Assembly: GCA_030424845.1 (NCBI GenBank)
Contig: JAUHWC010000004.1
Location: 62,001 to 126,000, forward strand
Direction of reading: 5' to 3'
Source of the DNA: Alphaproteobacteria bacterium
GTDB lineage: Bacteria > Pseudomonadota > Alphaproteobacteria > Sphingomonadales > Sphingomonadaceae
DNA: 64,000 nt
The notes beneath the pieces were generated by a model, which was given only the letters and a program-made list of their open reading frames with translations, made no database searches and was not told where the DNA came from. This document shows positions 1 through 64,000 of the stretch, piece by piece (position 1 is the first letter of the stretch; every line of letters begins with the position of its first letter). The position numbers were made by a program, and so were the translations under genes.

Positions 1-630
1 GACCATGACTTCCACGAATACAAGGTGGCGGTGAAGGCATCCGACGTGTTCCTTGCCGTGGCAGCCTACATGGAACTGGCAGACGCGGTGGATTGCCCGC
101 TGCACCTTGGTATCACCGAGGCTGGCGGCCTCATCGGAGGAACGGTCAAGAGCTCCATCGGTCTTGGCAATTTGCTGTGGGCCGGGATCGGCGACACGAT
201 CCGCGTATCGCTTTCGGCAGAACCGGAACAGGAAGTGCGGGTCGGGTTCGAGATCCTCAAGTCGCTCGGCCTGCGAACCCGCGGCGTGCGCGTGGTCTCC
301 TGCCCCAGCTGCGCGCGGCAGGGTTTTGACGTGATCAGGACAGTGCAGGTGCTGGAGGAACGCCTGCAGCACATCAAGACGCCGCTATCGCTTTCCGTTC
401 TCGGTTGCGTCGTCAACGGACCCGGCGAAGCGCGCGAAACCGATATCGGCATCACCGGCGGCGGCGCAGGCAAGCACATGGTCTACCTTTCCGGCGTGAC
501 CGACCATCACGTGCAGGACCAGGACATGATCGAACACATCGTGTCGCTGGTGGAAAAGAAGGCTGCCGAGATCGAGGAGGGCATGATCGATGCCGGAAAA
601 GCCGAAGGTGCAGTCGAAGCCGCGGAATAA
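1..630 (+). CDS. ispG: IspG, 4-hydroxy-3-methylbut-2-enyl diphosphate synthase, C-terminal part
   Basis: This iron-sulfur enzyme makes HMBPP in the MEP isoprenoid pathway. The reading frame is open from base 1, so the N-terminal TIM-barrel part lies before the window; 209 residues are visible. The C-terminal iron-sulfur region is clear: a [11 protein letters not shown] motif supplies two cluster cysteines and a later [13 protein letters not shown] segment supplies the third, followed by a Gly-rich DIGITGGG stretch. The protein ends in a short acidic/Ala-rich tail beyond the usual core. The next gene starts 41 bases before the stop, suggesting co-transcription. The family assignment is firm. 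Confidence 0.95.
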
Positions 631-892
631 TGCGCGTGGCAGCGCGGGCGAGGCAGAAGTTCTGCCCGCAACTGCTGATGCCAAGGACCCGGTTGAAGCA
701 AGAGGAGCGCAGGCAACGGGCGCAGTCGCGGTCGGTGCGTTTGCGCTAGGGGCAGTGGCGATGGGCGCACTTGCAATCGGGGCGCTGGCCATCGGCAGGC
801 TCGCCATCGGGCGGATGCATTTGCGCGATGCCCGGATCGACCGCTTGAGCGTGGGCGAACTTGAAATCGATCATATCAGCGCTGGCGAATGA
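590..892 (+). CDS. Small protein with hydrophobic Ala-Ile-Gly repeats
   Basis: I do not recognise a named family. The 100-residue product has a charged N-terminus (about residues 1-40), then a block built from units such as GALAIG, GRLAIG and AMGALAIG (about 42-75), and a tail of [16 protein letters not shown] type. The regular small/hydrophobic repeat could be a membrane helix or a short beta-solenoid. The start overlaps ispG by 41 bases and has a GAGGAGGG stretch upstream. The stop overlaps the next gene's start in an ATGA junction, which argues for translational coupling and a real gene. Confidence 0.6.
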
Positions 893-1422
893 TTTTCAGG
901 ACCATCCTCGCTGCATTGGCGGCCCTTTGCCTTGCAGCCTGCGCCACCACCGACACCCGGCAAGATCACCACGCCCATGCCGGCAACTGGCCCGAGGCAA
1001 CGCCGTTCGATCCGGCACGCGATGCGCGCAGCGAGCTGGAAGTGGCTTTCGCGGTGGCCACGGCCCAGGATGCGGCCGGCCAGGGCAAGCTCAACATCCT
1101 CGCCGTTTTCGGTGCAAACTGGTGCCATGACAGCCGCGCGCTGGCCGGATGGCTCGAAACCCCGCGTTTTCGCGCGGTGACAGACGCGCATTTCATGGTC
1201 GTCTATATCGACGCGGGCGTTCCGCAGACCGGTGAAGATCGCAACCTCGAACTGGCGGGGGAACTGGGCGTTTCAGGCATCACGGGCACGCCCACCATGC
1301 TGGTGCTCGATGCCGATGGAAAGCTGCTCAACACGCCCGCCGATGCGAGGGCATGGCGCAACGCCTCCATGCGCAGCGAGGACGAGATTTTCTCCTGGCT
1401 GGAGGGCTTTACTCCGCAGTAA
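889..1422 (+). CDS. Thioredoxin-fold lipoprotein
   Basis: The 177-residue product begins with a signal sequence ending in LCLAAC, a lipobox, so it is probably an outer- or inner-membrane-anchored periplasmic protein. A thioredoxin-like domain follows: GANWCHDS places a single cysteine at the usual CxxC site (a CxxS arrangement), and a cis-Pro motif is present at GTPTMLVLD. Lacking the second cysteine it could act as a monothiol exchanger or isomerase rather than a dithiol reductase. It overlaps the preceding small gene by four bases and sits just before an exported protease. The fold is confident; the substrate is unknown. Confidence 0.8.
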   Translation: MIFRTILAALAALCLAACATTDTRQDHHAHAGNWPEATPFDPARDARSELEVAFAVATAQDAAGQGKLNILAVFGANWCHDSRALAGWLETPRFRAVTDAHFMVVYIDAGVPQTGEDRNLELAGELGVSGITGTPTMLVLDADGKLLNTPADARAWRNASMRSEDEIFSWLEGFTPQ

Positions 1423-1449
1423 CCCCGCGCCGCTATCCTGGCGCGCGAT

Positions 1450-2013
1450 ATGGACATCAAGATTCCCCTTGCTGCCATGCTCGTTGTTGGCGGAGCGATC
1501 GGGCTGGCCTTGCCCGGCGAAGGAGAGGTTGCATCCACGGCCGACGGACAGGCCGCGAGGGCCGAAATGCGCGGTGATCCCCAGCGTGACCTGCAACTCA
1601 ACCGTGTGACCGCTTCACCGCCTGCCCCCACCTTGCCCGGTTGGGGCGAGGAGATTGTCCTCCACCGCGAACCGGACGGGCACTTCTACGCGGATGTCTC
1701 GGTCGAAGGGCGCGAATTCCGCATGCTGGTGGATACCGGGGCCAGCGTTGTCGCGCTGACCGGCGAGGATGCTTCCGCCATGGGCCTGCACTGGTTCGAT
1801 GAAGACGTTGCGCCGGTCGCACAGGGTGCATCCGGCGCTGTGCACGGGGTCAACACAACCATCAACCGCATGGCGCTGGGGAGCCTTGAAGCCCAGGGCG
1901 TGCGAGCCATCATCATGCCGGACAGCACGGGCATCTCGCTGCTCGGGCAATCCTTCCTCAGCACCGTGGGCCGGGTGGAGATTTCCGGCGACCGCATGGT
2001 GCTGGGCAACTGA
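1450..2013 (+). CDS. Retropepsin-like aspartic protease (TIGR02281-type, clan AA)
   Basis: The 187-residue protein has an N-terminal hydrophobic segment (about 1-20) that should anchor or export it, a linker, and a single-lobe aspartic protease domain. The catalytic motif is LVDTGASVVALT near residues 95-106. The second conserved motif, LLGQSFLS, appears near the C-terminus. These are the hallmarks of the bacterial clan AA periplasmic proteases common in alphaproteobacteria, which probably work as dimers. The gene follows the thioredoxin-like lipoprotein by 27 bases, consistent with one operon of envelope proteins. Confidence 0.85.
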   Translation: MDIKIPLAAMLVVGGAIGLALPGEGEVASTADGQAARAEMRGDPQRDLQLNRVTASPPAPTLPGWGEEIVLHREPDGHFYADVSVEGREFRMLVDTGASVVALTGEDASAMGLHWFDEDVAPVAQGASGAVHGVNTTINRMALGSLEAQGVRAIIMPDSTGISLLGQSFLSTVGRVEISGDRMVLGN

Positions 2014-2036
2014 GCAGGGGCGGAGAGAAACCCATC

Positions 2037-2966
2037 ATGAACATGTCCAGCCTCCTTCCCCATCGCTGGCGCGTGAAGCGCGAGGCGGGACGGCACAACG
2101 AAGCGATTGCCGGCATCCTCCATACCCCGCCGATCGTTCCCAAGCGGGACGGGCTGGTGATCTTCTCCATGATCGGCACCGCGGTCGTGCTGCCTTACCT
2201 GGTGGCCGTGAAATCGCTGTGGCACCAGTTGAAGCGCGGGCGCATCGCCATCCTTGATGACGGCACGCTGACGGCTGCCGACCGCGCGATCCTGGCCCAG
2301 CATTGCGGCGATCCGCAGATCTTCCGCATTGACGAGGTGCATCGCGGCCCCTTCCCGCAAGGTGGTTGCTGGGAACGCTTGCTTACCATCCTCGACAACC
2401 GCGCCGGCGAATACTGGCTGCAACTGGATAGCGACACGGTGACGCTGGGCCCGGTGTGGGAGCTTGAACGCGCCATTGCCGCCAACCGCAGCTTCACCCT
2501 TCTCGGCGGTGCGGATTCTCCGGAAGAAGCGATGGAGCTTTCCGCCTATGCCCGACTTGCCTATCCCGATGGCGAGGAAGACGGGCATGTGCAGAGCCGT
2601 ATCGAGAGCCGGATGGCTCGCCTCGCCCCCAACCTGGGATGGAAATACATCCGCGGCTGCGCCGGCTTTGCAGGCTTTGCCGCTGGCCGGGGCGGGCGCG
2701 AACTTGCCGCCGCCTTCCTGGCCCGCATGAAAGGCGTGATCGGCGAAGAGGACGCCGCCACCTGGGGGACCGAGCAGGTCGCCTCCAACTTCCTGATCGC
2801 CAATGAAGGCATGCCTGTCTGCCTGCCTTATTCGCGCTACATGAACTACTGGGGCGAGCCGTGGGAACATGGCACGGCCTTTATCCATTTCGTGGGCTCG
2901 CATCGCTATGACAATGGCGCCTATGCCGATGCCAGCCAGGAAGCGATCGCGGAACTGGGCGCCTGA
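2037..2966 (+). CDS. GT-A-like glycosyltransferase family protein
   Basis: The 309-residue protein has no signal peptide. Around residues 40-75 a hydrophobic strand/helix pair is followed by AILDDG. At about residues 125-135, LQLDSDTV looks like the DxD metal/nucleotide-sugar site of GT-A transferases, and WGTEQ lies later in the chain. The overall pattern resembles uncharacterised nucleotide-diphospho-sugar transferases of sphingomonads; donor and acceptor cannot be told. A GGAGAGA Shine-Dalgarno lies about 12 bases before the ATG. Spacing to the preceding protease gene is 23 bases. Confidence 0.6.
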   Translation: MNMSSLLPHRWRVKREAGRHNEAIAGILHTPPIVPKRDGLVIFSMIGTAVVLPYLVAVKSLWHQLKRGRIAILDDGTLTAADRAILAQHCGDPQIFRIDEVHRGPFPQGGCWERLLTILDNRAGEYWLQLDSDTVTLGPVWELERAIAANRSFTLLGGADSPEEAMELSAYARLAYPDGEEDGHVQSRIESRMARLAPNLGWKYIRGCAGFAGFAAGRGGRELAAAFLARMKGVIGEEDAATWGTEQVASNFLIANEGMPVCLPYSRYMNYWGEPWEHGTAFIHFVGSHRYDNGAYADASQEAIAELGA

Positions 2967-3013
2967 CCGGCATTGCCATCGCATTCGCTCGCGCGAGCGA
3001 TTATACTGCCTTC

Positions 3014-3760
3014 ATGGACCGCCGCCGTTTCTTGACTGCCGCCGGGCTCGGCATCGCGAGCCTTGGTTCGCCCATGCGTCTTGCCGCGCAGGCCGGGCCG
3101 GACGCGAAGACCCGACGAATCCTGGACATCGCCCGGCGAGAGATCGACCGGGCAGGCGATGTGCTGTGGCGGCAGGACAAGGCTGCAATCATCGATTTCG
3201 GTGTCCACTCCACTGTCCCCCGCTTCCATATCGCCGACATGGAAGCGGGCACCGTGCGCAGCCTGCTGGTGAGCCACGGCAGCGGGTCCGATCCGGAACA
3301 TGATGGCTGGCTCAATGCCTTTTCCAACCTCCACGACAGCTGGGCCACCAGCCGCGGGGCCTATGTCAGCTGGGAATGGTATGAAGGGCGCTATGGTACA
3401 TCCATGCGGCTTGAGGGTTTGGACGAGAGCAATTCCAACGCCTATCCGCGCGCCATCGTGATGCATGCAGCCGATTACGCCACGCCGGCGCATGTGGAGC
3501 GCTGGGGCAGGCTGGGCCGTTCGAACGGTTGCTTTGCCATCGGGCCGGAGCAGTTCCGCTCGGCGCTTTATCACCTTTCCAGCGGTCGCCTGCTGTTCGC
3601 CGATGCCATCGGCATTGGCGAGAATGGCGAGGATATTGCCATGCCCGATCAAGGTCCGGTGGATTTCGAGGCTGCCATCGCCCAGCGCCGGGCCGAAATG
3701 GAGGAGGCGGATGCGGAATACGGCATCGCCGAAGACCGCTCGCTTGGCGAAGGGGGTTAG
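3014..3760 (+). CDS. Murein L,D-transpeptidase catalytic-domain family protein
   Basis: The 248-residue product starts with a twin-arginine-like leader (MDRRRFLTAAGL), so Tat export is possible. The domain carries HSTVPRF, HGSGSDP and the active-site segment GRSNGCFAI near residue 180, matching the YkuD-like family whose cysteine forms the acyl-enzyme in 3-3 peptidoglycan crosslinking. Its stop lies three bases from the stop of another L,D-transpeptidase on the opposite strand, so two enzymes of related chemistry face each other. Family assignment is good; whether it crosslinks, attaches proteins or hydrolyses is not known. Confidence 0.8.
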   Translation: MDRRRFLTAAGLGIASLGSPMRLAAQAGPDAKTRRILDIARREIDRAGDVLWRQDKAAIIDFGVHSTVPRFHIADMEAGTVRSLLVSHGSGSDPEHDGWLNAFSNLHDSWATSRGAYVSWEWYEGRYGTSMRLEGLDESNSNAYPRAIVMHAADYATPAHVERWGRLGRSNGCFAIGPEQFRSALYHLSSGRLLFADAIGIGENGEDIAMPDQGPVDFEAAIAQRRAEMEEADAEYGIAEDRSLGEGG

Positions 3761-3763
3761 CGC

Positions 3764-5086
3764 CTAGAGCCCCGCCACCATCAACAGCCGCCGCTGGCTG
3801 GGCGCGGCCAGCGCCGCAAGGACCGGAGCATCGCGGCTGTAGAGATCGGCAAACTCCTCCAACTCGCCCGCCTCGTTCACCCGCATGGTGAAATAGGACA
3901 GGTAGACCGGCACCTGCTGCTGAAGCGGAACCTTGGTATATTCCCGGCTGGCGGAATACCGCATGGCCTCATGCGCACTTGTCCCCTCACCCAGCAGTGC
4001 CAGTGTTACTGCCAGTTCCATCGCATCTTCCACCCGCACGCAGCCGTGGCTGAGCGCCCGCGCATCGCGCTCGAACAGGTTGCGGTTGGGCGTGTCATGC
4101 AGGAAGATCGCGTGGGCATTCGGCATGTCCAGCTTCATCAGTCCCAGTGCGTTGCGCGGACCGGGCTGCTGGACCACGCTGACATAACCGTTGGCCCCGC
4201 GCGAAGCGGTATATCCCATGCTGCGGGCCCATACCGGATTGTTGAGCACGCGCCGCCCCAATCCTTCGCCGACGACGATGCTCTGCGGCACGGTCCAGTT
4301 GGGATTGAAGATCACCCCTTCCACCATTTCCGACATCTGCGGCGTGGCATTGCGCCCCGGGGTGCCCACGATGGTCCGATAGCTGCGCATCGTCTCGCCG
4401 TTCACGTTCAGGCGCAGCATGAATTCCGGCACGTTTACCAGCAGGTGTATCCCGCCAAGATCGCGCGGCAGCCACCGCCAGCGATCCATATTGGCGCGGA
4501 TGGCGTTGCGACGCTCCACCTGCGTTATCGGCGTGGCGGCAAGCGCAGCGCGCAAGGCTGCATATTGCTTGTGGGAGGGGTTGATCGATTCGAGAACCCC
4601 GGCGACATCGCCCGTCGCCAGGGCGCATTCCATCAGCGCGCCGACCGGCAGGCGTTCCGCATCGGGATCATCCATCAGGTAGTTGCGGCGGGCAATCACC
4701 GGTGTGCGGCCATCGCGCAGGTCCTGCACCAGCCACGTGAAAATCGCACCGGCGGTATTGTCCAGCAGGTCCCCTTCTCCCGCCAAGATGGCAGCGCGCA
4801 GCTCGTCCGGGCGGTAATCGGCGGGATCGAGCCCTTCCGCGCTGATCGCCATCACGACTTCCAGCAATTGCTGCGCCCGTTCCGCCGGCCATTGCGTGCT
4901 GGCCATGCTGCGCGGCGGGATCACGCAGCGTGCGGTCGCCGCCGGCCATTGGCTGGCCATGACCTGCACCGCATCGTCTTCCAGCACCGATTCGAAAGGC
5001 AGCGTCTGCGCCGAAGGCGTGGTTGCGGACACGCCAAGCGCAATGGCCGCGCCAAGAAAGGCAAGTGATTTTGCCGCGTTAACCAT
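3764..5086 (-). CDS. YcbB/LdtD-like L,D-transpeptidase
   Basis: The 440-residue protein has a signal peptide (MVNAAKSLAFLGAAIAL..), an N-terminal scaffold region of the YcbB type (about 40-230), and a C-terminal YkuD domain. Active-site motifs are FLHDTPNRNLF and ALSHGCVRVED, which contains the catalytic His and Cys. Such enzymes form 3-3 crosslinks in the periplasm. The length is shorter than E. coli YcbB but normal for alphaproteobacterial versions. It is transcribed divergently from the permease gene at 5185 across a 98-bp gap and converges on the other L,D-transpeptidase. Confidence 0.88.
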   Translation of the reverse strand: MVNAAKSLAFLGAAIALGVSATTPSAQTLPFESVLEDDAVQVMASQWPAATARCVIPPRSMASTQWPAERAQQLLEVVMAISAEGLDPADYRPDELRAAILAGEGDLLDNTAGAIFTWLVQDLRDGRTPVIARRNYLMDDPDAERLPVGALMECALATGDVAGVLESINPSHKQYAALRAALAATPITQVERRNAIRANMDRWRWLPRDLGGIHLLVNVPEFMLRLNVNGETMRSYRTIVGTPGRNATPQMSEMVEGVIFNPNWTVPQSIVVGEGLGRRVLNNPVWARSMGYTASRGANGYVSVVQQPGPRNALGLMKLDMPNAHAIFLHDTPNRNLFERDARALSHGCVRVEDAMELAVTLALLGEGTSAHEAMRYSASREYTKVPLQQQVPVYLSYFTMRVNEAGELEEFADLYSRDAPVLAALAAPSQRRLLMVAGL

Positions 5087-5184
5087 GATCCCAGTCTGGC
5101 CCCGCGGCCCGATTCGGGCAAGGAATCACAGCAACTTTCGCCAAATTCATGGCTCGCGCCGCCCGGCCCGCGTAAAGCCGGGCC

Positions 5185-6093
5185 ATGAATCGCAATCCGG
5201 CCTTCTATCCGTTTCTCGTCACTCTGGTGGCCATCGGGCTTCTCAGCCTGATGGACGGGTTCATGAAGAGCGCGGCAATCGCGGTGGGTGCCTACAGCGC
5301 GCTGGTGATCCGTTCGGCCATGTCCATCTCGCTGATTGCTCCCGTATGGTTGTGGCAAGGAGCCAACTGGCCGGCGAAGAAGGTCATGCGGGTGCACTGC
5401 ATCCGCGGCGTGATCTCGGCCTTCATGGCGCTCACCTTCTTTTCCGCCCTCGTCTACCTGCCATTGGCCGAGGCGATTGCCTTGTCCTTCATAAGCCCGC
5501 TGATCGCTCTCGGGCTGGCAGTGGTGATCCTGGGTGAGACCCTTGCCGGCAAGACCTTGGTCGCCGCGGTGCTGGGCCTCGTGGGCGTGGCGGTGATCGT
5601 AGGCGGGCGCATCGGTGCTGCCGAAATGGATGACGATGCCGCGCTGGGTGTCGTCCTGGTGCTGGTATCAGCGTTGCTCTATGCCTGGAAGCTGATCCTG
5701 CAACGCCAGCAGGCGCTGGTGGCAAAGCCGGTGGAAATCGTTACTTTTCAAAGCAGTATTTCCGGCAGCGTGCTGCTTCTGGCCGCGCCGTTCTTCTTTG
5801 CCTGGCCCGGAGAATCAGACACCTGGATTACCATCGCCCTTACTGCCGTGCTCAGCATTTCCGGCGCGCTGATGCTGGCTTGGGCCTATGCCCGGGCAGA
5901 AGCGCAAGTGCTGGTTCCGGTGGAATATTCCGGCTTTGCATGGGCCGCACTGTTCGGCTGGCTTCTGTTCGGCGAAGGAGTGCAATGGCCTACGCTGGCC
6001 GGCGCGGCGCTGATCATCGTGGGTTGCTGGATCGCAGCTCCCAGGAAACACACCGAACAGGCCGCGACCGGAGCCGCAGCAGATATCGGCTAG
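5185..6093 (+). CDS. DMT-superfamily (EamA) transporter
   Basis: The 302-residue protein is almost wholly hydrophobic, with about ten predicted transmembrane helices arranged as two EamA repeats (roughly 8-140 and 155-285). Motifs typical of the family, such as YLPLAEAIALSFISPL in repeat one and QVLVPVEYSGFAWAALFGWLLFGE in part in repeat two, are present. It is an inner-membrane exporter or exchanger of small metabolites. The substrate cannot be inferred, although several sphingomonad relatives are annotated as amino-acid or S-adenosylmethionine exporters. The stop overlaps the convergent small gene downstream by four bases. Confidence 0.85.
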   Translation: MNRNPAFYPFLVTLVAIGLLSLMDGFMKSAAIAVGAYSALVIRSAMSISLIAPVWLWQGANWPAKKVMRVHCIRGVISAFMALTFFSALVYLPLAEAIALSFISPLIALGLAVVILGETLAGKTLVAAVLGLVGVAVIVGGRIGAAEMDDDAALGVVLVLVSALLYAWKLILQRQQALVAKPVEIVTFQSSISGSVLLLAAPFFFAWPGESDTWITIALTAVLSISGALMLAWAYARAEAQVLVPVEYSGFAWAALFGWLLFGEGVQWPTLAGAALIIVGCWIAAPRKHTEQAATGAAADIG

Positions 6094-6275
6094 GGCGCTC
6101 CCTCGGCCGTATCTTCATCGACGGCGAGCACTTGCTCCTCGTCATCCTCGAAGAAGCTGGTGCTTTGCCAGACAAGGCCGAGGGCTCCGCCGAGGAAGGC
6201 GGCAAGGAGCAGGGCAAACAGCATGCGCATCACACCGATCCGGGGGCGTCCGCTGTCTCCTGCTGCAAATGGCAT
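6090..6275 (-). CDS. Small single-pass membrane protein with acidic tail
   Basis: This 61-residue product is not one I recognise. It has a short N-terminal segment with arginines, one hydrophobic helix (MRMLFALLLAAFLGGALGL), and a strongly acidic C-terminus (FFEDDEEQVLAVDEDTAEG). I chose the ATG at 6275 because a GGGGAG Shine-Dalgarno lies eight bases upstream; longer in-frame versions lack one. It converges on the permease gene and diverges from acnA, with about 170 bp between it and acnA. Confidence 0.55.
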   Translation of the reverse strand: MPFAAGDSGRPRIGVMRMLFALLLAAFLGGALGLVWQSTSFFEDDEEQVLAVDEDTAEGAP

Positions 6276-6444
6276 TGCTCCAACTCCCCGAAAAACGTCT
6301 GGTTGCCTGCAGTAAAGGCCCTGTCCCCTTGACCTGAGCCGTCCAAAAGAGCAACCCGCGCACGAAAGGCCCCGCCCTGTCCTCCAACGGGGCCGGAACA
6401 GCAACAGGCATCTGCCTCCAACAGGGCAAAGGACAAGGCATTAC

Positions 6445-9117
<2,673 letters not shown>

Positions 9118-9131
9118 TCGGGAGAACACGC

Positions 9132-9578
9132 ATGATCCGCACCGCCGCCCCCTTCGCCCTGGCACTGGCCATCGGCCTCACCGGCTGCACGCCTGAACCG
9201 CAAGCGGAAGCGGCCACGAGCGAGGAGGCGGCGGTCGCGGCCGTCGCGGCGGTGGAGACCATCTCGGCGGCGGAGCTTGCCGCCATACTTGAAGCTGGCG
9301 AGGCAATCCTGGTGGATGTGCGCACCCCTGCGGAGTTTGCCGAGGCACGGCTTTCAGGCGCGCTCAACGCGCCGCTTTCCACTTTCGATCCGGCCAGCAT
9401 TCCGATGGAGGAGGGCCGCGAAACGATCCTCTATTGCCGTTCTTCGCGCCGTTCGGGCGAAGCGGCCGATATCCTGGCCAACCACATCGGCGGCACCGTG
9501 CGCCATCTCGAAGGCGGGATCGTGGCATGGCAGGATGCGGGCATGGAAACTATGGCTGAACCGGAACCTGCCGGCTGA
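9132..9578 (+). CDS. Rhodanese-domain lipoprotein
   Basis: The 148-residue protein has a signal sequence with lipobox LTGC near residue 20, an Ala/Glu-rich linker, and one rhodanese domain (about 45-140). The active-site loop ILYCRSSRRSG carries the persulfide-forming cysteine, and VDVRTPAEFAEARL is the conserved entry motif. It should sit in the periplasm anchored to a membrane, handling sulfane sulfur or thiol redox. It follows acnA by 14 bases and precedes the first 2OG oxygenase by eight bases, so these genes may form one transcript. Confidence 0.85.
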   Translation: MIRTAAPFALALAIGLTGCTPEPQAEAATSEEAAVAAVAAVETISAAELAAILEAGEAILVDVRTPAEFAEARLSGALNAPLSTFDPASIPMEEGRETILYCRSSRRSGEAADILANHIGGTVRHLEGGIVAWQDAGMETMAEPEPAG

Positions 9579-9586
9579 CCTGACCG

Positions 9587-10303
9587 ATGGACAGGTTCAC
9601 CTTTTCGCCACCCAATCTTTCCGGAGCGGTGACCGATCCCGCCAATGATCCCGCCAGGCTGGCGGCCACCGGCGCGAAGGTTCGCGAACGCCTGGCAGGC
9701 AAGCCGGGCATCGTGTCGCTGGGCGGCGACATGCTGGATCTCTACCTGATCCCGCAATTCATGAACGAGGCAGAATGCGCGCGCCTGGTGCAGGGGATCG
9801 ACAGCAAGATCGGCCCGTCCACCCTGTTCAAGGGGACCGAGATCGACGGTTTCCGTACCAGCTCCACCCATCATTTCGACGGAACAGAGCCAGAGATCGC
9901 CGCCGTTCGCAGCCGCATCTGCAAGGCGCTGGGCATTGACGAGGTGCATGCCGAGACCATGCAGGGCCAACGCTACATGCCCGGCCAGCAGTACAAGCAT
10001 CACTATGACTACTTCTTCCCCTCGCAGGAATACTGGCAGCAGGAACGCCGCCGCGGCGGGCAGCGAAGCTGGACGGCGATGCTGTGTTTGAACGAGCCGG
10101 AAGCAGGCGGCGAAACCAATTTCGCCAGGCCCGATATCTCGATCCCGCCAAAGACCGGCACGCTCGTCGTGTGGAACAACATGGGCCATCACGGCCAACC
10201 GAACGAGAACACGCTGCATGCCGGCACACCGGTCCGCAAGGGCAGCAAATACGTGATCACCCAGTGGTTCCGGCAGGACGAATGGAGCCTGCACCTGCGC
10301 TGA
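9587..10303 (+). CDS. Prolyl 4-hydroxylase-like 2-oxoglutarate/Fe(II) oxygenase, first copy
   Basis: The 238-residue cytosolic protein contains a P4Hc domain (about 60-235). The metal triad is visible as HHYDYF (His and Asp) and a distal His in TLHAGTP; a basic residue in RKGSKYVITQWFR should bind the 2-oxoglutarate carboxylate. The FRTSSTHHF motif near residue 86 is shared with the next gene. Bacterial relatives hydroxylate prolyl residues in proteins or peptides; the target here is unknown. It begins eight bases after the rhodanese gene and is followed by a paralogue in tandem. Confidence 0.85.
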   Translation: MDRFTFSPPNLSGAVTDPANDPARLAATGAKVRERLAGKPGIVSLGGDMLDLYLIPQFMNEAECARLVQGIDSKIGPSTLFKGTEIDGFRTSSTHHFDGTEPEIAAVRSRICKALGIDEVHAETMQGQRYMPGQQYKHHYDYFFPSQEYWQQERRRGGQRSWTAMLCLNEPEAGGETNFARPDISIPPKTGTLVVWNNMGHHGQPNENTLHAGTPVRKGSKYVITQWFRQDEWSLHLR

Positions 10304-10354
10304 AGAGGCGGAGCGCGCTCGATATGGTTAGCGCTTTGGTCACGATTTCCTGCG

Positions 10355-11074
10355 ATGATTGCGACCATGAACGAGGTTGTCGCATCATCGGCAGGCGGTG
10401 ATTTCGCCTATGCTTGCGATCCTGCAAAACTCGCCGCAATCGGCGAGACGGTCCGCACGCACCTTGCCCGCGTTCCCGAGGCACGCCGACAGCCCACCGA
10501 TCTTGCCGAAGTCTATGTGATCGATCGCTTCCTGACCGGTCAGGATTGCCGGCGCATCGTCCAGGTGATCAATTCCAAAGCGGTGCCATCCACGCTCTAC
10601 AAGGGCAATCACGACAAGCTCTATCGCACGTCTTCAACCCATCATTTCGATGTCGGGAATGCCTACACCCACGACCTGGAACTCTACATCTGCGAGGTGA
10701 CCGGGCTGGATATCCTGCAGGCCGAAGCCATGCAGGGGCAGCGTTACGGCAAGAACCAGGAATACAAGCACCACCACGATTTCTTCCATCTCGGCGACTC
10801 ATACTGGCCGGGTGAAGCCGTGCGCGGCGGGCAACGAACCTGGACCGCGATGATCAACCTCAACGAACCGAGAGAGGGCGGCGAAACCGATTTCCCTCAC
10901 CTGGGCATGCGGTTCAAGCCCAAGACCGGGCAGCTCGTCCTGTGGAACAACATGACCCCGGATGGTCGCCCGAACATGAAGACGCTGCATGCCGGCATGC
11001 CGGTGATACGCGGAATGAAGCATGTGATCACACTGTGGTTCCGACAGGATCCGTGGCGCCTGCTGAACGGGTAA
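10355..11074 (+). CDS. Prolyl 4-hydroxylase-like 2-oxoglutarate/Fe(II) oxygenase, second copy
   Basis: This 239-residue protein is a clear paralogue of the preceding gene: shared segments include YRTSSTHHF, AMQGQRYG, YKHHHDFF, WNNM and TLHAGMPV. All metal ligands (His, Asp, His) and the distal basic residue are kept, so both copies look active. The ATG at 10355 is used here; a second in-frame ATG at 10367 would remove four residues and is equally plausible because neither has a strong Shine-Dalgarno. A hairpin that can end transcription from both sides lies downstream. Confidence 0.83.
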   Translation: MIATMNEVVASSAGGDFAYACDPAKLAAIGETVRTHLARVPEARRQPTDLAEVYVIDRFLTGQDCRRIVQVINSKAVPSTLYKGNHDKLYRTSSTHHFDVGNAYTHDLELYICEVTGLDILQAEAMQGQRYGKNQEYKHHHDFFHLGDSYWPGEAVRGGQRTWTAMINLNEPREGGETDFPHLGMRFKPKTGQLVLWNNMTPDGRPNMKTLHAGMPVIRGMKHVITLWFRQDPWRLLNG

Positions 11075-11127
11075 GCCACCGCGGCAACCGCGCATCCGGT
11101 TGAATGCTTCTGCCAGGCTGGAAAAGG

Positions 11128-11153
11128 AAAGGGCGACCCGTAGGGGCCGCCCT
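11128..11153. terminator. Bidirectional hairpin terminator
   Basis: An AAAGGGCG/CGCCCTTT-type stem with A-rich and T-rich edges lies between two convergent genes, the second oxygenase and the PEP-CTERM gene. It could end transcription from either side. Confidence 0.6.
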
Positions 11154-11183
11154 TTGTCATCTCCGGTGATGCCCGGGCATCGA

Positions 11184-12716
11184 TCAGGCTTCGGTTTCTT
11201 GCCCAACCTTCTTCTTGCGGCGGCGACGCGCTGCGACCGCACCGGCGCCTGCACCGAACAGCAACAGCATGCCGGGTTCGGGCACCTGCGTGCCGGAACT
11301 GGTGCCGCCGGAAGACGAACTCGAGCCGGACGAGCTGGACGAGCTGCTGGAGGATGAGCTGCTGCTCGAAGACGAAGAACCGCTCGAGGAGGAGCTGCTG
11401 CCCGAAGAAGACGAGCCTGTAGACGACGAGCCGGTGGAGCTTGTCATGTTGCCCGAACTCGAGGAGCTGGAACTGGACGAACTCGACGAGGACGAACTGC
11501 TGGACGACGAGCCCGAGCTGCCACCCGACGAACCGCCCGATCCACCCGAAACGCCCGAAGACGAGGACGAGCTCGAGGAACTCGAGGAGGAACTGCTGCT
11601 CGAAGACGAGCCCGAGCTGCCACCCGAGGAGCCGCACGAGCCACCGGACGAGGAACTCGAACCGGAGGAACCGGAGCTACCGCCACTGCTACCACCCGAG
11701 GAGCCGCCCGAACCTCCCGAGCCACCCGACGAGGAGGAGCTGGAGGAAGACGAACTCGACGACGACGAGGAGCTGGAAGAACTCGACGAACTCGAGGAGG
11801 ACACATTGCCGCTCGAAGAGGATACATTGCCCGAGCTGCTGGAGACACCGCCCGTGGAACTGGAGACATTGCCGCTCGAGGACGACACGTTGCCCGAGGT
11901 GGTCGAGGTCGTGCTCGTGACACCACCGGTCGAGGTGGAGACACCGCCAGTGGAGGTCGAGACACCACCGGTCGAGGTGGAGGTGCTCACGCTACCGGTC
12001 GAGGTGCTGACACCACCGGTCGTCGTCGATGTCGAGGAGCCGCCCGATCCGCCCGAAGATGTCGAGGTGGACGAGCCGGTGCTCGAATTGTCGATGTTGA
12101 TGTCGATGTAGATATCGCCACCACCGCTGCTCGAGCCGGTCGAGCCGGTCGAGGAACTCGGCGGCGAGGGAGGCGGAGCCGGATCGCCGGAAGAACTCGG
12201 CGGCGGCGGAGACGGCGGCGGCGAGGGATCGCCGGAGGACGTCGGCGGTGTGCCGCTGGTCGTACCGCTGCTGCCGGACGTGGAGGTAGTGGTGGTGGTC
12301 GACAGGTCGATGTTGGCGCTGCCGCCACCACCGCTGCCGCCGAAGAAGCCGCCGAAGAAGCCACCACCGAAGCCGCCGCCGAAGCCGCCGGAGCCACCGA
12401 TGATGATCGGCTGGCCACCGCCGCCGCCGCGAACGGGCGAACCCTGGGGAAGCGGGAGCGGGGGCAGCGGCAGGGGCAGCGGCTCGGGCTCCACTTCAAC
12501 CACGCGGCGAATGCGGCGCGTTTCACGCGGCGGGATTTCGCGGCGAGCCGGAACATCCTTCACATAAGCCAGTTCGGGCGCGGCTTGCTGGTCCTTGTCG
12601 GACTTGTAGCTGACCTCGTTAGCCTGCGGCTCGGCAACATGAACTGCGCCACCCACCGCAAGGGCACTGCCCGCGGCGGCTGCCGACAATTTCGCAAGGG
12701 CCATTCTTACCGACAT
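11184..12716 (-). CDS. Ser/Gly/Thr-rich PEP-CTERM sorting-domain protein
   Basis: The 510-residue product starts with a signal-like segment (MSVRMALAKLSAAAAGSALAV). A Pro-rich stretch near residues 70-95 is followed by a Gly/Phe-rich part, and then several hundred residues of low-complexity Ser, Gly and Thr with repeating units such as STSTGGV, SSSGNV and SSGSS. The C-terminus is a textbook PEP-CTERM signal: VPEPG, then LLLFGAGAGAVAA, then RRRRKKK. Such proteins are handled by exosortase and usually reach the envelope or exopolymer matrix; no exosortase gene is in the window. I chose the ATG at 12716 because it follows a GAAGAGAGA site and directly precedes the leader. Confidence 0.75.
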   Translation of the reverse strand: MSVRMALAKLSAAAAGSALAVGGAVHVAEPQANEVSYKSDKDQQAAPELAYVKDVPARREIPPRETRRIRRVVEVEPEPLPLPLPPLPLPQGSPVRGGGGGQPIIIGGSGGFGGGFGGGFFGGFFGGSGGGGSANIDLSTTTTTSTSGSSGTTSGTPPTSSGDPSPPPSPPPPSSSGDPAPPPSPPSSSTGSTGSSSGGGDIYIDINIDNSSTGSSTSTSSGGSGGSSTSTTTGGVSTSTGSVSTSTSTGGVSTSTGGVSTSTGGVTSTTSTTSGNVSSSSGNVSSSTGGVSSSSGNVSSSSGNVSSSSSSSSSSSSSSSSSSSSSSSSSGGSGGSGGSSGGSSGGSSGSSGSSSSSGGSCGSSGGSSGSSSSSSSSSSSSSSSSSSGVSGGSGGSSGGSSGSSSSSSSSSSSSSSSSSSSGNMTSSTGSSSTGSSSSGSSSSSSGSSSSSSSSSSSSSSSSSGSSSSSGGTSSGTQVPEPGMLLLFGAGAGAVAARRRRKKKVGQETEA

Positions 12717-12946
12717 GCTTGTCTCTCTTCGCGTTTTCCCATCGACCGGGTGAGGCCATTTGCGGCCAATACGGTCCTTCCAACGCTGCCAAAGAGACCT
12801 GCCTTGCCTCCAGTGACAATGGCAAACGGCCCTAAATCGCTGCCGCCAAGGCAGTTTTTTGGCGCTTTTCGATGCCCGCGCCCCGCTTTGTCCCACAATG
12901 GAACCGAAACGCAGGCCAATTCCTAATAAAGGTTAATGCATAAAGG
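12717..12946 (-). other. Leader/promoter region of the PEP-CTERM gene
   Basis: These 230 bases between ruvB and the PEP-CTERM gene hold no convincing coding sequence. The ruvB-proximal part (about 12915-12950) is AT-rich, with TTAATG/TAATAAAGG runs that could hold a promoter for the minus-strand gene. A GCCAAAAAACTGCC-type hairpin lies near 12850. No clear -35/-10 pair can be assigned by eye. Confidence 0.35.
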
Positions 12947-13987
12947 CTATTTTCCGGGATCGAACAGCCCTGCCTGCCCGCCATTTGCCGAATCACCCGG
13001 CGGTTGCAGCCCCAGGTGGGCCCAGCCCCCGGCATTGAGGCACCGTCCCCGCGCCGTGCGGGCGACGAGGCCCAGCTGGATCAGGTAGGGTTCGACCACC
13101 TCCTCCACCGTGTCACGCGGTTCAGACAGGCCCGCGGCGAGCGTTTCCACCCCCACCGGGCCACCGGCATAAGTTTCGGCGATCATGGTTAAATAGCGCC
13201 GGTCCATCGCATCGAGCCCGAGGCCGTCGATCTCCAGCCTGGTGAGCGCCTTGTCCGCGACATCGGCCGTCACCACCCCGCCGCCGCCGACATGGGCAAA
13301 ATCGCGCACGCGGCGCATCAACCGGCCGGCCACCCGCGGCGTGCCGCGCGAACGGCGGGCAATCTCGCGCGCGCCCGCGGGGTCTATTTCCATGCCGAGA
13401 AGCATTGCCCCGCGCGTCACCACCCGCTCCAGCTCCTCCTCGGTGTAGAAATTGAGGCGCACCGGAATGCCGAAACGGTCCCGCAAAGGGGTGGTCAGCA
13501 GGCCCTGCCGCGTGGTCGCGCCCACCAGCGTGAAGGGCGGCAGATCGATCCGCACACTGCGCGCGGACGGCCCCTCGCCAATGATGATGTCGAGCGCGCG
13601 GTCCTCCATCGCGGGATAGAGCACTTCCTCCACCACGGGATTGAGGCGGTGGATCTCGTCAATGAACAGCACGTCATTGGGTTCAAGATTGGTGAGCAGC
13701 GCGGCAAGGTCTCCCGCCTTGGCGATCACCGGACCGGACGTGGCGCGGAAACCCACGCCCAGCTCCTTCGCCACGATCTGCGCCAGCGTGGTCTTGCCCA
13801 ATCCGGGCGGGCCGAAGAACAGCACGTGGTCCATCGCCTCGCCGCGTCCCTTGGCGGCTTCGATGAACACGCGCAGGTTCTCGCGTGCGGCCTGCTGCCC
13901 GACGAATTCGGCCAGCGATTTCGGGCGCAGCGCCGCGTCCGGGTCCTCCGGCAGGCGGTTGGGGGTGAGGTCAGGGTTGGTGGTCAT
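12947..13987 (-). CDS. ruvB: Holliday junction branch-migration helicase RuvB
   Basis: This 346-residue AAA+ ATPase drives RuvA-bound Holliday junction migration. It has Walker [13 protein letters not shown] near residue 65, Walker [10 protein letters not shown], the sensor motif GATTRQGLL, and the C-terminal winged-helix domain ending in a short tail. The N-terminal [17 protein letters not shown] segment is typical for alphaproteobacteria. It lies downstream of ruvA on the same strand but is separated from it by about 640 bp that contain an inverted-repeat-bounded GIY-YIG gene on the other strand. Confidence 0.97.
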
Positions 13988-14015
13988 TGTGGATGCATCC
14001 CAAACGACCTCGCTT

Positions 14016-14045
14016 CGTCACCCCGGACTTGATCCGGGGTCCATC
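14016..14045 (+). repeat. Left arm of 30-bp perfect inverted repeat
   Basis: The arm is an exact reverse complement of 14389-14418 (30 of 30 bases). Its core, CCCCGGACTTGATCCGGGG, is itself a hairpin with a 7-bp stem and the loop CTTGA, so each arm resembles a REP-type palindrome. It lies 19 bases upstream of the GIY-YIG start codon. Confidence 0.85.
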
Positions 14046-14064
14046 GGGAGGCAGGCTCAGCCTC

Positions 14065-14382
14065 ATGCCATTCGAGCGCCAGCCTTGCGTCTACATCCTT
14101 GCGAGCGAACCCCACGGAACGCTGTACATCGGCGTCACATCCGACCTCATCCAGCGCCTGTGGCAGCATCGCGAGGCTCAGGTTCCGGGGTTCACCAGCC
14201 GTTACAAAGTCCACCGCCTCGTCCGTTACGAACTGTTCGACGACATGGAGAATGCCATTGCTCGTGAAAAGCAGCTCAAGAATTGGCAAAGGCGCTGGAA
14301 GATCGAACTGATCGAGAGTGAAAACCCCGACTGGCATGATCTGGCGGTTGGGTTGGGGTTGAAGCCGCTGGCTCCGCGCTGA
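14065..14382 (+). CDS. GIY-YIG nuclease-superfamily protein (UPF0213-like)
   Basis: The 105-residue protein is a stand-alone GIY-YIG domain. The signature appears as VYIL then LYIGVTSDL near residues 10-25, followed by RLWQHR with the conserved Arg, and a C-terminal REKQLKNWQRRWKIELI segment with a candidate catalytic Glu. I chose the ATG at 14065, which places the signature at the usual distance from the N-terminus; an upstream ATG at 13987 would translate the repeat arm. The gene runs opposite to ruvA and ruvB and is tightly enclosed by 30-bp inverted repeats. Small GIY-YIG proteins of this kind are common in alphaproteobacteria; the function is unproven. Confidence 0.82.
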   Translation: MPFERQPCVYILASEPHGTLYIGVTSDLIQRLWQHREAQVPGFTSRYKVHRLVRYELFDDMENAIAREKQLKNWQRRWKIELIESENPDWHDLAVGLGLKPLAPR

Positions 14383-14388
14383 TGGCGG

Positions 14389-14418
14389 GATGGACCCCGG
14401 ATCAAGTCCGGGGTGACG
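14389..14418 (+). repeat. Right arm of 30-bp perfect inverted repeat
   Basis: This arm begins six bases after the GIY-YIG stop codon and pairs exactly with 14016-14045. The whole unit from arm to arm is 403 bp. The internal hairpin GGACCCCGGATCAAGTCCGG-type core could also act as a transcription barrier. I see no obvious target-site duplication outside the arms. Confidence 0.85.
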
Positions 14419-14629
14419 GTCGGTGGATGCGGCGAAGGTCATTTCCACAACTGACCCTTTCGAACTATCTTGCAATGATAGCACGCGGAAAAATGGCCAT
14501 CTTGATTATACCATACATGGCGACCGCCCGAAGCCTCGCAATCCGTGCCTTTCGGCAAGAGGGGTAATAGCGACCATGGCGACATTCGGCGTAGTCTTGT
14601 TCGCCAGCGATAGGGCTGTGTGTCTTCCA

Positions 14630-15241
14630 TCACCCCGCCGCCCTCTTCAGCGCAACTCGGATCAACTCGCTCTCGCCAGCGCCCTCGCCCAGTTCGGCTT
14701 GTGCGCGGGCCACCGCCTGTGCGGCGACCGCAGGCTTGAAGCCGAGGTTTTCCAGCGCGCTCACCGCATCGGCGCTGGCAGAACCGGCAGGGGTTGCTGC
14801 CACCGACACACCGCCAGCAGCGGCACCGCCACCGGGCAATGCACCCGCCTTGTCCTTCAACTCGTTGACGATGCGGCCCGCCAGTTTGGGGCCAACGCCC
14901 TTGGCGCGGGCGATTGCGGCGGCATCGACGGCTGCGCAGGCATCGCGCACTTCGCCGGTGCTGAGCGCGGAAAGGATGGCCAGCGCCACCTTGGACCCAA
15001 CGCCCTGAACGCTCGTCAGTAAGCGGAACCAGTCGCGTTCTCCCGCCTCGGCGAAACCGAGCAGGCGCATGTCGTTCTCGCTCACCTGCAAATCGGTGTA
15101 GACGGTGCAGGCCTCGCCCTTCTCGCCCAGCGCGTTCAATGTCTTGGATGAGCAATGGACGAGGTAGCCCACGCCCTGCACATCAATCACCGCCCAGTCT
15201 TCACCGGTTTCGTCAAGCAGGCCTTTGAGCTTCGCGATCAT
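14630..15241 (-). CDS. ruvA: Holliday junction DNA helicase component RuvA
   Basis: The 203-residue protein binds the four-way junction and loads RuvB. It starts MIAKLKGLLDETGEDW (domain I), carries two helix-hairpin-helix motifs (LLTSVQGVGSKVAL and IARAKGVGPKLAG, domain II), an Ala/Gly-rich flexible linker, and the C-terminal RuvB-binding domain (about 155-203, ALENLGFKPAVA). I chose the ATG at 15241 by alignment to the family N-terminus. ruvC is not adjacent; aroC diverges upstream. The 211 bp to the right repeat arm contain nothing I can identify. Confidence 0.96.
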   Translation of the reverse strand: MIAKLKGLLDETGEDWAVIDVQGVGYLVHCSSKTLNALGEKGEACTVYTDLQVSENDMRLLGFAEAGERDWFRLLTSVQGVGSKVALAILSALSTGEVRDACAAVDAAAIARAKGVGPKLAGRIVNELKDKAGALPGGGAAAGGVSVAATPAGSASADAVSALENLGFKPAVAAQAVARAQAELGEGAGESELIRVALKRAAG

Positions 15242-15289
15242 GTTATGTTCTTGCCACTGCCCCGCGCGAAACGCCAGCGCATGTTGCCC

Positions 15290-15350
15290 CTTATCCGCAA
15301 GGCGCGGCGTTAACATCTGGAACACATGGAACACGGTTATTGGCGGGAAA
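15290..15350 (+). repeat. Dispersed element, copy near aroC/ruvA
   Basis: CTTATCCGCAAGG is followed by CATCTGG, TGGAACACATGGAACACGGT (15318-15337) and GGGAAAA. The same parts in the same order and orientation recur downstream of dnaA (about 43513-43605), with the 20-mer identical. The 20-mer is a near-perfect 9-bp direct repeat. It lies in the divergent ruvA/aroC gap, so it may be regulatory or a small dispersed repeat. Confidence 0.5.
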
Positions 15351-15487
15351 AACTTCCCGGCTCGCACCGGCCCTGTCACATTGTCGGTCAAGCGGGGGTT
15401 CAGGCAGGACATGAGCGCAGGTCTGCCCCGGGTTCGCACGAGTAGGAAATGGACAGCGCGAAAATTCTGCGCCAAAGGCTCTGCACC

Positions 15488-16561
15488 ATGAGCATGAACA
15501 CATTCGGACGCGTTTTCCGCTTCACCACCTGGGGTGAAAGCCACGGGCCTGCCCTGGGTGCGGTGGTGGACGGGTGCCCGCCCGGGCTGACAGTGAGCGA
15601 AGAGGACATCCAGCCGTTCCTCGATGCGCGCCGACCCGGCACCAGCCGCTTTACCACCCAGCGCAACGAGCCGGACCAGGTGAAGATCCTTTCGGGCGTG
15701 TTCGAAGGCAAGACCACCGGCACGCCGATCAGCCTGATGATCGAGAACACCGATCAGCGGTCCAAGGATTATGGCGAGATCGCCAAGGCCTATCGCCCCG
15801 GCCATGCCGACTATGCCTATGACACGAAATACGGCCATCGCGATTATCGTGGCGGGGGGCGCTCTTCAGCACGCGAGACGGCAGCACGCGTGGCGGCTGG
15901 CGCCATTGCGCGCCTGGTGATCCCCGAAGTGACGGTGATTGCCTATGTCAGCGCCATCGGCGGCGACGAGATCGACCGCAGCAATGTGGACTATTCCTTC
16001 ATCGACCAGAACCCCTTCTTCTGCCCCGATCGTGCTGCTGCCGAACGGTGGGAGAAGCTGGTGGACGAGGCACGCAAGGCAGGCTCGTCCCTCGGCGCGA
16101 CGGTGGAATGCGTTGCCACCGGCGTTCCCGCCGGCTGGGGCGCGCCGCTCTATGCCAAGCTCGATGCAGAGCTGGCCGCCGCGATGATGGGCATCAACGC
16201 GGTGAAGGGCGTGGAGATCGGCGAAGGCATGGCGGCAGCTGCCTTGCGCGGTGAAGACAATGCGGACGAGATGCGCCCCGGTGCCGAAGGCGAAGGCCCG
16301 GAGTTCCTTGCCAACCATGCAGGCGGGATTGCGGGCGGCATCTCCACCGGCCAGCCGGTTGTGTGCCGCGTGGCGTTCAAGCCGACCAGTTCGATCCTGA
16401 TCCCGCGCCAGTCGATCAACTCGCAAGGCGAGGCGGTCGATATCCGCACCAAGGGCCGCCACGACCCCTGCGTGGGCATCCGCGGCGCGCCGGTTGTCGA
16501 AGCGATGATGGCGCTGGTGCTGGCGGACCAGAAGCTGCTGCACCGGGCGCAAATCGGTTGA
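15488..16561 (+). CDS. aroC: Chorismate synthase
   Basis: The 357-residue FMN-dependent enzyme makes chorismate from EPSP in the last common step of the shikimate pathway. Signatures are [18 protein letters not shown] near the N-terminus, [14 protein letters not shown] in the middle, and RGRHDPC-type ([10 protein letters not shown]) near the C-terminus. The first ATG of [10 protein letters not shown] at 15488 fits the family; a second ATG six bases later is possible. The gene diverges from ruvA. Its stop codon lies inside a strong hairpin. Confidence 0.96.
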
Positions 16562-16593
16562 GGATACGCTCGCCCATCCGGGCGAGCATCCTC
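16560..16593 (+). terminator. Hairpin overlapping the aroC stop; first module of composite repeat
   Basis: GAGGAT and GCTCGCCC pair with GGGCGAGC and ATCCTC around a four-base loop, forming a long stem that starts within the aroC stop codon. No U-tract follows, so it is a structural barrier rather than a classic intrinsic terminator. The same hairpin recurs near 57982-58006. Confidence 0.6.
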
Positions 16594-16676
16594 GGTGCTG
16601 TTCCCTCCGCTTCGCTGCGGGGCACCTGCGGGCGGCCGGTCGGCCTTGCGGGCCTTTGGCCCGTTCAAGCGCGAAC
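16560..16676 (+). repeat. Composite palindromic repeat, copy A
   Basis: The order of modules is: hairpin GCTCGCCCATCCGGGCGAGC, ATCCTCG, a CCGCTTCGCTGCGGGGC segment, GGCGGCCGGTCGGCCTTGCG, and a GGGCCTTTGGCCC hairpin. In reverse orientation the same series occurs twice between rnpA and rpmH and, degraded, near 59100. A fragment lies after dnaA (43412-43440). No coding capacity is evident. Confidence 0.65.
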
Positions 16677-16693
16677 AGCGAGGCAGACCGCTC

Positions 16694-17437
16694 TTATCGA
16701 TAAACCGCCAACCCCAGCACCATCCGCGAGAACTCGCTGAACCACCCGGCTCCGACAACCGCCTCGTGCACCGCGCCTTGCAGCAGGATCCAGCCGGCGC
16801 CGAACAGCGACCATTTGCCGATCCGCCCCGCACTGCGCCACTCGAACACCAGCAGGGCTGCGGCCATGCTCCACAAGGTGAGGTAGAGCCAGAAGGTGGG
16901 GATGGGATCGTCAAGCCCCAGCACGTTGAACCAGAAGCGGTTCACTCCCGGCGGCAGGACGGGCAGCATCGCGAAACAGATCGCCTGCCGGTGAACCTGC
17001 GGGCGCTGCCTGTTGCGGATCGCGCCCGTGAACAGGATGGTGAAGCCGATCACGGCGAGGATGCCGAGGTAAAGCCCGTCCGTTCCCGGGTCGCGCCCGG
17101 CATCCATCCCCGCGCGCGATGCGATCAGCTGGATCGACAGGCCGATCAGCATGATCGCGCTGGCATGGGCGATGCCCCACATCCCCATGCTGCAGTGCAG
17201 CTTCACATTGCCGGCACATACAAGGCCGGTCTGCGCCAGCAAGAGCAGCATCCATGCACAGAACACCACGGCGTGGATATGCACGAAGGGCGGCGCAGGT
17301 GGGAAATTGCCTTGCAAGGCGGGCAAGGCAGAATGCAGCCCGAACCCTGCAAACACGAAAAAGCACATCGCCAGCACGAGCCAGAAATGGAAACTCGGCT
17401 GGAACCCACGCGCAGCGGCCGCAGTGTCTGCTGTCAT
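16694..17437 (-). CDS. Multi-pass membrane protein of unknown function
   Basis: The 247-residue protein has about seven hydrophobic helices. His residues near the membrane edge occur in [14 protein letters not shown] and again in HRQAICFAM, which would suit metal or haem contact, but this is only suggestive. The overall look resembles small alphaproteobacterial integral proteins near DUF2306. I chose the ATG at 17437, which follows a GGAGAGGGG site; an upstream ATG at 17515 would add an unlikely Ala/Gly-rich stretch. It diverges from ahpC. Confidence 0.6.
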
Positions 17438-17590
17438 GAAATACCCCTCTCCACCACCCAGTCTAGCGCAGGCAGCGGGCGGCGCAATCGGCATTGCAAG
17501 GGGGCGATTCGCCATCGGGAGGGCGGGGGTTCACCGAGGAATGATGAAAAAAATGCAACAGCTGTTGCGCTTTTCGAAAATTTCACGGAG

Positions 17591-17628
17591 GTGATCGATT
17601 GTTTCGATCACTTCAATCGCATCAATCG
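17591..17628 (+). promoter_or_regulatory. Phased ATCG/CGAT boxes upstream of ahpC (candidate OxyR operator)
   Basis: GTGATCGA, five bases, then TCGATCAC is a perfect 8-bp inverted repeat at 17591-17611. ATCG boxes continue at 17616 and 17625. Box starts are spaced 9-11 bp, about one helical turn, over four turns. This is the geometry of a tetrameric LysR-type regulator such as OxyR. A related pattern lies upstream of katG. Confidence 0.45.
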
Positions 17629-17725
17629 GCTTTCTTGCGTCAAATCACTGCCTATCTGCCGTCCTGCAATTCAAACCGCAATTCGTGAACACCCGGTCAC
17701 GGGACATATCAGGAGACAAACGACA

Positions 17726-18292
17726 ATGGGTATCATCGGCAGCACCATCAAGCCGTTCAAGGCCACCGCCTTCCAGGCCGGCAAGGACTTCTTCGACGTC
17801 ACCGAAAAGGACATCGAAGGCAAGTGGGCCGTGTTCTTCTTCTATCCGGCAGACTTCACCTTCGTCTGCCCGACCGAGCTGGAAGACCTGAACGAAAAGT
17901 ACGGCATGCTGCAAAGCATGGGCGTGGAGGTCTTCGCCGTGTCGACCGACACCCACTTCAGCCACAAGGCATGGCACGACACGTCCGAGAAGATCGGCAA
18001 GATCCAGTACGCCTTCCTCGGCGACCAGCTGCACACGCTGTCCAACAACTTCGGCGTCCTGCGCGAAGACATGGGCCTGGCTGACCGCGCGACGTTCGTG
18101 ATCGATCCCGATGGCGTGATCCAGATCATGGAAATCACCTGCGAAGGCGTGGGCCGCAATGCCAACGAACTGACCCGCAAGATCAAGGCTGCACAGTACG
18201 TCCGCAACAACCCCGGCCAGGTCTGCCCGGCTGCCTGGGAAGAAGGTTCGGAAACGCTGGCACCTTCGCTTGACCTGGTCGGCAAGATCTAA
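17726..18292 (+). CDS. ahpC: Alkyl hydroperoxide reductase subunit C (peroxiredoxin)
   Basis: The 188-residue typical 2-Cys peroxiredoxin reduces hydrogen peroxide and organic hydroperoxides. The peroxidatic cysteine is in FTFVCPTEL near residue 47 and the resolving cysteine in GQVCPAAW near residue 166. The ATG at 17726 is preceded by CAGGAGA at proper spacing and by a long upstream region with phased ATCG boxes. ahpF, which regenerates it, follows after 134 bp that contain a strong stem-loop. Confidence 0.97.
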
Positions 18293-18350
18293 GGTTCGAA
18301 GCGCCTGACGCTTCAACCAAGTCCCGTCGCCCCCCGACGGGTCGCACGAA

Positions 18351-18401
18351 CGGCCCGGGGCCTTCCATCCCCCCCATCCCTCGGAAGCCCCGGGTCGTTT
18401 T
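18351..18401 (+). terminator. Stem-loop with T-run between ahpC and ahpF
   Basis: CCCGGGGC and TTCC pair with GGAAGCCCCGGG around a C-rich loop, followed by GTTTTA. It could act as a partial terminator or as a 3' mRNA stabiliser, giving more AhpC than AhpF transcript. Confidence 0.6.
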
Positions 18402-18426
18402 ACGTCCCAATCAAGGAGAAAACGCG

Positions 18427-20022
18427 ATGCTCGATGCCAACATGACCGCACAGCTGAAGCAGTATCTCGGCAATCTGCGCGAGCCGATCGAGCTTGTCGC
18501 CAGCCTTGGCGATGACAAGCGCTCTGCCGACATGCGCGAACTGCTGGAAGAGATCGCCGCGCTTTCCGACAAGGTTTCCGCCACATTCGATGGCGACCAC
18601 GAGCGCAAGCCCAGCTTCATCATTCGCCGCGCCGCGGATGCCGGCAAGTGGGTGCGCTTTGCCGGCCTGCCGATGGGCCATGAATTCACCTCGCTTGTCC
18701 TCGCCCTGCTGTGGGCTGGAGGACATCCGCCCAAGGTCGAGCAGGAAGTGCTGGACCAGATCGCCGCGCTGGAAGGTGACTACGACTTCGAGATGTATTT
18801 CTCGCTCTCGTGCCACAACTGCCCGGACGTGGTGCAGGCCCTCACCCTCATGGCCCTCTACAACAGCCGGATCACCGCCACCCTGATCGAAGGCGGCGCC
18901 TTCCAGGAAGAGGTTGACGCACGCAATGTGATGGCCGTTCCCGCCACCTTCCTGAATGGCGAGATGTTCGCCAGCGGCAAGATGGGCGTGGAGGAAATCC
19001 TCCAGAAGCTGGACGGCAATGCCTCTGCCCGTGCGGCAGCCAAGATCGCCGACAAGGACCCGTTCGAGGTCCTCGTGATCGGCGGCGGCCCGGCCGGTGC
19101 CTCTGCGGCGATCTACACCGCGCGCAAGGGCTTCTCCACCGGCATCGCGGCCGAACGTTTCGGCGGCCAGGTGCTGGATACCATGGGCATCGAGAACTTC
19201 ATCTCCGTGCCTTACACCGAAGGCCCCAAGCTGGCCGCCCAGCTGGAAAGCCACGTGGGTGAATATGACATCGACGTGATGAACCTGCAGACGGCCCGCA
19301 AGCTTGTCCCCGCCAGCGAGGCGGGCGGCTATCACGAGGTCGAGCTGGAAAACGGCGTCACGCTGAAGGCCCGCTCCATCATCCTGTCCACCGGCGCGCG
19401 CTGGCGCAACCTGGGCGTTCCCGGCGAGTTCGAATACCGCAACCGCGGTGTCGCCTATTGCCCGCACTGCGACGGCCCGCTGTTCAAGGGCAAGCGCGTT
19501 GCCGTGATCGGCGGCGGCAATTCCGGCGTCGAAGCCGCGATCGACCTTGCCGGCATCGTCGGCCACGTCACGCTGATCGAGTTCGACAGCCAGCTTCGCG
19601 CTGACGAGGTGCTGCAGAAGAAGCTGCGCTCCATGTCCAATGTCGACATCCTCGTGTCCGCCCAGACGACCGAGATCACCGGCGATGGCGAGCGCGTGTC
19701 GGGCCTGGTCTACAAGGACCGGACGAGCGGCGAGGAACGCAAGGTCGAACTCGAAGGCGTGTTCGTCCAGATCGGCCTGGTGCCCAACACCGAATGGCTG
19801 AAGGATTCCGGCCTCGCACTGTCGAAGTTCGGCGAGATCGAGATCGACCACAAGGCCGCCACCAACCTGCCCGGCGTGTTCGCGGCAGGCGATGCCACCA
19901 CAGTGCCTTACAAGCAGATCATCATCGCGATGGGCGAAGGTTCCAAAGCGGCGCTGTCCGCCTTCGATTACCTGATCCGCAACCCCGCACCGGTGGAACA
20001 GGTCAGGGAAGCTGCCGAGTAG
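18427..20022 (+). CDS. ahpF: Alkyl hydroperoxide reductase subunit F
   Basis: The 531-residue flavoenzyme passes electrons from NADH to AhpC. The N-terminal tandem thioredoxin-like domain (about 1-200) contains the redox motif CHNC. The thioredoxin-reductase-like module has the FAD-binding [10 protein letters not shown], the active-site CPHC, the NADH-binding [10 protein letters not shown] and the C-terminal FAAGD motif. It follows ahpC, and the pair should be a transcriptional unit separated by an attenuating hairpin. A clear intrinsic terminator follows. Confidence 0.97.
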
Positions 20023-22419
<2,397 letters not shown>

Positions 22420-22452
22420 CGGCTAACGGCCGCCAACCGGTTGCAACAAGAA

Positions 22453-22480
22453 GGCCCCTGGCAGCGATGCCGGGGGCCAT
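22453..22480. terminator. Hairpin between katG and the Smr gene
   Basis: GGCCCCTGGCA and TGCCGGGGGCC form a strong stem between two convergent genes, followed by a short T-containing run. It probably ends katG transcription. Confidence 0.6.
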
Positions 22481-22491
22481 TTGCATGGCAG

Positions 22492-23061
22492 CTAGCGGCG
22501 CCGCTTGAGAACGAGGTAGAGCGCACCCTCGCCCCCGTGGCGGCGATGCGCCTTGCGGATGGCGGCGATGTCCGGTCCGTGCGGCCCGGCAGCCAGCCAG
22601 TCGAGGATCTTGGCACGAATTGCCCCGCGCCGCTCGCCGCGGTCTGCCGCATCGACAGGGCGCGGCTTGCCGGTGACCAGCAACACCAGCCGCGCACCCA
22701 TCGCCTTGGCCTGTCCGATGCCCGTGTCCAGCCGCCGGTGTGCCTGTTCCAGCGTATGGCCGTGCAGGTCGAGCGTGAAATCGGGCTCCACCGCAGCGCG
22801 CGCGAGGCGCCGTTCCCAATGCGAATCGAGTCCCTTGTCGGTCGCAGGCGGTGCCGTTGTGGCAGGTCGCGGCGGCACCACCGGATCAGGCACGCGCCCC
22901 CTGGGCTTGTTCGCGGCGGACGAGACGGCCGTCTTGGCAGGATGCGAAAGCAGCGGCGCATGCCTGACAGAATGGCGCGGTTCCAGCGGCGTGACGCTGG
23001 CCGCCAGCCTTGCCCACAGTGCCGCCTCCTCGGGCGTCAAGCCACGCGGCACCCTGGCCAT
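22492..23061 (-). CDS. Smr-domain protein
   Basis: The 189-residue protein has a basic, Pro-rich N-terminal half and a C-terminal Smr domain with the conserved TLDLHGHTLEQAH and LLVTGKPR motifs and a closing ALYLVLKRR. Smr domains bind or cut branched DNA or RNA; this single-domain type is widespread in alphaproteobacteria and its role is unclear. I chose the ATG at 23061, whose A is shared with the TGA stop of mltA (TGATG), implying coupled translation. Confidence 0.85.
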   Translation of the reverse strand: MARVPRGLTPEEAALWARLAASVTPLEPRHSVRHAPLLSHPAKTAVSSAANKPRGRVPDPVVPPRPATTAPPATDKGLDSHWERRLARAAVEPDFTLDLHGHTLEQAHRRLDTGIGQAKAMGARLVLLVTGKPRPVDAADRGERRGAIRAKILDWLAAGPHGPDIAAIRKAHRRHGGEGALYLVLKRRR

Positions 23062-24263
23062 CAGTTGATGCCCAGCCGGTCCAGCGTACCCCTGGGAAGG
23101 AAGATCACCGCATTGCCGCGCGCGCTCATGCCGCCGGCAATCTCCCGGGCACGCTCGCCCGCGCCCCAGAAGGTGTCGAACCGGTTGGGACCGCGAATGG
23201 CGCCGCCGGTGTCCTGCGCCACCCACAGCCCGCGCGCCTCCACCCGGTCGGTGGAAAGGAACACCGGCGCGCCATAGGGCACGAACTTCGGGTCCACCGC
23301 GACCGAGCTTTCCCCGCGCACGGGCACGCCGATGCTGCCCAGCGGACCATCGCCCCCAAGCTCGGTGAAGAACACCCAGCTGGCATTCATCCGCATCAGG
23401 TCGCGGCCCTCGGCCGGGTTCTCGCGGATATACTGCATGATCCCCTGCATCGATCCGGGATACTGGCCCGGCCCGTCACCCAGCAGGCCGCGGTCACGCA
23501 TCACGCCGCCGATGCCGGTATAGGCATGGCCGTTCTGCCCGGCATAGCCGATGCGGATCACCTCGCCTTCAGGCGTGATGAGCCGGCCCGAACCCTGGAT
23601 CTGCAGGAAGAAGAATTCCACCGGGTCTGCCGCCCAGGCAATCTCCAGCCCGCGGCCGGCCAGTGCGCCCTCCTCTATCTGCGTGCGGTCATGGTAATCG
23701 ACGAAATCGCCATTGGCATCGAAGCGCCCCAGCGGCGGGCGGCCGGTGCGCTGGTCCTCCGGCACATCGTCCGGCCAGGCGCGCACGAGATCGGGCGGCA
23801 GGGAATAGACCGGCACCTCGAAACCCGGGCGCCACTCGCGCGAGCCGAGGATTTCGGGCTCGAAATAACCGGTGGCGAAGGCCTGCCCGTCGCCCACGCG
23901 CACGGCCTCGAAATAGGTGGCGAAGAAGCGGGAGGCGTTGTCCCGTGGCCAGCCCGGCGCATTGGCGCAGGCCAGCGTCCAGTCCTCCGGACGGGTCAGG
24001 CCCGTTTCGTCCTGCCGGCGGGTGACAACGCCGCAACTCGCCTCGAACGCATCGAGCGCAGCCGCACTGTCTCGCGGCAGCAGGCCGTAGAATTCGATGT
24101 TGGGAGCACGGGCGATGCCCAGCGCGGCGGCATTGAGTGCCGCCGATGCCGCAGGCGCATTGGCAGGAGGCACCGCAGGGACCACGCTGACACAGGATGC
24201 CAGGAATGCCAGCGCGGGGATCGCCGCGAGGACCTTTGCCGGAAAGGGAAAGCGCGCCGCCAT
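23061..24263 (-). CDS. mltA: Membrane-bound lytic murein transglycosylase A
   Basis: The 400-residue lipoprotein cuts peptidoglycan glycan strands, leaving 1,6-anhydro ends. It has a signal peptide with lipobox LASC near residue 24, the MltA domain with GYFEPEI in the middle, and the C-terminal 3D domain with FVPYGAPVFLS and WVAQDTGGAI; the Asp in the latter is the expected catalytic acid. It shares the TGATG junction with the Smr gene and follows the Tim44-like gene, an arrangement seen in many sphingomonads. Confidence 0.93.
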   Translation of the reverse strand: MAARFPFPAKVLAAIPALAFLASCVSVVPAVPPANAPAASAALNAAALGIARAPNIEFYGLLPRDSAAALDAFEASCGVVTRRQDETGLTRPEDWTLACANAPGWPRDNASRFFATYFEAVRVGDGQAFATGYFEPEILGSREWRPGFEVPVYSLPPDLVRAWPDDVPEDQRTGRPPLGRFDANGDFVDYHDRTQIEEGALAGRGLEIAWAADPVEFFFLQIQGSGRLITPEGEVIRIGYAGQNGHAYTGIGGVMRDRGLLGDGPGQYPGSMQGIMQYIRENPAEGRDLMRMNASWVFFTELGGDGPLGSIGVPVRGESSVAVDPKFVPYGAPVFLSTDRVEARGLWVAQDTGGAIRGPNRFDTFWGAGERAREIAGGMSARGNAVIFLPRGTLDRLGIN

Positions 24264-24287
24264 GTCAGGTGCCGCTCCCCCGCCTGA

Positions 24288-24944
24288 TCAACCTTCGTCG
24301 GTTTCGTCGAGCAGCCAGGCCGGATCGTTGCTACGCACGTCGCGGCTGAAGGTCCAGACATCGCGGCTTTCCACCGCATCATCGAGCGAACCGGCCACGA
24401 CATTGCCATCAGCATCGCGCGTGACGGCGGCGATATCGGACACGAACAGCACAGCGATGCGGGCGGTCTTGCCATCCAGCATGGCGGAATGGATCTTGGT
24501 GTCCTCGATCCGGATCAGCTTGTTGTCCAGCGTGTGGCCGGCAGCCTCGCGCGCGTCGAGCGCGCTGGAGAAGCCTTCGTAGACATCGTCGTTACACAGC
24601 TCGCGAAGTTCCTCGCGGTCACCGCGCCAGAAGGCCTCGAGCACCATCTCGTAAGCGCCCTTGGCCCCTTCCATGAATGACAGCAGGTCAAACCGGCGAT
24701 CGGCGGAGGCGATTTCGCGCAGGCCCTGGTCAATCGCAGGCGGGAAACCGGCAAAGCTGCGTTCGTTGCGCGGCATTTCCACCACCGGCGCGGGTGCGGA
24801 CCGGTCACGCTTCTGTTCGTCCCCACGGTCAAAGCCATTGTGCACGACCTCCTCTTCCCCCTCGGCGCGGCGGCCGAGGACGGAATAGAGGCGCAGGCCG
24901 AGGAAGGCTGCAACCATCGCGAGAATGACTATCTCATATATCAC
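24288..24944 (-). CDS. Tim44/TimA-domain membrane-associated protein
   Basis: The 218-residue protein has one N-terminal helix (IYEIVILAMVAAFLGLRLY), a charged linker with SVLGRR, and a Tim44-like domain (about 90-215). Alphaproteobacterial versions (TimA) are thought to work at the inner membrane and resemble mitochondrial Tim44. I chose the GTG at 24944, which makes the protein begin right at the conserved YEI..LGLRLYSVLGRR element; no ATG gives that start. It diverges from secB across 291 bp, and this pairing with secB recurs in alphaproteobacteria. Confidence 0.82.
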   Translation of the reverse strand: MIYEIVILAMVAAFLGLRLYSVLGRRAEGEEEVVHNGFDRGDEQKRDRSAPAPVVEMPRNERSFAGFPPAIDQGLREIASADRRFDLLSFMEGAKGAYEMVLEAFWRGDREELRELCNDDVYEGFSSALDAREAAGHTLDNKLIRIEDTKIHSAMLDGKTARIAVLFVSDIAAVTRDADGNVVAGSLDDAVESRDVWTFSRDVRSNDPAWLLDETDEG

Positions 24945-25235
24945 TACAAATTCCCGATTCGCGGTTCGGCGGAAGGGCTCTTTGGCGCAATCCTGCTTGT
25001 TAGCTGCATGTGTGGCCCAGATAGGGCGTAAATACAAATGGACAACAGCCCGTAGTTCCACAATTCCGCAATACGTCCCAATGGTGCAACATTCTGGCCG
25101 AACGTGGGGTGAATGGCGGCAGCGGCGTTGCGGGGAAGCGACGCTGGTGCTAGGCGCGCCAGCCAGTACCAAACAGATCAGGCAGCCGCCCGCAATCCGG
25201 GCACGCTGCGCAGCGAAACGAAAGTCGAAGAGATC
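24945..25235. other. Divergent promoter region, tim44-like gene/secB
   Basis: These 291 bases separate two divergent genes and hold no convincing gene. The part next to the Tim44-like gene is comparatively AT-rich (TTAGCTGCATG, AAATACAAATGG), consistent with promoters on both strands. I cannot assign exact -35/-10 boxes. Confidence 0.35.
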
Positions 25236-25784
25236 ATGGCCGAAGAAGGCGACGTCCTGACCAACCTCAACCCCCAGCAGGCCGGCAATGGCGCAGACAC
25301 GCAGCCCGTGGCCGGCGTGATCAGCCAGTATGTGAAGGACCTGTCGGTCGAGAACCCCAAGGCACCGGAAAGCTTCCAGTGGCAGAGCAAGCCGGAAATG
25401 GACGTGCAGTTCAACATCGCTGCCAGGTCCATCAGTGCCGAGGTGTCCGAAGTCGAACTGAAGATCACCGCCACGGCCAAGACCGGCGAAGGCGTGGCCT
25501 ACATCATCGACCTGACCTACTGCGGCCTCGTCGGCATGCGCAACATGCCCGAGGATGCCAAGCACGCCTTCACCTATGCCGAGGCACCGCGCATCCTGTT
25601 CCCCTTCGCCCGCCGCGTCATCGCCGATGCCGTGCGCGATGCAGGCTTCACGCCGCTGCTGCTCGACCCGATCGACTTCAACGGCCTCTATGTCCAGCAG
25701 CTGCGCCAGAAGCAGGCGCAGGATGCCGCAGCGGCAGCCCAGGCCGAAGCTGGCGAGGCAAAGCCTGCGGGTGACGAGGGCTGA
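25236..25784 (+). CDS. secB: Protein-export chaperone SecB
   Basis: The 182-residue protein binds unfolded preproteins and passes them to SecA. The conserved beta-core is visible from QYVKDLSVENPKAP through FQWQSKPEMDVQFNI, VAYIIDLTYCGLV and LFPFARRVIADAVRDAGFTPLLLDPIDF. The C-terminus has an Ala/Glu-rich extension of about 25 residues, common in alphaproteobacteria. The ATG at 25236 follows GAAGAGA. murJ follows 41 bases downstream on the same strand. Confidence 0.95.
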   Translation: MAEEGDVLTNLNPQQAGNGADTQPVAGVISQYVKDLSVENPKAPESFQWQSKPEMDVQFNIAARSISAEVSEVELKITATAKTGEGVAYIIDLTYCGLVGMRNMPEDAKHAFTYAEAPRILFPFARRVIADAVRDAGFTPLLLDPIDFNGLYVQQLRQKQAQDAAAAAQAEAGEAKPAGDEG

Positions 25785-25825
25785 TGCAGCCCTGCGGGCC
25801 TGAGGCTCGGTAAGGAGCGGGACGG

Positions 25826-27418
25826 ATGGGCCTGCTGCGAAACGTCGGGACGATCAGTTCGCTGACACTGGTCAGCCGCATTGCCGGCCTTGCGCGCGAG
25901 ATGATCTTTGCGCGCGTGCTGGGCGCCAGTGCGGCGACCGACGCCTTCCTGCAGGCCTTCATCCTGCCCAATGTCTTTCGCCGCCTGTTTGCCGAAGGCG
26001 CGTTTTCGGCTGCCTTCGTGCCGATGTTCTCCAAGCGCGTGCAGCGCGGCGAGGACGAGGGGGATGACGGCCACGAGATGGCCGCGCAGTTTTCCAATGA
26101 CGTGCTCAGCGTCTTCCTCCCGGTACTGATCGTGCTGGTGGCGATTGCCGAGATCGCCATGCCGGGCATCATCTGGCTGTGGTCTCCCGAATGGCGCGGC
26201 GATACCGGCCAGATGGACCTGGCGATCGGCCTCGCGCGGATCACCTTCCCCTATATAGCCCTGATCAGCCTGGTGACCCTGTTCACCGGGATGCTCAATT
26301 CGGTCAGCCGCTTTGCCCCCGGCGCGAGCTTTCCCATCATCCTCAACCTGGTGCTGATCGCCGCGCTCGGCGTGGGCCATTTCTGGCTGGAGCAGGGCCG
26401 GAGCATGGAGGATGCGGTCTACCTGCTGGCCTTTGCCGTCAGCGGTGCAGGCCTGTTGCAGCTGGCCTGGCTGTTCATCTGGGTGCGCGTGGCGGGCTTC
26501 AAGCCCAGCCTGCAATGGCCAAAGGTGACGCCGGAGGTGAAGCGCCTGTGCTGGATTGCCCTGCCTGCCGCATTCGGTGCCGGTGCCTACCAGATCAACA
26601 CCATCGTGCAGGTCTATTTCCTGAACGACCTGCCCGGCTCCAACGTGACCTACATGAACTATGCCGACAGGCTGAACCAGCTTCCGCTGGGGATCATCGG
26701 CATTGCGCTGGCGACAGCGATCCTGCCCTCGCTCTCGCGCCATATCGCGGCGAAGGACAAGGAGGGCGCATCAGCCGTCCAGACCGACGCGATCGAGCTT
26801 GCCATGCTGCTGACCCTGCCCGCTGCGGTGGCGATGGCGATCTGCGGCGTGCCTTTCGTGACCATCTTCTTCGAAGGTGGCCGCATGACGGTGGCCGATG
26901 CGCAGGTGGCAGGCGAGGTGCTTGTGGCGCTGGTCTTCGGGCTGCCGGCCTATGTGCTGGTGCGCGTGCTGGTGCCCGCGTTCTACGCCCGGTCGGACAC
27001 ACGCACGCCGGTCTATGCGGCGCTGGTGGCGCTCGCCTTCTTCATCGGCTTCAACCTTGCCTTCCTCCACCGCTTCGGCGTGGTGGGTGTCGCCGGTGCC
27101 AGCGCGGTGGGCGCATGGCTCAACTGCGCGATGCTCTATGCAATCCTCGCCCGTCGCGGACATTACCGCGCACCTGTTGCCCTGCTGGGCAGGCTGGCAA
27201 GGCAAGTGGTCGCCGCGGCCGCCATGGGCACGGCACTGTGGTTCCTCGGCGATGCGCTGTCCGGCTGGTATGCCGGCAACGTGCTGGAGAAGGCCGGCGC
27301 GCTCGCTGCGCTCACCGTGACCGGCGCGGGAATCTATTTCGCGGTTGCATTCCTTGTCGGGGCGATAGACAGGGAACGCATCGCGAAGCTTACGAAGAAG
27401 AGAAAGGCCGAGGGCTGA
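25826..27418 (+). CDS. murJ: Lipid II flippase MurJ
   Basis: The 530-residue protein has about 14 transmembrane helices and moves lipid II across the inner membrane for peptidoglycan synthesis. The N-terminal segment [13 protein letters not shown] and the [15 protein letters not shown] motif are hallmarks of the family. A TAAGGAG Shine-Dalgarno lies nine bases before the ATG. It is followed after 19 bases by trpS, so secB, murJ and trpS may share a transcript. Confidence 0.95.
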
Positions 27419-27437
27419 TGCGCCCCAAGACCACACG

Positions 27438-28457
27438 ATGAGAGTAGTATCCGGCATCCAGCCCACGGGCCAACCGCACCTCGGCAATTACCTTGGCGCG
27501 ATCCGCAATTACGTGAAGTTGCAGGACGAGGCTGTCGCTGCGGGCGGCGAGTGCCTGATCTTCCTTGCCGATCTTCACGCCATCTCCATGCCGCATGATC
27601 CGGCGGAACTGCACTCATCCACGCTGGAACTGGTGGCAACGCTGGTTGCCTGCGGGGTCGATCCGAACAAGGCGATCCTGTTCAACCAGGCACAGGTTCC
27701 CGCCCATGCAGAGCTGCAATGGCTGTTGAACGGCACTGCCCGCATGGGCTGGCTGAACCGCATGACGCAGTTCAAGGACAAGTCCGGCAAGAACCGCGAA
27801 GGCGCCTCGGTGGCGCTGTTCACCTATCCGGTGCTGCAGGCGGCCGACGTGCTGCTCTACCAGGCTACCCACGTGCCCGTGGGCGAGGACCAGAAGCAGC
27901 ACCTGGAGCTGGCGCGCGACATTGCACAGAAGTTCAACAACGACTTCGCTTCGGAAGAAGAGCCGGTCTTTACCCTGCCCGATCCGATCATCCCGCCCGA
28001 AGCCGCGCGCATCATGAGCCTGCGCGATGGCAGCGCCAAGATGAGCAAGTCGGACGTGTCGGAGATGAGCCGCATCAACCTGGCGGACGATGCCGATACC
28101 ATGGCCAAGAAGATCAAGAAGGCCAAGACGGACCCCGAACCGCTGCCGAGCGAGACCAAGGGCCTCGAGGACCGTCCCGAGGCGCTCAACCTCGTCACCA
28201 TCTATGCCGCTCTCGCCGGCGTGAACGCGGACAGCGTTCTGGCAGATTTCGGCGGACAGGGCTTCGGCGTGTTCAAGCCCGCACTGGCGGAACTGCTGGT
28301 CGAAAAGCTCGGCCCCATCCAGCAGCGCTTTGTCGAACTGAAGGATGACCGGGAATCGCTGGATGCCATCCTGGCACGCGGTGCGGCGCAGGCCCGCGAG
28401 ATCGGCATGCCGACCCTGAAGAGTGCCTACAAGGCCCTCGGCCTGATCCGCGGCTAG
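27438..28457 (+). CDS. trpS: Tryptophanyl-tRNA synthetase
   Basis: The 339-residue class I synthetase charges tRNA-Trp. The HIGH-type motif is [14 protein letters not shown] near the N-terminus and the KMSKS loop is GSAKMSKSD near residue 196. Length and the C-terminal helical domain fit the bacterial family. It lies 19 bases downstream of murJ; the murJ-trpS pairing is frequent in sphingomonads. A hairpin follows the stop. Confidence 0.96.
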
Positions 28458-28489
28458 CAGCGCGCAAGCAGAATCACCGCGCTGATTTT
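28458..28489 (+). terminator. Weak hairpin after trpS
   Basis: CAGCGCG pairs with CGCGCTG across a 13-base loop and is followed by ATTTTC. A modest intrinsic terminator for the secB-murJ-trpS direction. Confidence 0.5.
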
Positions 28490-28624
28490 CCGGACATTTC
28501 CGGCCTGGACCATTCAAACCCGGTTCAGGCCGCAATTGCTATTGCGCCGCCCATGGTGGAGACATAGTCTCCAGTGATAGGTCGCAACCGGGCGCAAGAC
28601 CCGGCAATTCTGAAAGAGCTTGCC

Positions 28625-29344
28625 ATGTTCGCACTGAACAAGATGACGAAAGGCCTCAAGATCGCCGCCGGCGCTGTGCTGCTGGCCGGCCTTGCTGCCT
28701 GTGCCACCCCCTTCCGCGCCGATGTGTCGCGCTTCCAGTCGCAATTGCCGGCACCACAGGGACAGACCTTCGCCGTCGTGGCGGAAGACCCTGCGCTGGC
28801 AGGCGGCCTTGAATTCGCGCTCTATGCCGACCGGGTCGAGGCAGAGCTGCAGGAGCTGGGATATACCCAGGCCGCATCGCCCGAGGATGCCACCTTGCTG
28901 GTGCGCTTCGACTATGGCGTGGACAATGGCCGCGAACGGCTGCGCTCCACCTATCGCGTCTATCGCGATCCCTTCTATTCCAGCTGGTACAGCTATCGAC
29001 CGGTGGTCTACCGCGACGGTGCGGGGCGGCCGCGCGTTGCCTACCTGCCCAGCCGCACCTGGGGCTACGGCTTCTACGATCCCTTCTTCGATGACCGGTT
29101 CGACCGCGATGTGGAAAGCTATACCATCTACACCAGCGGCATCGCGCTGAAGATCGACAATGCCGCCACCGGCGAACGTCTGTTCGAAGGTGAGGCGCAG
29201 GCCGTCTCCACCTCCAACCGGTTGCAGTACCTCGTGCCCAACCTGGTCGAGGCGATGTTCACCGATTTCCCCGGCAATTCGGGTGAAACCGTGCGCATCT
29301 CCATCGCTCCCGAAGACCAGCCGGTACAGCGCAACGAACGCTGA
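28625..29344 (+). CDS. DUF4136-type lipoprotein
   Basis: The 239-residue product has a signal sequence with lipobox AGLAAC near residue 30 and a domain of the DUF4136 kind. After the lipobox, VSRFQSQLPAP and TFAVVAEDPALAG lead into an EAELQELGY segment. An aromatic-rich middle (YRDPFYSSWYSYRPVVY, GYGFYDPFFDDRF) and a YTSGIALKIDNAATGERLFEG strand region in part follow. Function is unknown; such proteins are outer-membrane-linked. The ATG at 28625 is preceded by GAAAGAG. A strong terminator follows. Confidence 0.72.
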   Translation: MFALNKMTKGLKIAAGAVLLAGLAACATPFRADVSRFQSQLPAPQGQTFAVVAEDPALAGGLEFALYADRVEAELQELGYTQAASPEDATLLVRFDYGVDNGRERLRSTYRVYRDPFYSSWYSYRPVVYRDGAGRPRVAYLPSRTWGYGFYDPFFDDRFDRDVESYTIYTSGIALKIDNAATGERLFEGEAQAVSTSNRLQYLVPNLVEAMFTDFPGNSGETVRISIAPEDQPVQRNER

Positions 29345-29369
29345 CAAATTCCCGATTGCGGGCAGGACA

Positions 29370-29405
29370 GGCGGGCTTTCCCATTTTGCGGAAAGTCCGC
29401 CTTTT
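29370..29405 (+). terminator. Intrinsic terminator
   Basis: GGCGGGCTTTCC pairs with GGAAAGTCCGCC around an eight-base loop, followed by TTTTC. It ends the DUF4136 lipoprotein transcript. Confidence 0.8.
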
Positions 29406-29461
29406 CATTGATTGATCAATAAGGCAGTCTGTTTCCCGTACCGATTGGATCAGGGAGATGG

Positions 29462-30442
29462 ATGATGAGGAAACTTCTGGCCACCAGCGCGATGTCGCTG
29501 GCCCTCGCACTGGCAGCTTGCGCCGATGGTGCCGATGATGATGCCACGGCGGCGGCCGAAGCCGGGACCACGTGGCCGGGCGTTCCCGAAGAACAGGCCG
29601 CACAGATCCGCGAGATGGGATATGTGATCGATCCGGCCAGTTTCGACATCTATGCGCCGCTGGCGGATTTCCCGCCCTATGACGATGTCACTGTGAACAG
29701 CGACATTGCCTATGGCGAGGATGCGGCCCACAAGCTTGACGTCTATACCTCAAACGATGCTGCCGAAGGCGAGAGCCGGCCGGTGCTCGTCTATGTCCAC
29801 GGTGGGGGTTTCACCGGCGGCACCAAGGCCGGGAACGGTTATTACCCGCAAAGCGCCACCGCCTGGGCCGCAAGGAACGGCATGGTCGGTGTGAACATCG
29901 ATTACCGCCTCGCCCCCGCAAGCACATATCCGGCTGCCAGTGCAGACCTTGCCTCAGCGATTGACTGGGTCCGCGCGAATATCGCCGAACATGGCGGCGA
30001 TCCGCACCATATCGTGATCTGGGGCCATTCCGCCGGCGGCAATATCGTGGCGGATTACATCTCCACCGAAGGCATCAATGGCGGCAACCTGTCCGGCGTG
30101 AAGGGCGCACTGCTGATGAGCCCCTATTACACGCTCGACATGGGCGAGGAGCCGCATGTCTATTACGGCGAGGATGCTTCGCTGCAGACCGCAGCCCCGG
30201 CGCTGGAGAGGCTGGGCGCAACGACTTTCCCGTTGATGCTGGTCTGGGCCGAATACGACCCGGAAGTCTTCCGCACCTTCGCCGACACGGCGGCTTCGAC
30301 GCTTTGCGCTGACGGCAGCGAATTGAACTGCCCCACGCTGCTGGAACTGGCAGACCACAACCACATGACCGAAGGTGCCAGCATCGGCACGGTGGACGAA
30401 AGCTTCTCCGGCCCGTTCAGCGTCTGGCTGACGGGGCTTTAG
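29462..30442 (+). CDS. Alpha/beta-hydrolase lipoprotein (esterase/lipase type)
   Basis: The 326-residue product has a lipoprotein signal (ALALAAC) and an acidic Ala-rich linker. Its alpha/beta-hydrolase domain has the oxyanion motif VYVHGGGFTGG, the nucleophile elbow GHSAGGN and a likely catalytic His in ADHNHMTEG near the C-terminus. This pattern matches the hormone-sensitive-lipase/carboxylesterase branch. A second in-frame ATG three bases later is possible. An AGGGAG stretch precedes the start. Substrate unknown. A very strong hairpin separates it from the convergent YjhX-family gene. Confidence 0.82.
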   Translation: MMRKLLATSAMSLALALAACADGADDDATAAAEAGTTWPGVPEEQAAQIREMGYVIDPASFDIYAPLADFPPYDDVTVNSDIAYGEDAAHKLDVYTSNDAAEGESRPVLVYVHGGGFTGGTKAGNGYYPQSATAWAARNGMVGVNIDYRLAPASTYPAASADLASAIDWVRANIAEHGGDPHHIVIWGHSAGGNIVADYISTEGINGGNLSGVKGALLMSPYYTLDMGEEPHVYYGEDASLQTAAPALERLGATTFPLMLVWAEYDPEVFRTFADTAASTLCADGSELNCPTLLELADHNHMTEGASIGTVDESFSGPFSVWLTGL

Positions 30443-30457
30443 GCAGATGCTTGCAAA

Positions 30458-30487
30458 GGGCGGGGAAGCCGATCGGCCACCCCGCCC
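30458..30487. terminator. Bidirectional hairpin between esterase and YjhX-family genes
   Basis: GGGCGGGG pairs with CCCCGCCC, with an inner GCC/GGC extension around GATC. Its position between two convergent stops suggests a shared terminator. Confidence 0.65.
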
Positions 30488-30496
30488 CTCTTCCGC

Positions 30497-30754
30497 TCAC
30501 CTGTTGTCGAGCTGGGCCCGCACCGCCAGAAGGCCCGCCCGCGTGATGCGGTAAGGCTGGCCGCCGCGGCTCACGATCAGCCGCCGGCGCCGCAGTTTCT
30601 GGAACACCGGCAAGGTGCAATCAGCAAGGCGGAAGCCATCGCGATTGAAGCAGTCGACTACCACGACCTTGCCGGACGCATCGCGGATGACGCGGATTTG
30701 CCCACCTTGGGCAAGCGCGTGCAGCACGCGCTGTTCATGCTTTGAAATGTTCAA
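30497..30754 (-). CDS. YjhX-family (UPF0386) protein
   Basis: The 85-residue protein matches the E. coli YjhX pattern end to end: start [14 protein letters not shown], centre [26 protein letters not shown], and the terminal RAQLDNR. Length equals the family length only if the TTG at 30754 is the start, so I use it. YjhX has been reported as the toxin of a YjhX-YjhQ pair; YjhQ is a GNAT acetyltransferase, and no such gene lies next to this one (the nearest GNAT gene is about 30 kb away). The gene may therefore be an orphan with another role. Confidence 0.85.
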
Positions 30755-31065
30755 TGCTTGTCTCGTTCGCTGGGAACAAAGTCCTGCGCACCACGCGAAA
30801 GGGTTCAGGTGGGCAACGCGGCCGCACCTGCGTGGAACGCGACGAACCGATTGCGCTTTTTCGCGCATCCGGTTGCTGTCAGGCGAGAACAAGCTCGAAC
30901 ATAAGACCCTTCTGGGTGTGGAATTGACCGGGTTTCTATGTTGGCCCGAGGTCTCCGGTCAAGCCCGCGCGGGCGGGGCCTGCTGCAAGGAAGCGCACGT
31001 CCGGATTGACTCGCCGCAAAATCCGGACCTAGTCTCGCTCCGTAAAACCCGGGGGGAGTGGGGAT
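30755..31065. other. Gap between YjhX-family gene and zinc-ribbon gene
   Basis: These 311 bases separate two divergent genes. No open frame looks like a protein. A good -35/-10 pair for the rightward gene lies at 31006-31034. Near 30888 two GAAC boxes are six bases apart, one base short of the alphaproteobacterial LexA spacing, so I do not call an SOS box. The rest shows nothing I can name. Confidence 0.4.
31006..31034 (+). promoter_or_regulatory. Candidate sigma-70 promoter for the zinc-ribbon gene
   Basis: TTGACT and CTAGTC are 17 bases apart, ending about 31 bases before the TTG start. The -35 is strong and the -10 weak, as is common in alphaproteobacteria. Confidence 0.5.
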
Positions 31066-31617
31066 TTGCCGGATTGGCTCTCGTTCCTGCGTAAGCGTGA
31101 CCGCGCGGCGATCGTGCGGCCATTCCTCCGCGTGAGGCACGATTGGGAACAGCCGGACCACCGGCAAGCACGGGCTCTCACCCCCGAACTGGCCAGACGC
31201 CTGCATCCTGCGCATCCGCTCCACGGTCAGTCGCCTGTCGCCCTGGCGCAGGCATGCGCAAGCGATGACGTGCTCTTCCAATGCGCCGATGGCCGGCTGT
31301 GCCTTGTCCACCTGGAATGGCAGGACAGCAGCGATCCGGCGCTGCCCGATACACACTTCTTCGACGGGATCGACCAGCTTCTTGCCGCGCTGGATACCGG
31401 GGATGGCGAACGCGTTCCGCCATGCCCGTCATGCAGCGCAGACTGGCAATCGGGCGAGGCAAGCCGGGATTGCCCCTGTTGCGGCGGTTTTGCCCTGGAC
31501 AGGCCTTGCCCGAAATGCGGCGGAGCATGCGGGGCGCAATGGCAACGGGCGGTACAGGATTCGATAGATGGCGGGATCGCTGTCTGGATCGGCAAGTGCG
31601 GGAATGCAGGATCGTGA
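31066..31617 (+). CDS. Unrecognised protein with C-terminal zinc ribbons
   Basis: I do not recognise a family. The 183-residue protein has no signal peptide. Residues about 1-115 are a soluble domain of mixed composition. The C-terminal third has three CxxC pairs: PCPSC, DCPCCGG and PCPKCGGAC, likely one or two zinc ribbons. It starts at TTG 31066 behind a GGGGGGAG stretch; no ATG in frame gives a better start. The next gene, a large exported protein, begins 19 bases after its stop, so they should be an operon and may act together. Confidence 0.6.
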   Translation: MPDWLSFLRKRDRAAIVRPFLRVRHDWEQPDHRQARALTPELARRLHPAHPLHGQSPVALAQACASDDVLFQCADGRLCLVHLEWQDSSDPALPDTHFFDGIDQLLAALDTGDGERVPPCPSCSADWQSGEASRDCPCCGGFALDRPCPKCGGACGAQWQRAVQDSIDGGIAVWIGKCGNAGS

Positions 31618-31636
31618 CTTGGGGAGGATGGGACGG

Positions 31637-33964
31637 ATGACGGGGAACAAGCCGGCAACGAATTGCGATCATCGCGGCAGGCTGCGCATCCTGCTTGGCG
31701 CGGGAGCGGCAAGCATTGCCCTTTGCCTGGTTCCCTCTGCCCGGGCGCAGGACAATTCCGCCACGCCGCTGAAGGGGACATGGTCGGTCACGGTCGAACC
31801 GATCCGTGGCGAGCCAACCAGCGGTACTGTTACCTGTTCACCTGAAATGGAGCAGGTTTGCCAGCGGACGGGCGAAGGCCTGTGCATCTGGCGCTGGCAA
31901 ACCACCGCAGGCGGGCGATACCAGGCAAGCGGAAGCCCACGCCACATCGATCGTGGCTACAACATGATCGGCGGGTCCCAAGCAGGCGGCGGCTCGGTCG
32001 TCCTTAAACACAGCTATTTCCCGAATACCGAGGTTGAGGAACAGCTGCTCTACGATGGCTCGACCATGACCGGGGTCTGGAGCATGAACGGTGAATTGAT
32101 GGGCCGTTCTTCATGGCGGCGCGAACCAAGCGCGATCAGCCGCTTCGGCTTCTCGGAAGTGACCGGCTATTACGATCCCCAGGAAGTCACAAGCTTCGCG
32201 CCCGGCCAGGCGCTGGCGGTGGAAGGCGAGTATCTCGGCGAGTTCTGGACAAACGAGCAGACCAACGCCTTCACCCGTCCGAAGTTCGCCATCCGCATCT
32301 ACGGCACGAACATGGACGGCGTGCACACGGTGGAATTCCCCGAGGCGCCGGAATACCGCCCGGACGAATCCCGCCCGATTACTGGCAATGACGGGAGCGT
32401 GATTGGCAGCGAAGTGGCCGTGCGGCTTTGGCCCGGCGCGACACCGGGGCGCAAGCGCATGTTGGTAGACGGACGCGAATTCATGCTCGACGTGCGCATC
32501 AACGGCTTCCCGGGCGGCGACCAGGATGACCGGCAGAACGCCGGCTTGCGAATCACCATGCCCGACACCACCGCCCCCAGCTATGCCGACGTCTTTCCCA
32601 GCGGCTGGCTTTATGTCGATGTTGCCAACACCTCCAACGAGCCGGTGCTGAACGCGCGGCTGCAACTGCAGACCTCCATCCCCGCCATCGACCGGGCGAC
32701 GGCGCAGGGTATGAACTGCGCCGCCAATTATTTCGCCCGGACGGTCGATTGCACGACGCAGGTCATCGCGCCGCGCTCGACCGTCCGCGTGGGCTTCGCG
32801 CTGCAAATGCCCGAACCGGGGCTGATGGGCCCGCTGGACAGCCTGGGCAGGTATCGCGATGCGCTGGCAATCGGGGCCGATGCATCTGGCAGCAATGCAG
32901 GTGCCACGTCGGCTCGCAGCGAGTTGCGCTTCCACTCCTGCAGCTTTCAGTTGGGAGCCGTTTTCGAAGGCGCAGCTTTCCAGCGCATCTCGCAATTTGC
33001 CCGTGAAAGCGAACCGCTGAACACCGCCTCGCAGGACTTCATCAGCGAAAGGGGTCATCCCTATTCCTTCGATGACAACCTCACCTCGCAAGAGAATGAA
33101 ATGGCGCGCAGGTGGGACGCCTTCGTGCGCGAAGCGGCAGCCAACCGCGGCCCCGACAATGCCTTGCGCGATGCGCGCGGCAAGTACCTCGATCTCTATC
33201 GCCAGCTGGCAGGAGAGCTGAAGCAGGCGATTGCGAATGGCGGGGACAGGCAGCTCGTACTTCGTGACAGCGCCCCCGCTCGCGAGATTGCAGCGCTGGA
33301 TGCGGCGCTGGATGCGCGCTGGCGGGAGTTGTTGTCGGAATATGGTGCATCCTCGGTGATCGCTGATCGCGAACTCAGGCGGTACCTTACGCGGATCAAC
33401 GACGTCGGCGGAACGATGGACACGCTGCTGCGCATGACACGCGACGAGCGTTCGCTGGAACAGCAGGGGCAGATCTTGCCGGGCCTGCGTGCCTTGCGCG
33501 AGGATATCCGCGATGCCGAGGCGCGCGGCGCGCCCCTGTCCCAGTCGGAGGTCGAGCGGCGCACTTCCGAGATTTATGGCAAGGCCGGTCTTCCTGCCCC
33601 ACCAGGCGAGGCCTTGAGGGGCATGGCCACGGGTTTTGGAACGCTGGTCGGGATGGAAACCTTGGGGCTGTTGCTGAACGAGGGCCTGGGCCTTGCCGGT
33701 GTCGGAGCGGGCTACACTGCGGCCGGAGCGACACTGGGCCATCTGGACATCTTGTTCAGCCTGAAGGACATCTTCGTCCTCACGCCCGCATGGGCGCAGG
33801 ACATGGACCAGTCATCACTCTCGTTGCTGGAAGCAACCGGACATTACGGGCTAATGGCAGACCGCCACCTGCAACATGCCCGACTGGCCTATGCCTTGAA
33901 GAACGACCTGTCGCAGCTTGCCCTGCAGGACACGGCTTGCACGCCATTGCTGGGCGAGCGCTAG
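31637..33964 (+). CDS. Large secreted protein of unknown function
   Basis: I do not recognise this 775-residue protein. It has an N-terminal signal sequence (arginines, then LLGAGAASIALCLVPSARAQ). Residues about 40-430 look beta-rich with scattered cysteines in pairs, and 450-640 look helical and charged, with coiled-coil-like stretches. A Gly-rich hydrophobic stretch near 650-690 (GLGLAGVGAGYTAAGATLG) could touch a membrane. I chose the ATG at 31637 because the GGGGAG site is ten bases upstream; earlier ATGs are too close to it. It follows the zinc-ribbon gene and converges on dut. Confidence 0.6.
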   Translation: MTGNKPATNCDHRGRLRILLGAGAASIALCLVPSARAQDNSATPLKGTWSVTVEPIRGEPTSGTVTCSPEMEQVCQRTGEGLCIWRWQTTAGGRYQASGSPRHIDRGYNMIGGSQAGGGSVVLKHSYFPNTEVEEQLLYDGSTMTGVWSMNGELMGRSSWRREPSAISRFGFSEVTGYYDPQEVTSFAPGQALAVEGEYLGEFWTNEQTNAFTRPKFAIRIYGTNMDGVHTVEFPEAPEYRPDESRPITGNDGSVIGSEVAVRLWPGATPGRKRMLVDGREFMLDVRINGFPGGDQDDRQNAGLRITMPDTTAPSYADVFPSGWLYVDVANTSNEPVLNARLQLQTSIPAIDRATAQGMNCAANYFARTVDCTTQVIAPRSTVRVGFALQMPEPGLMGPLDSLGRYRDALAIGADASGSNAGATSARSELRFHSCSFQLGAVFEGAAFQRISQFARESEPLNTASQDFISERGHPYSFDDNLTSQENEMARRWDAFVREAAANRGPDNALRDARGKYLDLYRQLAGELKQAIANGGDRQLVLRDSAPAREIAALDAALDARWRELLSEYGASSVIADRELRRYLTRINDVGGTMDTLLRMTRDERSLEQQGQILPGLRALREDIRDAEARGAPLSQSEVERRTSEIYGKAGLPAPPGEALRGMATGFGTLVGMETLGLLLNEGLGLAGVGAGYTAAGATLGHLDILFSLKDIFVLTPAWAQDMDQSSLSLLEATGHYGLMADRHLQHARLAYALKNDLSQLALQDTACTPLLGER

Positions 33965-33981
33965 CGGGCCGCGCGACTCCC

Positions 33982-34440
33982 CTAAAGAGCCGCGTGCCCG
34001 CCGGTGGAGCCGAAGCCGCCGCTCCCGCGCGTGGTGTCGTCCAGCTCTTCCACCTCGTCCCACACCGCCAGGGTGACGGGGGAGACGACCAGCTGGGCAA
34101 TGCGGTCACCGCGCTGGATGGTGAAATTGTCCTGCGAATGGTTGATCAGGATCACCTTCAGCTCGCCGCGATAGTCTGAATCCACGGTGCCGGGCGTATT
34201 GGGCACCGAAATGCCGTGCTTCAGGGCAAGGCCCGAACGCGGGCGGACCTGGATCTCGTAACCGGGCGGGATCGCCACGGCGAGGCCGGTGCCCACCGCA
34301 GCACGAGCGCCGGGGCGCAGGATCAGCGGTTCCGCCGCCAGCACATCCATGCCTGCCGCGCCGTCCGTGGCATAGGCGGGCAGGTCCAGGCCGTGGCCAT
34401 GCGGCAAGCGCTTGATGCGCACGGGAACGCGATCAGGCAT
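33982..34440 (-). CDS. dut: Deoxyuridine 5'-triphosphate nucleotidohydrolase
   Basis: The 152-residue trimeric dUTPase hydrolyses dUTP, keeping uracil out of DNA and feeding dTMP synthesis. All five motifs are visible: [41 protein letters not shown] and the C-terminal [10 protein letters not shown]. The ATG at 34440 overlaps the coaBC stop by eight bases, so the two genes are translationally linked, an order conserved in alphaproteobacteria. Confidence 0.97.
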
Positions 34441-36085
34441 CGGCCTTCTCCAGGTGCTCGGCAATGCTTTCGACCAGCTTCCAGGCCACCTCGGTCTTGC
34501 TCATTTCTTCCCAGTCCTCGACATTGCGCTCGCGCACGATATGCACCTTGTTGTTGGCGCCGCCCATCACATCGCCTGATACGTCATTGGCGACGATCCA
34601 GTCCACGCCCTTGCTCTTGCGCTTCTTGCGGGCGTGTTCGACCACCTTTTCCGTTTCGGCGGCAAAGCCGATCAGCAGGTCGGGACGCTTGGAACTGGCG
34701 GCGACCATCGCCAGGATATCGGGGTTCTCGGTCAGCAGCAGTGCCGGCGGGGCAGAGCCGCGCTTCTTGATCTTTTCCTCGTGGAAATCCTTGGTACGCC
34801 AGTCAGCCACCGCAGCGACCATGATGGCGCAATCGGCGGGCAGCGCTTCCTTGACGGCCTTGAGCATTTCCTCGGCGCTTTCCACGTCGATCCGGTCCAC
34901 GCCGAGCGGGGTATCGAGATGCACCGGGCCTGCCACCAGCGTGACGCGCGCGCCGGCAGCTGCCGCAGCCTCGGCAATGGCGAAGCCCTGCTTGCCGGAG
35001 GACCGGTTGGCGATGTAGCGCACCGGGTCGATCGGCTCATGCGTGGGGCCGGCGGTCACCAGCACATGCTTGCCGTAGAGCGGGCGATGTTCGGGATCGT
35101 CGTCGAAGGCGGGCTGGCCCTCGAGCGGGTCTGCCATCACCTTGGCCATCGCACCCACCGGGGCCGCGGCCTCCTCGCCCTCGAAGGGTTCGGGCGCGGA
35201 CTGGCGGGCGTTGACGGTGTGGTTGATGGCTTCGCGATCGGTCGGCGGCGCGGCAGAGGCGGCACCCTTGCGGGCCAGCACCGGCGCGGCATCGGGATCG
35301 GGTTCGGGCAGTTCGGGCCCGACATGGCCTTCGCCGTCCTCGCCGGCATCGGGCAGGTCATCGCCGCCCTTGCCCCTGCCTGTCGAACGCTGGATGATCG
35401 AACCGAGCAAGCCGCCAAGGCCGCCGGCGCTTGCGCCATCTTCCTGGCGATCGGGAAGCGGATCGACGATCTCGAAATCCTCTTCCTCCACTTCCTCTTC
35501 CGCCAGGCGGCGCAGTTCGGCAGCGATCCTCTCGTGCTCGGCATCGGGATCGAGCATGGCGGCAATCTCGCGGATCACGTCACGCGGTTCGGGCAGGCGG
35601 CCACGACCGAATTCGCCGCACGCCATCTCGCCTTCATCCGGCAGCATCACGCGCACGCCGCTGTCGGAAAGCCACTGCACATTGCGCAGGGTCGCCTCGT
35701 GTTCCCACATGCGCACGTTCATGGCCGGCACGCACAGCACCGGCTTGTCCGTTGCCAGGATCAGCGTGGTGCCCATGTCATCGGCGATACCGGCAGCCAT
35801 CTTGGCCATCAGGTCCGCCGTGGCCGGGCAGACGACCACGAGGTCGGCATCGCGGCTCAACTGGATATGGCCGATCTCGGCCTCGTTCTTGAGGTCCCAC
35901 AGGCTGGTGTGCACCTGGTTGCCGGACAAGGCGGCGAGCGCCATCGGGGTAACGAACTGCGCGCCGCCATTGGTCAGCACGCAGGTGACATCGCCCCCAC
36001 CCTTGCGGATGAGGCGCACCAGTTCGCATGACTTGTAGGCAGCGATCCCGCCGCCCACGACCAGGAGTATGCGTGGCCCGTCCAT
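34433..36085 (-). CDS. coaBC: Bifunctional CoaBC with an unusually long acidic linker
   Basis: The flavoprotein couples cysteine to phosphopantothenate (CoaB) and decarboxylates the product (CoaC) in coenzyme A synthesis. CoaC (about 1-177) shows [27 protein letters not shown] and [11 protein letters not shown]. CoaB (about 336-550) begins [19 protein letters not shown] and contains RSSGKQGFA and the VANDV motif. Between them are about 155 extra residues, rich in Glu, Asp, Pro and Gly, that the usual ~400-residue protein lacks. The frame stays open and the codon use looks normal, so it seems a genuine insertion. Confidence 0.95.
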
Positions 36086-36204
36086 TCCCTCTTTCCGGTC
36101 CTTCCGGCGGCTCAGCCTGTCACAACCAGCCTAGCCCTGGATCGATTCCAAGGCCAGCACTGCCCCAATATGGTTAAGATTGGCTTTTTGCCAGCCTCTG
36201 CCCG

Positions 36205-37326
36205 CTAGCGCCCGCGCGCGGAATACCACAGCGATTTCAGCGTCCGGGGCACGAACACCAGCCCCATGAACCAGCACGGCATGACGACCAGCGCCCAGTA
36301 GAAGTTGTTGTCCCGCCCGGCGAGCATGAAGAACAGGCCGTATCCGGCAAACAGCAACAGGCCGAACAGGCCGGCATCGCTCCTCCATCCGGCCCAGCCC
36401 AGCAAGGGCAGCAGCGCCAGCGGCGCGGCGATCACGCCGGGCAGCAGGTAGAGCGAACTCGACAGCACGATGTTGGATGTCCAGCCGCCCAGTCCGCGCA
36501 GCACCAGCCACGGCGGCGATGCCGGGTCCGCTTCGGACACCAGTGCGGAAACCTGCGACAGGTGGACGGCCAGCCCGGCAACGAACAGCAGCACCAGCAC
36601 GCCCCATGCCAGCATCTCGCGCCAGTCGCGCCGGAACAGCGCCATCGCCCCCATCAGCAACACGAAGGGCAAGGCATGTTCGCGAATGGCCAGTGCCGCG
36701 GCGGCGGCCAGCCAGGCGAGCAGCCACTTGCCGGGACGGTGGAGGCCGAAGGAAAGCGCCAGCAGCAGGCCTGCCCAGACCTCGTGCAGCACAAGGTACT
36801 GCGCCTTCAGCCCGATCACTCCGCCGATCACCAGCAGCAGCATGGCAATGGTGCGGTGGCTCTCCCCGCCAGGCTCGTCTCCCAGGCGCCGGTACCATGC
36901 GATGATGGTCAGCAGGGCGATAATGCCTGCCAGCGCCGCCATGCCGCCCAGCCCCAGCCAAGCGGTAAGGTATGCGAGCGTGGGCAAGCGGACGGCAAGG
37001 CCGGGCCGAACGGGGAAGTCCCGCGCGCGCTGCTCCTCAACGGCGACCGCATGGTAATCCTCGCCCGCGCCCACGCGCCGCGCGATGGTGGCGTAAAGCT
37101 CCAGGTCCTCTTCGCCCGATGATTGCGCAGCGGGCGCGCCGCCATCAGCCGGGCCGGCGGGCTGTGCGGTCTCGGTGGCGGGAAGCTGCGCGGCAATCTC
37201 GGAGCGATCGGTCAATGCCGCGGCCAGCAGCATTGCCACGGTCAACGCGATGACGAGCATGGATGCACCCGGCGCCCAGGTGACGAACCTGTCCCACGAA
37301 TGGGTGCGCCCCCTCAGCCCAGCCAT
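36205..37326 (-). CDS. Multi-pass membrane protein of unknown function
   Basis: The 373-residue protein has an N-terminal helix, a periplasmic-looking segment (about 40-115, Ala/Glu-rich with ATIARRVGAGEDYHAVA), and about eight further helices. The layout loosely resembles polyprenol-dependent glycosyltransferase-like membrane proteins, but no signature is convincing. The ATG at 37326 overlaps the 3' end of ubiB by 13 bases. It interrupts the usual direct ubiB-coaBC neighbourhood. Confidence 0.55.
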   Translation of the reverse strand: MAGLRGRTHSWDRFVTWAPGASMLVIALTVAMLLAAALTDRSEIAAQLPATETAQPAGPADGGAPAAQSSGEEDLELYATIARRVGAGEDYHAVAVEEQRARDFPVRPGLAVRLPTLAYLTAWLGLGGMAALAGIIALLTIIAWYRRLGDEPGGESHRTIAMLLLVIGGVIGLKAQYLVLHEVWAGLLLALSFGLHRPGKWLLAWLAAAAALAIREHALPFVLLMGAMALFRRDWREMLAWGVLVLLFVAGLAVHLSQVSALVSEADPASPPWLVLRGLGGWTSNIVLSSSLYLLPGVIAAPLALLPLLGWAGWRSDAGLFGLLLFAGYGLFFMLAGRDNNFYWALVVMPCWFMGLVFVPRTLKSLWYSARGR

Positions 37327-38876
37327 CCGGCCGCAAAGCCTCCCCACATCGCTGCTGCACCTGCCGCGGCGGCCAGCACGTAACCGATCCAGCCGCGCCC
37401 TTCGCGCTTGCGGCGGCGGCGATCCCAGATCAGTTCCACTTCCGGCAGCGGCGGCGGTTCGGGCGCACCGCCCTTGGGCGGGAACTGTTCCTCCAGGCGG
37501 CGCACCAGCGCGGGGATGCGCAGCAGCGTGTCGGTATCTTCCTTGATCCGGTCGGCAATGGCGGCCTCGGGGCCGAGCTCGTCACGGATCCAGCTCTTCA
37601 CGTAAGGGCCGGAGATGTCCCACATGTTGATTTCGGGATGCAGCTGGGTGGCGATCCCCTCCACCATGACCATGGTCTTCTGCAGCAGCAGCAGGTGCGG
37701 CTGGGTCTGCATGTCGAAATCGCGGGTGATGGCGAAGAGGCCGTCAAGCATCTGGCCGACCGAAAGCTCGCTCACCGGCTTGCCGCGCATCGGCTCGCCC
37801 ACCGCGCGCAGCGCCGTGGCGAACTCGCCCACCGAATGGTAGCTCGGCACATATTGCGCCTCGAAGTGGATCTCGGCCACGCGCTTGTAGTTGCCCGTGG
37901 TCAGGCCATAGAGGATTTCCGCCAGCCACTGCCTGGCGCGCCGGTCGATCCGGCCCATGATCCCGAAATCGATGGCAACGATGGACCCGTCGGGCCGCAC
38001 GAACAGGTTGCCCTGGTGCATGTCGGCATGGAAATAGCCGGCGCTGATCGCCTGCGTCAGGAAGGCGAGCACCAGCCGCTTGGCAAGGTCGGGCAGGTCA
38101 TGCCCGGCGGCCTTCAGCGCCTCGACATTGCTGATCTTCACCCCGTCGATCCACTCGATCGTCATCACCCGGCCGTTGGTGCGGTCCCAGTCGATGTCGG
38201 GAATGTGGTAATCGTGGAAGCCGCGCATCGCCTCGGCCAGTTCCGATGCCGAAGCCGCCTCGCGCCGCAAGTCGAGCTCGCGATTGGTCCAGCGCTTGAA
38301 ATTGGCGATGGTCAGCGCGGGGCGCAGGCGCTGGGCCTCGCCGCCCATTTCCTCCAGGTGCGCCGCTGCCCATTCATAGGTGTCGATATCGCGCGCGAAA
38401 CGTTCGCGAATGCCCGGGCGCAGCACCTTGATCGCCACGGTGCGTCCGTCGGTTGTCACGCCCTTGTGGACCTGCGCGATGGAGGCAGCGCCAACCGGTT
38501 CGGGGTCGATATGCGAATAGAGCGCAGACACCGGCACGCCGAAGGTTGCCTCGATCTGCGCCTCGATCTGGGAAAAGGGCACCGGCGGCAGGCTGTCCTG
38601 CAGGCTCAGCAAATTGTGCGCGGCTTCCTCGCCCACGAGGTCGGGCCGCGTGGCCAGCGTCTGCCCCAGCTTGATCGCGGCAGGGCCGATTTCCTGAAAG
38701 GCGCTGGCATAGTCCGGCACCTTGGGCTGGATCGTGCCCAGGCGGGCGATCCGCGCCAGCCGGCGAACAGGTGCGGGGGTATTGGGATCACGCTCGATAC
38801 CGCGCAACGCGCCATGGCGTGCCAGCGTGCGGCCCCATTTCAGCAGCCTGAAGATATGCGTCGATGGACGGGTCAA
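37314..38876 (-). CDS. ubiB: UbiB, ubiquinone biosynthesis kinase-like ATPase
   Basis: The 520-residue ABC1/ADCK-family protein supports ubiquinone assembly, probably by ATP-driven handling of lipid intermediates. The KxGQ-type motif is AIKLGQTLATRPDL, the Ala-rich loop is GAASIAQVHKG, and kinase-like motifs are VAIKVLRPG, FHADMHQGNLFV and AIDFGIMG. Two C-terminal hydrophobic helices anchor it to the membrane. It begins seven bases after the ubiE stop, giving a ubiE-ubiB operon. Confidence 0.95.
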   Translation of the reverse strand: MTRPSTHIFRLLKWGRTLARHGALRGIERDPNTPAPVRRLARIARLGTIQPKVPDYASAFQEIGPAAIKLGQTLATRPDLVGEEAAHNLLSLQDSLPPVPFSQIEAQIEATFGVPVSALYSHIDPEPVGAASIAQVHKGVTTDGRTVAIKVLRPGIRERFARDIDTYEWAAAHLEEMGGEAQRLRPALTIANFKRWTNRELDLRREAASASELAEAMRGFHDYHIPDIDWDRTNGRVMTIEWIDGVKISNVEALKAAGHDLPDLAKRLVLAFLTQAISAGYFHADMHQGNLFVRPDGSIVAIDFGIMGRIDRRARQWLAEILYGLTTGNYKRVAEIHFEAQYVPSYHSVGEFATALRAVGEPMRGKPVSELSVGQMLDGLFAITRDFDMQTQPHLLLLQKTMVMVEGIATQLHPEINMWDISGPYVKSWIRDELGPEAAIADRIKEDTDTLLRIPALVRRLEEQFPPKGGAPEPPPLPEVELIWDRRRRKREGRGWIGYVLAAAAGAAAMWGGFAAGWLG

Positions 38877-38882
38877 TGCGGC

Positions 38883-39614
38883 TTACACCTTCCATCCCGA
38901 ATGGATGTTCACCGCGCCGCCAAGGATCTGTTCGACCCGGGTGTTCTGGAAACCTGCGGCCCTGATCATGGCTTCGAATTCTGCCGGCTTGGGGAAGCGG
39001 CGGATGCTTTCCGCCAGGTAGCGGTAGCTGTCCTCGTCATCGGCGATCCACTTGCCGATCTTGGGCATCAGCTTGTGCGAATAGGCATCGTAGACTTCCT
39101 TGAATCCCGGCCAGTCCGTGGTCGAAAATTCCATGCAGTAGAAGCGCCCACCATATTTCAGCACGCGGTGGGCTTCGGCCAGCGCCTTGTCGATATGGGT
39201 CACGTTGCGGATGCCGAACACGATCGTGTAGGCATCGAACTGCCTGTCCATGTAGTCCAGCTCTTCGGCATTCTGGCACGACCAGGTGAGGCCGGTGATC
39301 CCGCGATCCATCGCCCGCTCGATGCCGACATCGAGCATGTCCTGGTTGATGTCGGCAACGACCACTTCCGCGCCCTTTTCCGCCATGCGGAAGGCGATGT
39401 CGCCGGTGCCGCCGGCCATGTCCAGGATCGCCTCGCCCGGTTGCGGCTTCACGCGCGATACGAAACGGTCCTTCCACAAGCGATGCATGCCGGCGGACAT
39501 GGCATCGTTCATGCTGTCATACTTGGCGGCAACATTGGAAAAGACCGCGCCCACGCGGCGGGTCTTCTCTTCCGGGGCGACGTCTTCGTAGCCGAAGGAG
39601 ACTTGGTCGTTCAT
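38883..39614 (-). CDS. ubiE: UbiE, demethyl-quinone C-methyltransferase
   Basis: The 243-residue SAM-dependent methyltransferase acts in ubiquinone (and, in some bacteria, menaquinone) synthesis. The SAM site is ILDMAGGTGDIAF, followed by VVADINQDML, and the family motifs YTIVFGIRNVT and HRVLKYGGRFYCMEFS. I chose the ATG at 39614 for MNDQVSFGYEDVAPEEK, which matches the family start; longer frames run into the unrelated upstream gene. ubiB follows immediately. Confidence 0.96.
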   Translation of the reverse strand: MNDQVSFGYEDVAPEEKTRRVGAVFSNVAAKYDSMNDAMSAGMHRLWKDRFVSRVKPQPGEAILDMAGGTGDIAFRMAEKGAEVVVADINQDMLDVGIERAMDRGITGLTWSCQNAEELDYMDRQFDAYTIVFGIRNVTHIDKALAEAHRVLKYGGRFYCMEFSTTDWPGFKEVYDAYSHKLMPKIGKWIADDEDSYRYLAESIRRFPKPAEFEAMIRAAGFQNTRVEQILGGAVNIHSGWKV

Positions 39615-39660
39615 GGGAGCGGGCCTTAGCCTCTGACGGCGAGGCGTTCCAGTGAAAGAG

Positions 39661-40242
39661 TCACGCGGCGGAATCGGGTGGCGGGAAGACATTGGGACCA
39701 AGGTGGGCAAGGTAATCGAGCTTGCCGATATCCACGCCTGCCGCACGCAGGATCGCATAGAGCATGCTGGCATGGAAATAGACGTTGGGCAGCACGAAGC
39801 CGTTGAGATAGGTCAGCCCGTCAAAGCGCATGCCGCCGCCATTGGGGAACTTCAGTTCGATCTCCTTCGACAGGCCCGCCTCGATGGCTGCGGGATCGAG
39901 GCTTTCGAGGAAGGCGATGGTCTTGTCGCAGCGTTCCTTCAGCTCGGCAAAGCTTGCCTCGGTATCGGGCATGGACGGCGCTTCCACACCGGCAAGGCGC
40001 GCGCCGCAGCCCTTCGCGCTGTCGGACACCAGCTGCACCTGCCTGGACAGCGGGTACATGTCCGGTGCGAGCCGGGCCTCGATCAGTTCCGCCTCGTCCT
40101 TCTGTGCCGCGGCCTTGTCGAGCCAGTTCTTCATGTTTGTAAGCACGGTGACGAACACCGGTATGCTGCCATTGTATGCAGTGATGGAAATGGGATCCTC
40201 GTCTCTGGTTGCAGGCCGGACGCTAGGGCCAGCGCAGCCCAT
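39661..40242 (-). CDS. DUF1993-family protein
   Basis: The 193-residue protein matches the DUF1993 pattern: SITAYNGSIPVFVTVLTNM at the domain start, a helical body with APDMYPLSRQVQLVSDSAKG, and a YFHASMLYAILR motif near the end. It may be DinB-like in fold. The start is uncertain: the domain begins about 13 residues after the ATG at 40242, and at the domain boundary the codon is ATT, with no ATG, GTG or TTG there. It diverges from mutM. Confidence 0.75.
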   Translation of the reverse strand: MGCAGPSVRPATRDEDPISITAYNGSIPVFVTVLTNMKNWLDKAAAQKDEAELIEARLAPDMYPLSRQVQLVSDSAKGCGARLAGVEAPSMPDTEASFAELKERCDKTIAFLESLDPAAIEAGLSKEIELKFPNGGGMRFDGLTYLNGFVLPNVYFHASMLYAILRAAGVDIGKLDYLAHLGPNVFPPPDSAA

Positions 40243-40277
40243 AGACAAGCGGCATGGCGCGCCTTACCAACCCGCCC

Positions 40278-41093
40278 ATGCCGGAACTTCCCGAAGTCGA
40301 AACCACGGTGCGTGGCCTTGCCCGTTTCCTTGACGGCCAGCGCATCACGCGCGTGGTGCAGAACCGGCCGGACATGCGCTTTCCCTTCCCCGAAGGACTG
40401 GTGCAGGCATTGACCGGGGCACGGGTCACATCGCTCGGACGGCGCGCCAAATACGGCCTGATCCATACCGACCGCGATTCGACGCTGATCTTCCACCTGG
40501 GCATGAGCGGGCGCTGGAGGATCGATCCGGAAGCGGACGAGAAGCACGACCATCTCGTGCTCGAAACCGCAGCCAACCGCTTCGCCCTCAACGATCCGCG
40601 CCGCTTCGGCTATGTCGACCTGGTCGATACCGCCCGGCTGGACACATGGCCGGCCTTTTCGGTCATGGGGCCGGAGCCGCTGGGCGATGCGCTTACGGTG
40701 GATCACCTGCGCGCAGCGCTCAAGGGCCGCAAGCAGGCGATCAAGCTGCTGCTGCTCGACCAGCGGATCGTGGCAGGGCTTGGCAATATATATGTATGCG
40801 AAGCGCTGTTCCGTGCCGGCATCCATCCGCGCAAGGCCGGCGGGCTGGTCTATCGCCCCGCCCTTGCCCGGCTGGTGCCCGCCATTCGCGAGGTGCTGGC
40901 GCAGTCGATCGAGGATGGCGGATCAAGCCTGCGCGACTATGCCCGGCCCGATGGCGAGCTGGGCTATTTCGCCACCCGATTCGATGTCTACGGGCGCGAA
41001 GGCGAAGCCTGCCATCGCTGCGACGGCGGCACGGTCAGAAGGATCGTCCAAGGCGGGCGCAGCACGTGGTTCTGCCCTTCCTGCCAGAAATAG
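40278..41093 (+). CDS. mutM: Formamidopyrimidine-DNA glycosylase
   Basis: The 271-residue bifunctional glycosylase/AP lyase removes 8-oxoguanine and formamidopyrimidines. The catalytic proline follows the initiator Met (MPELPEVE), which fixes the start at 40278. Other motifs are the lysine-containing RAKYGL, LDQRIVAGLGNIYVCEALF, the H2TH segment, and a C-terminal zinc finger CHRCDGGTVRRI..WFCPSCQ. It precedes rpsT and dnaA, the usual alphaproteobacterial order. Confidence 0.97.
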   Translation: MPELPEVETTVRGLARFLDGQRITRVVQNRPDMRFPFPEGLVQALTGARVTSLGRRAKYGLIHTDRDSTLIFHLGMSGRWRIDPEADEKHDHLVLETAANRFALNDPRRFGYVDLVDTARLDTWPAFSVMGPEPLGDALTVDHLRAALKGRKQAIKLLLLDQRIVAGLGNIYVCEALFRAGIHPRKAGGLVYRPALARLVPAIREVLAQSIEDGGSSLRDYARPDGELGYFATRFDVYGREGEACHRCDGGTVRRIVQGGRSTWFCPSCQK

Positions 41094-41102
41094 GCAGATT
41101 GC

Positions 41103-41131
41103 TTGACCTTTCGGGTGTTGCCGCCTATGTG
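41103..41131 (+). promoter_or_regulatory. Sigma-70 promoter of rpsT
   Basis: TTGACC and TATGTG are exactly 17 bases apart, about 90 bases upstream of the S20 start codon, leaving an RNA leader of roughly 80 bases. Strong promoters of this form are expected for ribosomal-protein genes. Confidence 0.7.
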
Positions 41132-41220
41132 GCGCGCTTTCCGGCGGGCAACCGCCGTTCCAGCAGTTTTGAACAGACAATCATTCCGGCCGCCACAACC
41201 GGCCCGAGACAAGGACGAAC

Positions 41221-41481
41221 ATGGCCAACACGCCGCAAGCCCGCAAGCGCATCCGCCGCAACAACAAGCGCGCCGAGATCAATGGTGCGCGCATGAGCCG
41301 CATCCGCACCCAGGTGAAGAAGGTCGAGCAGGCCTGCACCGCCGGTGACAAGGCTGCTGCCGAAGCTGCCCTGAAGGTTGCCCAGCCGGAACTGGCCAAG
41401 GGCGTTGCCAAGGGTGTGCTCCACAAGAACACCGCGGCTCGCAAGATGAGCCGTCTGAGCAAGCGAGTCGCTGCTCTCTGA
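41221..41481 (+). CDS. rpsT: 30S ribosomal protein S20
   Basis: The 86-residue basic protein binds 16S rRNA. It begins [21 protein letters not shown] and ends with [19 protein letters not shown], both typical of S20. A good promoter lies 90 bases upstream and an intrinsic terminator follows. The rpsT-dnaA neighbourhood is a long-conserved alphaproteobacterial feature. Confidence 0.97.
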
Positions 41482-41523
41482 TTCGCCTTCCGGAGGGTTT
41501 CCGGGAAGAACGAAATCGGAACG

Positions 41524-41552
41524 GGGCCGGGGCATTTGCCGCCGGCCCTTTT
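41524..41552 (+). terminator. Intrinsic terminator after rpsT
   Basis: GGGCCGG pairs with CCGGCCC around GGCATTTGCCG, itself able to pair inside, followed by TTTTC. Confidence 0.75.
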
Positions 41553-41912
41553 CGCATGTGCAGCATGTGACAACATCGCAGCGCAACAAACCCTAGGAAA
41601 TCCACGATTCGCGAGACTTCCACAATCAAATCGTTTGAAATCAGTTACTTCAATGCAAAACCTAGCCTCGCGGCGAGTCAATAGAAATATTTTGCGATTT
41701 TTTGACACCGCCCCCTTGCGGCCCGCGACCGAGCCTTCATAACGGGAAAACCGGTTGGGGCGGACCTGTCCCGATCGGCATTAAACGAACCATTGAACGG
41801 GGGCCCCGGATGTCCGCTCGTGCGGATTTTCGGCAGGTGAAAGTCGTGCCTTTCGGGCAGTGGTTCTGGGGCAGAAGCCGGGCAGGCATTCGGGACGTTG
41901 ACGGGGATAGGC
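41553..41912. other. AT-enriched region upstream of dnaA
   Basis: About 360 bases between the rpsT terminator and dnaA hold no gene. The segment 41590-41710 is clearly richer in A and T than the rest of the window (TTCCACAATCAAATCG, GAAATATTTTGCG, TTTTTTGACA), and contains TTCCACA, a weak DnaA-box-like site. It probably holds the dnaA promoter and may take part in replication control. Confidence 0.45.
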
Positions 41913-43382
41913 ATGATACGTGTGGGACCGCATTCCGGACATCAAAATCCGGCAAAGCGTGATGAGGCGAAAGAGAAGATGGAAGAGCAGGAAGCCCTGG
42001 ATCTGGCAGCGGATTGGTCGGACATCAGCCAGGGGCTTCGCAAGGATCTGGGCCACCAGCTTTTCACCCAGTGGATCCGCCCGATCCAGGTGGGTGGATT
42101 CGACAAGGAAACCGGCACGCTGGAACTGTTCCTGCCCACGGAATTTTCCGCGAACTGGGTGAATGACCGCTTCCATGACCGGCTGTCGCTGGCGTGGAAG
42201 ATCGCCCGCAGCGAAGTGCGCCATGTCTCCATCAAGGTGCACCCGGGCCGCCGCAAGCTGGCAGACCTGGACCTGCGCGGCGATGACGGTTTCGGCCACC
42301 GCGCGGCGAACGATGCCACGCTGGCGATGGAATCGATCGGCGATGACGGCTTCACCTCGTCCGTCGGCCTCGACCCGTCGCTGACCTTTGCCGCCTTCGT
42401 GACCGGCTCCACCAACGTGCTCGCCAAGAACGCGGCAGAGCGCATGGCCAAGGCCGAAAAGCCGCAGTTCTCGCCGCTCTACCTCAAGGCCGCCACCGGC
42501 CAGGGCAAGACGCACCTGCTGCACGCCATTGGCCACGCCTACCTGCAGGCGCACCCGCGCGCGCGCATCTTCTATTGCAGCGCCGAGCGCTTCATGGTCG
42601 AGTTCGTGCAGGCGCTGAAGTCGAACGAGATGATCGAGTTCAAGGCCCGCCTGCGCGGTTTCGACTTGCTGCTGGTGGACGATATCCAGTTCATCATCGG
42701 CAAGGCATCGGCACAGGAAGAACTGCTCTACACGATCGATGCGCTGCTGGCCGAAGGCAAGCGGCTGGTCTTCGCCGCCGACCGCGCCCCGCAGGCGCTG
42801 GACGGGGTGGAACCTCGCCTTCTTTCGCGCCTGTCGATGGGCCTGGTGGCAGACATCCAGCCTGCCGATATCGAACTGCGCCGCTCGATCCTCGAATCGA
42901 AGCTGACCAAGTTCGCACCGCTGGACGTGCCGGACGACGTGATCGACTTCCTCGCCCGTACCATCAACCGCAACGTGCGCGAACTGGTCGGCGGCCTCAA
43001 CAAGCTGGTCGCCTACGCCCAGCTGACGGGGCAGGAAGTATCGCTGCAACTGGCAGAGGAACAGCTGACCGATATCCTGTCGGCCAACCGCCGCCGGATC
43101 ACGATTGACGAGATCCAGCGGACCGTGTGCCAGTTCTACCGGATCGACCGCAGCGAGATGAGCAGCAAGCGCCGCGCCCGCGCCGTGGTCCGTCCGCGGC
43201 AGGTGGCGATGTACCTGGCCAAGGTGCTTACCCCGCGGTCCTATCCGGAGATCGGACGCAAGTTCGGCGGCCGCGATCATTCCACCGTGATCCACGCGGT
43301 GCGCCTGATCGAGGACCTGCGCCAGCGCGATGCCGACATGGACGGAGACGTTCGCAGCCTGTTACGCCAGCTGGAAAGCTGA
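41913..43382 (+). CDS. dnaA: Chromosomal replication initiator DnaA
   Basis: The 489-residue AAA+ protein opens the origin. Domain I (about 30-110) begins with ISQGLRKDLGHQLFTQW; the AAA+ domain has ATGQGKTHLLHA (Walker A), LLLVDDIQFI (Walker B) and the GVEPRLLSRLSMG box VII region; domain IV ends with the DNA-binding signature GRDHSTVIHAV. The start is uncertain: ATG 41913 is used here with GGGGATA upstream, while ATG 41979 (MEEQEALDLA) lies nearer the conserved domain. The N-terminal 20 residues of the longer form are low complexity. Confidence 0.96.
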   Translation: MIRVGPHSGHQNPAKRDEAKEKMEEQEALDLAADWSDISQGLRKDLGHQLFTQWIRPIQVGGFDKETGTLELFLPTEFSANWVNDRFHDRLSLAWKIARSEVRHVSIKVHPGRRKLADLDLRGDDGFGHRAANDATLAMESIGDDGFTSSVGLDPSLTFAAFVTGSTNVLAKNAAERMAKAEKPQFSPLYLKAATGQGKTHLLHAIGHAYLQAHPRARIFYCSAERFMVEFVQALKSNEMIEFKARLRGFDLLLVDDIQFIIGKASAQEELLYTIDALLAEGKRLVFAADRAPQALDGVEPRLLSRLSMGLVADIQPADIELRRSILESKLTKFAPLDVPDDVIDFLARTINRNVRELVGGLNKLVAYAQLTGQEVSLQLAEEQLTDILSANRRRITIDEIQRTVCQFYRIDRSEMSSKRRARAVVRPRQVAMYLAKVLTPRSYPEIGRKFGGRDHSTVIHAVRLIEDLRQRDADMDGDVRSLLRQLES

Positions 43383-43753
43383 GGAGCCTTTGTTGCCCCC
43401 AAGCGCCGGCGCGGCCGGTCGGCCTTGCGGGACCTGAATATCCCGATCGGCTCCACAGCTTCACCACCAATCTGTCCACATGTGCCCGCCCGGGGTTTTC
43501 CCGACGCGGTGCACAGGCTTGTCCGCAAGGTTTCCACAAGGCTGCGCGCAGGCGTGCATCTGGTGCCGATGGAACACATGGAACACGGTCCTGAAGGGGA
43601 AAACCGGCGGACTGCCGACCTGCCGCGGCAGGGCGCAGTTTCGGCGATTTCGACAGTCGAAGGCTCCATGGCCCGGGGATCGCCTTGTCCACATGCTGTA
43701 GGAAAGCGCGCCAACAGCTTTACCCGCTCGCCAATCTGTCTAGGGATGCACGG
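43383..43753. other. Intergenic region downstream of dnaA with DnaA-box-like sites and repeats
   Basis: These 371 bases hold no gene. They contain a fragment of the composite palindromic repeat (43412-43440), CTGTCCACA near 43472, TTTCCACAAGG near 43529, TTGTCCACA near 43685, and the dispersed element with TGGAACACATGGAACACGGT (43570-43589). The TTGTCCACA/CTGTCCACA sites differ from the TTATCCACA consensus by one or two bases. The region is GC-rich, with no obvious unwinding element. Confidence 0.5.
43513..43605 (+). repeat. Dispersed element, copy downstream of dnaA
   Basis: Shares CTTGTCCGCAAGG, CATCTGG, TGGAACACATGGAACACGGT and GGGGAAAA in this order with the copy at 15290-15350. Spacing between the first parts differs, so this is a mosaic rather than a simple copy. 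Confidence 0.5.
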
Positions 43754-44554
43754 ATGGACGACACGCCTGCCCACAACCCGCAACAGCTGGATGCCAAGCG
43801 GCTTGAACGCTTTGCGCGCCACATCGTGCTGCCCGAAGTGGGCGGTGCGGGCCAGGCAGCGCTGGCCAAGGCGCATGTGCTGCTGGTGGGCCTGGGCGGC
43901 ATCGGCGCACCTGCGCTGCAATATCTCGCTGCCGCCGGCATCGGTCGGCTGACGCTGGTGGATGATGACGATGTCGATATCTCCAACCTGCAACGCCAGA
44001 CAATCTACACCACCCGCGATGTGGGCCATGGCAAGGCCGTGGCCGCGCGCCGCTGGGTCAGCAATTTCGACAATGCGCTGGACGTGACGATTTCCGACAC
44101 GCGCATCACGCCGGAAACCGCCGCGCGCATGGTGGAAGGCGTGGACCTGGTGCTGGACGGGACGGACAATTTCGCCACCCGCCTTGCCGTGTCCGATGCC
44201 TGCGTGGCCGAACGCGTGCCCTTGCTCTCTGCCGCTGTTGGCCGTTTCCAGGGGCAGGTGGGCGCCTTTGCCGGGCACCTTGTCTCTTCGCCCTGCTATC
44301 GCTGCTATGTCGGCGATGCTTTCGATGCCGAGGATTGCGACACTTGCGCGGAAGACGGGATGCTGGGCGCGATGGCCGGCTGGACCGCCAGCTTTGCCGC
44401 CATGCAAGCCGTGCGCATCCTGATCGCCGCGACCGGCGGCATGGGAGATCCGCAATGGGGCAAGCTGCACCTGATGGACGGATTGAAACCGGGCTTGCGG
44501 ACTTTGACGATCGCCAAGGATCCGGGTTGCCGGGCTTGTGGCGACTTTACCTGA
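43754..44554 (+). CDS. HesA/MoeB/ThiF-family adenylyltransferase
   Basis: The 266-residue E1-like enzyme adenylates the C-terminus of a sulfur-carrier protein such as MoaD or ThiS. The nucleotide site is LLVGLGGIGAPALQYLAAAG, with RQTIY and the downstream DGTDNFATR motif typical of MoeB/ThiF. Zinc-binding cysteines are CYRCY and a C-terminal CRACG. No rhodanese domain is attached. I chose the ATG at 43754. Neighbours do not reveal whether molybdopterin or thiamine is served. Confidence 0.88.
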   Translation: MDDTPAHNPQQLDAKRLERFARHIVLPEVGGAGQAALAKAHVLLVGLGGIGAPALQYLAAAGIGRLTLVDDDDVDISNLQRQTIYTTRDVGHGKAVAARRWVSNFDNALDVTISDTRITPETAARMVEGVDLVLDGTDNFATRLAVSDACVAERVPLLSAAVGRFQGQVGAFAGHLVSSPCYRCYVGDAFDAEDCDTCAEDGMLGAMAGWTASFAAMQAVRILIAATGGMGDPQWGKLHLMDGLKPGLRTLTIAKDPGCRACGDFT

Positions 44555-44770
44555 TCACGGGTGGCACGGACGGCCCATGGGTGGCTCCGACAGACCGCCC
44601 GCACCAACGGAAATTCTAGGGCTTCGACGGTTAACGGCCCATCAACCCTTATCCCGCTGGAATCGCTCGATTGAGGGGCGATTGTTAACCTTTACAACCC
44701 GCTACTGCTCTGGGATTCACGCGGCCTGCGCGAATCAATCCTTACCGGACCGGCAAGGCCGTTTGCCGCC
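44555..44770. other. Convergent intergenic gap
   Basis: Between two convergent stops. It contains GTTAAC-type sites near 44634 and 44695 and a GATTC/GAATC inverted repeat near 44714-44735 that may form a weak terminator. No gene seen. Confidence 0.35.
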
Positions 44771-45247
44771 TCAGAAACCGCGCTGCTTGCGGTTCATCGC
44801 GTTCAGCGTTTCCGTCATCTCATCGCCGCTGTCGGGATCGGGGCGGCAGACGGTGCGGCTGCCCTCCTTCTCGCAGATCCGGCCCAGCCGGTCGCGGCCT
44901 TCCTCGACTTCGGGAAAGAGCAGGTCGTACATCTGCCACGAGGCATAGAACGCAGGGACGGCAACCAGCATGGCCAGCCACATCATGCCGCCATTCGCCG
45001 CTGCTTGGACCGGCTGCCTTTCCTGCAAATCGGAGCGCATCGCCCGCCCGGCGGATATGGCGGAAGTCAGGCCCCAACCTGCAAGGAGGAATGGCGATGC
45101 CACAAGCAGGACGAAGGAATAGAACAGCATGTGCGCGTCGATCTGGCAGCTCGCACAATCGGCCAGATAGTATGACAGCCAGTAATAGCCGACATAGCCA
45201 TAGGGCAGCAGCAACAGCAGGCCGAGGATTCTGAACACGCGGGACAT
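44771..45247 (-). CDS. Small membrane protein of unknown function
   Basis: The 158-residue product has three hydrophobic helices (about 4-25, 38-62 and 88-108) and a polar C-terminal tail with a CEKEGSRTVC pair of cysteines, probably in the periplasm. A CASCQID stretch lies between helices one and two. I do not recognise a family. The ATG at 45247 starts MSRVFRILGLLLLLPYG, a natural membrane-insertion start. Confidence 0.6.
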   Translation of the reverse strand: MSRVFRILGLLLLLPYGYVGYYWLSYYLADCASCQIDAHMLFYSFVLLVASPFLLAGWGLTSAISAGRAMRSDLQERQPVQAAANGGMMWLAMLVAVPAFYASWQMYDLLFPEVEEGRDRLGRICEKEGSRTVCRPDPDSGDEMTETLNAMNRKQRGF

Positions 45248-45320
45248 GGACGGCAACCTAGCCGGACAAGGTTAAGATGCGGCAATCAAATGCAAAGCCA
45301 TCGCCTGCAAACGGCCTGGC

Positions 45321-45671
45321 TTACCCTGCGCAGGGGAAGGCATCTTCCAGCGCATCGGCAATCAGGACCTGCGAATCCTCCCTGTCGCGCACGCGGTTCA
45401 GCTGGATGAAGTGCATCACGGTGGTGTAGATATCGCGCGTCTCGACATCTGCGGCCAGGCAAACCGTTCCCCCCTGCTCCAGGGCACGCGCCACCCCTTC
45501 GAGATAGGCCCCGCAAATCGGACGGCTATCTCCATCCGCCTGACTGCAGAACCGCAAGAGGTCATAGCCACTCTCGAGATCGTCACGCTCGAAGCCGATG
45601 AATTGCCCCTGCGCCGGTGTGGCCAATGCAACCAATGCAATTGCGCCGGATATGCCGAGTGCCCTGGTCAT
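45321..45671 (-). CDS. Rap1a/Tai-like exported protein
   Basis: The 116-residue protein has a signal peptide (MTRALGISGAIALVALATPAQG) and a mature domain with the Rap1a/Tai arrangement: SGYDLLRFCSQ, ICGAYLEGVARAL, TVCLAADV and a final DAFPC, four cysteines in all. In some bacteria this fold neutralises type VI effectors in the periplasm, but many stand-alone relatives are just exported proteins, and no effector lies nearby. It lies 29 bases downstream of the sirtuin gene on the same strand. Confidence 0.65.
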   Translation of the reverse strand: MTRALGISGAIALVALATPAQGQFIGFERDDLESGYDLLRFCSQADGDSRPICGAYLEGVARALEQGGTVCLAADVETRDIYTTVMHFIQLNRVRDREDSQVLIADALEDAFPCAG

Positions 45672-45700
45672 TTCTTGCAAGTGCCTCCTTCTCTCGTCTC

Positions 45701-46414
45701 TCATCCATGTTGCAGGCCGCGCAGCAATTCGTCCACCCACCGGGGCACCAGTTCGCTGGCTCGCCCCAGCCGCGTCTCTGCAAACATGCGGCTGCCGAGG
45801 CTTTCCTCAAGGTTGAGTTCCAGCGTGCGTGCGCCGCTTTCCCTAGCGTGCTGGACAAAGCCCGCCGCCGGATAGACCGCGCCCGAGGTGCCGATGGAAA
45901 CGAACAGGTCCGCGCGTGAAAGGGCGTGGAAGATTTCGCCCATCCGGTATGGCATTTCGCCGAACCACACGATGTCTGGCCGCATGCTCGCCTGCCCGCA
46001 GGCAGGGCACGGCGGGCCATCAAGCAAGGTGGTTTCCCAGCGGTGGCGCGCATCGCAGGATGTGCACCAGGCACTCAAGGCCTCGCCATGCATGTGCAGC
46101 ACGCGCCGCGCCCCGCCGCGTTCGTGCAGGTCGTCGATATTCTGGGTGACGATCAGCAATTCGCCGCTCCATTCCCGGTCCAGACGACCCAGCGCTTCGT
46201 GCGCGGCATTGGGCTGCACCGCCTGCACGCCGGCGCGGCGTTCGTCATAGAAGCGCTGCACAAGCGCGGGATCGCGGCGGAATCCCTCTGGCGTTGCCAC
46301 TTCCTCCACCGGATGCTCTTCCCACAGGCCGTCTTCTGCGCGGAAGGTGCGCAGGCCACTTTCGGCGCTTATCCCCGCGCCGGTAAGGATCACGATGTTG
46401 CGGATATCGCTCAT
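45701..46414 (-). CDS. cobB: Sirtuin-family NAD-dependent deacylase
   Basis: The 237-residue class III sirtuin removes acyl groups from lysines using NAD. The NAD site is LTGAGISAESGLRTFR, catalytic elements are TQNIDDLHERGG and LHMHGE, and the zinc site is CTSC..CPAC. It has the Tyr/Arg pair (YDERRA) typical of CobB-type desuccinylase/deacetylase enzymes. ATG 46414 is used; an ATG nine bases upstream is also possible. It diverges from dapB with 29 bp between starts. Confidence 0.92.
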   Translation of the reverse strand: MSDIRNIVILTGAGISAESGLRTFRAEDGLWEEHPVEEVATPEGFRRDPALVQRFYDERRAGVQAVQPNAAHEALGRLDREWSGELLIVTQNIDDLHERGGARRVLHMHGEALSAWCTSCDARHRWETTLLDGPPCPACGQASMRPDIVWFGEMPYRMGEIFHALSRADLFVSIGTSGAVYPAAGFVQHARESGARTLELNLEESLGSRMFAETRLGRASELVPRWVDELLRGLQHG

Positions 46415-46443
46415 TGCCCGCATGAAGCATCAGCGAAGGGAAA

Positions 46444-47178
46444 ATGGCAATGGCACGGATCGGAATCATCGGCAGCGCAGGGCGCATGGGGCAAGCGCTG
46501 GAGCAGGCCATCGTGAGCGCAGGCCACGAATGCGCGGGCGGCGTGGACAAGGGCGGCGATGTCGAGAAGCTGGCGGACGCGAGCGATGCGCTGGTGGATT
46601 TCTCCGCACCGGTGGCGCTGGCGGGCAATTTGCGCGCAGCCATCGGCGCGGGCATTCCCATCCTGGTCGGCACCACGGGGCTGGACGACAGCCACATGCA
46701 GGCCATCGACAATGCCGCCCGCGCAGTGCCGGTGCTGCAGACGGGCAATACCTCGCTTGGTGTCACCCTGCTCGCGCACCTTGTCGAGGAAGCGGCATCG
46801 AAGCTGGGGCCGGACTGGGATATCGAGATTGTCGAGATGCACCACCGGATGAAGGTGGATGCGCCCTCAGGCACCGCGCTGCTGCTGGGGCAAGCGGCGG
46901 CGAAGGGCCGCAATGTCTCGCTGGTGGGCAACATGGAAAGCGGCCGCCACGGCCACACCGGCAAGCGGCAGGAAGGCGCGATCGGCTTCGCTGCCCTGCG
47001 CGGCGGGACGGTGGCAGGCGAACACTCGGTCTATTTCGCTGGCGAGCAGGAACGGATCACTCTCACCCACCTTGCTGAAAACCGCATGATCTTTGCCAAT
47101 GGCGCGGTGAAGGGTGCAACATGGCTGATCGGCAAGCAACCGGGCCGCTATGCGATGACGGACGTGCTGGGTCTGTGA
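46444..47178 (+). CDS. dapB: 4-hydroxy-tetrahydrodipicolinate reductase
   Basis: The 244-residue NAD(P)H-dependent enzyme acts in lysine and diaminopimelate synthesis. The N-terminal Rossmann fold is IGIIGSAGRMGQAL, and the catalytic segment is EMHHRMKVDAPSGTAL, with GHTGKRQEGAIGF and a C-terminal FANGAVKGATWL. A second in-frame ATG six bases downstream could be the true start. Its TGA overlaps the ATG of the next gene (TGATG). Confidence 0.95.
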   Translation: MAMARIGIIGSAGRMGQALEQAIVSAGHECAGGVDKGGDVEKLADASDALVDFSAPVALAGNLRAAIGAGIPILVGTTGLDDSHMQAIDNAARAVPVLQTGNTSLGVTLLAHLVEEAASKLGPDWDIEIVEMHHRMKVDAPSGTALLLGQAAAKGRNVSLVGNMESGRHGHTGKRQEGAIGFAALRGGTVAGEHSVYFAGEQERITLTHLAENRMIFANGAVKGATWLIGKQPGRYAMTDVLGL

Positions 47179-48056
47179 TGGATTTCCTCAAGAAGCTGTT
47201 CGGGGGCGGCAAACCTGCTCCGCCGCCGTCCCGCCCTGCGCCGAAGAAGCCAGCCAAGCCGCCGCTGCCAAAGGAGGATTTCGACGGTTTTACCAGCTGG
47301 TTCACCTCTCACCAGCGGCCAGCCGTCCGCTTCATTCCCGCTCCAGACCGCGAGATCACTGAACAGGGCAGCAGGCTGGGCGGCCCGGTCTGGCTGGCCG
47401 AGGGGGAGGAATGGCCAGTCGCTGCTGATGGGGTCCCGCTGGAATTCGTGTTCCAGCTCGATTGCGCCGATTGTGCTACGCTGGACGGCTATCCGGAAGA
47501 TATGATCCTGCAATTCTTCATTGGGCGCAGCGACCTTTACGGCTTCAATTTCGACGAGCTGGTGACAGGCGATTTCCTCATCCATGCGCGCCAGCGCGGT
47601 GACACGGGCAGGCTGCACGCCCCGCCGCTGCTGGCAGAGGTGAATGGAGAGTTCGGCAGCGACTATTCCCCGTTCGGCAGGTCCGCGGTTCGCGGCACAG
47701 GCGTGATGGTCGACGCGCAGCCTTTTACTGACACGATCGATGGCAACAGCGATGGCGTCTATGATCGTATCTACGCGTTCATCGATGACTACGACCTTTC
47801 GGAAATCGATGCGTGGCTGGACGTGGCACACATGGGGCGCGGACTTTCACACCACACCGGCGGCTATCCGGCATTCACGCAGGCGGACATCACCGCCACA
47901 CCCGCTGGCCAGCCGTTTGACCACGTGCTGCTGCGCCTGACCTCGGATGATACCATCATGTGGGGGGACAGCGGCGAATGCGTGTTCCTGATCCGCAGCG
48001 AGGATTTGCGGAAAGGCGACTTCAGCCGCGTTGCCTATTCGTGGGATTGCTGCTGA
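47178..48056 (+). CDS. DUF1963-family (YwqG-like) protein
   Basis: The 292-residue protein has a basic, Pro/Lys-rich N-terminus (PPPSRPAPKKPAKPPLP), then a DUF1963-like body: SRLGGPVWLAEGEEWPV, FVFQLDCADC, LQFFIGRSDLYGFN and a terminal GECVFLIRSEDLRKGDF. The biochemical role of this family is unknown. It is translationally coupled to dapB by a TGATG junction and followed by nth after ten bases. Confidence 0.75.
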   Translation: MDFLKKLFGGGKPAPPPSRPAPKKPAKPPLPKEDFDGFTSWFTSHQRPAVRFIPAPDREITEQGSRLGGPVWLAEGEEWPVAADGVPLEFVFQLDCADCATLDGYPEDMILQFFIGRSDLYGFNFDELVTGDFLIHARQRGDTGRLHAPPLLAEVNGEFGSDYSPFGRSAVRGTGVMVDAQPFTDTIDGNSDGVYDRIYAFIDDYDLSEIDAWLDVAHMGRGLSHHTGGYPAFTQADITATPAGQPFDHVLLRLTSDDTIMWGDSGECVFLIRSEDLRKGDFSRVAYSWDCC

Positions 48057-48066
48057 ACCACACCGC

Positions 48067-48717
48067 ATGACCAAGGACCAGATCTTCGAGTTTTTCCGCC
48101 GTCTTGCGGAGGACAATCCCGATCCGCAGACCGAGCTGGAATATGGCAATGCCTACCAGCTCGTCGTGGCCGTGGCGCTATCCGCGCAGGCAACGGACGT
48201 GGGCGTGAACAAGGCCACGCGGGCGCTGTTTGCAAAGGTGAAAACCCCGCAGCAGATGCTCGATCTCGGCGAGGAAGGCTTGAAGGAGCACATCAAGACC
48301 ATCGGCCTGTTCAATTCCAAGGCCAAGAACGTGATCCTCCTCTCACAACTTCTAGTCGATGAATATGGCGGCGAGGTGCCGGATACGCGCGAGGACCTTG
48401 TCCGCCTGCCCGGCGTGGGCCGCAAGACGGCCAATGTCGTGCTAAATTGCTGGTTCGGGCAGGAAACCTTTGCGGTCGACACCCACATCTTCCGCGTGGG
48501 CAACCGCACCGGCCTCGCCAAGGGCAAGACGCCCGATCATGTCGAAGCCAAGCTGGAAAAACGCGTGCCCCAGCCTTTCCGCCTGGGCGCGCATCACTGG
48601 CTGATCCTGCACGGGCGCTATGTCTGCAAGGCCCGCACGCCCGAATGCTGGCGCTGCCAGGTGGCAGACCTGTGCAGCTTCAGGAAGAAGGTGCTGGAAA
48701 AGCCCAAGGGGCGCTAG
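48067..48717 (+). CDS. nth: Endonuclease III
   Basis: The 216-residue base-excision enzyme removes oxidised pyrimidines and nicks abasic sites. The helix-hairpin-helix is LPGVGRKTANVVLN with the catalytic Lys, the catalytic Asp is in FAVDTHIFRVGNR, and the [4Fe-4S] cysteines are spaced C-x6-C-x2-C-x5-C (CKARTPECWRCQVADLC). It overlaps the convergent symporter gene stop by four bases. Start ATG 48067. Confidence 0.96.
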   Translation: MTKDQIFEFFRRLAEDNPDPQTELEYGNAYQLVVAVALSAQATDVGVNKATRALFAKVKTPQQMLDLGEEGLKEHIKTIGLFNSKAKNVILLSQLLVDEYGGEVPDTREDLVRLPGVGRKTANVVLNCWFGQETFAVDTHIFRVGNRTGLAKGKTPDHVEAKLEKRVPQPFRLGAHHWLILHGRYVCKARTPECWRCQVADLCSFRKKVLEKPKGR

Positions 48718-49952
48718 ACGTCATCCGCGCTGACCAGTTCCGCCCGGTCGAGATCACCCGTCATCGCGGCGACGGTGGTGGCGATGGTCGCGTCCGAGGT
48801 CACGTTGGTTGTGGTGCGCATCATGTCCATGATCCGGTCTGCCCCTGCCACGAAGGCAATGGTTTCCAGCGGCACGCCCACGCTGCCCATCACCAGCGTC
48901 ATCATGATCAGGCCGGTGCCGGGAATGCCCGCCGCGCCGATCGAGCCGAGCGTCGCGGTAACGGCGATCAGGATATAATCGGCAAAGCCTAGCTCGATAC
49001 CGAAGATCTGCGCGCCGAACAGCGTGGCAAGGCCGAGGTACATCGCCGTGCCGTCCATGTTGATCGTCGCGCCCAGGGATGCAGTGAAGCTGGAGACAGA
49101 GCGGCCCACGCCCACGTTGCGTTCAAGGCAGCGCAAGGTCACCGGCAGCGTCGCGCTGGAACTGGCGGTGGAATAGGAGACGGCAATCGCATCGATCATG
49201 CCGCGGAAGAAGGCCACCACCGGCACTTTCGCCACCAGCTTGAGCAGGGCGACATAGACCACGCCGATCAGCAGCAGGCAGCCGACATAATTGAGCACCA
49301 CCATCTGGCCCAACGCCAGAAGCGCATCCACGCCCAGCGTGCCGGCCACCCAGGCGATCAGCGCAAAGACGCCGAAGGGGGTCAGTTCCATAACGATGGC
49401 GGTGACCTTCTGCATCACGATGGAACCGCTGTCGAAGACCCTTGCGACAGGCTCTCCTTCGGATTTCGCCATCAATATGCCGATGCCGATCAGCAGCGAG
49501 AACACGATCAGCGGCAGCACCGCGCCATCGGCCATCACCTGCACCGGGCTTGCCGGCACGGTAGCGACGATCATGTCCGTCCAGCCGGTGAAGTTGCTTT
49601 GCGGCACCTCGCCCGTCTGGATGGCGGAGGTATCGAGGCCCGCGCCCGGCTGGAAGATCGTGCCGAGGCTCAAACCGAGCCACACCGCGATCTGTCCGGT
49701 GACAAGGAACAGGATGATCGCCCGCCCGCCGACCTTGCCGAGCTTCCTGAGGTCACCGATGGAGGCAACGCCGGAAACCAGGCTGAAGAAGATCAGCGGA
49801 ACCACCAGCATCTTGATCGCGGCGATGAAGAAATCGCCGATCCACTTGATGGTCTCCGCACCCGGCCCCCAGAAGAGGCCCACGACGATACCCAGCACCA
49901 GCGCAGCGACCACGCGTTGCCACAGCGGAATGGCGAACCAGAATTTCAACAT
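48714..49952 (-). CDS. Dicarboxylate/amino acid:cation symporter (DAACS family)
   Basis: The 412-residue inner-membrane carrier has about eight helices plus two re-entrant loops. Signatures are the serine-rich AVSYSTASSSATLPVT loop, NMDGTAMYLG and a GIPGTGLIMMTLV re-entrant segment. Substrates may be glutamate, aspartate or C4-dicarboxylates, coupled to H+ or Na+; not decidable here. I chose the ATG at 49952, directly before LKFWFAIPLWQR. dapE lies upstream on the same strand after 54 bases. Confidence 0.9.
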   Translation of the reverse strand: MLKFWFAIPLWQRVVAALVLGIVVGLFWGPGAETIKWIGDFFIAAIKMLVVPLIFFSLVSGVASIGDLRKLGKVGGRAIILFLVTGQIAVWLGLSLGTIFQPGAGLDTSAIQTGEVPQSNFTGWTDMIVATVPASPVQVMADGAVLPLIVFSLLIGIGILMAKSEGEPVARVFDSGSIVMQKVTAIVMELTPFGVFALIAWVAGTLGVDALLALGQMVVLNYVGCLLLIGVVYVALLKLVAKVPVVAFFRGMIDAIAVSYSTASSSATLPVTLRCLERNVGVGRSVSSFTASLGATINMDGTAMYLGLATLFGAQIFGIELGFADYILIAVTATLGSIGAAGIPGTGLIMMTLVMGSVGVPLETIAFVAGADRIMDMMRTTTNVTSDATIATTVAAMTGDLDRAELVSADDV

Positions 49953-50006
49953 GCGGCAATGATCCCCTTCGTCAGGGGTGCAGGCTCGCAACGCGCACTG
50001 TTCAGG

Positions 50007-51143
50007 TCAAGCGCCTAACGCCGAACGGACTATGCGGGCATAGATGCGGGTGAGCGTGTCGAGATCCTCCAGCGCAACGGCCTCGTCCGTCTTGTGCATG
50101 GTGGCATTGACCAGCCCGAATTCGATGACGGGTGCCACCGCCTTGAGGAAGCGCGCATCGGACGTGCCGCCGCTGGTGCTCGCTTCGGGCACGATCCTGG
50201 TCTCGGCCTCCACCGCATCGGCAATCATCTGCGAGAATGCGCCGGGCGGGGTGAGGAAGGGCTCGCCCGAAATGATCGGCAGCGCCCGCCCGCCATGCCT
50301 TTCGGCAATCGCGCTGACCCGTTCGGAAAGCTCCGCGCCTGTATGCAGGTCGTTGAAGCGGATGGAGATGCGCGCCTTCGCCTTGCCCGGGATCACGTTA
50401 TGCGCGCGGTTGGGCACGTCGATCTCGGTAATCTCCAGGTTGGACGGCTGGAACCAGTCGGTCCCTTCATCCAGCACCAGCGCATCCAGTTCCGCCAGCA
50501 TGGCAACCAGCTTGGGCATGGGATTGTCTGCCAGGTGCGGATAGGCGACATGGCCCTGCACCCCGTCCACTTCCAGCCAGATGTTGACCGAACCGCGGCG
50601 GCCGATCTTCATCATGTCCCCCAGCCGGTTCACGCTGGTGGGCTCACCCACCAGGATCAGGTCCGGCTTCTCGCCCCGCTCGTTCATCAGGTCGATCAGG
50701 GCGCGCGTGCCGTGCAGCGCCGGGCCTTCCTCGTCACCGGTGATGATCAGGCTGATGGTGCCGGCATCTGCGGGCATATCGGCAAGCGCGGCGATGAAGC
50801 AGGCGACCGCGCCCTTCATGTCCACCGCCCCGCGACCGTACAGAAGGTCGCCACGAACTTCCGGCGCGAAGGCTTCCGAAGCCCAGCCATGGCCGGGCGG
50901 CACGACATCGACATGGCCGGCAAAGGCGAAATGCCTGGTGCCTGCGGGGCCGCGACGCACGGCAAGGAGGTTCTCGACCGGCTCCTCGTCACTGCCTTGC
51001 TCGCCATCCCCGCGGGTAAAGCGTGTCACCGCAAAGCCGAGCGGGGAAAGCATCTCCTCAAGGCAATCGAACACTTCCCCGCGTGCAGGCGTGACGCTTT
51101 CACACGCGATCAGGCGCTTTGTCAGTTCCGCTGCAAGGCTCAC
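50007..51143 (-). CDS. dapE: Succinyl-diaminopimelate desuccinylase
   Basis: The 378-residue dizinc peptidase-family enzyme releases LL-diaminopimelate in the lysine/peptidoglycan pathway. Metal and catalytic sites are FAGHVDVVPPG, YGRGAVDMKG, TGDEEGPALHG and the C-terminal TSGGTSDARF. Its ATG overlaps the GST gene stop by four bases (ATGA). Together with dapB four kilobases away it marks this area as lysine-pathway related, although the genes are on opposite strands. Confidence 0.95.
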   Translation of the reverse strand: MSLAAELTKRLIACESVTPARGEVFDCLEEMLSPLGFAVTRFTRGDGEQGSDEEPVENLLAVRRGPAGTRHFAFAGHVDVVPPGHGWASEAFAPEVRGDLLYGRGAVDMKGAVACFIAALADMPADAGTISLIITGDEEGPALHGTRALIDLMNERGEKPDLILVGEPTSVNRLGDMMKIGRRGSVNIWLEVDGVQGHVAYPHLADNPMPKLVAMLAELDALVLDEGTDWFQPSNLEITEIDVPNRAHNVIPGKAKARISIRFNDLHTGAELSERVSAIAERHGGRALPIISGEPFLTPPGAFSQMIADAVEAETRIVPEASTSGGTSDARFLKAVAPVIEFGLVNATMHKTDEAVALEDLDTLTRIYARIVRSALGA

Positions 51144-51805
51144 TTCACGCTTCCCGGTTCATAGGCGGAAATGGTCCATTCCTCCTGGTTGGCGGCTTCG
51201 ATCCATTGCTGCAGCCAGTCATGTTCCCACACGGCTTCCATGTAAGCTTGCGCGAAGCCGGGAACGCCGATGCCATAGGTCAGGAAACGGCTGACGATCG
51301 GGGCATAGAAGATGTCGGCCGCGCTGAAGGTGCCGAACAGGAACGGCCCGCCCTTGCCGAAGCGCGCGCGCGCCTCTGCCCACAGGCCCAGGATACGCAC
51401 GATGTCATGCTTGCATTCCTCGGACAGCTGCACTTCGGTTCGTGCGCGGATGTTCATCGGGCACTCGCGGCGCAGCGCGAGATAGGAGCTGTGCATTTCC
51501 GCCACCACCGCCCGGGCCATTCCGCGCGCGTCGTCCTCCTTCGGCCAGAACCGGTCCCGGCCCACCTTGTCGGCAAGATATTCCAGGATGGCGAGGCTGT
51601 CCCACACCACCACATCGCCATCCCACAGCACCGGCACCTTGCCGTCGGACGGCTGGAATTCACCGCCATCACGCCGCATGGCTTCCCAGTCCTCGCCGTA
51701 GAGCGGGACGGTCAGTTCCTCGAAGGAAAGGCCCGATTGCTTGGCCGCCAGCCAGCCGCGCAACGACCAGCTGGAGTAGTTCTTGTTGCCGATGATCAGC
51801 TTCAT
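51140..51805 (-). CDS. Glutathione S-transferase family protein
   Basis: The 221-residue protein has an N-terminal thioredoxin-like GST domain with NKNYSSWSLRGWLAAKQSG and VPVLWDGDVVVWDSLAILEYL (shown in part), and a helical C-terminal domain with FSAADIFYAPIVSRF. The catalytic Ser is likely in YSSWS. This subgroup is common in proteobacteria and of broad or unknown substrate. Its stop overlaps the dapE start, so the two are coupled. Confidence 0.88.
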   Translation of the reverse strand: MKLIIGNKNYSSWSLRGWLAAKQSGLSFEELTVPLYGEDWEAMRRDGGEFQPSDGKVPVLWDGDVVVWDSLAILEYLADKVGRDRFWPKEDDARGMARAVVAEMHSSYLALRRECPMNIRARTEVQLSEECKHDIVRILGLWAEARARFGKGGPFLFGTFSAADIFYAPIVSRFLTYGIGVPGFAQAYMEAVWEHDWLQQWIEAANQEEWTISAYEPGSVK

Positions 51806-52010
51806 GCACAGGTCCCTGTTTCCCGTCGCTGCGCCCTACTCGTTCACAAACTTACTGTCGAGCCTGAACGGGAAATCGGATGTCCCGAAACGGGGTTAAC
51901 CCGTTTCTTACGAAATCGGTGCTGTCAGCACTTTGTTTACCATCATGAGGCTAGTGAATGCGTATCTGGGTCGAAAAAGGCCGCGAAAAAGGTGAACAAG
52001 GGTCGAGCGC
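51806..52010. other. Divergent gap, GST/CHASE2-EAL
   Basis: About 205 bases between divergent genes. GGTTAACCC near 51894 and TTTACCAT near 51937 could be half-sites of a CtrA-type regulator but spacing is not canonical. Nothing else identified. Confidence 0.3.
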
Positions 52011-54333
52011 ATGCCGGCTAGCAAGGACAGGAACAGTGCGACGCAACGCATCCAGCACGCCTCCCTGGCGGGCCTGGTGGCGCTCGTTCTGTCCTTCCTA
52101 ACCGTGTTCGATATCGTTGACCAGTTCACCTGGGTCACCCAGTCGCGCATCGCCAATTTCCAGGCTTCGGGCGATGTCGTCTATGTCGGTTCGCGCGATG
52201 AGCTGACCGATCCAGCCTATCCCGAACGCCGCGCAGAGCTGGCCGAGACGCTGGAAACGCTGCGAGAGGCAGGTGCCGAATGTGTCTATGTCGACATGGT
52301 GTTCGACCGCCCGGCCGGGGACAAGGTGGACACCGCGCTGAATTCCGCGCTGAAGTCCTATGATGGCAATGCCTACCTTGTGCGAAACATGGTACCGGGC
52401 TCAATGGCGAAGTCGCGCCCGAGACCAGCGTGCCGCAGGTGTCCGGCGATGTCCCCGGAGTAGGCAGCTATCGCTGGCAGAACTACCTCGGCTACACCTG
52501 GGCCATGCCCTATGTCGTCACCTATCGTGACGAGCAGGTTCCCAGCCTGCCGGCATCGATCGCAGGGGTGCGCGGCACCAGCGGGGACCAGTTCCCGATC
52601 AGCTACGGTTTCGATCTCGCCTCGATCCCGACCTACGATTTCCTCGACACATTGCCCGAACCCGGCCCGATGGGCACCAGCCATGCACCGGAGATCGACG
52701 TTGCCGGCAAGACCGTGGTGATCGGCAACACCAATCGCGGCGATACCAACGCCCCCAATATTCCCGGGCACATCGATGTGCCTGCGTCGATGGTGGCGAT
52801 CTACGCCGCAGAAACACTGATGGCGGGCCACACGGACATGATCAGCGGCATGGTGGTGCTGCTGGCCGTGCTGTCCGCCTTGTGCCTGCTGGGCCAGTCC
52901 CGTCGCCGGTGGCTGCGCATGACAACCTATGCCGCCATCCCCCTGGCGCTTGCTGGTGCGATCTACATCTCGGCCCTGATGGGCATGAAGATCAGCGTGT
53001 CCGGCGCCTGCGCGCTGCTGGCCTTCTATGGCTTCCTGCGGGCCCGCGCGAACTGGAAGAGCAATTTCCGCCTCGTCGATCCGGATACCGGATTGCCGAC
53101 TTTCGCCGCGCTTGAGGCTGACAAGACCACCTCGGAAACCGTGCCGGCCATCATCGTTGCCAAGATCCACCGCTTCGAGGAAGTCCGCAAGACGCTGCCG
53201 TCCGAGCTGCACAGCGAATACCTGCTGCGCATCATCGGTCGCCTGAAGGCCGCCAAGGACGATGTGAAGATCTATGTCGGGCCGGGCCACCTGATTGCCT
53301 GGACCTTCCCCGAGAAGGAGCCCGCGCTGATCCGCGAGCACCTGGAAGGCCTGCGCGCCCTGTTCTCCTCACCCTTGCTGGTGGGTGACAACCAGGTGGA
53401 CGTGGGCATCACCTTCGGCGTGGACATCACGCCCAGCCCGAACGTCACCAAGCGCCTCGCCGCAGCCGTCGAGGCAGCCGAAAGCACGACCGAGACCTAC
53501 GAGCCGATCGAGATCGCGGAGATGGCCAGTGACGAGGACCTGATCTGGAACATCTCGCTGCAGGCCCGCATCGATGCCGCGTTGGCCAATGGCGAGATCT
53601 ACCTGATCTACCAGCCCAAGATCCTCGTCCAGACGGGCGAGATCGTCGGCGTGGAGGCGCTGGTGCGCTGGCGCGATCCGGTAAAGGGCCTGATTCCCCC
53701 GGACCACTTCATCCGCCAGTGCGAGAATGCCGGATGAGCCACCTGACGCGCCATGTGCTGAGGGAAGGCTGCAAGGCCGGCATCGCCTTCGAGGAGCAGG
53801 GGCTGCACATCCCGGTTGCCGTCAACATCTCCGCCACGCTGGTGCACGAACGCGATATCGTGACGATGGTGAGCGAGGTGCTGCGCGAAACCGGCTTCGA
53901 CCCGCGCCGCCTGACGCTGGAGATCACCGAGACCTATCGCATCTCCAACTTCGACCGGGCGGCCGATATCCTGTCCGACCTTGCAGCGCTTGGCCCGAAG
54001 ATCTCGATGGACGATTTCGGCGTTGGCGCGGCCAGCCTGGAGGCGCTGCAACGCCTGCCGTTCAGCGAGCTCAAGATCGACCGCAGCTTCATTGCCGCGA
54101 TCTAGGATGACCCCAAGTCCGCAGGCATCGTCCGCAACGTCCTTCAGCTTGGAAAAGACTTGCGAATCATTGTGGTAGCAGAGGGCGTCGAAGACGATTC
54201 GACATTAACCATTTTGCGTGATTCGGGGTGCCTCGTGGCCCAGGGATTCGGGATTTCCCGCCCCATTCCGTTTGAAGAACTCCTTAAAGTTCAGAATGTT
54301 GGTAAGGAAGACCGCCTAAGAAACATGGTTTAG
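52011..54333 (+). pseudogene. CHASE2-GGDEF(degenerate)-EAL signalling gene broken by two frameshifts and a nonsense codon
   Basis: Read across frames, this encodes a c-di-GMP phosphodiesterase-type protein. It has an N-terminal helix, a periplasmic CHASE2-like sensor (DVVYVGSRDEL, YVDMVFDRPAG), three membrane helices, a GGDEF remnant (VDPDTGLPTFAALEAD) without the catalytic GGDEF motif, and an EAL domain (LIYQPKI, GVEALVRW, KISMDDFGVGA, LKIDRSFIAAI, VVAEGVED). Frames change near 52392 and near 53735, each as if one base were missing, and an in-frame TAG at 54103-54105 interrupts IAAI-x-DDPKS where Glu or Gln is expected. After the TAG the frame continues to 54333. Either a real pseudogene or assembly errors. 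Confidence 0.85.
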
Positions 54334-54390
54334 ACCTACAAACAGGCATGGTTAACCGATATGGGTTGTGTCCAAGTAAGGAGACAAACC

Positions 54391-54438
54391 ATGGGTGGCA
54401 GCATTTACGATTGGCTTTTTGGCGGCCGCGCCGGCTAA
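54391..54438 (+). CDS. Possible 15-residue micro-protein
   Basis: An ATG with an excellent TAAGGAG Shine-Dalgarno eight bases upstream opens MGGSIYDWLFGGRAG, then TAA. An intrinsic terminator follows 25 bases later, so start signal, frame and terminator form a compact unit directly after the broken EAL gene. The peptide has a hydrophobic/aromatic core (IYDWLF) flanked by glycines and a terminal Arg. It could be a real small protein, a leader peptide, or an sRNA that happens to contain the frame. No homologue is known to me. Confidence 0.45.
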   Translation: MGGSIYDWLFGGRAG

Positions 54439-54463
54439 TCCCGAACCACAAAGATACGGAAAA

Positions 54464-54487
54464 GGGCGCCTTTCGGCGCCCTTTTTT
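54464..54487 (+). terminator. Intrinsic terminator
   Basis: GGGCGCC, loop TTTC, GGCGCCC, then TTTTTT. A textbook intrinsic terminator ending the micro-ORF transcript. Confidence 0.9.
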
Positions 54488-54556
54488 GTTGCCGTTCCAG
54501 CGGCCCGGAAAGCAGCATTCCAACCGGCAGAGGCGTGCCGGCAGAATGCCACCGCA

Positions 54557-55198
54557 TCAGCTGCGCACATCCTCCAGCAAGGCGGCCCGCAGTTCATCGA
54601 GCCCCATGCCCTTTTCCGATGACGTGATGTGCAGGCGCGGATGCGCGGCAGGATGCTTGCGCGCTTCGGCGGCAACCTTTTCGGCCACCGCCTCCAGCGC
54701 GCTGGCCTTGATCTTGTCAGCCTTGGTCAGCACCATGCGATAGCCCACGGCCGCCTCGTCCAGCATCTGCATCATCTCGCGATCGCTGTCCTTGAGGCCG
54801 TGCCTGGCATCGACCAGCACCAGCGTGCGCTTCAGCGGCACGCGGCCACGCAGGTAGGTGCGGACCAGCTTGCGCCATTTCTCGACCACCTTCCCCGGTG
54901 CCTTGGCAAAGCCATAGCCCGGCATGTCGACAAAGCGGAACTGGGTGGGATCGCCCACCTCGAAGAAGTTCAGTTCCTGCGTGCGGCCAGGAGTAACCGA
55001 TGTACGGGCAATCGCCTTGCGCCCGGTCAGCGCGTTGATCAGCGAGCTCTTGCCGACGTTCGACCGCCCGCAAAAGGCGACTTCCGGGTAATCCGGATCA
55101 GGCAGGAACTTCAGCTGCGGTGCAGACAGCAGGAATTCCACCCGGCCCGAGAACAGGCGGCGTGCCTCCTCGGCCAGTTGTTCTTCCTCCGGTGTCAT
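54557..55198 (-). CDS. engB: Ribosome-biogenesis GTPase EngB/YihA
   Basis: The 213-residue essential GTPase helps 50S subunit assembly. G1 is GRSNVGKSSLIN, the G2 region is RTSVTPGRTQ, G3 is DMPGYGF, G4 is TKADK and G5 lies in ITSSEKG. It is the last gene of the minus-strand rpmH-rnpA-yidD-yidC-engB series and starts 13 bases after the yidC stop. Confidence 0.96.
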   Translation of the reverse strand: MTPEEEQLAEEARRLFSGRVEFLLSAPQLKFLPDPDYPEVAFCGRSNVGKSSLINALTGRKAIARTSVTPGRTQELNFFEVGDPTQFRFVDMPGYGFAKAPGKVVEKWRKLVRTYLRGRVPLKRTLVLVDARHGLKDSDREMMQMLDEAAVGYRMVLTKADKIKASALEAVAEKVAAEARKHPAAHPRLHITSSEKGMGLDELRAALLEDVRS

Positions 55199-55211
55199 GC
55201 GCCCTGCCCTG

Positions 55212-56972
55212 CTATCCCTTGTCCGCTTGCGCGGCGCGCGCCTTTTCCGCTGCTTCCTTCTCGGCCTGGGCCTTCAGCTGCGGATGCTTGGAATAAAGGT
55301 ACTTCTGCTGCGCCAGCGTGAGGATGTTGGAGGTGATCCAGTACAGCAGCAAGCCCGCGGCAAAGGGAGCCATCACGAACATCAGCACCCACGGCATGAT
55401 CATGAAGATCTGCTGCTGCATCGGGTCCATCGCGGCCGGGTTCAGCTTGAACTGTAACCACATGGTGAAGCCCAGCAGCACGGCCAGGATGCCGATACCC
55501 AGGAAGCCCGGCGGATCGAACGGCAGCAGGCCGAACAGGTTCAGGATCTTCGCCGGATCAGGCGCGGACAGGTCGTGGAGCCAGCCATAGAAAGGCTCGT
55601 GCCGCATCTCGATGGCGAGGCGCAGGACCTTGTAGAGGGCGAAGAAGATCGGGATTTGCAGGAAGATCGGCAGGCAGCCGGCCAGCGGGTTGATCTTCTC
55701 TTCCTTGTACAGCTTGGCCATTTCCTGTTGCAGCTGCGGCTTGTCATCCTTGTAGCGTTCCTGCAGCGCCTTCATCTTCGGCTGCACCGCACGCATCTGC
55801 GCCATAGAGGCGAACTGCTTCTGCGCGATGGGGAACATCAGCAGGCGGATGATCACCGTCAGCCCGATGATGGCGAGGCCGAAATTGCCGACCAGGCCGA
55901 ACAGGAAGATCAGCACCTGCCACATCGGCCAGGCGATCCAGCGGAACCAGCCCCAGTCGATGGCAAGGCCGAACTTGGGAATGCCGGCCTGCTCGTACTG
56001 GTCCATCACCGCGCTTTCCTTGGCCCCGGCGAACAGTCGGGTGGTGTGAGACAGGCTCTGTCCCGATGCCACGGTGCTCGCCTCGTAGGCCAGGCGCGCG
56101 GCATAGCGGTCCGTGCCGGCCGTCACGAAGGATGCCGAAGCCCCGTTGGCATCGGTCGGGATCAGGGCGGACATCCAGTAGATGTCGGTAAAGCCGATCC
56201 AGCCCACCGTACCCGGCATGCTGACAACCCGGCTGCCGTTCTCGGTCAGCTGGCCATCGTCATTGATGTCCTCGTAATCCCAGTCGAAATCCACCGCATC
56301 GTCGATGGCGGCGATGGGGCCGGAATGGACGTTGAAATTGCTGGGGTCAGCCGTCAGCGCGGTGCGGTTGATCAGGCCGTAGGGGCGCAGTGCGATCGAG
56401 CCTTCGGCATTGTTGGTCACGCCGTGTTCGATGGTGAGCATGTAATGCTCGTCGATCGAAATGGTCTGGGTGAAGACCTGGCCTTCGCCATTGTCCCAGC
56501 TGAGGGTGACGGGATTGTCCTGCGTCAGCACTTCGCCATCGGCGGTCCAGACACTGTCGCCTGCCGGCAGGGCAATGCCGCTGCCTTCCCAGCCGAAGCG
56601 GGCGAAGTGCTGCAAGGGGGTGCCGAGCGGCGCCATGAACTGCACGGGGCCGGAATCGGCTTCCACGCTTTCGCGGTGCTTCTTCAGCTCGATGTCATCG
56701 ATGCGAGCGCCGACAAGGTTGATCGAACCTTCCAATTCGGGGGCATCGATGCGCACCCGCTGGTCGCTTGCCAGCTCGGCAGCCAGGTCCAGTTCCACAT
56801 CCACTTCCAGCGGCGCATCGCTGCTGGTCAAGGGCGTGCCATGGGCACCTGCCACGGCTTCCGCCGGGGTTTCCGCCGGTTCGGGGAAAAAGCGCGACAT
56901 GACAAAGTCCCAGCCCACGATAAGGGCCAGGCTCAGCACGACGGCGAGGATGAGGTTACGCTGGTTGTCCAA
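55212..56972 (-). CDS. yidC: Membrane protein insertase YidC
   Basis: The 586-residue Oxa1-family insertase places proteins in the inner membrane with or without Sec. After an N-terminal helix (NLILAVVLSLALIVGWDFVM) comes a long periplasmic beta domain (about 60-350). The conserved membrane core then has MRAVQPKMKALQERYKDD and INPLAGCLPIFLQIPIFFAL, plus a basic/Ala-rich C-terminal tail. I chose the TTG at 56972 so that the protein begins DNQRNL as in relatives, with GGGAAAG upstream. A GTG at 57014, overlapping the yidD stop as GTGA, would add 14 residues and could be the coupled start. Confidence 0.94.
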   Translation of the reverse strand: MDNQRNLILAVVLSLALIVGWDFVMSRFFPEPAETPAEAVAGAHGTPLTSSDAPLEVDVELDLAAELASDQRVRIDAPELEGSINLVGARIDDIELKKHRESVEADSGPVQFMAPLGTPLQHFARFGWEGSGIALPAGDSVWTADGEVLTQDNPVTLSWDNGEGQVFTQTISIDEHYMLTIEHGVTNNAEGSIALRPYGLINRTALTADPSNFNVHSGPIAAIDDAVDFDWDYEDINDDGQLTENGSRVVSMPGTVGWIGFTDIYWMSALIPTDANGASASFVTAGTDRYAARLAYEASTVASGQSLSHTTRLFAGAKESAVMDQYEQAGIPKFGLAIDWGWFRWIAWPMWQVLIFLFGLVGNFGLAIIGLTVIIRLLMFPIAQKQFASMAQMRAVQPKMKALQERYKDDKPQLQQEMAKLYKEEKINPLAGCLPIFLQIPIFFALYKVLRLAIEMRHEPFYGWLHDLSAPDPAKILNLFGLLPFDPPGFLGIGILAVLLGFTMWLQFKLNPAAMDPMQQQIFMIMPWVLMFVMAPFAAGLLLYWITSNILTLAQQKYLYSKHPQLKAQAEKEAAEKARAAQADKG

Positions 56973-57010
56973 GGTTCTTTCCCGTCCGGTCAATTCGTCT
57001 CCCGCGCCCG

Positions 57011-57220
57011 TCACGGCACGGGATCATATCCGTGTCCCCCCCAAGGGTGGCAGCGCAATAGCCGCTTCAACGCCAGCCATCCACCCTTGATTGCACCATG
57101 TTTTTCGAGCGCGTCGATTGCATATTCGCTGCACGAGGGTTGATAGCGGCATGTCGGCGGCAGGATGCGGCTCGGGCCAAGCTGCCAGCCGCGGGCGACA
57201 AGGATGAGGATGCGCTTCAT
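57011..57220 (-). CDS. yidD: Membrane-protein insertion efficiency factor YidD
   Basis: The 69-residue protein is linked to YidC-dependent insertion. It has an N-terminal amphipathic segment ([13 protein letters not shown]) and the conserved cysteines in [11 protein letters not shown], and ends in [16 protein letters not shown]. It overlaps rnpA by four bases at its start and the upstream candidate start of yidC at its stop. Confidence 0.95.
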
Positions 57221-57597
57221 GTGCGCGGCTTCCCGCCTTGCGGGCGGCGGGCGCGTGGGCGATCGCCCTTGCCCGTGGCGGCGGCTTCGAGCGCGTGGCT
57301 CAATTCCTTGCGCATGCGGTGGTAATCCCGCGTGATCCCGCCGCTGCGCCCAACCAGCACATGATCGTGATCAGCCAGGCCCTCGCCCGGCAGGGCATCG
57401 CGCAGGAGTTCGCGAAACTGGCGCTTCATCCGGTTGCGCACCACCGCATTGCCGACCTTCTTGGTCACCGTGATGCCGAATCGCTTGCCCTTGCCCTGGT
57501 TCGGACGTGTCAGCAGCACGAAGCCGGGCCGCGCATTGCGCAGCCCCTTGTTGGCGAGAAGGAAATCCGCCCGCTTGGTGAGCACCTCGATGGTCAT
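57217..57597 (-). CDS. rnpA: Ribonuclease P protein component
   Basis: The 126-residue basic protein assists the RNase P RNA in tRNA 5' maturation. The RNR-type signature is [16 protein letters not shown], with the N-terminal [13 protein letters not shown] and GITVTKKVG segments. I chose the ATG at 57597; longer forms run into the repeat region. The C-terminus has an extra basic tail ([16 protein letters not shown]). The distance to rpmH (417 bp) is unusually long because of repeats. Confidence 0.95.
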
Positions 57598-57789
57598 TGC
57601 AAAGGGTAGATAGGAAGCGTTGCAGAAATCTGCGATTCTTTTGTTTGGGTCCCTCAAGCGCCGGGCGCGGGGCATCCGCCCCGCTTGGCTTTCCCCCTAA
57701 CGGGCGGCGCATGGTCATGCGCTGGCTTCGCCTTCGGCTCAGCAACCATTCCAAGTCGAGCTGGTCGCGCTGAAAACGGTCTCGCCAGA

Positions 57790-57888
57790 AACCGCAAGGG
57801 CGACCGCCCGCCCGCAGGGGCCCTGCAGTGAAGCGAAGCGTAACGGAGGGATCAGCCCCGAGGACCGCGCGCCGGGATGGGCGTGCGC
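57790..57888 (-). repeat. Composite palindromic repeat, copy B
   Basis: Read on the minus strand: a GCGCACGCCCATCC.. hairpin, GGTCCTCG, GGCTGATCCCTCCG, TTCGCTTCACTGCAGGGC, CTGCGGGCGGGCGGTCGCC, CTTGCGG. These align module by module with the copy after aroC but are more divergent. Confidence 0.55.
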
Positions 57889-57908
57889 AAGGAAAACAAA
57901 CATAAAAA

Positions 57909-58007
57909 CGGGTCCCGAAGGGGACCCGCAAGGCCAAGTGGCCGTCCGCAGCGGGGCCAGCTCTGCTGGCCGCCACGCGAGGACGCTCGCCCGGATGGGC
58001 GAGCGCA
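57909..58007 (-). repeat. Composite palindromic repeat, copy C
   Basis: Read on the minus strand: CGCTCGCCCATCCGGGCGAG, CGTCCTCG, GTGGCGGCCAGC, GGCCCCGCTGCGG, ACGGCCACTTGGCCTTGCGG and the CGGGTCCC hairpin. Its first hairpin is identical to that in the aroC copy. It lies directly downstream of the rpmH stop. Confidence 0.6.
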
Positions 58008-58014
58008 AAGGGAA

Positions 58015-58149
58015 TCAGGCGCAGAGCTTCTTGCGACCGCGCTTGCGACGGTTGCGCAGGACCTTGCGGCCACCCGGGGTTGCCTTGCGGGCGAAGAAGC
58101 CGTGGCGGCGGGCACGCACGAGGTTGCTCGGCTGGAAAGTGCGCTTCAT
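58015..58149 (-). CDS. rpmH: 50S ribosomal protein L34
   Basis: The 44-residue highly basic protein begins [19 protein letters not shown] and ends [13 protein letters not shown], the complete L34 pattern with a C-terminal LCA typical of sphingomonads. It heads the rpmH-rnpA-yidD-yidC-engB series. A terminator for the upstream gene lies 30 bases before the start. Shorter than usual ORF cutoffs but unmistakable. Confidence 0.97.
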
Positions 58150-58170
58150 GGTTTGTGTCCTCAGAATTCA

Positions 58171-58200
58171 AAACAAATAGGGCCGCCAGCGAGGGCGGCC
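58171..58200 (-). terminator. Terminator upstream of rpmH
   Basis: On the minus strand GGCCGCC and GGCGGCC form a stem with a six-base loop, followed by CTATTTGTTTTG. It should end the transcript of the exported-protein gene before rpmH. Confidence 0.65.
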
Positions 58201-58217
58201 ATCACATGGGCGCGCAG

Positions 58218-58964
58218 TTAGTTGAGCGAGAGGTCCAAGTCAAGATAGGCAAGGCGCGGCTCTTGCTCGTCCCGTTGCTCTTCCTCGGCGTAATCGGCCG
58301 CAGGCGCGCTCGTGCCGATCCAGCCCTGCATCTCCTCTCCCGTCAGCCACAGGGCCGATTCGAAAGGCACCGAATTGGTCATGGCATAAAAGCGCGCAGC
58401 CTGATCCTCGGCCATGCCCATCTCGCGGTAGTAATCGATGTACTTGCGATGCTCGGGCGAATCGGCGGCGTAATCCCACGCGCCAAGCCCGCGATCATCC
58501 AGCCATGCATGCACGGCGAATTCGGCATCCTCGTCAATCTGGCGAGTGGCGCCTGCCAGGAACAGTTCCACCGCGCCGGAGCGCACCGAACCGCCTTCAG
58601 GCACCGCGGCAGCAATGCCGCGTGCGCGAATCATCCGGCCGAGGCGCAGGTTGGCGCGGTCATCATGCGTTCCGGGGCATTCGATGAACTCGATCACGGC
58701 GATGTCCGGGTGGTTCGCCATCATCAGGTCGAACTCCGCCGGCGTGTAGCTGGTAGTGATGCCGACCAGTGCGGCGCGGCGATCATCCAGCACGTGGAAC
58801 GGGCCGTAGGATGCGATGGCCTGCCGTTCGGCCTGCGCCAGCTGCGGCGAAACGAAGCGGCTGGCCGAGGTCTCCACCCATTCCTCGACCACTTCCTCGT
58901 AGACATAGGTTTGCGCACCGGCAGGCACGGCAAGGGCGGCAGCAAGGGTGGCAGCGAAACGCAT
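58218..58964 (-). CDS. Exported protein resembling the COG3904 ClpP/crotonase-like fold family
   Basis: The 248-residue product has a signal peptide (MRFAATLAAALAVPAGAQ). The mature part resembles a ClpP/crotonase-type periplasmic family: LGRMIRARGIAAAVPEGG, then SVRSGAVELFLAGATRQI, then FAVHAWLDDRG. Relatives carry a catalytic Ser followed by Ala-Cys in the middle motif, here SGAVELF, and a His in VHAW. Whether it is an active hydrolase is unclear. It lies upstream of rpmH on the same strand behind a terminator. Confidence 0.55.
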   Translation of the reverse strand: MRFAATLAAALAVPAGAQTYVYEEVVEEWVETSASRFVSPQLAQAERQAIASYGPFHVLDDRRAALVGITTSYTPAEFDLMMANHPDIAVIEFIECPGTHDDRANLRLGRMIRARGIAAAVPEGGSVRSGAVELFLAGATRQIDEDAEFAVHAWLDDRGLGAWDYAADSPEHRKYIDYYREMGMAEDQAARFYAMTNSVPFESALWLTGEEMQGWIGTSAPAADYAEEEQRDEQEPRLAYLDLDLSLN

Positions 58965-59098
58965 GCCTGCCGCTCTCGCGCGCGGGGCCCTGCACAATCC
59001 TCAACAAACTCGGTTTCCGATCAATTTACCATGTCGGCGCTCGACAAGGGCAAACGGGGCGCTATCACTCATGGAATCAACGGGTTGCCGCATGCAGA

Positions 59099-59160
59099 CC
59101 GCAAGCGCGACTGCGCGCCCGCGGCGGGAGCAGTTCGGCCGCCCGCATGGCGAGGATAGC
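59099..59160 (-). repeat. Degraded composite repeat, copy D
   Basis: On the minus strand: TATCCTCGCC, ATGCGGGCGGCC, CTGCTCCCGCCGCGGG, CGCAGTCGCGCTTGCGG. Order and many bases agree with the other copies but the first hairpin is lost. It sits just upstream of the comM-type gene. Confidence 0.4.
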
Positions 59161-59204
59161 CAAGGGGCCGGATCGCCCCACCGGCGCTTGAGGGGAAAAC
59201 AGAC

Positions 59205-60737
59205 GTGGTCGCACTCGTACAGACAGTGGCCTATCTCGGCCTCGATGCGCGGGCCGTGGAGGTGCAGTGCCAGGTGGCAGCCGGCATGCCGCGCTTTGCC
59301 ATCGTCGGCTTGCCGGACAAGGCCGTGGGCGAAAGCCGCGAACGGGTACAGAGCGCGCTCGCCAGCATGGGCCTCGCCTTGCCGCCCAAGCGGATCACCA
59401 TCAACCTCTCGCCCGCAGACCTGCCCAAGGAAGGATCGCACTACGACCTGCCGATCGCCCTCGCCCTGCTGGCGGCGATGGGGGTAACCGATGCCGAACA
59501 GCTTGCCGATTTCGTGGCGGTGGGGGAACTCGCGCTCGATGGCAGGATCGTGCCCTCGCCCGGTGTCCTGCTGGCAGCGCTTCATGCCAGCGAGGAGGAG
59601 AAGGGCCTGATCTGCCCCGCCGTGCAAGGCAGCGAAGCACGCTGGGCATCGGACGTGCCGGTGCTTGCAGCCCCGGACCTGGTCAGCCTGCTCAACCACC
59701 TGAAGGGCACCAGCCGCCTGCCCGATCCCGAACCCGGCGAAGTGGCGGAAGCCGCCTGCGGGCCGGACCTGAAGCAGGTGAAAGGGCAGGAAACCGCCAA
59801 GCGCGCGCTGGAGATCGCCGCGGCCGGTGGCCACAATCTGCTGATGATCGGCCCGCCGGGCGCGGGCAAGAGCCTGCTGGCCAGCTGCCTGCCGGGCATC
59901 CTTCCTCCGCTCTCTCCCGCAGAAGCGCTGGAAGCCAGCATGGTCGCCTCTGTCGCGGGGACGCTGGAAGCCAGCATGGTCGCCTCTGTCGCGGGGACGC
60001 TGGAAGGCGGCAAGATCAGCCGGACGCGCCCGTTCCGCGCACCGCACCATTCGGCCAGCATGGCTGCGCTGACAGGCGGCGGCCTGCGGGTGAAACCGGG
60101 CGAGGTCAGCCTGGCGCACCTGGGCGTGCTGTTCCTCGACGAATTGCCCGAATTCCAGCGCGCCGTGCTCGATTCGCTGCGCCAGCCGCTGGAAACGGGC
60201 AAGGTCGATGTCGCACGCGCCAACGCCCATGTCGCCTATCCCGCCCGGGTGCAACTGGTGGCGGCGATGAACCCGTGCCGTTGCGGCCACCTGGGCGATG
60301 CCGCGCTGGCATGCAGCCGCGCACCGCGCTGTGCAGCGGATTACCAGTCCAAGGTATCCGGCCCCATGCTCGACCGGATCGACCTGCATGTGGAGGTCGA
60401 TCCCGTCTCCGCGGCAGACCTTGCCTTGCCCCCGCCAGCCGAGGGCAGCGCCGAAGTGGCAGCCCGTGTGGCAACCGCACGTGCGCTCCAGGGCAAGCGC
60501 GGGGTGCGCTCCAATGCGGAGCTGGAAGGCGATGCGCTGGAGGAATTTGCCACGCCGGACGATGCCGGGCGGCAACTGCTGGTGCAGGCAGCAGAGGCGA
60601 TGCGCTTGTCGGCCCGCAGCTATACCCGCATATTGCGCGTTGCCCGAACCATTGCGGATCTGGCCGGCAGTACCGATGTAGGCAGGGTCCATGTCGCAGA
60701 AGCCCTCAGCTACAGAAGGCAGGCACCCCGCGCCTGA
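59205..60737 (+). CDS. comM: YifB/ComM-family AAA+ ATPase with internal 12-residue duplication
   Basis: The 510-residue protein is a Mg-chelatase-like AAA+ helicase-type ATPase; ComM promotes branch migration during natural transformation. The N-terminal YifB region (about 1-180) has MPRFAIVGLPDKAVGESRERV, Walker A is GPPGAGKSLLAS, Walker B is LFLDELPEF, and NPCRCGHLGD carries the zinc-type cysteines. Between Walker A and RPFRAPHHSAS the peptide LEASMVASVAGT appears twice in tandem, from a 36-bp duplication. The start is GTG at 59205. The rhomboid gene overlaps its 3' end by 47 bases. Confidence 0.93.
   Translation: MVALVQTVAYLGLDARAVEVQCQVAAGMPRFAIVGLPDKAVGESRERVQSALASMGLALPPKRITINLSPADLPKEGSHYDLPIALALLAAMGVTDAEQLADFVAVGELALDGRIVPSPGVLLAALHASEEEKGLICPAVQGSEARWASDVPVLAAPDLVSLLNHLKGTSRLPDPEPGEVAEAACGPDLKQVKGQETAKRALEIAAAGGHNLLMIGPPGAGKSLLASCLPGILPPLSPAEALEASMVASVAGTLEASMVASVAGTLEGGKISRTRPFRAPHHSASMAALTGGGLRVKPGEVSLAHLGVLFLDELPEFQRAVLDSLRQPLETGKVDVARANAHVAYPARVQLVAAMNPCRCGHLGDAALACSRAPRCAADYQSKVSGPMLDRIDLHVEVDPVSAADLALPPPAEGSAEVAARVATARALQGKRGVRSNAELEGDALEEFATPDDAGRQLLVQAAEAMRLSARSYTRILRVARTIADLAGSTDVGRVHVAEALSYRRQAPRA
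59927..60006 (+). repeat. 36-bp direct tandem duplication inside comM
   Basis: Copy one is 59927-59962, copy two 59963-59998, and the first eight bases recur at 59999-60006. The copies are identical, so the duplication is recent or kept identical by recombination. It preserves the reading frame. Confidence 0.9.
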
Positions 60738-61389
60738 CCTGACCGTTTCGGTCCCGCGCACCGGCAGGCCGCGCGCGCTGCCTCCCGGCACCCATGCGGC
60801 CGCTGTCATCCTGCTGGCCTTGTGCTGGCTGGCATGGGGCTGGAGCCTTGTCACCCAGGGCGGCGACATGCGCGAGTGGGGCGTTTCCGCCGCTGCCCTG
60901 CAGGAAGGCCGCTGGGACACGCTGTGGCTGCACATGTTCGCCCACGCCGGGCTGTTCCATATCGGCATGAACTCGCTGGTGCTGTTCGCCTTCGGCGGCC
61001 CCGTGGTCTGGGCGATGGGCGGGGGGATCGGCGGGTCGCTGCGCTTCCTCGCCTTCTACCTGCTGGCAGGGCTTGCCGGCGCGTTGCTCTATGTCGGCCT
61101 CAACCCTGAAGGCACTATCCCGGCGGTAGGGGCATCGGGCGCCATCTCCGGCATGATCGGCTTCATCTCGCGGTTGGGAAGCAAGGCGCAATTGCTGCCT
61201 CTGGCAAGCAACGGCATGTGGGCGCGGATCTGGGAATTCGTGAAGGCCAACCTGATCCTGATCGCCATTTTCGCGATTCCCTTCTTCCTCGGCGGGACGG
61301 GCATCCTGATCGCGTGGGAGGGGCATCTGGGCGGCTTCCTGTTCGGCCTGCTGGCCGCAGGGCTGTTCATGCCGAAGCGCCATGGCTGA
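60691..61389 (+). CDS. Rhomboid-family intramembrane serine protease
   Basis: The 232-residue protein has six hydrophobic helices. The catalytic dyad is visible: Ser in VGASGAISG (helix four) and His in WEGHLGGFLFG (helix six), along with the helix-two motif FAHAGLFHIGMNSL. It should cleave substrates within the inner membrane; targets unknown. Its ATG lies 47 bases inside comM, and the GNAT gene overlaps its 3' end by eight bases, so these are one operon. Confidence 0.92.
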   Translation: MSQKPSATEGRHPAPDLTVSVPRTGRPRALPPGTHAAAVILLALCWLAWGWSLVTQGGDMREWGVSAAALQEGRWDTLWLHMFAHAGLFHIGMNSLVLFAFGGPVVWAMGGGIGGSLRFLAFYLLAGLAGALLYVGLNPEGTIPAVGASGAISGMIGFISRLGSKAQLLPLASNGMWARIWEFVKANLILIAIFAIPFFLGGTGILIAWEGHLGGFLFGLLAAGLFMPKRHG

Positions 61390-61879
61390 GCTCGTATTCC
61401 GAAAAGCCGATCGTGCGGAGGATGAAGCCCCGCTGCTCGCGATCCTCGAACCCGTGGTTCGCGAAGGGCTGACCTATCCGGTTGCCCCCGACGCCACCCG
61501 GGAAGGCATGCTTGCCTATTGGTTCGCACCGGACAAGCAGGTGTTCGTGGCGCAGGATGCGACCGGCCGGTTGGTCGGCACCTATTACATCAAGCCCAAT
61601 TCCACCGGACCGGCCGACCATGTGGCCAATGCCGGCTTCATGGTGCTGCCTTGCGCCCGCCTGCGCGGGGTCGGGCGCGCAATGGCACTGCACTGCTTTG
61701 AAGAGGCACGGCGGCAGGGCTATCGCGCGATGCAGTTCAACCTGGTGATCGCCACCAATGCTCCAGCCATACACCTGTGGCGATCCGTTGGCATGGAGGA
61801 GGTCGGCCGGCTGGCCGAGGCTTTCCGCCTGCCCGACGGCACCCATGTCGATGCGCTGGTCATGTATTGCCTGCTGTAA
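61382..61879 (+). CDS. GNAT-family N-acetyltransferase
   Basis: The 165-residue protein has the GNAT fold. The acetyl-CoA loop is seen in LRGVGRAMALHCFEEAR after the FMVLPCARLRG beta strand, and NLVIATNAPAIHLWRSVGM is the conserved C-terminal region. The nearest relatives in alphaproteobacteria are phosphinothricin-type or general small-molecule acetyltransferases. The substrate is unknown. Its start overlaps the rhomboid gene by eight bases. Confidence 0.87.
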   Translation: MAELVFRKADRAEDEAPLLAILEPVVREGLTYPVAPDATREGMLAYWFAPDKQVFVAQDATGRLVGTYYIKPNSTGPADHVANAGFMVLPCARLRGVGRAMALHCFEEARRQGYRAMQFNLVIATNAPAIHLWRSVGMEEVGRLAEAFRLPDGTHVDALVMYCLL

Positions 61880-61918
61880 GGCTGGCGGCCGGCAAGAGAT
61901 AAGGCTAGGCGCGGGCTC

Positions 61919-62491
61919 ATGACCGCTCTCCTGCTTCTTGCCCTGGCACTCGCCATGGATGCCTTTGCCGTTGCCATCGTGCGCGGCGCGGCGGGGCGGC
62001 ACCGCATCCGCTATGCGCTGGAAACCGGCCTCGCCTTCGGGGTCGCGCAGGGGATCATGCCGCTTGCCGGATGGGCGATCGGCAGCCTGTTCATGCGCTG
62101 GATCGAGGCGGTCGATCACTGGATCGCCTTTGGCCTGCTGTCCTTCCTGGGCGTGCGCATGCTGGTGGAAGCCCTGTCAGGCGAGGATGATGCTGAACAG
62201 GCCGAGGCGGCCGGACAATCGGACAGGCTTGGCAGCTATTGGTGGGCGTTGTTCGCTGCCGCTGTTGCCACAAGCATCGATGCCGCTGCTGCGGGCCTTA
62301 CGCTGGACCTGTTCGCCACGCCGATCTGGCTGTCCTGCCTGGTGATCGGCGCAGTCACGGCGGCACTGTGCATCCCGGCATACTGGTTTGCCGCAAGGAT
62401 CGGATCACGCATCGGCCACCTGGCAGAAGCGGTTGGCGGGATCGTGCTGGTGGGGCTGGGCGCGAAGATCCTGCTGGAGCACCTTGCCTGA
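61919..62491 (+). CDS. mntP: Manganese efflux pump MntP
   Basis: The 190-residue protein has six helices and exports Mn2+ to avoid toxicity. Signature acidic residues are LALAMDAFAVA near residue 15 and VATSIDAAAAGL near residue 120. The 39-bp upstream gap is too short for a yybP-ykoY manganese riboswitch, so control must differ. It converges on the HxlR regulator gene. Confidence 0.92.
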   Translation: MTALLLLALALAMDAFAVAIVRGAAGRHRIRYALETGLAFGVAQGIMPLAGWAIGSLFMRWIEAVDHWIAFGLLSFLGVRMLVEALSGEDDAEQAEAAGQSDRLGSYWWALFAAAVATSIDAAAAGLTLDLFATPIWLSCLVIGAVTAALCIPAYWFAARIGSRIGHLAEAVGGIVLVGLGAKILLEHLA

Positions 62492-62496
62492 GCAGG

Positions 62497-62979
62497 TCAG
62501 CAGCCTTCCCCCTTGCCGTCCTTGCCCACTTCATCGCGCGCTTTCCACGCCAGGTCATGCCAGCCCAGTTCGCGGCCATCGGCAGCATGGATCGAGATCG
62601 GTGAGATCGGCTGCCCCTTCTCCGCATCCACCAGCACCAGTTCGGGGCTCACGTTCTCGCCATACTTCTCGCCCCACTGGCGCAGGGCGAGCATCGCCGG
62701 AAGCAGGTCATGACCCTTTTCGGTCAGCCGGTATTCGATCTTGCGGCGATCATGTTCGCAAGGCGAACGCCGCATCACCCCATTCTCGACAAGGCGTGAC
62801 AGGCGGTTGGACAGGATGTTGCGGGCAATCCCGAGCTCGCTGGAGAATTCCTCGAAATGGACGAGCCCGTTGAAGGCCGCGCGCAGGATCAGGAAAGACC
62901 ACCTCTCCCCCATCACCTCAAGCGCGGAAGGCAACCCGCAGGTTGCCAGCTCGCTCAGCGGTTCACGCAATTTGCCCAT
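62497..62979 (-). CDS. HxlR-family transcriptional regulator
   Basis: The 160-residue winged helix-turn-helix protein matches HxlR: ALEVMGERWSFLILRAAF, FEEFSSELGIARNILSNRLSRLVENG and PCEHDRRKIEYRLTEKG. A C-terminal extension of about 50 residues (EKGQPISPI..) follows. Members often respond to electrophiles or redox signals through a cysteine; Cys14 or Cys74 region residues are present. It diverges from the CC_3452-family gene. Confidence 0.9.
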   Translation of the reverse strand: MGKLREPLSELATCGLPSALEVMGERWSFLILRAAFNGLVHFEEFSSELGIARNILSNRLSRLVENGVMRRSPCEHDRRKIEYRLTEKGHDLLPAMLALRQWGEKYGENVSPELVLVDAEKGQPISPISIHAADGRELGWHDLAWKARDEVGKDGKGEGC

Positions 62980-63127
62980 AGATCACACCAGTCCTTGCAG
63001 CCGTTCCTACAACCTTCCGCCGCAAAGCCAAAAATATTCGAGAAAAGGGTTGCGAAACAAAACTCATAAATATAGGTAGCGATTCACAACCAGTTTTTCA
63101 ATGCAACCTAGTCGAGGACACCCTCCC
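62980..63127. promoter_or_regulatory. Divergent promoter with imperfect inverted repeat
   Basis: The AT-rich gap contains GGTTGCGAA (63048-63056) and TTCACAACC (63083-63091), an inverted pair matching at eight of nine positions, flanking a possible -10 (TAAATATAGG). It is a candidate operator for the HxlR protein acting on itself or the divergent gene. Confidence 0.35.
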
Positions 63128-63451
63128 ATGACCTTCCGCCGCATCGCCGCCCCGCTTGCTGCGCTCCTTTCCGTCTCCGCCCTCGGCATGGGCCTTGCCG
63201 CCGCGCCCGCCGGTGCACAGGGCTCGGCTCCCTACTTCCGCGCAGAGCTGGTCAACCCGGCTGACGAGGCCCGCGTGATCGCCGGTGGTGTCTTGTGGCG
63301 CTGCGAAGGAACCAGCTGCATCGCCCCCGAAAACGGCAAGCGCCCGCTGCGTGTATGCCGCGACCTCAACCGCGAAGTGGGCAAGTTGAGCAGCTTCAGC
63401 ATCAATGGCGAGGCGCTGGCAGAAGACCGGCTGGCCCGCTGCAACGGCTGA
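63128..63451 (+). CDS. CC_3452-family exported protein
   Basis: The 107-residue protein has a signal peptide (MTFRRIAAPLAALLSVSALG) ending near APAGAQ. The mature domain fits the small CC_3452-type family of alphaproteobacteria: YFRAELVNPADEARVIAGG, then VLWRCEGTSCIAP, RPLRVCRDLNREVGKLSSF and GEALAEDRLARC. Four cysteines suggest two disulfides. Function unknown. The ATG at 63128 is chosen because it opens the signal peptide. Confidence 0.8.
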   Translation: MTFRRIAAPLAALLSVSALGMGLAAAPAGAQGSAPYFRAELVNPADEARVIAGGVLWRCEGTSCIAPENGKRPLRVCRDLNREVGKLSSFSINGEALAEDRLARCNG

Positions 63452-63502
63452 CCCCGGATTTTCACCAGTCCCAGACATTCCATCACCCTGGTGAGAAGCA
63501 CT

Positions 63503-63538
63503 GGGCCCCGGCGCAACCTTGCACCGGGGCCCGTTTTC
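63503..63538. terminator. Bidirectional terminator
   Basis: GGGCCCCGG pairs with CCGGGGCCC around a 12-base loop, followed by GTTTTCC, between two convergent genes. Confidence 0.75.
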
Positions 63539-63550
63539 CAATGCCGGAAG

Positions 63551-64000
63551 CTAAAGCAGGGCGCGAGCGCGCAGATCCGCTTCCAGCGCCGCGGCATCGG
63601 TGAAGACATGCCCCTGCCAGCCGCGCGCCGTGGCGGCGGCGATGTTTTCTGCCTTGTCATCCACGAACAGCAGCTGCTGTGGCGGCAGGCCGAAGCGCGC
63701 CTCGGCAATGGCGTAGATCGCCGGATCGGGCTTGGCGCATTTCTCGTGGCCTGACACCACGATATCGCGGAAGGCATCGAAGAACGGCCAGTCGGCCCGG
63801 AAGTCGTCCCAGAAATCGGCACCGAAGTTGGACAGGCCGAACAGCGGCACGCCAGCGGCATCCAGCCGCTCTATCAGCGCATGGGTTCCCGGCACCGGAC
63901 CGGGTATCGTCTCTGCGAACCGCGTCGCATAGGCATCGATCAGCGGCGCATGCAGGGGAAATTCGCGCTTGCGCTCGGGCACCATCTCCGCCAGCGGACG
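63551..64000 (-). CDS. HAD-superfamily hydrolase, N-terminus outside the window
   Basis: The visible 149 residues end at the stop at 63551; the frame is open to the window edge, so motif I (the nucleophile Asp) is not seen. Motif II is FGLSNFGADF, motif III the Lys in EKCAKPDPAIY, and motif IV LLFVDDKAENI. The pattern fits haloacid-dehalogenase-like phosphatases of the epoxide-hydrolase-N/YihX type. It converges on the CC_3452-family gene. Confidence 0.82.
   Translation of the reverse strand, partial: RPLAEMVPERKREFPLHAPLIDAYATRFAETIPGPVPGTHALIERLDAAGVPLFGLSNFGADFWDDFRADWPFFDAFRDIVVSGHEKCAKPDPAIYAIAEARFGLPPQQLLFVDDKAENIAAATARGWQGHVFTDAAALEADLRARALL

Follow-up and report, generated by a model that had tools for sequence, protein, structure and literature searches.

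The closest described relatives of the palindromes reported here are the CGTC REPs, a superfamily for which the 2013 description gives no association with transposase genes ("lacking a dedicated transposase"; PMC3733652). In the accessible part of that publication, these REPs are characterized by their tag, a stem of 8 to 9 bp in which pairs 1 and 2 are "almost invariably" A.T, a loop of 4 to 5 nt, a CCA tail, and an arrangement in inverted doublets; its authors considered two explanations, loss of a dedicated enzyme or service by many transposases, and REPs were hypothesized to act in transcription termination and mRNA stabilization. Also close are the REPIN-RAYT systems which, as far as the accessible portions of PMC3116915 and PMC8266576 describe them, share with the elements analyzed below the placing of a gene between inverted REPs, the occurrence of gene-free inverted doublets, several types per genome with mostly a single gene copy each, and a repeat type that tracks the enzyme clade. 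The enzyme of our locus, however, is a GIY-YIG protein, not HUH/Y1, and its tag is CGTC, not GTAG, so the unit is not a member of the REPIN-RAYT group. GIY-YIG is, according to the available part of PMC1564403, a homing-nuclease fold. No published link between GIY-YIG proteins and REPs was found by title or opening of the abstract among journal papers, few of them from subscription titles, nor did any paper whose text was scanned combine CGTC, REPs, and GIY-YIG; prior publication is thus possible.

The window, i.e., the whole 64-kb stretch of DNA analyzed, contains the following features.

12947..13987, minus strand: ruvB, host context, neighbor of the unit
14016..14045, plus strand: left arm, CGTC REP; tag at 14016-14019, facing outward, stem-loop-stem at 14020-14040, CCA tail, then TC
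14046..14064, plus strand: leader; ATG lies 24 bp past the REP stem
14065..14382, plus strand: GIY-YIG nuclease gene (P0001), 105 aa; ATG at 14065, TGA at 14382
14383..14388, plus strand: trailer; REP stem follows the stop codon by 11 bp, the same as in loci L013 and L016
14389..14418, minus strand: right arm, CGTC REP identical to the left one and inverted, tag facing outward
14630..15241, minus strand: ruvA, host context, neighbor of the unit

The initial annotation had described a GIY-YIG gene tightly enclosed by perfect 30-bp inverted repeats, each with its own hairpin, in reverse orientation between ruvA and ruvB, and the recomputed geometry bears this out. The arms, 14016-14045 and 14389-14418, are identical at 30/30 positions with 343 nt between them, and fold (as RNA) into hairpins of -14.7 and -16.4 kcal/mol; the unit measures 403 bp, with 19 nt ahead of the start codon and 6 past the stop; and the gene lies antisense to both ruvB and ruvA, which flank the unit. 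The ORF at 12947-13987 is one that we take to be ruvB from its family, and its protein matches downstream of ruvA in 28 of 30 relatives' loci. The 24-bp spacing between REP stem and ATG is kept in 10 of the 11 units of the P0001 clade in the genus, the start being uncertain in the remaining one (L011), and in L012, L014, L017, L038, and L018 the protein extends into the REP (-7).

Each arm consists of CGTC, an 8-bp stem (ACCCCGGA/TCCGGGGT), the 5-nt loop CTTGA, and the CCA tail, the left-arm stem-loop-stem at 14020-14040 being closed by an A.T pair. The hairpins that the annotation called "REP-like" are thus CGTC-tagged REPs and have to be distinguished from the GTAG REPs of the RAYT kind. With the CGTC REPs they share the unpaired tag, the 8-bp stem, the 5-nt loop, and the CCA tail, and differ in having A.T only at the first stem pair instead of the first and second; the accessible text of PMC3733652 mentions no GIY-YIG partner (the term "GIY-YIG" occurs 0 times in it), whereas here a GIY-YIG gene adjoins. 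At up to 4 mismatches, no further copies of the 19-nt arm core were found elsewhere in the 64-kb window. The 2.83-Mb genome to which it belongs holds 5 copies at up to 2 mismatches, 2 of them the arms (reversed-pattern control, 0), with no doublets seen around the 3 gene-free ones, and copy numbers range from 0 to 130 across 199 genomes of the family, 85 of which have any. No Rfam family matched 12900-15500 at E values up to 1.

P0001 matches the Pfam GIY-YIG family at E = 2.4e-14 (53.8 bits; cut-off, 22.6), and neither the domain search nor the fold model matched a second domain in its 105 aa. In an alignment of 66 sequences Y10, Y21, R31, H35, and N87 are invariant and E68 nearly so; the conserved Tyr, Arg, and Glu are presumably the catalytic residues. 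The structure predicted from the same number of sequences is a bare GIY-YIG fold (pLDDT, 89.9) matching GIY-YIG entries in the PDB with TM scores of 0.4 to 0.5. The sole match under E = 0.001 is the UPF0213 structure 1zg2 (7.4e-4), followed by the branched-DNA nuclease Slx1 and UvrC at E values of 0.008 and above. Fold and size are shared with UPF0213 proteins (1zg2, 1ywl) and with the Slx1/UvrC GIY-YIG domains, identity to 1zg2 in the fold match being 28%, and the profile match to 1zg2 reaches E = 3.3e-10. The suggestion that such genes are filed as UPF0213 needs qualifying, the link being no more than a resemblance in profile and fold: P0001 matched no NCBIfam family, and 17 of the 23 plasmid matches with an annotated feature are labeled "GIY-YIG nuclease family protein"; 1zg2 and 1ywl themselves are catalogued as hypothetical proteins. 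The catalytic domain is also shared with homing endonucleases of the I-TevI type, in which Y6-Y17-R27-H31 have the same spacing as Y10-Y21-R31-H35 of P0001. P0001 differs from them in having no separate DNA-recognition module (such as NUMOD), the unit has its own palindromic ends, and no intron or intein was seen at it.

The GIY-YIG genes are under purifying selection: dN/dS values of 0.06 to 0.23 were obtained for 12 of 14 close pairs (dS was high in some), while of the other two pairs one is identical and one saturated. No Y1 (RAYT-type) transposase was found in the window's own genome, and in the genus Y1 genes were found in 3 of 40 genomes. None of these genus Y1 genes is flanked by a CGTC-tagged REP; the finder returned one CCTC-tagged match inside a Y1 gene.

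Recurrence of the arrangement was assessed with a strict REP finder (a tag, a loop of 3 to 6, and a stem of 7 or more that begins with A), designed after inspection of the window and of the genome's other copies. Among the best 80 of 578 confirmed relatives' loci on genome contigs, 75 have full 200-nt flanks, and an inward-facing CGTC REP lies to the left in 41/75, to the right in 45/75, on both sides in 30/75, and on either side in 56/75, leaving 19/75 in which the strict finder returned none; the corresponding counts in 416 control windows from the relatives' own loci are 5, 2, 0, and 7. A motif-free test, in which the best inverted repeat between the flanks had to score at least 16, gave 35/75 for the same best 80 of 578 loci versus 0/416 controls. 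The hosts of these best 80 of 578 are mainly Pseudomonadota, and by name include genomes and MAGs of Nitrospirota, Planctomycetota, Myxococcota, Chloroflexota, and candidate phyla, MAG contigs being liable to misbinning. Two-sided REPs occur outside Pseudomonadota in, e.g., L138 (Nitrospira lenta MAG), L143 (Planctomycetes bacterium), and L148 (Uhrbacteria MAG), and the strict finder returned none in L174 (Anaerolineae MAG).

In a later phylum-wide set, which excluded the window's own and same-genus loci and used 28 of 30 loci (4 of them truncated by the end of a contig, so that the position assumed for the gene may be wrong there), a REP was found on either side in 24/28 and on both in 15/28, compared with 3/56 single and 0/56 two-sided in the controls. 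Outside the window's family, the figures were 16/20 and 8/20. Of 398 genomes sampled from the phylum, 102 have a match at E = 1e-15 or better, no P0001 relatives were detected among 50,697 phage records, and L008, the sole UvrC locus examined, has no REP. Whether arms lie beside GIY-YIG genes more often than by chance was a check proposed in the initial annotation; they do, and the arms were not found mainly near unrelated genes. The association of GIY-YIG genes with palindromes is recurrent far beyond the window locus, a conclusion that is strongly supported, and the pattern suggests that the enzyme recognizes the repeat and may aid its spread.

Within the genus, 79 GIY-YIG places were listed in 40 genomes and 78 kept, the second piece of a broken gene (G029:C2) being dropped. 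This gene (L036) is split into two frames, and a CGTC palindrome pair still encloses both. Strong solitary matches account for 53 of the 78 places. A strict REP is found on either side of 35/53 and on both sides with proper inversion in 22/53, and an inverted repeat of at least 14 in 41/53, versus 0/106 control windows; by eye, 15 of the 18 strong matches left by the strict finder have rule-breaking CGTC or TGTC palindromes, e.g., of the CGTCATTGCGAG type. None of the 25 weaker GIY-YIG matches has a strict CGTC REP. A CTGAGCTTGTCGAAGG-type core lies close to the domain in 20/25 and on both sides in 14/25, against a background of 2 matches in 211,080 bp.

Proteins of at least 200 aa had been tried as negative controls, having no inverted repeat around the whole frame, and were rejected as such, since 10/11 have the CTGAGCTTGTCGAAGG-type palindrome. 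The core lies about 40 nt upstream of the start in those 10/11, and in 7/11 an inverted core is found near +284, inside the reading frame. These proteins are palindrome units with readthrough into the next gene. In the seven loci concerned (L223, L034, L224, L227, L035, L228, and L229), the GIY-YIG unit is fused with the following gene, the downstream palindrome being translated at about +284 and the frame continuing to about 230 aa; the fused protein of L035 has an HSHP motif that we take to be JAMM-peptidase-like. In L230 and L235-L239, a separate clade (YAYLLRCNDGSYYAGHTDDL) is represented by short GIY-YIG genes enclosed by the non-CGTC palindrome CCGCTCAGCCTGAGCTTGTCGAAGG, a type that corresponds to one supported clade in the typed tree. 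Overall, 47 of 52 genome-by-type cells contain one gene copy.

Palindrome type and nuclease clade were compared in 154 short units, comprising 65 of the 78 genus places, the best 80 of 578 genome-contig loci, and 9 plasmid loci, and excluding proteins of more than 135 aa (including L010, with its end masked by N) and the fragment L241. A typed palindrome is present on at least one side of 127/154 units and on both sides of 91/154, and in 86 of these 91 the two types match (all three counts include the best 80 of 578); among 742 control windows, 18 have at least one typed side and 1 has both. On a nuclease tree of 150 rows (without L183, L036, L231, and L202), in which 15 of 146 forks are well supported, the types require 28 changes, the shuffled mean being 81.8 and none of 200 shufflings reaching as low. 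The window unit itself is a type change on this tree, with sister units carrying GAACTTGTTTC and both window arms GGACTTGATCC. Because REP and gene are physically linked, the tracking of clades partly reflects co-inheritance, and linkage alone can produce some of the pattern, though the two ends usually agree. The palindrome types were chosen after the data had been seen, so the strict-finder tests on the best 80 of 578 loci and on the phylum-wide set are the cleaner ones.

The REP stem is under constraint. All 108 type-1 REPs that differ in their flanks (108/108) are paired at both of the variable stem pairs, in three variants, and none of the 12 unpaired combinations allowed by the pattern occurs; the pattern excludes REPs mismatched at a fixed stem position, e.g., G001:C5:107430. 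The two ends carry differing stem variants in 11/11 short-spaced type-1 doublets, 7/8 gene units, and 2/9 long-spaced doublets, the window arms being identical in this respect. Pairing is thus constant within the REP and not between arms, since the ends often have different paired variants.

The palindromes found apart from the gene, which the initial annotation had regarded as solo copies, are often inverted doublets instead, as in REPINs. Close gene-free pairs in the genus comprise, for type 1, 39 in '+-' orientation versus 1 in '-+' (123 copies) and, for type 3, 19 versus 0 (73 copies). In all, 58/59 are '+-', with the tags outward as in the gene unit, and inverted doublets likewise predominate in the available text of PMC3733652. 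Type-1 doublets are mostly spaced by 61-63 or 110-114, type-3 doublets by 35-84 (commonest, 52-57), while the REP-to-REP distance is 374 in eight '+-' type-1 gene units; in the ninth (G027), the '+' REP and then the '-' REP both follow the gene. As displayed for 36 doublets and 22 gene units (several orthologous units included), similarity ends at the tag. The base just outside it is a purine in 104/116 flanks and carries 0.52 bit, with every other position at 0.28 bit or below, and no target duplication of at least 4 nt was found in the 58 elements. The doublet spacers vary and, by eye, do not resemble the gene ends beyond CCAT...ATGG, so the doublets look REPIN-like rather than simple deletions. 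On the plasmid pGJ3-1 of Photobacterium sp. GJ3 (L186:2955-5125), seven '+-' REP doublets of one type form an array that starts 178 nt past the GIY-YIG gene and continues to the end of the stretch examined.

Whether gene-free palindromes track the gene, as the initial annotation had asked, depends on the type. Outside the unit, the mean number of type-1 REPs is 8.6 in the 9 genomes that have the cognate gene versus 0.84 in the 31 that do not (P = 5e-5) and that of type-3 REPs 5.3 in 6 versus 0.85 in 34 (P = 0.001), but for type 2 the difference (3.7 in 6 versus 1.1 in 34) is not significant (P = 0.21); genomes with a cognate gene were assigned by judgment from the genus census and the nuclease tree, and the P values are optimistic because the genomes are related. 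Type-1 REPs are present in 9 of the 31 genomes without a recognized cognate gene. An exact one-to-one match between palindrome and gene was unsupported, a unit with the CCCCGGACTTGATCCGGGG core in its flanks being found in 4/10 genomes rich in CCCCGGACTTGATCCGGGG. The richest, G200 (3.7 Mb), has 130 exact copies versus 0 to 33 in the rest of the sample, its unit having the sibling core GGGCTTGACCC. None of 6 zero-copy genomes has a unit with the CCCCGGACTTGATCCGGGG core, a comparison that is nearly circular because these genomes were picked for lacking the palindrome. In the high-copy genomes 27 of 30 strong places were examined (3 had no locus), and in the zero-copy genomes 13 of 22 listed places.

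Junctions of ruvA and ruvB free of the unit, which the annotation had proposed to look for, do exist among relatives of the genus. A P0001-type gene lies near ruvA in 8 of 30 genus loci, and of the remaining 22, ruvB is in view in 21, ruvA and ruvB abutting in G010. Where the gene is present, the REP starts 18-24 nt after ruvA in 4/8, at 212 nt in G000, and at 958 nt in G026. The genus junctions (L069-L097) contain varied extra DNA, with gaps from none (G010) to 1.4 kb; exact insertion junctions cannot be defined at this site because of the many other inserts and because the relatives are too distant. Flank homology places 8 of 9 typed type-1 units at ruvA-ruvB, with the window unit falling into the same group, so inheritance there is likely, and the copy between these genes looks mostly inherited in the genus. 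The 65 short genus units nevertheless represent 31 distinct sites, and ruvA and ruvB both adjoin 14 of the best 80 of 578 relatives' loci, including loci in other genera. Of the earlier proposal of a palindrome-associated, possibly self-mobilizing system, the association therefore holds and recurs, but "self-mobilizing" suits the family more than the window copy, which seems to have been passed on mostly at one site.

Variation at a single site is seen near fnrL on Sphingobium plasmids, where TomMM7A, TomMM15, and TomTYG46 have REP-gene-REP, TomTYG64 has just a 29-bp palindrome, tagged with CGTC at both ends (mutated in TomTYG74), and TomTYG72 and TomTYG65 have neither. Of the 5 stretches compared, 3 have a REP doublet 9 kb away and 2 lack it. 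In TomTYG74 (L287), a CTGAGCTTGTCGAAG-type inverted pair occupies the gap that in TomMM7A (L284) holds the CGTC doublet 34413-34497. On an Azospirillum lipoferum plasmid (L184:2397-2905), the suf operon is interrupted between sufB and sufC by a GIY-YIG gene that is bordered on either side by a full REP doublet, and this unit is missing from 3 relatives with 95 to 97% flanking identity, the difference between the sites being larger than the unit alone.

We propose, with a probability of roughly 0.6, that the unit represents a REP/enzyme partnership in its gene-bearing form, in which a single-domain GIY-YIG nuclease would be dedicated to CGTC REPs much like the HUH tyrosine transposase RAYT (TnpA-REP) to GTAG REPs. 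The best reading would thus be of a system resembling REPIN-RAYT but with an unrelated nuclease. Its computed support comprises the association, the near-fixed geometry, the sharp boundaries, the lack of target duplication, and the tracking of clade by type, together with stem covariation, same-orientation doublets, presence/absence at orthologous sites, purifying selection, and no Y1 in the genome. Counterpoints are the imperfect palindrome-gene match (4/10), the failure of one of three copy-number tests, and the largely inherited ruvA-ruvB copy. We infer that the protein recognizes, cleaves, and moves the REP: it would bind the REP as a hairpin or as a two-fold-symmetric site and cut the CGTC tag at its outer edge or close to it, at a boundary Y|CGTC...GACG|R; inverted doublets would be mobilized, or copied by repair, in trans; and the REP-gene-REP copy would be retained by selection and rarely move. 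GIY-YIG enzymes are known as hydrolytic nucleases, and strand transfer by one of them would therefore need host help. A stronger form of the proposal, which we consider somewhat short of an even bet, is that the GIY-YIG domain (about 90 to 110 aa) alone mobilizes a REP superfamily, cutting hairpins at the tag and spreading doublets with no help from a known transposase, integrase, or reverse transcriptase; the clades would then own distinct palindromes, at least one of them (the CTGAGCTTGTCGAAGG type) outside the CGTC class, and the whole would be a kind of mobile repeat separate from RAYT, IS, and homing elements.

A homing-like process, in which the nuclease cuts chromosomes at a REP, at a doublet, or where the junction is unoccupied and recombination then copies in the unit, leaving doublets as targets or scars, would agree with the homing-nuclease nature of the fold (PMC1564403, in its accessible part), with the alternation of unit, bare two-tagged palindrome, and neither at the fnrL site, and with the frequent ruvA-ruvB location of the P0001 clade, which extends to other genera. 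We consider it unlikely, given that P0001 is a nuclease domain only, that the doublets lie at many sites and have variable spacers of preferred length with no trace of the gene, and that flanks past the tag share little save the purine. Also improbable, and slightly more so, is a domesticated host nuclease trimming REP hairpins or cruciforms in replication, its gene having arisen in, or regulating itself via, REPs that something else moves. Purifying selection, the mostly single copy per type and genome, the long inheritance at ruvA-ruvB, and the presence of structure-selective nucleases such as Slx1 among the PDB matches would all suit such a role, but identical anatomy recurs at 31 sites among the 65 genus units and in relatives of several phyla (among the best 80 of 578), the units end at the tag, and the genome has no Y1 transposase.

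That the palindromes merely serve an ordinary small gene as a pair of terminators or as insulating hairpins is very improbable. Stable hairpins do flank the gene, and roles of REPs in termination and mRNA stabilization have been hypothesized (PMC3733652, accessible part), but the same hairpins occur as gene-free doublets in one orientation and their type tracks the nuclease clade; moreover, in 7/11 long fused genes the downstream palindrome is no terminator, since it lies within the reading frame. Chance or a local quirk of the genus, for which only the 5 core copies of the window's own genome would speak, has next to no probability and is refuted by the control windows without two-sided REPs (0/416 and 0/56) and by the REPs on either side of 16/20 loci outside the family. 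With insertion sequences and MITEs, the elements have in common terminal inverted repeats (30/30 here) and gene-bearing and gene-free forms sharing their ends. They differ in having no known transposase, no target duplication (0/58), and spacers that, by eye, are unlike deleted gene copies. Some IS families produce no target duplication either.

The proposed partnership between a GIY-YIG nuclease and CGTC REPs would be another, unrelated route to the REPIN-RAYT lifestyle and would assign a function to many genes labeled "GIY-YIG nuclease family protein" or hypothetical. In the literature since 2013, CGTC REPs figure as a widespread superfamily with no partner enzyme (PMC3733652, as far as its accessible part goes), and a recurrent, clade-specific GIY-YIG partner makes the question directly testable.

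Elsewhere in the window, a 570-aa ORF at 11184-12896 (minus strand) has very long serine/glycine runs. Its C-terminal end resembles what we take to be a PEP-CTERM sorting signal, and antisense to it, at 11215-12111, lies an open frame rich in E, L, and P.
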